A stretch of DNA of 13,773 bases from Pseudomonas sp. (GTDB lineage: Bacteria; Pseudomonadota; Gammaproteobacteria; Pseudomonadales; Pseudomonadaceae), in contig JAPLSD010000082.1 in NCBI GenBank assembly GCA_026398835.1, forward strand, positions 1-13,773, in the 5' to 3' direction. Under the pieces are notes generated by a model, which made no database searches, was not told the origin of the DNA, and worked only from the letters and a program-made list of their open reading frames with translations. Positions within the stretch are counted from its first letter, which is position 1. Every line of letters begins with the position of its first letter. Shown in pieces: positions 1 to 13,773 of this stretch. The position numbers were made by a program, and so were the translations under genes.

Positions 1-2255
1 AGGCGAATCGACGACCCGGAAGGTACGCTCAGATGATGCGGCGCCAGCTCATCCAGGCGTTGCGGTAAGGGCCACGGCAGTAGGTTATGGACAATGCTGG
101 CCAGTTCCAGATTGGCGAAATGGCTCAGCCGCGAGACCTTGCTCAGATAGGGTTGCAACCAGTTTTCCAGATTAGCCAGCAGCGCCGTATCGCTGACATC
201 CGGCCATTCGCTCTGCCCTTTCCCCTCCATATCCAGCTGACGCAGCAACGCCACCCGCGCCTGCCACTGGCGCAACTCCTGCGTCCATGGCAACAACTCA
301 AGCCCTTTGCGCCGCACCAGATTCACCAGCGCCTGGCTGCGTGCCGCCTCATCCAGTCCGGTCAGCGGCTCGCGGCTGAGTACCAGTTCGCCGACTTTAC
401 GTTGCCGCTCGGCCCGCAACACACCTTCGCGCTCGTCCCAGTCGAGCTGATCGACATTGCGCACCTGCTCAGACAGTACCGAGTCGAACAGGGCCGGATC
501 AAAATCCGCCGCCAGATAAATCCGTTCTTCACGCTGCCCCTGCCGACTGCCCAGATCGGCAATCACCAACCAGGGTTGCTTCATCAGGCTATCGGCCTCG
601 GCGAACAGCGCGGCGCGACCGTTGGCCAAGCGATACTCAGCCCCACCGGCACGCCGTTGCTGCGCGACGCGATCCGGGTAGGCCAGGGCCAGCAGTGCGC
701 CAAGCCAGCGCGGATGATCAGGATCACTGACCGGCTCCTGCGCTTTACCCCGCAAATACCCCCGGTATTGCCGAGCCAATTGCCGGGCCCGCTGAACGCC
801 ACCTTGAGCGCCGCGAGCCGCTCGCTCTTCGCCGGACAACAGCACCAGCCGGCTGTGCAAATCCGCACCGGCGCCACGCAGAATGTCCCGTTCACCGAGC
901 AATGCGGCCACGTCGCAAGCCATGTCCGCCAGCCCCAGCGCCTGCCCACGCAACAACAAATGCGCGATGCGCGGATGGGCCGGCAGTTCGGCCATTGCCT
1001 GACCGTGACGGGTCAGCTTCCAGTCCTCAGCGGTCTTGCCCTCCAACGCGCCCAAACGCTCGAGCAAATCCTGAGCCTGTGCATAAGCCGCCGCCGGTGG
1101 CACATCGAGCCAGATCAATTGCCCAGGCGTCACACCCCAACGTCCCAGTTGCAAGGCCAGACCCGCGAGGTCGGCCGAGAGAATTTCCGCACTGGCGTAA
1201 GCCGCCAATTGCTCGTGCTGGTCCTGTGACCACAGGCGATAACATACGCCCGGCTCCAGACGCCCCGCTCGCCCGGCACGTTGGGTGGCACTGGCGCGGG
1301 AGATCCGTTGAGTGTCGAGACGCGTCATGCCGCTGCCCGGATCGAAACGCGGCACCCGCGCCAACCCGGCATCGATCACCACCCGCACACCGTCGATGGT
1401 CAGGCTGGTTTCAGCGATGTTGGTGGCCAACACGACTTTGCGCTGGCCGGGCGGTGCCGGGTCGATGGCGGCGCGTTGTGCGGCCAGATCCAGCTCACCA
1501 TGCAGCGGGCAGAGCAGCACTTCAGTACGCTCGCCCAGCGCGTCGGCCAATTGTTGATGGACCCGGCGGATCTCCGCTTGCCCCGGCAGAAACACCAGCA
1601 GGCTGCCACTTTCGTCGTTCAAGGCTTCGAGGATGGTCTGCACCAGCCGCGGTTCGATGAATTCCCCCGGCTGAAACGCCCGGCCCCAGCGCATCTCTAC
1701 CGGGTACATGCGTCCTTCGCTGCGCAAAATCGGCGCGTCATCGAGCAGACCTGCGAGGCGCTCGCCTTCGAGGGTCGCCGACATCAAGAGAATCTTCAGC
1801 GGCTGATCGTCACGAAACAAATCGCGGCCATTGAGACTCAATGCCAGCGCTAGATCAGCATCGAGACTACGCTCGTGAAATTCATCGAAGATCAGCAAAC
1901 CGACGCCATCCAGCGCCGGGTCATCTTGCAGACGGCGGGTGAGAATCCCCTCGGTAACCACTTCGATGCGAGTGTTCGGCCCTACTTTGCTGTCGAGGCG
2001 AATCCGATAGCCCACGGTTTCGCCGACTTTTTCTCCCAACTCACTGGCCAGCCGTTCGGCGGCCGCGCGAGCAGCGAGGCGACGCGGTTCGAGCATCAGA
2101 ATGGTTTGCCCCGCCAGCCATGGCTCATTCAATAATGCCAACGGCACGCGGGTGGTTTTACCGGCGCCGGGCGGTGCTTCGAGCACGGCTTCGTGGCGTG
2201 TCGCCAAGGCTTCACGCAGCGCGGGTAAAACTTCATCAATCGGCAGAGAAATCAT
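1..2255 (-). CDS. hrpB: ATP-dependent RNA helicase HrpB (3' end beyond window)
   Basis: DEAH/DExH-type superfamily 2 helicase of the HrpB family. I translated the reverse strand from the ATG at 2255-2253 down to base 1 and found no stop, giving about 751 codons; the family is usually a little over 800 residues, so roughly the last 80-90 lie outside. Visible motifs in order: Walker A APPGAGKTT near residue 27-35, motif Ia EPRRLAARAAAERL, motif II DEFHERS, motif III SATL, and motif VI QRAGRAGR (coded around 1263-1286). The last visible residues (APHHLSVPSGS) match the HrpB C-terminal domain. A GGAG ribosome site lies a few bases upstream of the ATG. It is divergent from the lipoprotein gene. 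The cellular role is poorly defined; the name does not mean type III secretion. Identification is secure. Confidence 0.95.
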   Translation of the reverse strand, partial: MISLPIDEVLPALREALATRHEAVLEAPPGAGKTTRVPLALLNEPWLAGQTILMLEPRRLAARAAAERLASELGEKVGETVGYRIRLDSKVGPNTRIEVVTEGILTRRLQDDPALDGVGLLIFDEFHERSLDADLALALSLNGRDLFRDDQPLKILLMSATLEGERLAGLLDDAPILRSEGRMYPVEMRWGRAFQPGEFIEPRLVQTILEALNDESGSLLVFLPGQAEIRRVHQQLADALGERTEVLLCPLHGELDLAAQRAAIDPAPPGQRKVVLATNIAETSLTIDGVRVVIDAGLARVPRFDPGSGMTRLDTQRISRASATQRAGRAGRLEPGVCYRLWSQDQHEQLAAYASAEILSADLAGLALQLGRWGVTPGQLIWLDVPPAAAYAQAQDLLERLGALEGKTAEDWKLTRHGQAMAELPAHPRIAHLLLRGQALGLADMACDVAALLGERDILRGAGADLHSRLVLLSGEERAARGAQGGVQRARQLARQYRGYLRGKAQEPVSDPDHPRWLGALLALAYPDRVAQQRRAGGAEYRLANGRAALFAEADSLMKQPWLVIADLGSRQGQREERIYLAADFDPALFDSVLSEQVRNVDQLDWDEREGVLRAERQRKVGELVLSREPLTGLDEAARSQALVNLVRRKGLELLPWTQELRQWQARVALLRQLDMEGKGQSEWPDVSDTALLANLENWLQPYLSKVSRLSHFANLELASIVHNLLPWPLPQRLDELAPHHLSVPSGSSIR

Positions 2256-2278
2256 GCTGGCTCCAAAACAGAGCGGCG

Positions 2279-2284
2279 AGTATA
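2279..2284 (-). promoter_or_regulatory. Possible -10 box for hrpB
   Basis: Reverse strand TATACT matches the sigma-70 -10 consensus at five of six positions and lies about 24 bases before the hrpB ATG. No good -35 box is seen at 16-18 bases, so this is a tentative call. Confidence 0.3.
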
Positions 2285-2374
2285 ACGGCGAACTGCCAAG
2301 CATTAATCATGGTCTGAACTGATAGCGACAACGCTCTTTCACCGTTTCGTTTCGAGTTTGCTCAGGAGATCCAC

Positions 2375-2794
2375 ATGCGTATTCCTTCACGTGTTATTGG
2401 CGGCGTTCTGCTCGCTACCCTACTGACCCAAATGACCGCTTGCGGTTCGATCTTCTTCCCGGACCGCCGCGGCCAGATCGAAGGCAAAATCGACCCGGTG
2501 GTGGCGGCCCTCGACGCGGTGGGTTTGTTGTTCTACATCATTCCTGGGCTGATCGCTTTCGGCGTAGACTTCGCCACCGGCGCCATCTACCTGGAACCTG
2601 GCAAGACTGCACAAGTTACGCCGGAAAAACTCCAGCAGGCCATCGATGCTGACGGCAAGGTCGATAACAGCAAGTTGCAGGCTATTCTCGAAAGCGAACT
2701 GGGCCGCAGCTTTCCGCTGGATGATCCGCGTCTGATCCAGCACAAAGGCAGTGTTCAGCAACTGGCCATGTACGGCCTGCAACCCGCCGCGTGA
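2375..2794 (+). CDS. Small predicted lipoprotein of unknown function
   Basis: Encodes 139 residues. The start is supported by a strong AGGAG ribosome site about 8 bases upstream. The N-terminus is a lipoprotein signal: basic MRIPSR, hydrophobic VIGGVLLATLL, then the lipobox MTAC with the lipidated cysteine near residue 23, so the mature protein should be anchored in the cell envelope. After it comes a hydrophobic stretch (about residues 45-72, LDAVGLLFYIIPGLIAFGVD) ending in ATGAIYLEPG, reminiscent of YceK-type small lipoproteins, and a soluble C-terminus. Such proteins are conserved in Pseudomonas but I know no function. It is followed after 30 bases by fieF on the same strand, so co-transcription is possible. 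The domain assignment is weak; lipoprotein status is well supported. Confidence 0.85.
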   Translation: MRIPSRVIGGVLLATLLTQMTACGSIFFPDRRGQIEGKIDPVVAALDAVGLLFYIIPGLIAFGVDFATGAIYLEPGKTAQVTPEKLQQAIDADGKVDNSKLQAILESELGRSFPLDDPRLIQHKGSVQQLAMYGLQPAA

Positions 2795-2824
2795 TATCGC
2801 GTACTCGAAGGAACGTAAACACCC

Positions 2825-3727
2825 ATGACCAGTAGCCCGGAACACGCTCGCCTGTTGCGTCTGGCGACACGCGCCTCGCTGGCGGTGGCGAGCATTCTGA
2901 TCGTAGCCAAGGCCATCGCCTGGTGGTTGAGTGGCTCGGTCAGTCTGCTGGCCGGTCTCACCGACTCCCTGCTCGACGGCGCCGCCTCGTTTCTCAACCT
3001 GCTGGCGGTGCATTACGCGCTACGCCCGGCGGACGATGACCATCGTTATGGGCACGGCAAAGCCGAATCGCTATCGGGCATTGCCCAGGCGCTGTTTATC
3101 GCGGTGAGTGCGGTGTTGATTGCGGTGCAAGCGCTCGAGCGTCTGAAAAACCCGGAACCGCTGGGGGCTCCGTGGGTGGGTATCGGCGTGATGCTCTTGT
3201 CACTGGCGCTGACGGTCGCGCTATTAATGGTGCAACATCGGGTGATCCGCGAAACCGGCTCGACTGCAATTCGCGCTGACTCGCTGCATTACCGCTCCGA
3301 TCTGCTGCTCAACGCCGGCATCCTGGTGGCGCTGGTGCTGGCCAGTTTTGGCTGGCAGCAACTGGATGCCTGGTTTGGTCTGGCGATCGCGGTGTACATC
3401 CTCTGGAGCGCCGTGCAAATCGCGCGGGAAAGCGTTGCGATATTGATGGATGAAGAACTGCCGCCGGACGTCAGCCAGCACATGCTCGAGCTGGCCTGCA
3501 GCGTACCCGGCGTACTCGGCGCCCATGACCTGCGCACACGGATCTCCGGCAGACACTGGTTCGTACAATTGCATTTGGAGTTACCGGGTGAGCTGACGTT
3601 ATCCGTCGCTCACGGCATCAGTGATCGTGCCGCCGAGGCGATCAACGCCGTTTACCCACGGGCCGAGGTGCTGGTGCACGCCGACCCGCAAGAAGTAGTG
3701 ACCGCCGAGAAGGTTTCTATTCAGTAG
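2825..3727 (+). CDS. fieF: Cation diffusion facilitator, FieF/YiiP type
   Basis: Encodes a 300-residue inner-membrane divalent metal/proton antiporter of the CDF family, which exports Zn2+ or Fe2+. Residues matching the metal sites of E. coli YiiP all occur with a constant +2 offset: site A D47, D51, H155, D159, and site B D70, H73, H77 in the DDDHRYGHGKAESL segment. About six hydrophobic helices cover residues 12-200, followed by a cytoplasmic C-terminal domain (about 205-300) with histidines and an HADP motif near the end, as in the YiiP dimer domain. A GAAGGA ribosome site precedes the ATG. Its stop overlaps tail to tail by 7 bp with the stop of the repeat protein on the other strand. No metal-responsive operator was recognised. 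The exact metal preference cannot be read from sequence. Confidence 0.94.
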   Translation: MTSSPEHARLLRLATRASLAVASILIVAKAIAWWLSGSVSLLAGLTDSLLDGAASFLNLLAVHYALRPADDDHRYGHGKAESLSGIAQALFIAVSAVLIAVQALERLKNPEPLGAPWVGIGVMLLSLALTVALLMVQHRVIRETGSTAIRADSLHYRSDLLLNAGILVALVLASFGWQQLDAWFGLAIAVYILWSAVQIARESVAILMDEELPPDVSQHMLELACSVPGVLGAHDLRTRISGRHWFVQLHLELPGELTLSVAHGISDRAAEAINAVYPRAEVLVHADPQEVVTAEKVSIQ

Positions 3728-5049
3728 GCCACCTGATAACCGCGATTGCTCAGGCAGTCGCCCTGCGCTTGACGGTAGGCCTGCACTATCGCAGGCGCCG
3801 GTTGATAGGTGACGGCTGCCGGATCGAAGCCGCTTTGCTCGACTGCCCAGCGATAACAGTCATAGCGATCCTGATTGACCTGCTCAGGTGTTTGCCCATT
3901 GGCCGGGTAAGCGATCACGTCATAACCGTTGCTGACCGGTTGTGGGCTGGCAACCGGTGGATCGACAACCACATACTCCTGGGTGCTCTCTTCGTACATG
4001 TAATAAGCGCCGGCCGCGAGAAAGAGCAGTGCGCCGCCGATCCAGACTTCCTGCGCGTAATCGGGCAGGTAACCCACGCGGATGCCACGAGGCGGCCTGA
4101 CCACCACATACCGCGGGCCTTGTGGGCGATACCAGTAACCGCTGGAGAAGAAGTAATCCTGACCGCGATACGGCACACGGTAATTGCGATCCGGGAACCG
4201 ATCGATCACATAACCCGGCCGGTATTGAGGGCCTGGGCCCCAGCCGTTGCCATGCCCCTCCGGACGACCCGGCCAGCGATGATCGTCATTGCGGCGACCG
4301 TCATCACCCTGACGCGAACCGGCGCCACCGGCCTGCCAGTGTTGATCGTGGTCGTTACGCCGAGGCACGTCCTGATAGTAGCCACGCTGTGGCTCCTGGG
4401 TCTGGCGGACGGTATCCGGCCGACTTTGAATCGGCAGGTTGTTGCTTGGTTGCTGCTGCACCGGTCGGTTGTTGCTCGGTTGCTGCTGCACCGGCAGGTT
4501 GTTGCTCGGTTGCTGCTGCACCGGCCGGTTGTTGCTCGGTTGCTGCTGCACCGGCAGGTTGTTGCTCGGTTGCTGCTGCACCGGCCGGTTGTTGCTCGGT
4601 TGCTGCTGCATCGGCAGGTTGTTGCTCGGTTGCTGCTGCACCGGCCGGTTGTTGCTCGGTTGCTGCTGCATCGGCAGGTTGTTGCTCGGTTGCTGCTGCA
4701 CCGGCCGGCCCTGCTCATTGGGATCATGCTGCGGACGGTTTTGCCACTGGCCGCCCTGATTCTGGCCGTTGTGTTCGAACTGTCGGCTGTTCTCGCCGCG
4801 AATAATCTCGTTCTGCGGGCGAGGCTGATTATTTTGCGGACGTTGTTGATTGTTCTCTGGACGTGGCTGATTGTTCTCCGGACGCTGTTGATTATTTCCC
4901 GAGCGCCCTTCGGAACCATGGTCACGCTGTCCCCCGCCATTTTGACCATGAGGATGCTGCTGATCATCCCCTTCCCCAGCCAGCAATTGCGCGCTGACAC
5001 TCATGCACAGCAAACCAACACCTGCCAAACGCCAGATGCGCGACTTCAT
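3721..5049 (-). CDS. Exported Q/N/P-rich repeat protein (DUF6515-like C-terminus)
   Basis: Encodes 442 residues. I start it at the ATG at 5049 because AGGA lies about 6 bases upstream; a GTG at 5061 in the same frame would swallow that site. The N-terminus is a signal peptide (MKSRIWRLAGVGLLCMSVSA, likely cleaved around residues 22-27). Next is a low-complexity region: seven-residue units of the NNQ-RP-E/Q type (about residues 45-75), then nine QQQPSNN units (about 115-206). An arginine/glycine/histidine-rich linker follows. The C-terminal part has an aromatic section with FPDRNYRVPYRGQDYFFSSGYWYRP, one hydrophobic segment (EVWIGGALLFLAAGAYYM) and a final cysteine pair (DRYDCYRW and GDCLSNRGY). 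The ordered C-terminus resembles the DUF6515 family of exported proteins. Function is unknown; an envelope location with a flexible extended arm is inferred. Confidence 0.85.
   Translation of the reverse strand: MKSRIWRLAGVGLLCMSVSAQLLAGEGDDQQHPHGQNGGGQRDHGSEGRSGNNQQRPENNQPRPENNQQRPQNNQPRPQNEIIRGENSRQFEHNGQNQGGQWQNRPQHDPNEQGRPVQQQPSNNLPMQQQPSNNRPVQQQPSNNLPMQQQPSNNRPVQQQPSNNLPVQQQPSNNRPVQQQPSNNLPVQQQPSNNRPVQQQPSNNLPIQSRPDTVRQTQEPQRGYYQDVPRRNDHDQHWQAGGAGSRQGDDGRRNDDHRWPGRPEGHGNGWGPGPQYRPGYVIDRFPDRNYRVPYRGQDYFFSSGYWYRPQGPRYVVVRPPRGIRVGYLPDYAQEVWIGGALLFLAAGAYYMYEESTQEYVVVDPPVASPQPVSNGYDVIAYPANGQTPEQVNQDRYDCYRWAVEQSGFDPAAVTYQPAPAIVQAYRQAQGDCLSNRGYQVAY
4438..4707 (-). repeat. Nine tandem 30-bp units (60-bp higher-order period) inside a coding gene
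   Basis: Nine in-frame 30-bp units start every 30 bases from 4438 to 4678 and encode QQQPSNN followed alternately by L-P and R-P tripeptides, so the true period is 60 bp. The 60-base blocks are almost identical, differing at only a few positions (for example the leftmost unit reads CTTGG where the others read CTCGG). This near identity points to recent expansion or homogenisation. Confidence 0.95.
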
Positions 5050-5231
5050 GCTATTCCTCACTGCGGTTCAGGGCCTATCCATAAGACTGGAAAAGCGTAG
5101 GACGGTTCTGCGACAGCTTATCAGTCACGAGACTTATTTGATCGATTCGACGCTCTGCAGTGTGAGGCGACCAGCGGACCTGTCTGCACCCTGAATGCTG
5201 CTCATGAAATAACCGTTAACAACTTCTCACC

Positions 5232-5258
5232 ATTGAAACCGCCGCCGACCTGCCCCAT
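5232..5258 (+). promoter_or_regulatory. Sigma-32 (RpoH) heat-shock-type promoter before lon
   Basis: ATTGAAA at 5232-5238 and CCCCAT at 5253-5258 are separated by 14 bases. The RpoH consensus is CTTGAAA, 13-15 bases, CCCCAT, so only one position differs. Transcription would start near 5265, about 25 bases before the lon ATG. This agrees with Lon-family genes being heat-shock controlled. Read from sequence, not tested. Confidence 0.65.
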
Positions 5259-7315
5259 CTAACTTCCATACCCTATGCGCAGGTGCCCCATGAGCGACCA
5301 GCAAGAATTCCCGGAAGATCCCAACGACTACGCCGATCCAGAAAACGCCGAAAACCACACCGCGAGCACTGGTCTGGCCCTTCCTGGGCAGAATCTGCCG
5401 GACAAGGTCTACATCATTCCGATTCACAATCGGCCGTTCTTCCCGGCGCAAGTGTTACCGGTCATCGTCAACGAAGAGCCCTGGGCCGAAACCCTGGAGT
5501 TGGTCAGCAAATCCGATCATCACTCCCTGGCGCTGTTCTACATGGACACGCCGCAAGAAGACCCTCGACATTTCGACACCTCGAGCCTGCCGCTCTACGG
5601 CACACTGGTGAAGGTCCACCACGCCAGCCGCGAAGGCGGCAAACTGCAATTTGTCGCCCAGGGCCTGACCCGCGTGCGCATTCGCACCTGGCTCAAGCAC
5701 CATCGCCCGCCGTATCTGGTGGAAGTCGAATACCCGCACCAGCCAAGCGATCCGACCGACGAGGTCAAGGCTTACGGCATGGCGCTGATCAACGCGATCA
5801 AGGAATTGCTGCCGCTCAACCCGCTGTACAGCGAAGAGCTGAAGAATTACCTCAACCGCTTCAGCCCCAACGACCCGTCGCCTCTTACCGACTTCGCCGC
5901 CGCCCTCACTTCGGCGACAGGCAGCGAGCTGCAAGAAGTGCTCGATTGCGTGCCGATGCTCAAGCGCATGGAAAAAGTTCTGCCAATGCTGCGCAAGGAA
6001 GTTGAAGTCGCGCGGTTGCAGAAAGAAATCTCCGCCGAAGTGAACCGCAAGATCGGCGAGCATCAGCGTGAATTCTTCCTCAAGGAGCAGCTCAAGGTTA
6101 TCCAGCAGGAACTGGGTCTTACAAAGGACGACCGCAGCGCCGACATCGAACAGTTCGAGCAGCGCCTGGTGGGCAAAGTCCTGCCGCCTCAGGCGCAAAA
6201 GCGCGTCGAAGAGGAAATGAACAAGCTGTCGATCCTTGAAACCGGCTCGCCGGAATACGCGGTGACCCGCAATTACCTGGAGTGGGCAACAGCGGTACCG
6301 TGGGGTGTGTATGGCGAGGACAATCTCGACCTCAAACACGCGCGCAAAGTGCTCGATCAACACCACGCCGGGCTTGGTGACATCAAGACCCGGATTCTCG
6401 AATTCCTCGCAGTGGGTGCCTATAAAGGCGAGATCAGCGGTTCCATCGTGCTGCTGGTCGGTCCGCCGGGTGTGGGCAAGACCAGCGTCGGCAGGTCCAT
6501 CGCCGAATCCCTCGGGCGGCCGTTCTATCGCTTCAGCGTCGGCGGCATGCGTGATGAAGCGGAGATCAAGGGCCACCGCCGGACCTACATCGGCGCCCAA
6601 CCGGGCAAGCTGGTGCAGGCCCTTAAAGACGTCGAAGTGATGAACCCGGTGATCATGCTCGACGAGATTGACAAAATGGGCCAGAGCTACCAGGGCGATC
6701 CGGCCTCGGCGCTGCTGGAAACCCTTGATCCGGAACAGAACGTCGAATTCCTCGACCATTACCTGGACTTGCGTCTGGACCTGTCGAAAGTGCTGTTCGT
6801 CTGCACCGCCAATACCCTGGATTCAATCCCCAGTCCGCTGCTGGACCGGATGGAAGTGATTCGTCTGTCCGGTTATATCACTGAAGAAAAAATAGCCATC
6901 GCCAAGCGTCACTTGTGGCCCAAACAGCTGGAAAAGGCCGGTGTTTCCAAAGGCAGCCTGTCCATCAGCGACGGCGCTCTGCGCGCGGTGATCGACGGTT
7001 ATGCCCGCGAGGCCGGAGTGCGGCAACTGGAAAAGCAACTGGGCAAACTGGTGCGCAAATCAGTGATGAAGCTGATCGACGAGCCGAACGCGGTGATCAA
7101 GATCGGCAACAAGGACCTGGAAGCCTCCCTTGGTATGCCGGTGTTCCGCAATGAACAAGTGCTGTCCGGCACCGGAGTAATCACCGGGCTGGCCTGGACC
7201 AGCATGGGCGGCGCCACCCTGCCGATCGAAGCAACGCGGATTCACACGCTCAATCGCGGCTTTAAACTCACCGGACAATTGGGTGACGTGATGAAGGAAT
7301 CCGCCGAAATCGCCT

Positions 7316-7331
7316 ACAGCTATACAGCTAT
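7316..7331 (+). repeat. 8-bp tandem duplication that breaks lon
   Basis: ACAGCTAT at 7316-7323 is repeated immediately at 7324-7331. One copy gives the expected reading AYSY-VSSHLKQF; two copies shift the frame and bring a stop at 7345-7347. It could be slipped replication or the footprint of a transposon with an 8-bp target duplication that was excised. Confidence 0.9.
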
Positions 7332-7628
7332 GTCAGCTCTCATCTGAAACAATTCGGTGGCGATCCTAAGTTCTTCGACGAAGCCTTCGTTCATCTGCAT
7401 GTACCTGAAGGCGCGACACCAAAAGACGGCCCGAGCGCCGGGGTGACCATGGCCAGTGCGTTGCTGTCGCTGGCGCGCAACCAGCCGCCGAAAAAAGGCG
7501 TGGCCATGACTGGCGAACTGACCCTGACCGGCCATGTGCTGCCCATTGGCGGTGTGCGCGAGAAAGTCATCGCGGCCCGGCGGCAGAAGATCTACGAATT
7601 GATCCTGCCGGAACCTAATCGCGGCAAC

Positions 7629-7715
7629 TTCGAGGAACTGCCGGATTACCTTAAGGAAGGGATTACCGTGCACTTCGCCAAGCGCTTTGCGGATGTGGCG
7701 AAGGTGTTGTTCTAA
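7629..7715 (+). repeat. lon 3'-end repeat, copy 1 (attached to lon)
   Basis: The last 28 codons plus stop of lon (FEELPDYLKEGITVHF to KVLF, TAA). A diverged second copy with the same coding content lies at 9026-9112. Confidence 0.9.
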
Positions 7716-7722
7716 CCCACAA

Positions 7723-7761
7723 AAAATGCGCGCTGTTCTGTTCAAACAAACGGCGCGTTTT
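7723..7761 (+). terminator. Possible lon terminator hairpin
   Basis: AAAATGCGC at 7723-7731 pairs with GCGCGTTTT at 7753-7761 (nine pairs, one G-T), starting 8 bases after the lon stop. The loop is long (21 bases) and the U tract short. The T tract is also where the IS5-type element inserted. Its A and T arms could let it work in both directions. Confidence 0.45.
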
Positions 7762-7763
7762 AG

Positions 7764-8325
7764 GGAAACTCCGATCAACTTGCTGCAATCGCGCGGTAGA
7801 CCGCGTTTTCCTCGCCATGCAGCAGTTCGGCAACCTGGGTGACATCGGCTACATTCGCCGCCGTGCCGTGAACGTGATGAACCAGCCCCGACTCAACATC
7901 AGCGCCGATATGCGCCTTCATCCCAAAGAAATACTGGTTACCTTTCTTGGTCTGGTGCATCTCAGGATCACGTTTTCCGTCCTCGTTTTTAGTCGAACTG
8001 GCGCATGGGCGTGATTTCATACAGCGCTTCCTCCATGGCCGGATCGCTCAGGGAGAACCAGTTCTGCAACAGGTGAATACGCAGCATGGTTTCCGGCGGA
8101 TACGGTTTGCGGCCACCGCCAGCCTTCGGATAATACGGCTCAATCAACGCCAACAAACCGTTCCAGGGCACGACCTGATCCATCTCGGCGAGGGACCGTT
8201 CGCGGCGTGTTTGCTTGCGCTTGCCGGCGTATTCGAAGTCGGAAAAGCTCATCTGGCTCATGGAGCGCTCGGGTCAGGTGGTGAGGCCGTATTTCAGCAT
8301 ACTTGAGGACTTGTTCGGAGTTTCC
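7764..8325 (-). mobile_element. 562-bp internally deleted IS5-family element
   Basis: Both ends are intact: the left end begins GGAAACTCCGATCAACTTG (7764-7782) and the right end, read inwards from 8325, begins GGAAACTCCGAACAAGTCC. The first 11 bases are identical, with further matches after. Both are flanked by TTAG (7760-7763 and 8326-8329), the YTAR-type 4-bp target duplication of the IS5 group. A complete element of this group is about 1.2 kb, so about half is missing, in two places. Without transposase activity it could only move if a full relative supplies the enzyme. Confidence 0.88.
7775..8261 (-). pseudogene. IS5-family transposase remnant, two internal deletions
   Basis: The first about 87 residues are a normal IS5-group N-terminus (MSQMSFSDFEYAGKRK through [18 protein letters not shown], 8261 down to about 7995). 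The sequence then jumps, out of frame, to the middle of the protein ([20 protein letters not shown], about 7995 down to 7800), and stops after HGEENAVY close to the left terminal repeat. Compared with the family as I remember it, the VDAT segment with the first catalytic Asp, the DAGYTG segment with the second, and the C-terminal Glu are all missing, so it cannot be active. A short TTCG microhomology could account for the first junction. Confidence 0.88.
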
Positions 8326-8410
8326 TTAGATACAGTGCTCCCTCAAACCTCTCAAGTCCTCTATAAACGGAAGGCATCCGCGAGTTAGTTATAGCAATCC
8401 ATTCTAAAGA

Positions 8411-8428
8411 ACTGTCAAAGTTGACAGT
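8411..8428. promoter_or_regulatory. Perfect 8+2+8 palindrome overlapping a consensus -35 box
   Basis: ACTGTCAA-AG-TTGACAGT is a perfect inverted repeat 66 bases before the start of the orphan gene. Its right arm contains TTGACA (8421-8426), a full sigma-70 -35 box. No convincing -10 box is found 16-18 bases downstream (TCCATC lies there). A repressor operator is possible; which protein would bind is unknown. The surrounding 8330-8494 has no other feature I can support apart from the ribosome site. Confidence 0.4.
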
Positions 8429-8494
8429 ATCAAATCACTGACATCCATCAATACACTTCAAACTCTTATTAACCAGTTTTGAAGGATAAAAATC

Positions 8495-8974
8495 ATGAAT
8501 AATAACGGTGTATTAAGTGGTCTAGCTGAAGTCAATCGCACCAATCGTGCCCCCATCCGGTGCGACAATGCTAATTACAATCATACGACCGGCGAGTTCA
8601 TTTTCATTAACAACCGAGGTGAAAAATACAGCGAAACAAAGCTAACCCTCTCATTCCCGCTGGGCATCAAAACGGGATCCTATGTAATCGGAGCTATCGG
8701 CAGCCCCATCAAGTCCATAACTTATAGTGAAAACGCAGTTTCTGCAGACATCGTAGAAATACACACATACACCGCGACGGACAGCACGGCGAGCATTACT
8801 GTCGGCGATCAGGACGACAACACAAAATACTACGGGTTCTTTGGCCTTAATCTCAAAATGAAACGAGAGGGTTCCTCTGAGGAATTAACCCTCCAAGGAA
8901 CAGTTACGCTTTTTCACGCAACGGATCCAAGTCAGATCCCTGGCCGGGAGTTCACTTCGGCACCGAAATATTAG
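8495..8974 (+). CDS. Orphan 159-residue protein of unknown function
   Basis: I do not recognise this protein. It starts with ATG 8495 behind GAAGGA (8481-8486), a good ribosome site. It has no signal peptide or membrane helix and one cysteine. The middle and C-terminal parts alternate short polar and hydrophobic stretches (KLTLSFPLGI, GSYVIGAIGS, ADIVEIHTYT, STASITVGDQ, YYGFFGLNLKMKR, ELTLQGTVTLFH), which suggests an all-beta fold, possibly a sandwich or jelly roll. Codon use is clearly AT-richer than the neighbours (24 G or C in the 60 bases 8581-8640), a sign of foreign origin. It sits alone between the IS remnant and the second lon tail, so it is the only intact gene of the inserted segment. 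A small cytoplasmic effector, toxin or carbohydrate-binding protein are guesses only. Confidence 0.75.
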   Translation: MNNNGVLSGLAEVNRTNRAPIRCDNANYNHTTGEFIFINNRGEKYSETKLTLSFPLGIKTGSYVIGAIGSPIKSITYSENAVSADIVEIHTYTATDSTASITVGDQDDNTKYYGFFGLNLKMKREGSSEELTLQGTVTLFHATDPSQIPGREFTSAPKY

Positions 8975-8984
8975 AAGTTGGGGC

Positions 8985-9023
8985 GATGATCATTCCCACG
9001 CCCGGCCGGAACCCACCGTGGGA
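8985..9023. repeat. Degenerate Pseudomonas intergenic palindrome, possible terminator
   Basis: The stretch GATGATCATTCCCACGC resembles the common fluorescens-group intergenic repeat that continues with TCTGCGTGGGAAT. Here the arms TCCCACG (8994-9000) and CGTGGGA (9017-9023) still pair around a 16-base loop, but the loop sequence is unusual. It lies just after the orphan gene, where it could end its transcript, and directly abuts the second lon tail. Confidence 0.5.
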
Positions 9024-9025
9024 GT

Positions 9026-9112
9026 TTCGAAGAGTTACCGGATTACCTGAAGGAAGGGATTACCGTGCACTTTGCCAAGCGCTTTGCGGATGTGGCGAAG
9101 GTGTTGTTCTGA
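9026..9112 (+). pseudogene. Detached second copy of the lon 3' end
   Basis: Codes in frame for the same last 28 residues as lon (FEELPDYLKEGITVHF to KVLF) followed by TGA, but without any upstream lon sequence. Against 7629-7715, I count about seven base differences in 87, all silent, including the stop codon (TAA against TGA). It leads straight into the icp upstream region, so this is probably the ancestral end of lon, now cut off by the inserted segment. It has no start and is not expected to be expressed as protein. Confidence 0.88.
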
Positions 9113-9208
9113 TAGAGCGATCACAGCCCACCCGCCCCTCTCGTCACACTTTGTCTCATCTTCGGTTATGCTCGCCGTTCGTCGTGTATGACCGGAGCCT
9201 TCTGACCC

Positions 9209-9601
9209 ATGTCCCCCACCCGCCTGCTTCTCCCCCTCAGCCTCGCCCTGCTCGCCGCCTGCGCCAGCCAACCCAGGCAGAATGTCACTGTGAGTAAACA
9301 GAGCGACTGCCCGATGCAGTTGAAGACCGGGCAGAACCTGATCCTGACGCTGCCAAGCAACCCGACCACGGGTTATCGCTGGGCGATTCAGGATTCGGCC
9401 GGGGGCGTGTTGCGTAGGCTCAGCCCTGAGGTTTACAGCAACCCGGAAGACGCCGGACTGGTGGGCAGTGCCGGCCAATCGACCTGGCGGTTTCAGACCT
9501 TCGCAGCCGGTAAAGGGCGCTTGCGTCTGACGTATTCACAGCCATGGGCGCCGGAAGTGCCGGCGGTAGAAGCTTTCGACTGTGCGATTTCGGTCAACTG
9601 A
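9209..9601 (+). CDS. icp: Chagasin-type cysteine protease inhibitor lipoprotein (I42)
   Basis: Encodes 130 residues of the inhibitor family I42, which blocks papain-like cysteine proteases with three loops. The signal sequence [18 protein letters not shown] has a lipobox LAAC with Cys18, so the protein should be an envelope lipoprotein. Loop motifs are present: NPTTGYRW (the first), a glycine-rich [10 protein letters not shown] (the second), and QPW where the family usually has RPW (the third). The P. aeruginosa counterpart, PA0778, also follows the Lon-like gene PA0779. The ribosome site (GGAG, 9193-9196) is a little far from the ATG. A TATGCT box at 9167-9172 may be its -10. The stop at 9599-9601 is one base before the yhhN start, suggesting translational coupling. 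Confidence 0.9.
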
Positions 9602-9602
9602 T

Positions 9603-10988
9603 ATGGGTTGGCTGATTCTCGCGCTGATGGGCGCGGTGACCTTTCTCTACGGGCTGAGCGTTCATGCCGAGCTGCTGTGCCTGTTGGTCAAGCCGTTGCC
9701 GGTTCTGGCGTTGCTTGGCTGGTTGCACGATGCGCCACCCAGCGACTATCGGCGCTGGATCAGCCTGGGTCTGCTGTTTTCCCTGCTCGGTGATGTGCTG
9801 CTGGCGTGGCCGGGGGATTTGTTCGTGTTTGGTCTTGGGGCGTTTTTGATCGCGCACCTGGCCTATCTGAAAGCGTATGTGAGTGATTGCCGTCAGCTGG
9901 CGCTGTTGCCGCTGTTACTGGCGATCGGTGTCGGCGCGGTGTTGCTGGGAATCCTGATCTCCCATGGCCTTGGCCCGTTGCTGATTCCAGTGATTGTTTA
10001 CGGCCTGGCCATCAGCGCCATGCTCTGGCGTGCGTTGGCCCGGCTGGGCAGCGATGTGCCCAAACGTTCGGCTTTGTCGGCGGCAAGCGGTGCCGTCGCG
10101 TTTGTATTTTCCGACAGCGTGATTGGCATCAGTCGCTTTGTGGTGGCGTTTGAGGCCGCGCCTTACCTGATAATCCTCAGTTACTGGCTGGGGCAATGGG
10201 GGATTGCAGCGTCGGCGTTTACGCAGAAACCGCGCCGAACCGCCGTGAGCAAAGAACCCGATCGCCTTTTCGCCCAGCCCCTGCCTCAGGTGCCGGACTT
10301 CGCCTTCAATGAGGACGTGGTGCGGGTGTTCCCGGACATGATCAAGCGCTCAGTGCCGGGCTATCCGACCATTGTCGAGAACCTGGGTGTACTCGCGGCG
10401 CAGTTCGCCCAACGGGGCAGCGTGCTCTACGACCTGGGCTCTTCCCTCGGTGCCGTGACTCAGGCCTTGCGCCGCCACGTGCGCACCGACGGTTGCCGGG
10501 TGATCGCGGTGGATAACTCGGCGGCGATGGTCGAGCGTTGCCGCGAGTACCTCAACGGTCAGAACTCGATGTTCCAGGAGTTGTTGCCGGTAGAAGTCAT
10601 CGAGGGCGATATCCTCGCGCTGCAGTTCCAACCGGCCTCGGTGGTGGCGCTGAACTTCACCCTGCAATTCATCGCCCCGGACCAGCGCCTGACGCTGCTG
10701 AGCCGCATTCGCCAGTCCCTGTTGCCGGGCGGCGCGCTGATTCTCTCGGAGAAGTTGCGCTTCGTTGACGCTGAGGAGCACGCGCTGCTCACCGACCTGC
10801 ACATCGCCTTCAAACGCGCCAACGGCTATAGCGAACTGGAAATTGCCCAGAAGCGCAGCGCCATCGAAAACGTAATGAAACCCGACAGCCTCGAAGAACA
10901 CCGCGAACGCCTACTGGCGGCCGGGTTCTCGAAAGTCGTGCCGTGGTTCCAGTGTCTTAACTTTGCCTCGTTGATTGCCTTGCCATGA
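9603..10988 (+). CDS. yhhN: YhhN (lysoplasmalogenase-like) membrane protein reading in frame into CmoA
   Basis: From ATG 9603 one open frame of 461 codons runs without a stop to 10988. Residues 1 to about 214 are a YhhN/TMEM86 family membrane protein with about eight hydrophobic helices (from [18 protein letters not shown] to [19 protein letters not shown]); relatives hydrolyse the vinyl ether bond of lysoplasmalogens, though the bacterial role is uncertain. After a basic linker (QKPRRTA) comes complete CmoA. YhhN proteins normally end about here. So either a membrane-anchored fusion is made, or cmoA is started separately at GTG 10245 (listed separately). An earlier in-frame start at 9582 overlaps icp and is less likely, since ATG 9603 fits the family N-terminus. 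It is one base after icp and overlaps cmoB by four. Confidence 0.85.
10245..10988 (+). CDS. cmoA: Carboxy-S-adenosyl-L-methionine synthase CmoA (in frame with yhhN)
   Basis: CmoA converts S-adenosylmethionine plus prephenate into carboxy-SAM, the donor for the cmo5U34 wobble modification of tRNA. Starting at GTG 10245 the protein is 247 residues, the same length as E. coli CmoA, and begins [23 protein letters not shown] without the first residue change, as pseudomonad CmoA does with Met at position 1. SAM-binding motif [11 protein letters not shown] lies around residues 62-72 with [11 protein letters not shown] after it, and NFTLQFI further on. The C-terminus [21 protein letters not shown] is complete. 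No strong ribosome site precedes the GTG, so coupling to yhhN translation, or fusion to it, is likely. The stop overlaps the cmoB start (ATGA). Confidence 0.9.
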
Positions 10989-11857
10989 TTGATCTGTCCC
11001 CCCTCGCCCGTCGTCTGGCCGGCACACCGTTGGCTGAATGGGCCAACGGCCTGCAAGCGCAACTCGATACCAAAATGGAAAAGGGTCACGGCGACCTGGA
11101 GCGCTGGCAGAGTGCGCTGGATGCTTTGCCGAAAATCATGCCGAGCCGCATTGATCTACTGGACGGCTTGACGCTCGACACCGACTGCGACGATGAAACC
11201 CGTGAGCAAATGCGCACCGCGCTGATGGGCTTGTCGCCGTGGCGCAAAGGGCCGTTTGAGCTGTTCGGGGTGCACGTCGACACCGAATGGCGCTCGGACT
11301 GGAAATGGTCACGGGTCGCCCCACATCTGGACCTCAAGGGTAAACGAGTGCTGGATGTCGGATGCGGCAACGGCTACTACATGTGGCGCATGCTCGGCGC
11401 CGGGGCCGACAGCGTGATCGGCGTCGATCCGAACTGGCTGTTCTTCTGCCAGTTCCAGGCCGTCCAGCGTTATCTGTCAGAACCGTCCGCGTGGCATCTG
11501 CCGTTCCCTTTCGAAGACTTGCCGCCGAACCTGGAAGGCTTCGACACCGTGTTCTCCATGGGCGTGTTCTACCACCGTCGCTCGCCGATCGAGCATCTGC
11601 TGGCGCTCAAAGACTGCCTGGTCAAGGGCGGCGAACTGGTGCTGGAAACGCTGGTGGTGGAAGGCGACGTGCATCAGGTGCTGGTGCCGGAAGACCGCTA
11701 CGCGCAGATGCGCAACGTCTGGTTCCTGCCGTCGGTGCCGGCACTGATGCTATGGCTGCGTCGCGCTGGGTTCAGCGATGTGCGGTGTGTGGATGTCAGC
11801 GTGACCATTGAAGGCTTGCCAGCGCCAATGCGCGCGGTGATTGTCGCCAGGAAGTAG
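10985..11857 (+). CDS. cmoB: tRNA U34 carboxymethyltransferase CmoB with an internal deletion
   Basis: CmoB transfers the carboxymethyl group of carboxy-SAM to 5-hydroxyuridine at tRNA position 34. The ATG overlaps the cmoA stop by 4 bp. Family features: [20 protein letters not shown] (about residues 93-112), SAM-type motif [15 protein letters not shown] (122-136), [26 protein letters not shown] and the conserved end [13 protein letters not shown]. The protein has 290 residues against about 318-323 in the family. The gap falls between DVSVT and IEGLPAPM (junction near 11806), where relatives have about 28 residues including an EQR-TEWM and SL-DFLDP-D segment. The frame is kept. Whether the shortened protein folds or binds tRNA normally cannot be judged here; the active-site core appears present. 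Confidence 0.92.
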
Positions 11858-11869
11858 AACGCGCTCCTC

Positions 11870-11899
11870 TGTGGCGAGGGCGCAAGCTCCCTCGCCACA
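11870..11899. repeat. Pseudomonas REP-type palindrome between convergent genes
   Basis: TGTGGCGAGGG (11870-11880) and CCCTCGCCACA (11889-11899) form a perfect 11-bp stem with an 8-base loop, the common REP form of fluorescens-group genomes. It starts 13 bases after the cmoB stop and 16 bases before the end of the facing gtrII gene, so it may shield or end both transcripts. Confidence 0.85.
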
Positions 11900-11914
11900 A
11901 GTGCTGCGCGCGAC

Positions 11915-13344
11915 TCAACGCTTTTCGATACGTGGCGGCTCTTTCATGACAATGAAACCATAGTCACCCAACAGGTAGATGTTATAGAACTTGCTATCCA
12001 CCACCGGTGGATAGCCTCTATAACCTACCCGCGTCGCATTTCGCCGCTCTTTTTCGGTGACCACATTCGTGATACCCACCCTGGGCAAATTCTCGGACAA
12101 CATGAAAAAGTCCACATTCAAAATATAAGCCAGCACCGGCTTCAATTCGAAAGAGCCTGTAGCGCCCGACAGCCAGTGATCAGAATAAGTAACCGACATA
12201 TAAATTCGTTTGGCTTCTCGCAGCCGCGGGTTGGAGGCGATGTCGTGTTCAAGCGAAAACAGCGCACTGGTTGCGAATTCTTTCTGCACATTCAGAACAC
12301 GCCCATACGCATAGGACAGGGAAAGCATGCTCAGCAGAGGTACCGCCAGCAGAACGCTCAGTCGCGGATGAATGGCCTCCAGCAATAAATGACTCAAATA
12401 AAACAAAAACACCAACAACACCGCAAACCCCATCAAGGTTCTTGCGCCTTCATTGAAATCCCTGAAAATCAGAGCAGCGCCCGAAACGAGCAGCAACAGC
12501 GCGGGCAGGGTCAGAAGACATACCAAACTCAGCGTTATTTTTTTCAGCGCACTCTCTTTTCGTTTAAATAAATTGAGCCCGAACCGCACGGCCCCAGCCC
12601 CGGCGCACAGCAACACAGCCCACAGCAACCAGAAATTCCCTCCATGAAAAAGCAGCGCAATTTTGCTTTCCAGGAAGCCGATATTGGTTTCAACCTGGAT
12701 CAGTCCATTCACACTCCACTCCAGCAGGGGTAAGCGCTCCTGAATAATGAATGGATAAGCCACTAAATAATAAATAACCCCGCCAACTATCAACTGTGAA
12801 AATTTCCACTTAACCAATGAACGTAACGACTCCCATGACGCCTGTTCATTGACCGCCCTGACCAGTTCGACACAGCAAAGCCCCAAAAAAACATTAATGC
12901 TCAATTGATAAAGCCCCACCCCCACCGCTATCAGCAGGCCGGGCAATACGACTTGCAGCACCGCAGACTTCGCACGAAAGGTAATCGCATAAATAACGGC
13001 CACCAGACTCAAGGCCATGGCAGGCCCATCGTATTGATAGGACAGGTTTTGCAGGAAAAACGGGTTATACCAGAGGGGCAACAGCACAAAGCAACATGAA
13101 ACAGAGGCAACGGGAAAATATTCGGAGCGCCCGACGAAAACGTCAGCGCCTTGTAAAACAGCTCGGTGAATAACCGCCCCTGGCCCGCCCAGGCTGTTCC
13201 GGCAGCCAATGAGCGCCAGTTATCGTCAATGTAATAGTAGTCCGCCAACATCAGTGGAAATAGGTAAATGAAAGCGGCAGTCACAAAGAACACCCACACT
13301 TCACGGCTCAGCATTTTTTTGTCAAAAAAACGGGCCACCTTCAT
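11915..13344 (-). pseudogene. GtrII-type O-antigen glucosyltransferase, frameshifted
   Basis: GtrII-like integral membrane proteins transfer glucose from undecaprenyl-phosphate-glucose to O-antigen in the periplasm. The start is ATG 13344 behind GGGAG. The first part (MKVARFFDKK, a helix, then YYYIDDNWRSLAAG and ALTFSSGAPNIFPLPL) ends around 13105. The gene continues in another frame from about 13100 (SVSCCFVLLPLWYNPFFLQN, YQYDGPAMAL) to the stop at 11915 with many hydrophobic helices and a soluble tail. In the first frame a stop follows 111 residues, at 13009. The frame change is equivalent to one base lost (3n+1). As only a short piece lies between PLPL and LLPLWYN, part of a helix may be missing too. 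A GTG at 13087 could start the C-terminal fragment but would lack the N-terminal part. The region is AT-richer than its neighbours. Confidence 0.8.
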
Positions 13345-13386
13345 TTCAACACTCCCTTCTCCATCCTGAACCTCACAGGCGTCCTC

Positions 13387-13773
13387 TTACAGACCAATCT
13401 TGTTTTTACCCCCTATAACGTCTTTCACCACATACCGCGGCCGATGCTTTGCTTCTATATAAATCCTGCCGACATACTCACCGAGTATGCCAATACCAAT
13501 AAGCTGCACACCGCCTAGAAAAAGAATGGCCGTTATCAATGAAGGGTAACCCGGCACACTATTACCAAATAAAATTTTGTCCACCACCATATAAATGGCA
13601 TAGACGATCGCAAACAAGGAAATCCCGCTGCCGATATAAGTCCACAATCGCAACGGTACCGTACTAAAAGAAGTAATGCCCTCCAGCGCCAGGTTCCATA
13701 GCTTCCAGCCGTTGAATTTGGTGGTTCCCGCCACCCGCTCGCCCCGTTCATATTCGATGACCACCGTATTGAA
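13387..13773 (-). CDS. gtrB: GtrB-type bactoprenol glucosyltransferase (C-terminal part)
   Basis: The frame is open from the window edge to TAA at 13389-13387, giving about 128 codons; the catalytic GT2 domain is outside. Visible are the end of the GT2 domain with [13 protein letters not shown], the amphipathic [20 protein letters not shown] helix, and two transmembrane helices (about [20 protein letters not shown] and [20 protein letters not shown]), followed by [18 protein letters not shown], all typical of GtrB/polyprenyl-phosphate glycosyltransferases. GtrB loads glucose on undecaprenyl phosphate on the cytoplasmic face. It is 42 bases upstream of the gtrII-like gene on the same strand, the usual gtr operon order. 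Confidence 0.88.

Follow-up and report, generated by a model that had tools for sequence, protein, structure and literature searches.

Between asrA and icp in Pseudomonas: a diverged copy of the asrA-like lon 3′ tail and small AT-rich genes of one superfamily

The window, that is, the whole stretch of DNA that was analysed (13,773 nt of contig JAPLSD010000082.1 from the Pseudomonas sp. assembly GCA_026398835.1), carries a gene for a Lon-type protease and, downstream of it, icp, with an insert and a second copy of the lon 3′ end lying between both genes. The features assigned were the following:

5290–7715, + strand: second Lon protease gene (AsrA-like), its frame broken in this assembly (Pfam LON_substr_bdg, AAA, Lon_lid and Lon_C)
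7629–7715, + strand: first lon tail with stop TAA, the presumed donor end (repeat search and codon comparison)
7716–7765, + strand: terminator-like hairpin behind the first tail (folding energy of −17.9 kcal/mol, z −3.3, matched by 1 of 200 shuffles)
7797–8328, − strand: broken IS5-family element (transposase matches), without the last third of the transposase and ~180 bp inside
8412–8427, no strand assigned: palindrome CTGTCAAAGTTGACAG, a putative operator, 67 bp upstream of the start of the 159-aa ORF
8495–8974, + strand: 159-aa cargo ORF of the asrA–icp superfamily (ORF call, homology searches and predicted structure)
8975–9002, + strand: 28-nt spacer from the cargo stop to the lon remnant, with a REP-like half labelled by eye (sequence inspection)
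9003–9112, + strand: second, displaced lon tail with stop TGA, the presumed resident end (repeat search, lon-end profile and codon comparison)
9209–9601, + strand: icp, inhibitor of cysteine peptidases (PF09394, 5e-24)

As the first-pass annotation had described, the last 28 codons of lon and its stop were present twice, at 7629–7715 and 9026–9112, with a spacing of 1397 bp, and the copies differed by 7 substitutions in 87 nt, all seven of them silent and TAA against TGA among them. A repeat alignment paired 7620–7713 with 9017–9110 (89% identity over 94 nt), and a profile of the lon ends of relatives found the second copy with an E-value of 5e-32, its homology reaching back, in weaker form and across a 1-nt gap ahead of the 28 codons, to 9003. 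Moreover, the second copy was confirmed to lead into icp, the PF09394 match coming just downstream of it. The label lon stood only in part: the gene encodes a Lon-type protease, but it is the second, AsrA-like Lon and not the main lon, as it has the Lon domains, has icp as its neighbour and shares the genome with another Lon homologue (40% identical, on contig C273). Its reading frame is not intact, showing an 8-bp tandem duplication at 7316–7331 that was absent from the five relatives shown and, since the assembly is a fragmented bin of 881 contigs with 74% completeness, this frameshift may be either a real pseudogene or an assembly error. RpoH induction has been described for both PA0779/asrA (8.1-fold) and PA0778/icp (8.6-fold) of P. 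aeruginosa (PMC9866376), where a Lon-type protease adjoins icp as in the window; unlike that pair, the window has a broken frame and cargo separating both genes.

Regarding the insert, the hairpin at 7716–7765 was not called by a simple terminator scan, and a sigma-70 scan of 7600–9250 yielded no promoter on the + strand. An integrase gene had been reported as missing, in agreement with the scan of the three insert ORFs (two IS5 pieces and one cargo ORF), none of which was an integrase. The IS5 element was rejected as the carrier, being broken in the window and having a transposase end that was unmatched in the 80 named loci described below (best 80 of 215), and neither an intact element nor flanking IS copies tied to the remnant were found. 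At the junction (8985–9028), the REP-like half can base-pair with the start of the lon remnant, where a C-to-G difference from lon (by eye) makes the stem perfect, perhaps as a templated mutation; the hairpin at 8985–9028 was ordinary against shuffles (z −1.4).

The icp search of named genomes gave 215 confirmed loci, the best 80 of which were used. All of these 80 had a Lon C-terminus upstream of icp on the same strand, and the asrA–icp gap measured 118–316 bp in 62 and was longer in 18 of them, the short gap, which the first-pass annotation had suggested looking for, being the majority state. Among the longer gaps of these best 80 of 215 loci, 16 held one to three small AT-rich genes of a single superfamily (gap sizes of 670–2335 bp), and the two without such cargo were L106 (331 bp) and the repeat-rich L102 (855 bp). 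The closest relative available for comparison had a best flank identity of 87%, and the short-gap loci come from other species. A further 40 regions from additional genomes were picked chiefly because they had a long gap, a cargo hit or two tail matches, with a few short-gap regions added, and form a non-random set; both sets combined yielded 40 distinct gaps longer than 330 bp, window included, on which the remnant and cargo analyses were carried out. The first-pass annotation had also proposed that other strains might show different cargo, with an integrase, between two lon tails. Different cargo in that position does occur, but the gaps examined hold one small-gene superfamily and not varied integrase-bearing cargo (the integrase scan was systematic for the insert ORFs of the window). 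Overall, single AT-rich genes of one superfamily seem to have landed in the asrA–icp gap repeatedly. A literature search of open-licence papers (below the level of full texts) for a lon/asrA insertion site or the palindrome recognised no description of the asrA–icp locus. As side observations, the gaps of L128 (G018) and L144 (G025) measured 8.5 and 3.6 kb and held ORFs unlike the cargo superfamily, and those of L126 and L139 held ORFs resembling IS110-type transposases (by eye).

A total of 69 ORFs were called in the 40 gaps, of which 40 were kept and 29 dropped (21 of L128, L144, L102, L126, L139 and L145, two Ig-like, two from the window and four that were short and overlapped remnants). 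Of those kept, 39 were linked at phmmer E < 1e-3 by single linkage in this small set, including the 159-aa ORF of the window, whose identity to its two nearest aligned members was 24 and 26%. The mean GC of the cargo was 0.46, compared to 0.59 for lon. Across 398 genus genomes, homologues of the window ORF were found in 5 other genomes and no donor carrying this cargo was detected, the best other match having 35% identity. A 36-member cargo profile matched 62 of 249 genus genomes, that of the window among them; the 23 top-scoring matches were all within ~2 kb of icp or of a lon-tail match, weaker ones were often located elsewhere in the genome, and some members of the superfamily appeared downstream of icp (G104, G158 and L051). 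The AlphaFold model of the cargo protein was all-beta (pLDDT 84, pTM 0.79), a Foldseek search with it returned no significant match, and the family libraries searched gave no above-cut-off match for the superfamily proteins. The L058/L127 cargo pair was 97.4% identical, compared to 88% for lon and 93% for icp between those species, which suggests that this gene may have been transferred between them; this was the one pair among the 26 listed in which the cargo exceeded both flanks in similarity. The small AT-rich proteins are thereby delimited as a superfamily whose genes have a common upstream palindrome.

This palindrome, in its exact form CTGT-N8-ACAG, was found within 170 bp upstream of 23 of 42 cargo ORFs (the 40 kept plus the two Ig-like), 18 of the 23 sitting 55–75 bp before the start codon, and 33 of the 42 had it within the same distance when up to one mismatch was allowed. 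By Markov resampling (200 rounds), means of 0.095 exact and 2.1 one-mismatch cases were expected, with maxima of 1 and 7. Sharing of the palindrome by the cargo genes suggests that they may be under common regulation; its spacing is reminiscent of an SOS box. Furthermore, the longer form CTGTCA-N4-TGACAG had 3–23 copies per genome in 24 Pseudomonas genomes, while its reversed control pattern had none in 23 of them and one in the other. Among the ORFs close to a sample of these sites were some for Ig-like, SET-like and Tc-type proteins (labelled by eye), and the palindrome is therefore not limited to the asrA–icp cargo. At L182–L201 and other loci, the longer form lay near varied accessory genes, a possible regulon.

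Decayed fragments of the lon 3′ end behind cargo genes were found at six other loci besides the window. When the lon-3′ profile was run against the 40 gaps, remnants with E < 1e-6 appeared in the window, L129, L130 (two), L093, L120 and L079, with weaker matches in L042 (E 0.02) and L114 (E 0.31), compared to a best match of E 0.25 in the reverse-strand control of the 40 gaps. L042 also retains an internal stretch of lon (160 bp, 87%, E 4e-51) and, therefore, its displaced piece would once have been at least ~570 bp long. Lon-like sequence resumes 2–43 nt past the cargo stop in nine cases (weak L114 included). The remnants reach the lon stop or nearly so, and their starts in lon differ (profile positions 95–173, and ~570 bp before the stop in L042), a spread to which later erosion could have added. 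Thus, the right joint appears non-homologous and variably placed in lon, and its position varies between loci instead of marking a constant attachment site. Serial stacking was apparent at L093 and L042, with a remnant between two cargo genes, and at L130, with a remnant behind each of two. Stranded lon tails would provide a readable record of insertion order. The remnant of L120 is preceded by an Ig-like ORF, a cargo from outside the superfamily. In the lon-tail search, which scored two candidate places per genome, 353 of 398 genus genomes gave a match, and two matches came from 8 of them, the window's genome among these; of the seven others, G109, G126, G274 and G320 were looked at and G137, G167 and G249 left out. 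On the other hand, five two-cargo loci had no remnant (L134, L136, L137, L080 and L123), and within the DIQQRR-type cargo group L042 and L079 have different lon pieces past the stop and L049 and L125 have none. In the remnant-free alleles, a hairpin (by eye) often lies within a few tens of bases past the cargo stop, from which it may be guessed that DNA breaks there.

The substitutions between the copies bear on their origin. Seven random changes in a dead copy would all be silent with P = 1.4e-4 in the window, and at L129 all three changes between the copies were silent (P = 0.024). Given that 7 of 7 changes are silent, the two tails look, as far as their codons tell, like two formerly functional lon ends and not like a fresh duplication; a plain duplication of the lon end was rejected for this reason, and the earlier view that the diverged copies are unlike a simple recent duplication is borne out. 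Moreover, among the best 80 of 215 loci, the lon stop was TAA in 8 of 16 cargo loci vs. 5 of 64 others (Fisher 3e-4), and a terminator-like hairpin followed lon in 10 of 16 cargo vs. 1 of 64 other loci (5e-8), by a rule that overlooks hairpins visible by eye, e.g. in L093. Copy 1 of the window has both of these cargo-allele traits, TAA and the hairpin, and copy 2 has TGA, which is also the lon stop in 7 of the 16 cargo alleles of that set. Caution on distant origins is due, as the two copies are identical at 78 of 84 nt and, in the best 80 of 215 loci, tails closer to copy 1 than copy 2 is were found in only 3 of 80 species (best 82, L072), and tails closer to copy 2 than copy 1 is also in only 3 of 80 (best 79). 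A REP-like sequence (loose pattern) was present in 56 of the 64 non-cargo gaps of the same set and not after copy 2.

From these observations we infer which tail was donor and which resident, a homologous left joint, an illegitimate right joint and the order of events. The reading that we favour as probable is that a segment made of a lon end plus cargo entered by homologous recombination in lon on the left and by a non-homologous joint in the resident tail on the right, displacing the old tail. The incoming segment would come from another strain and bring a lon 3′ end, complete with stop codon and terminator, along with the palindromic operator and the cargo gene. It would pair and recombine by homology within lon at its left end, and at its right end, just past the cargo stop, it would be attached within the resident lon tail at a point lacking long homology. 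Lon would thereby retain a complete end, that of the donor, and the last ~110 bp of the resident would be stranded behind the cargo as a non-functional direct repeat ahead of icp; repeated events would stack cargo, the newest adjoining lon. Lon is whole at its end, and the left crossover was not located by comparison with relatives of at most 87% flank identity. Counted against this reading are the closeness of the two copies, the TGA stop of 7 of the 16 cargo alleles, the missing REP-like sequence after copy 2, the remnant-free two-cargo loci, the fact that only one of the 26 cargo pairs listed beats both flanks, and the best other cargo match of 35%. The suggestion of homologous recombination with the lon end of another strain is nevertheless the best-fitting of the options first put forward.

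It is less probable, though with a real chance of being right, that cargo already set between two lon tails moves between strains by ordinary homologous recombination, either as linear DNA that crosses over in lon at both ends or as a circle that is excised and enters through a single crossover, the right joint being old and inherited with the cargo. Lon homology does flank the unit on both sides, and L114 and L130 (cargo 88.6% identical) are similar between the cargo stop and the lon piece (by eye; the L114 piece is weak, E 0.31), but the DIQQRR-type members described above differ past their stop. Duplication of the lon end in place, with later insertion and divergence in a single lineage, would explain why the copies are nearly as close as any sampled pair among the best 80 of 215 loci, yet the changes are all silent although one copy would be dead, and short-gap relatives prevail, which makes it improbable. 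Slightly more improbable is that a recombinase encoded elsewhere integrates the cargo site-specifically at the 3′ end of lon: the recurrent target and the replaced gene end would fit, whereas the remnant start varies from locus to locus and no integrase was among the insert ORFs scanned. Lowest of all is the chance of a chimeric assembly of two strains, for which the 881 contigs, the 74% completeness and the frameshifted lon would speak; the single-contig genomes G274 (L129) and G320 (L130) show the same arrangement, and a misjoin would still require a natural cargo-to-lon-tail junction.

Genomic islands that integrate at gene 3′ ends replace the gene end and leave a flanking direct repeat, and both the replaced 3′ end and the repeat are seen in the window. 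Unlike in such islands, the insert ORFs scanned include no integrase, the units are of ~0.7 kb, the joint is variable and the repeats are diverged. The earlier proposal of an island-like integration bringing a replacement tail thus keeps the replacement tail and loses the site-specific island: an integrase island was rejected, as none of the three insert ORFs is an integrase and the right joint is not at a constant place in lon. The core of the proposal holds, the structure being real and recurrent, with a mechanism that would differ from that of a classical island.

A sequential displacement model has been proposed for the T6SS effector–immunity modules of Vibrio cholerae (PMC5361080). Those arrays resemble asrA–icp in having an upstream homologous anchor and a proposed illegitimate downstream joint, and in that older pieces and 3′ ends are shifted back and stack into arrays. 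They differ in that the anchor here is a stress protease gene and not an effector locus, and in that the cargo here belongs to an unrelated superfamily of small proteins, has a palindrome of its own and showed no toxin–immunity pairing. Homology-facilitated illegitimate recombination, with one homologous and one non-homologous end, as we suppose for asrA–icp, has been shown in Acinetobacter, Streptococcus and P. stutzeri (as cited in PMC5361080) and tested in E. coli conjugation (PMC3240628); those events are laboratory ones, and those here are natural, recurrent and at a single locus. The locus thus points to serial displacement through one-sided homology behind a housekeeping gene too, a process put forward for toxin–immunity loci. 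A wider reading, possible though on balance doubtful, is that the 3′ end of a core stress protease serves as an integrase-free docking port, in which units flanked by lon tails would need nothing but homology to lon in order to move, rebuild a complete protease end each time, accrete as arrays and keep a diverse, commonly regulated gene family circulating among Pseudomonas species.

Further observations concern the surroundings of the locus. About ten 30-nt tandem repeats lie at 4367–4768 of the window, inside an ORF at 3721–5061 (− strand), and encode PSNNLPVQQQ-like repeats. At 9609–10988, a single ORF fuses a membrane protein (YhhN-like by eye) with CmoA (TIGR00740), two parts that are ~190–220 bp apart on the DNA in L072 and L040; in L051 a cargo-family match lies between them, and this junction may therefore be a second cargo spot. 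Finally, in G375 and G204 (L147–L150) ~4 Mb separated the best lon-tail match from icp and the two were on opposite strands, which would fit an inversion with a breakpoint between asrA and icp.
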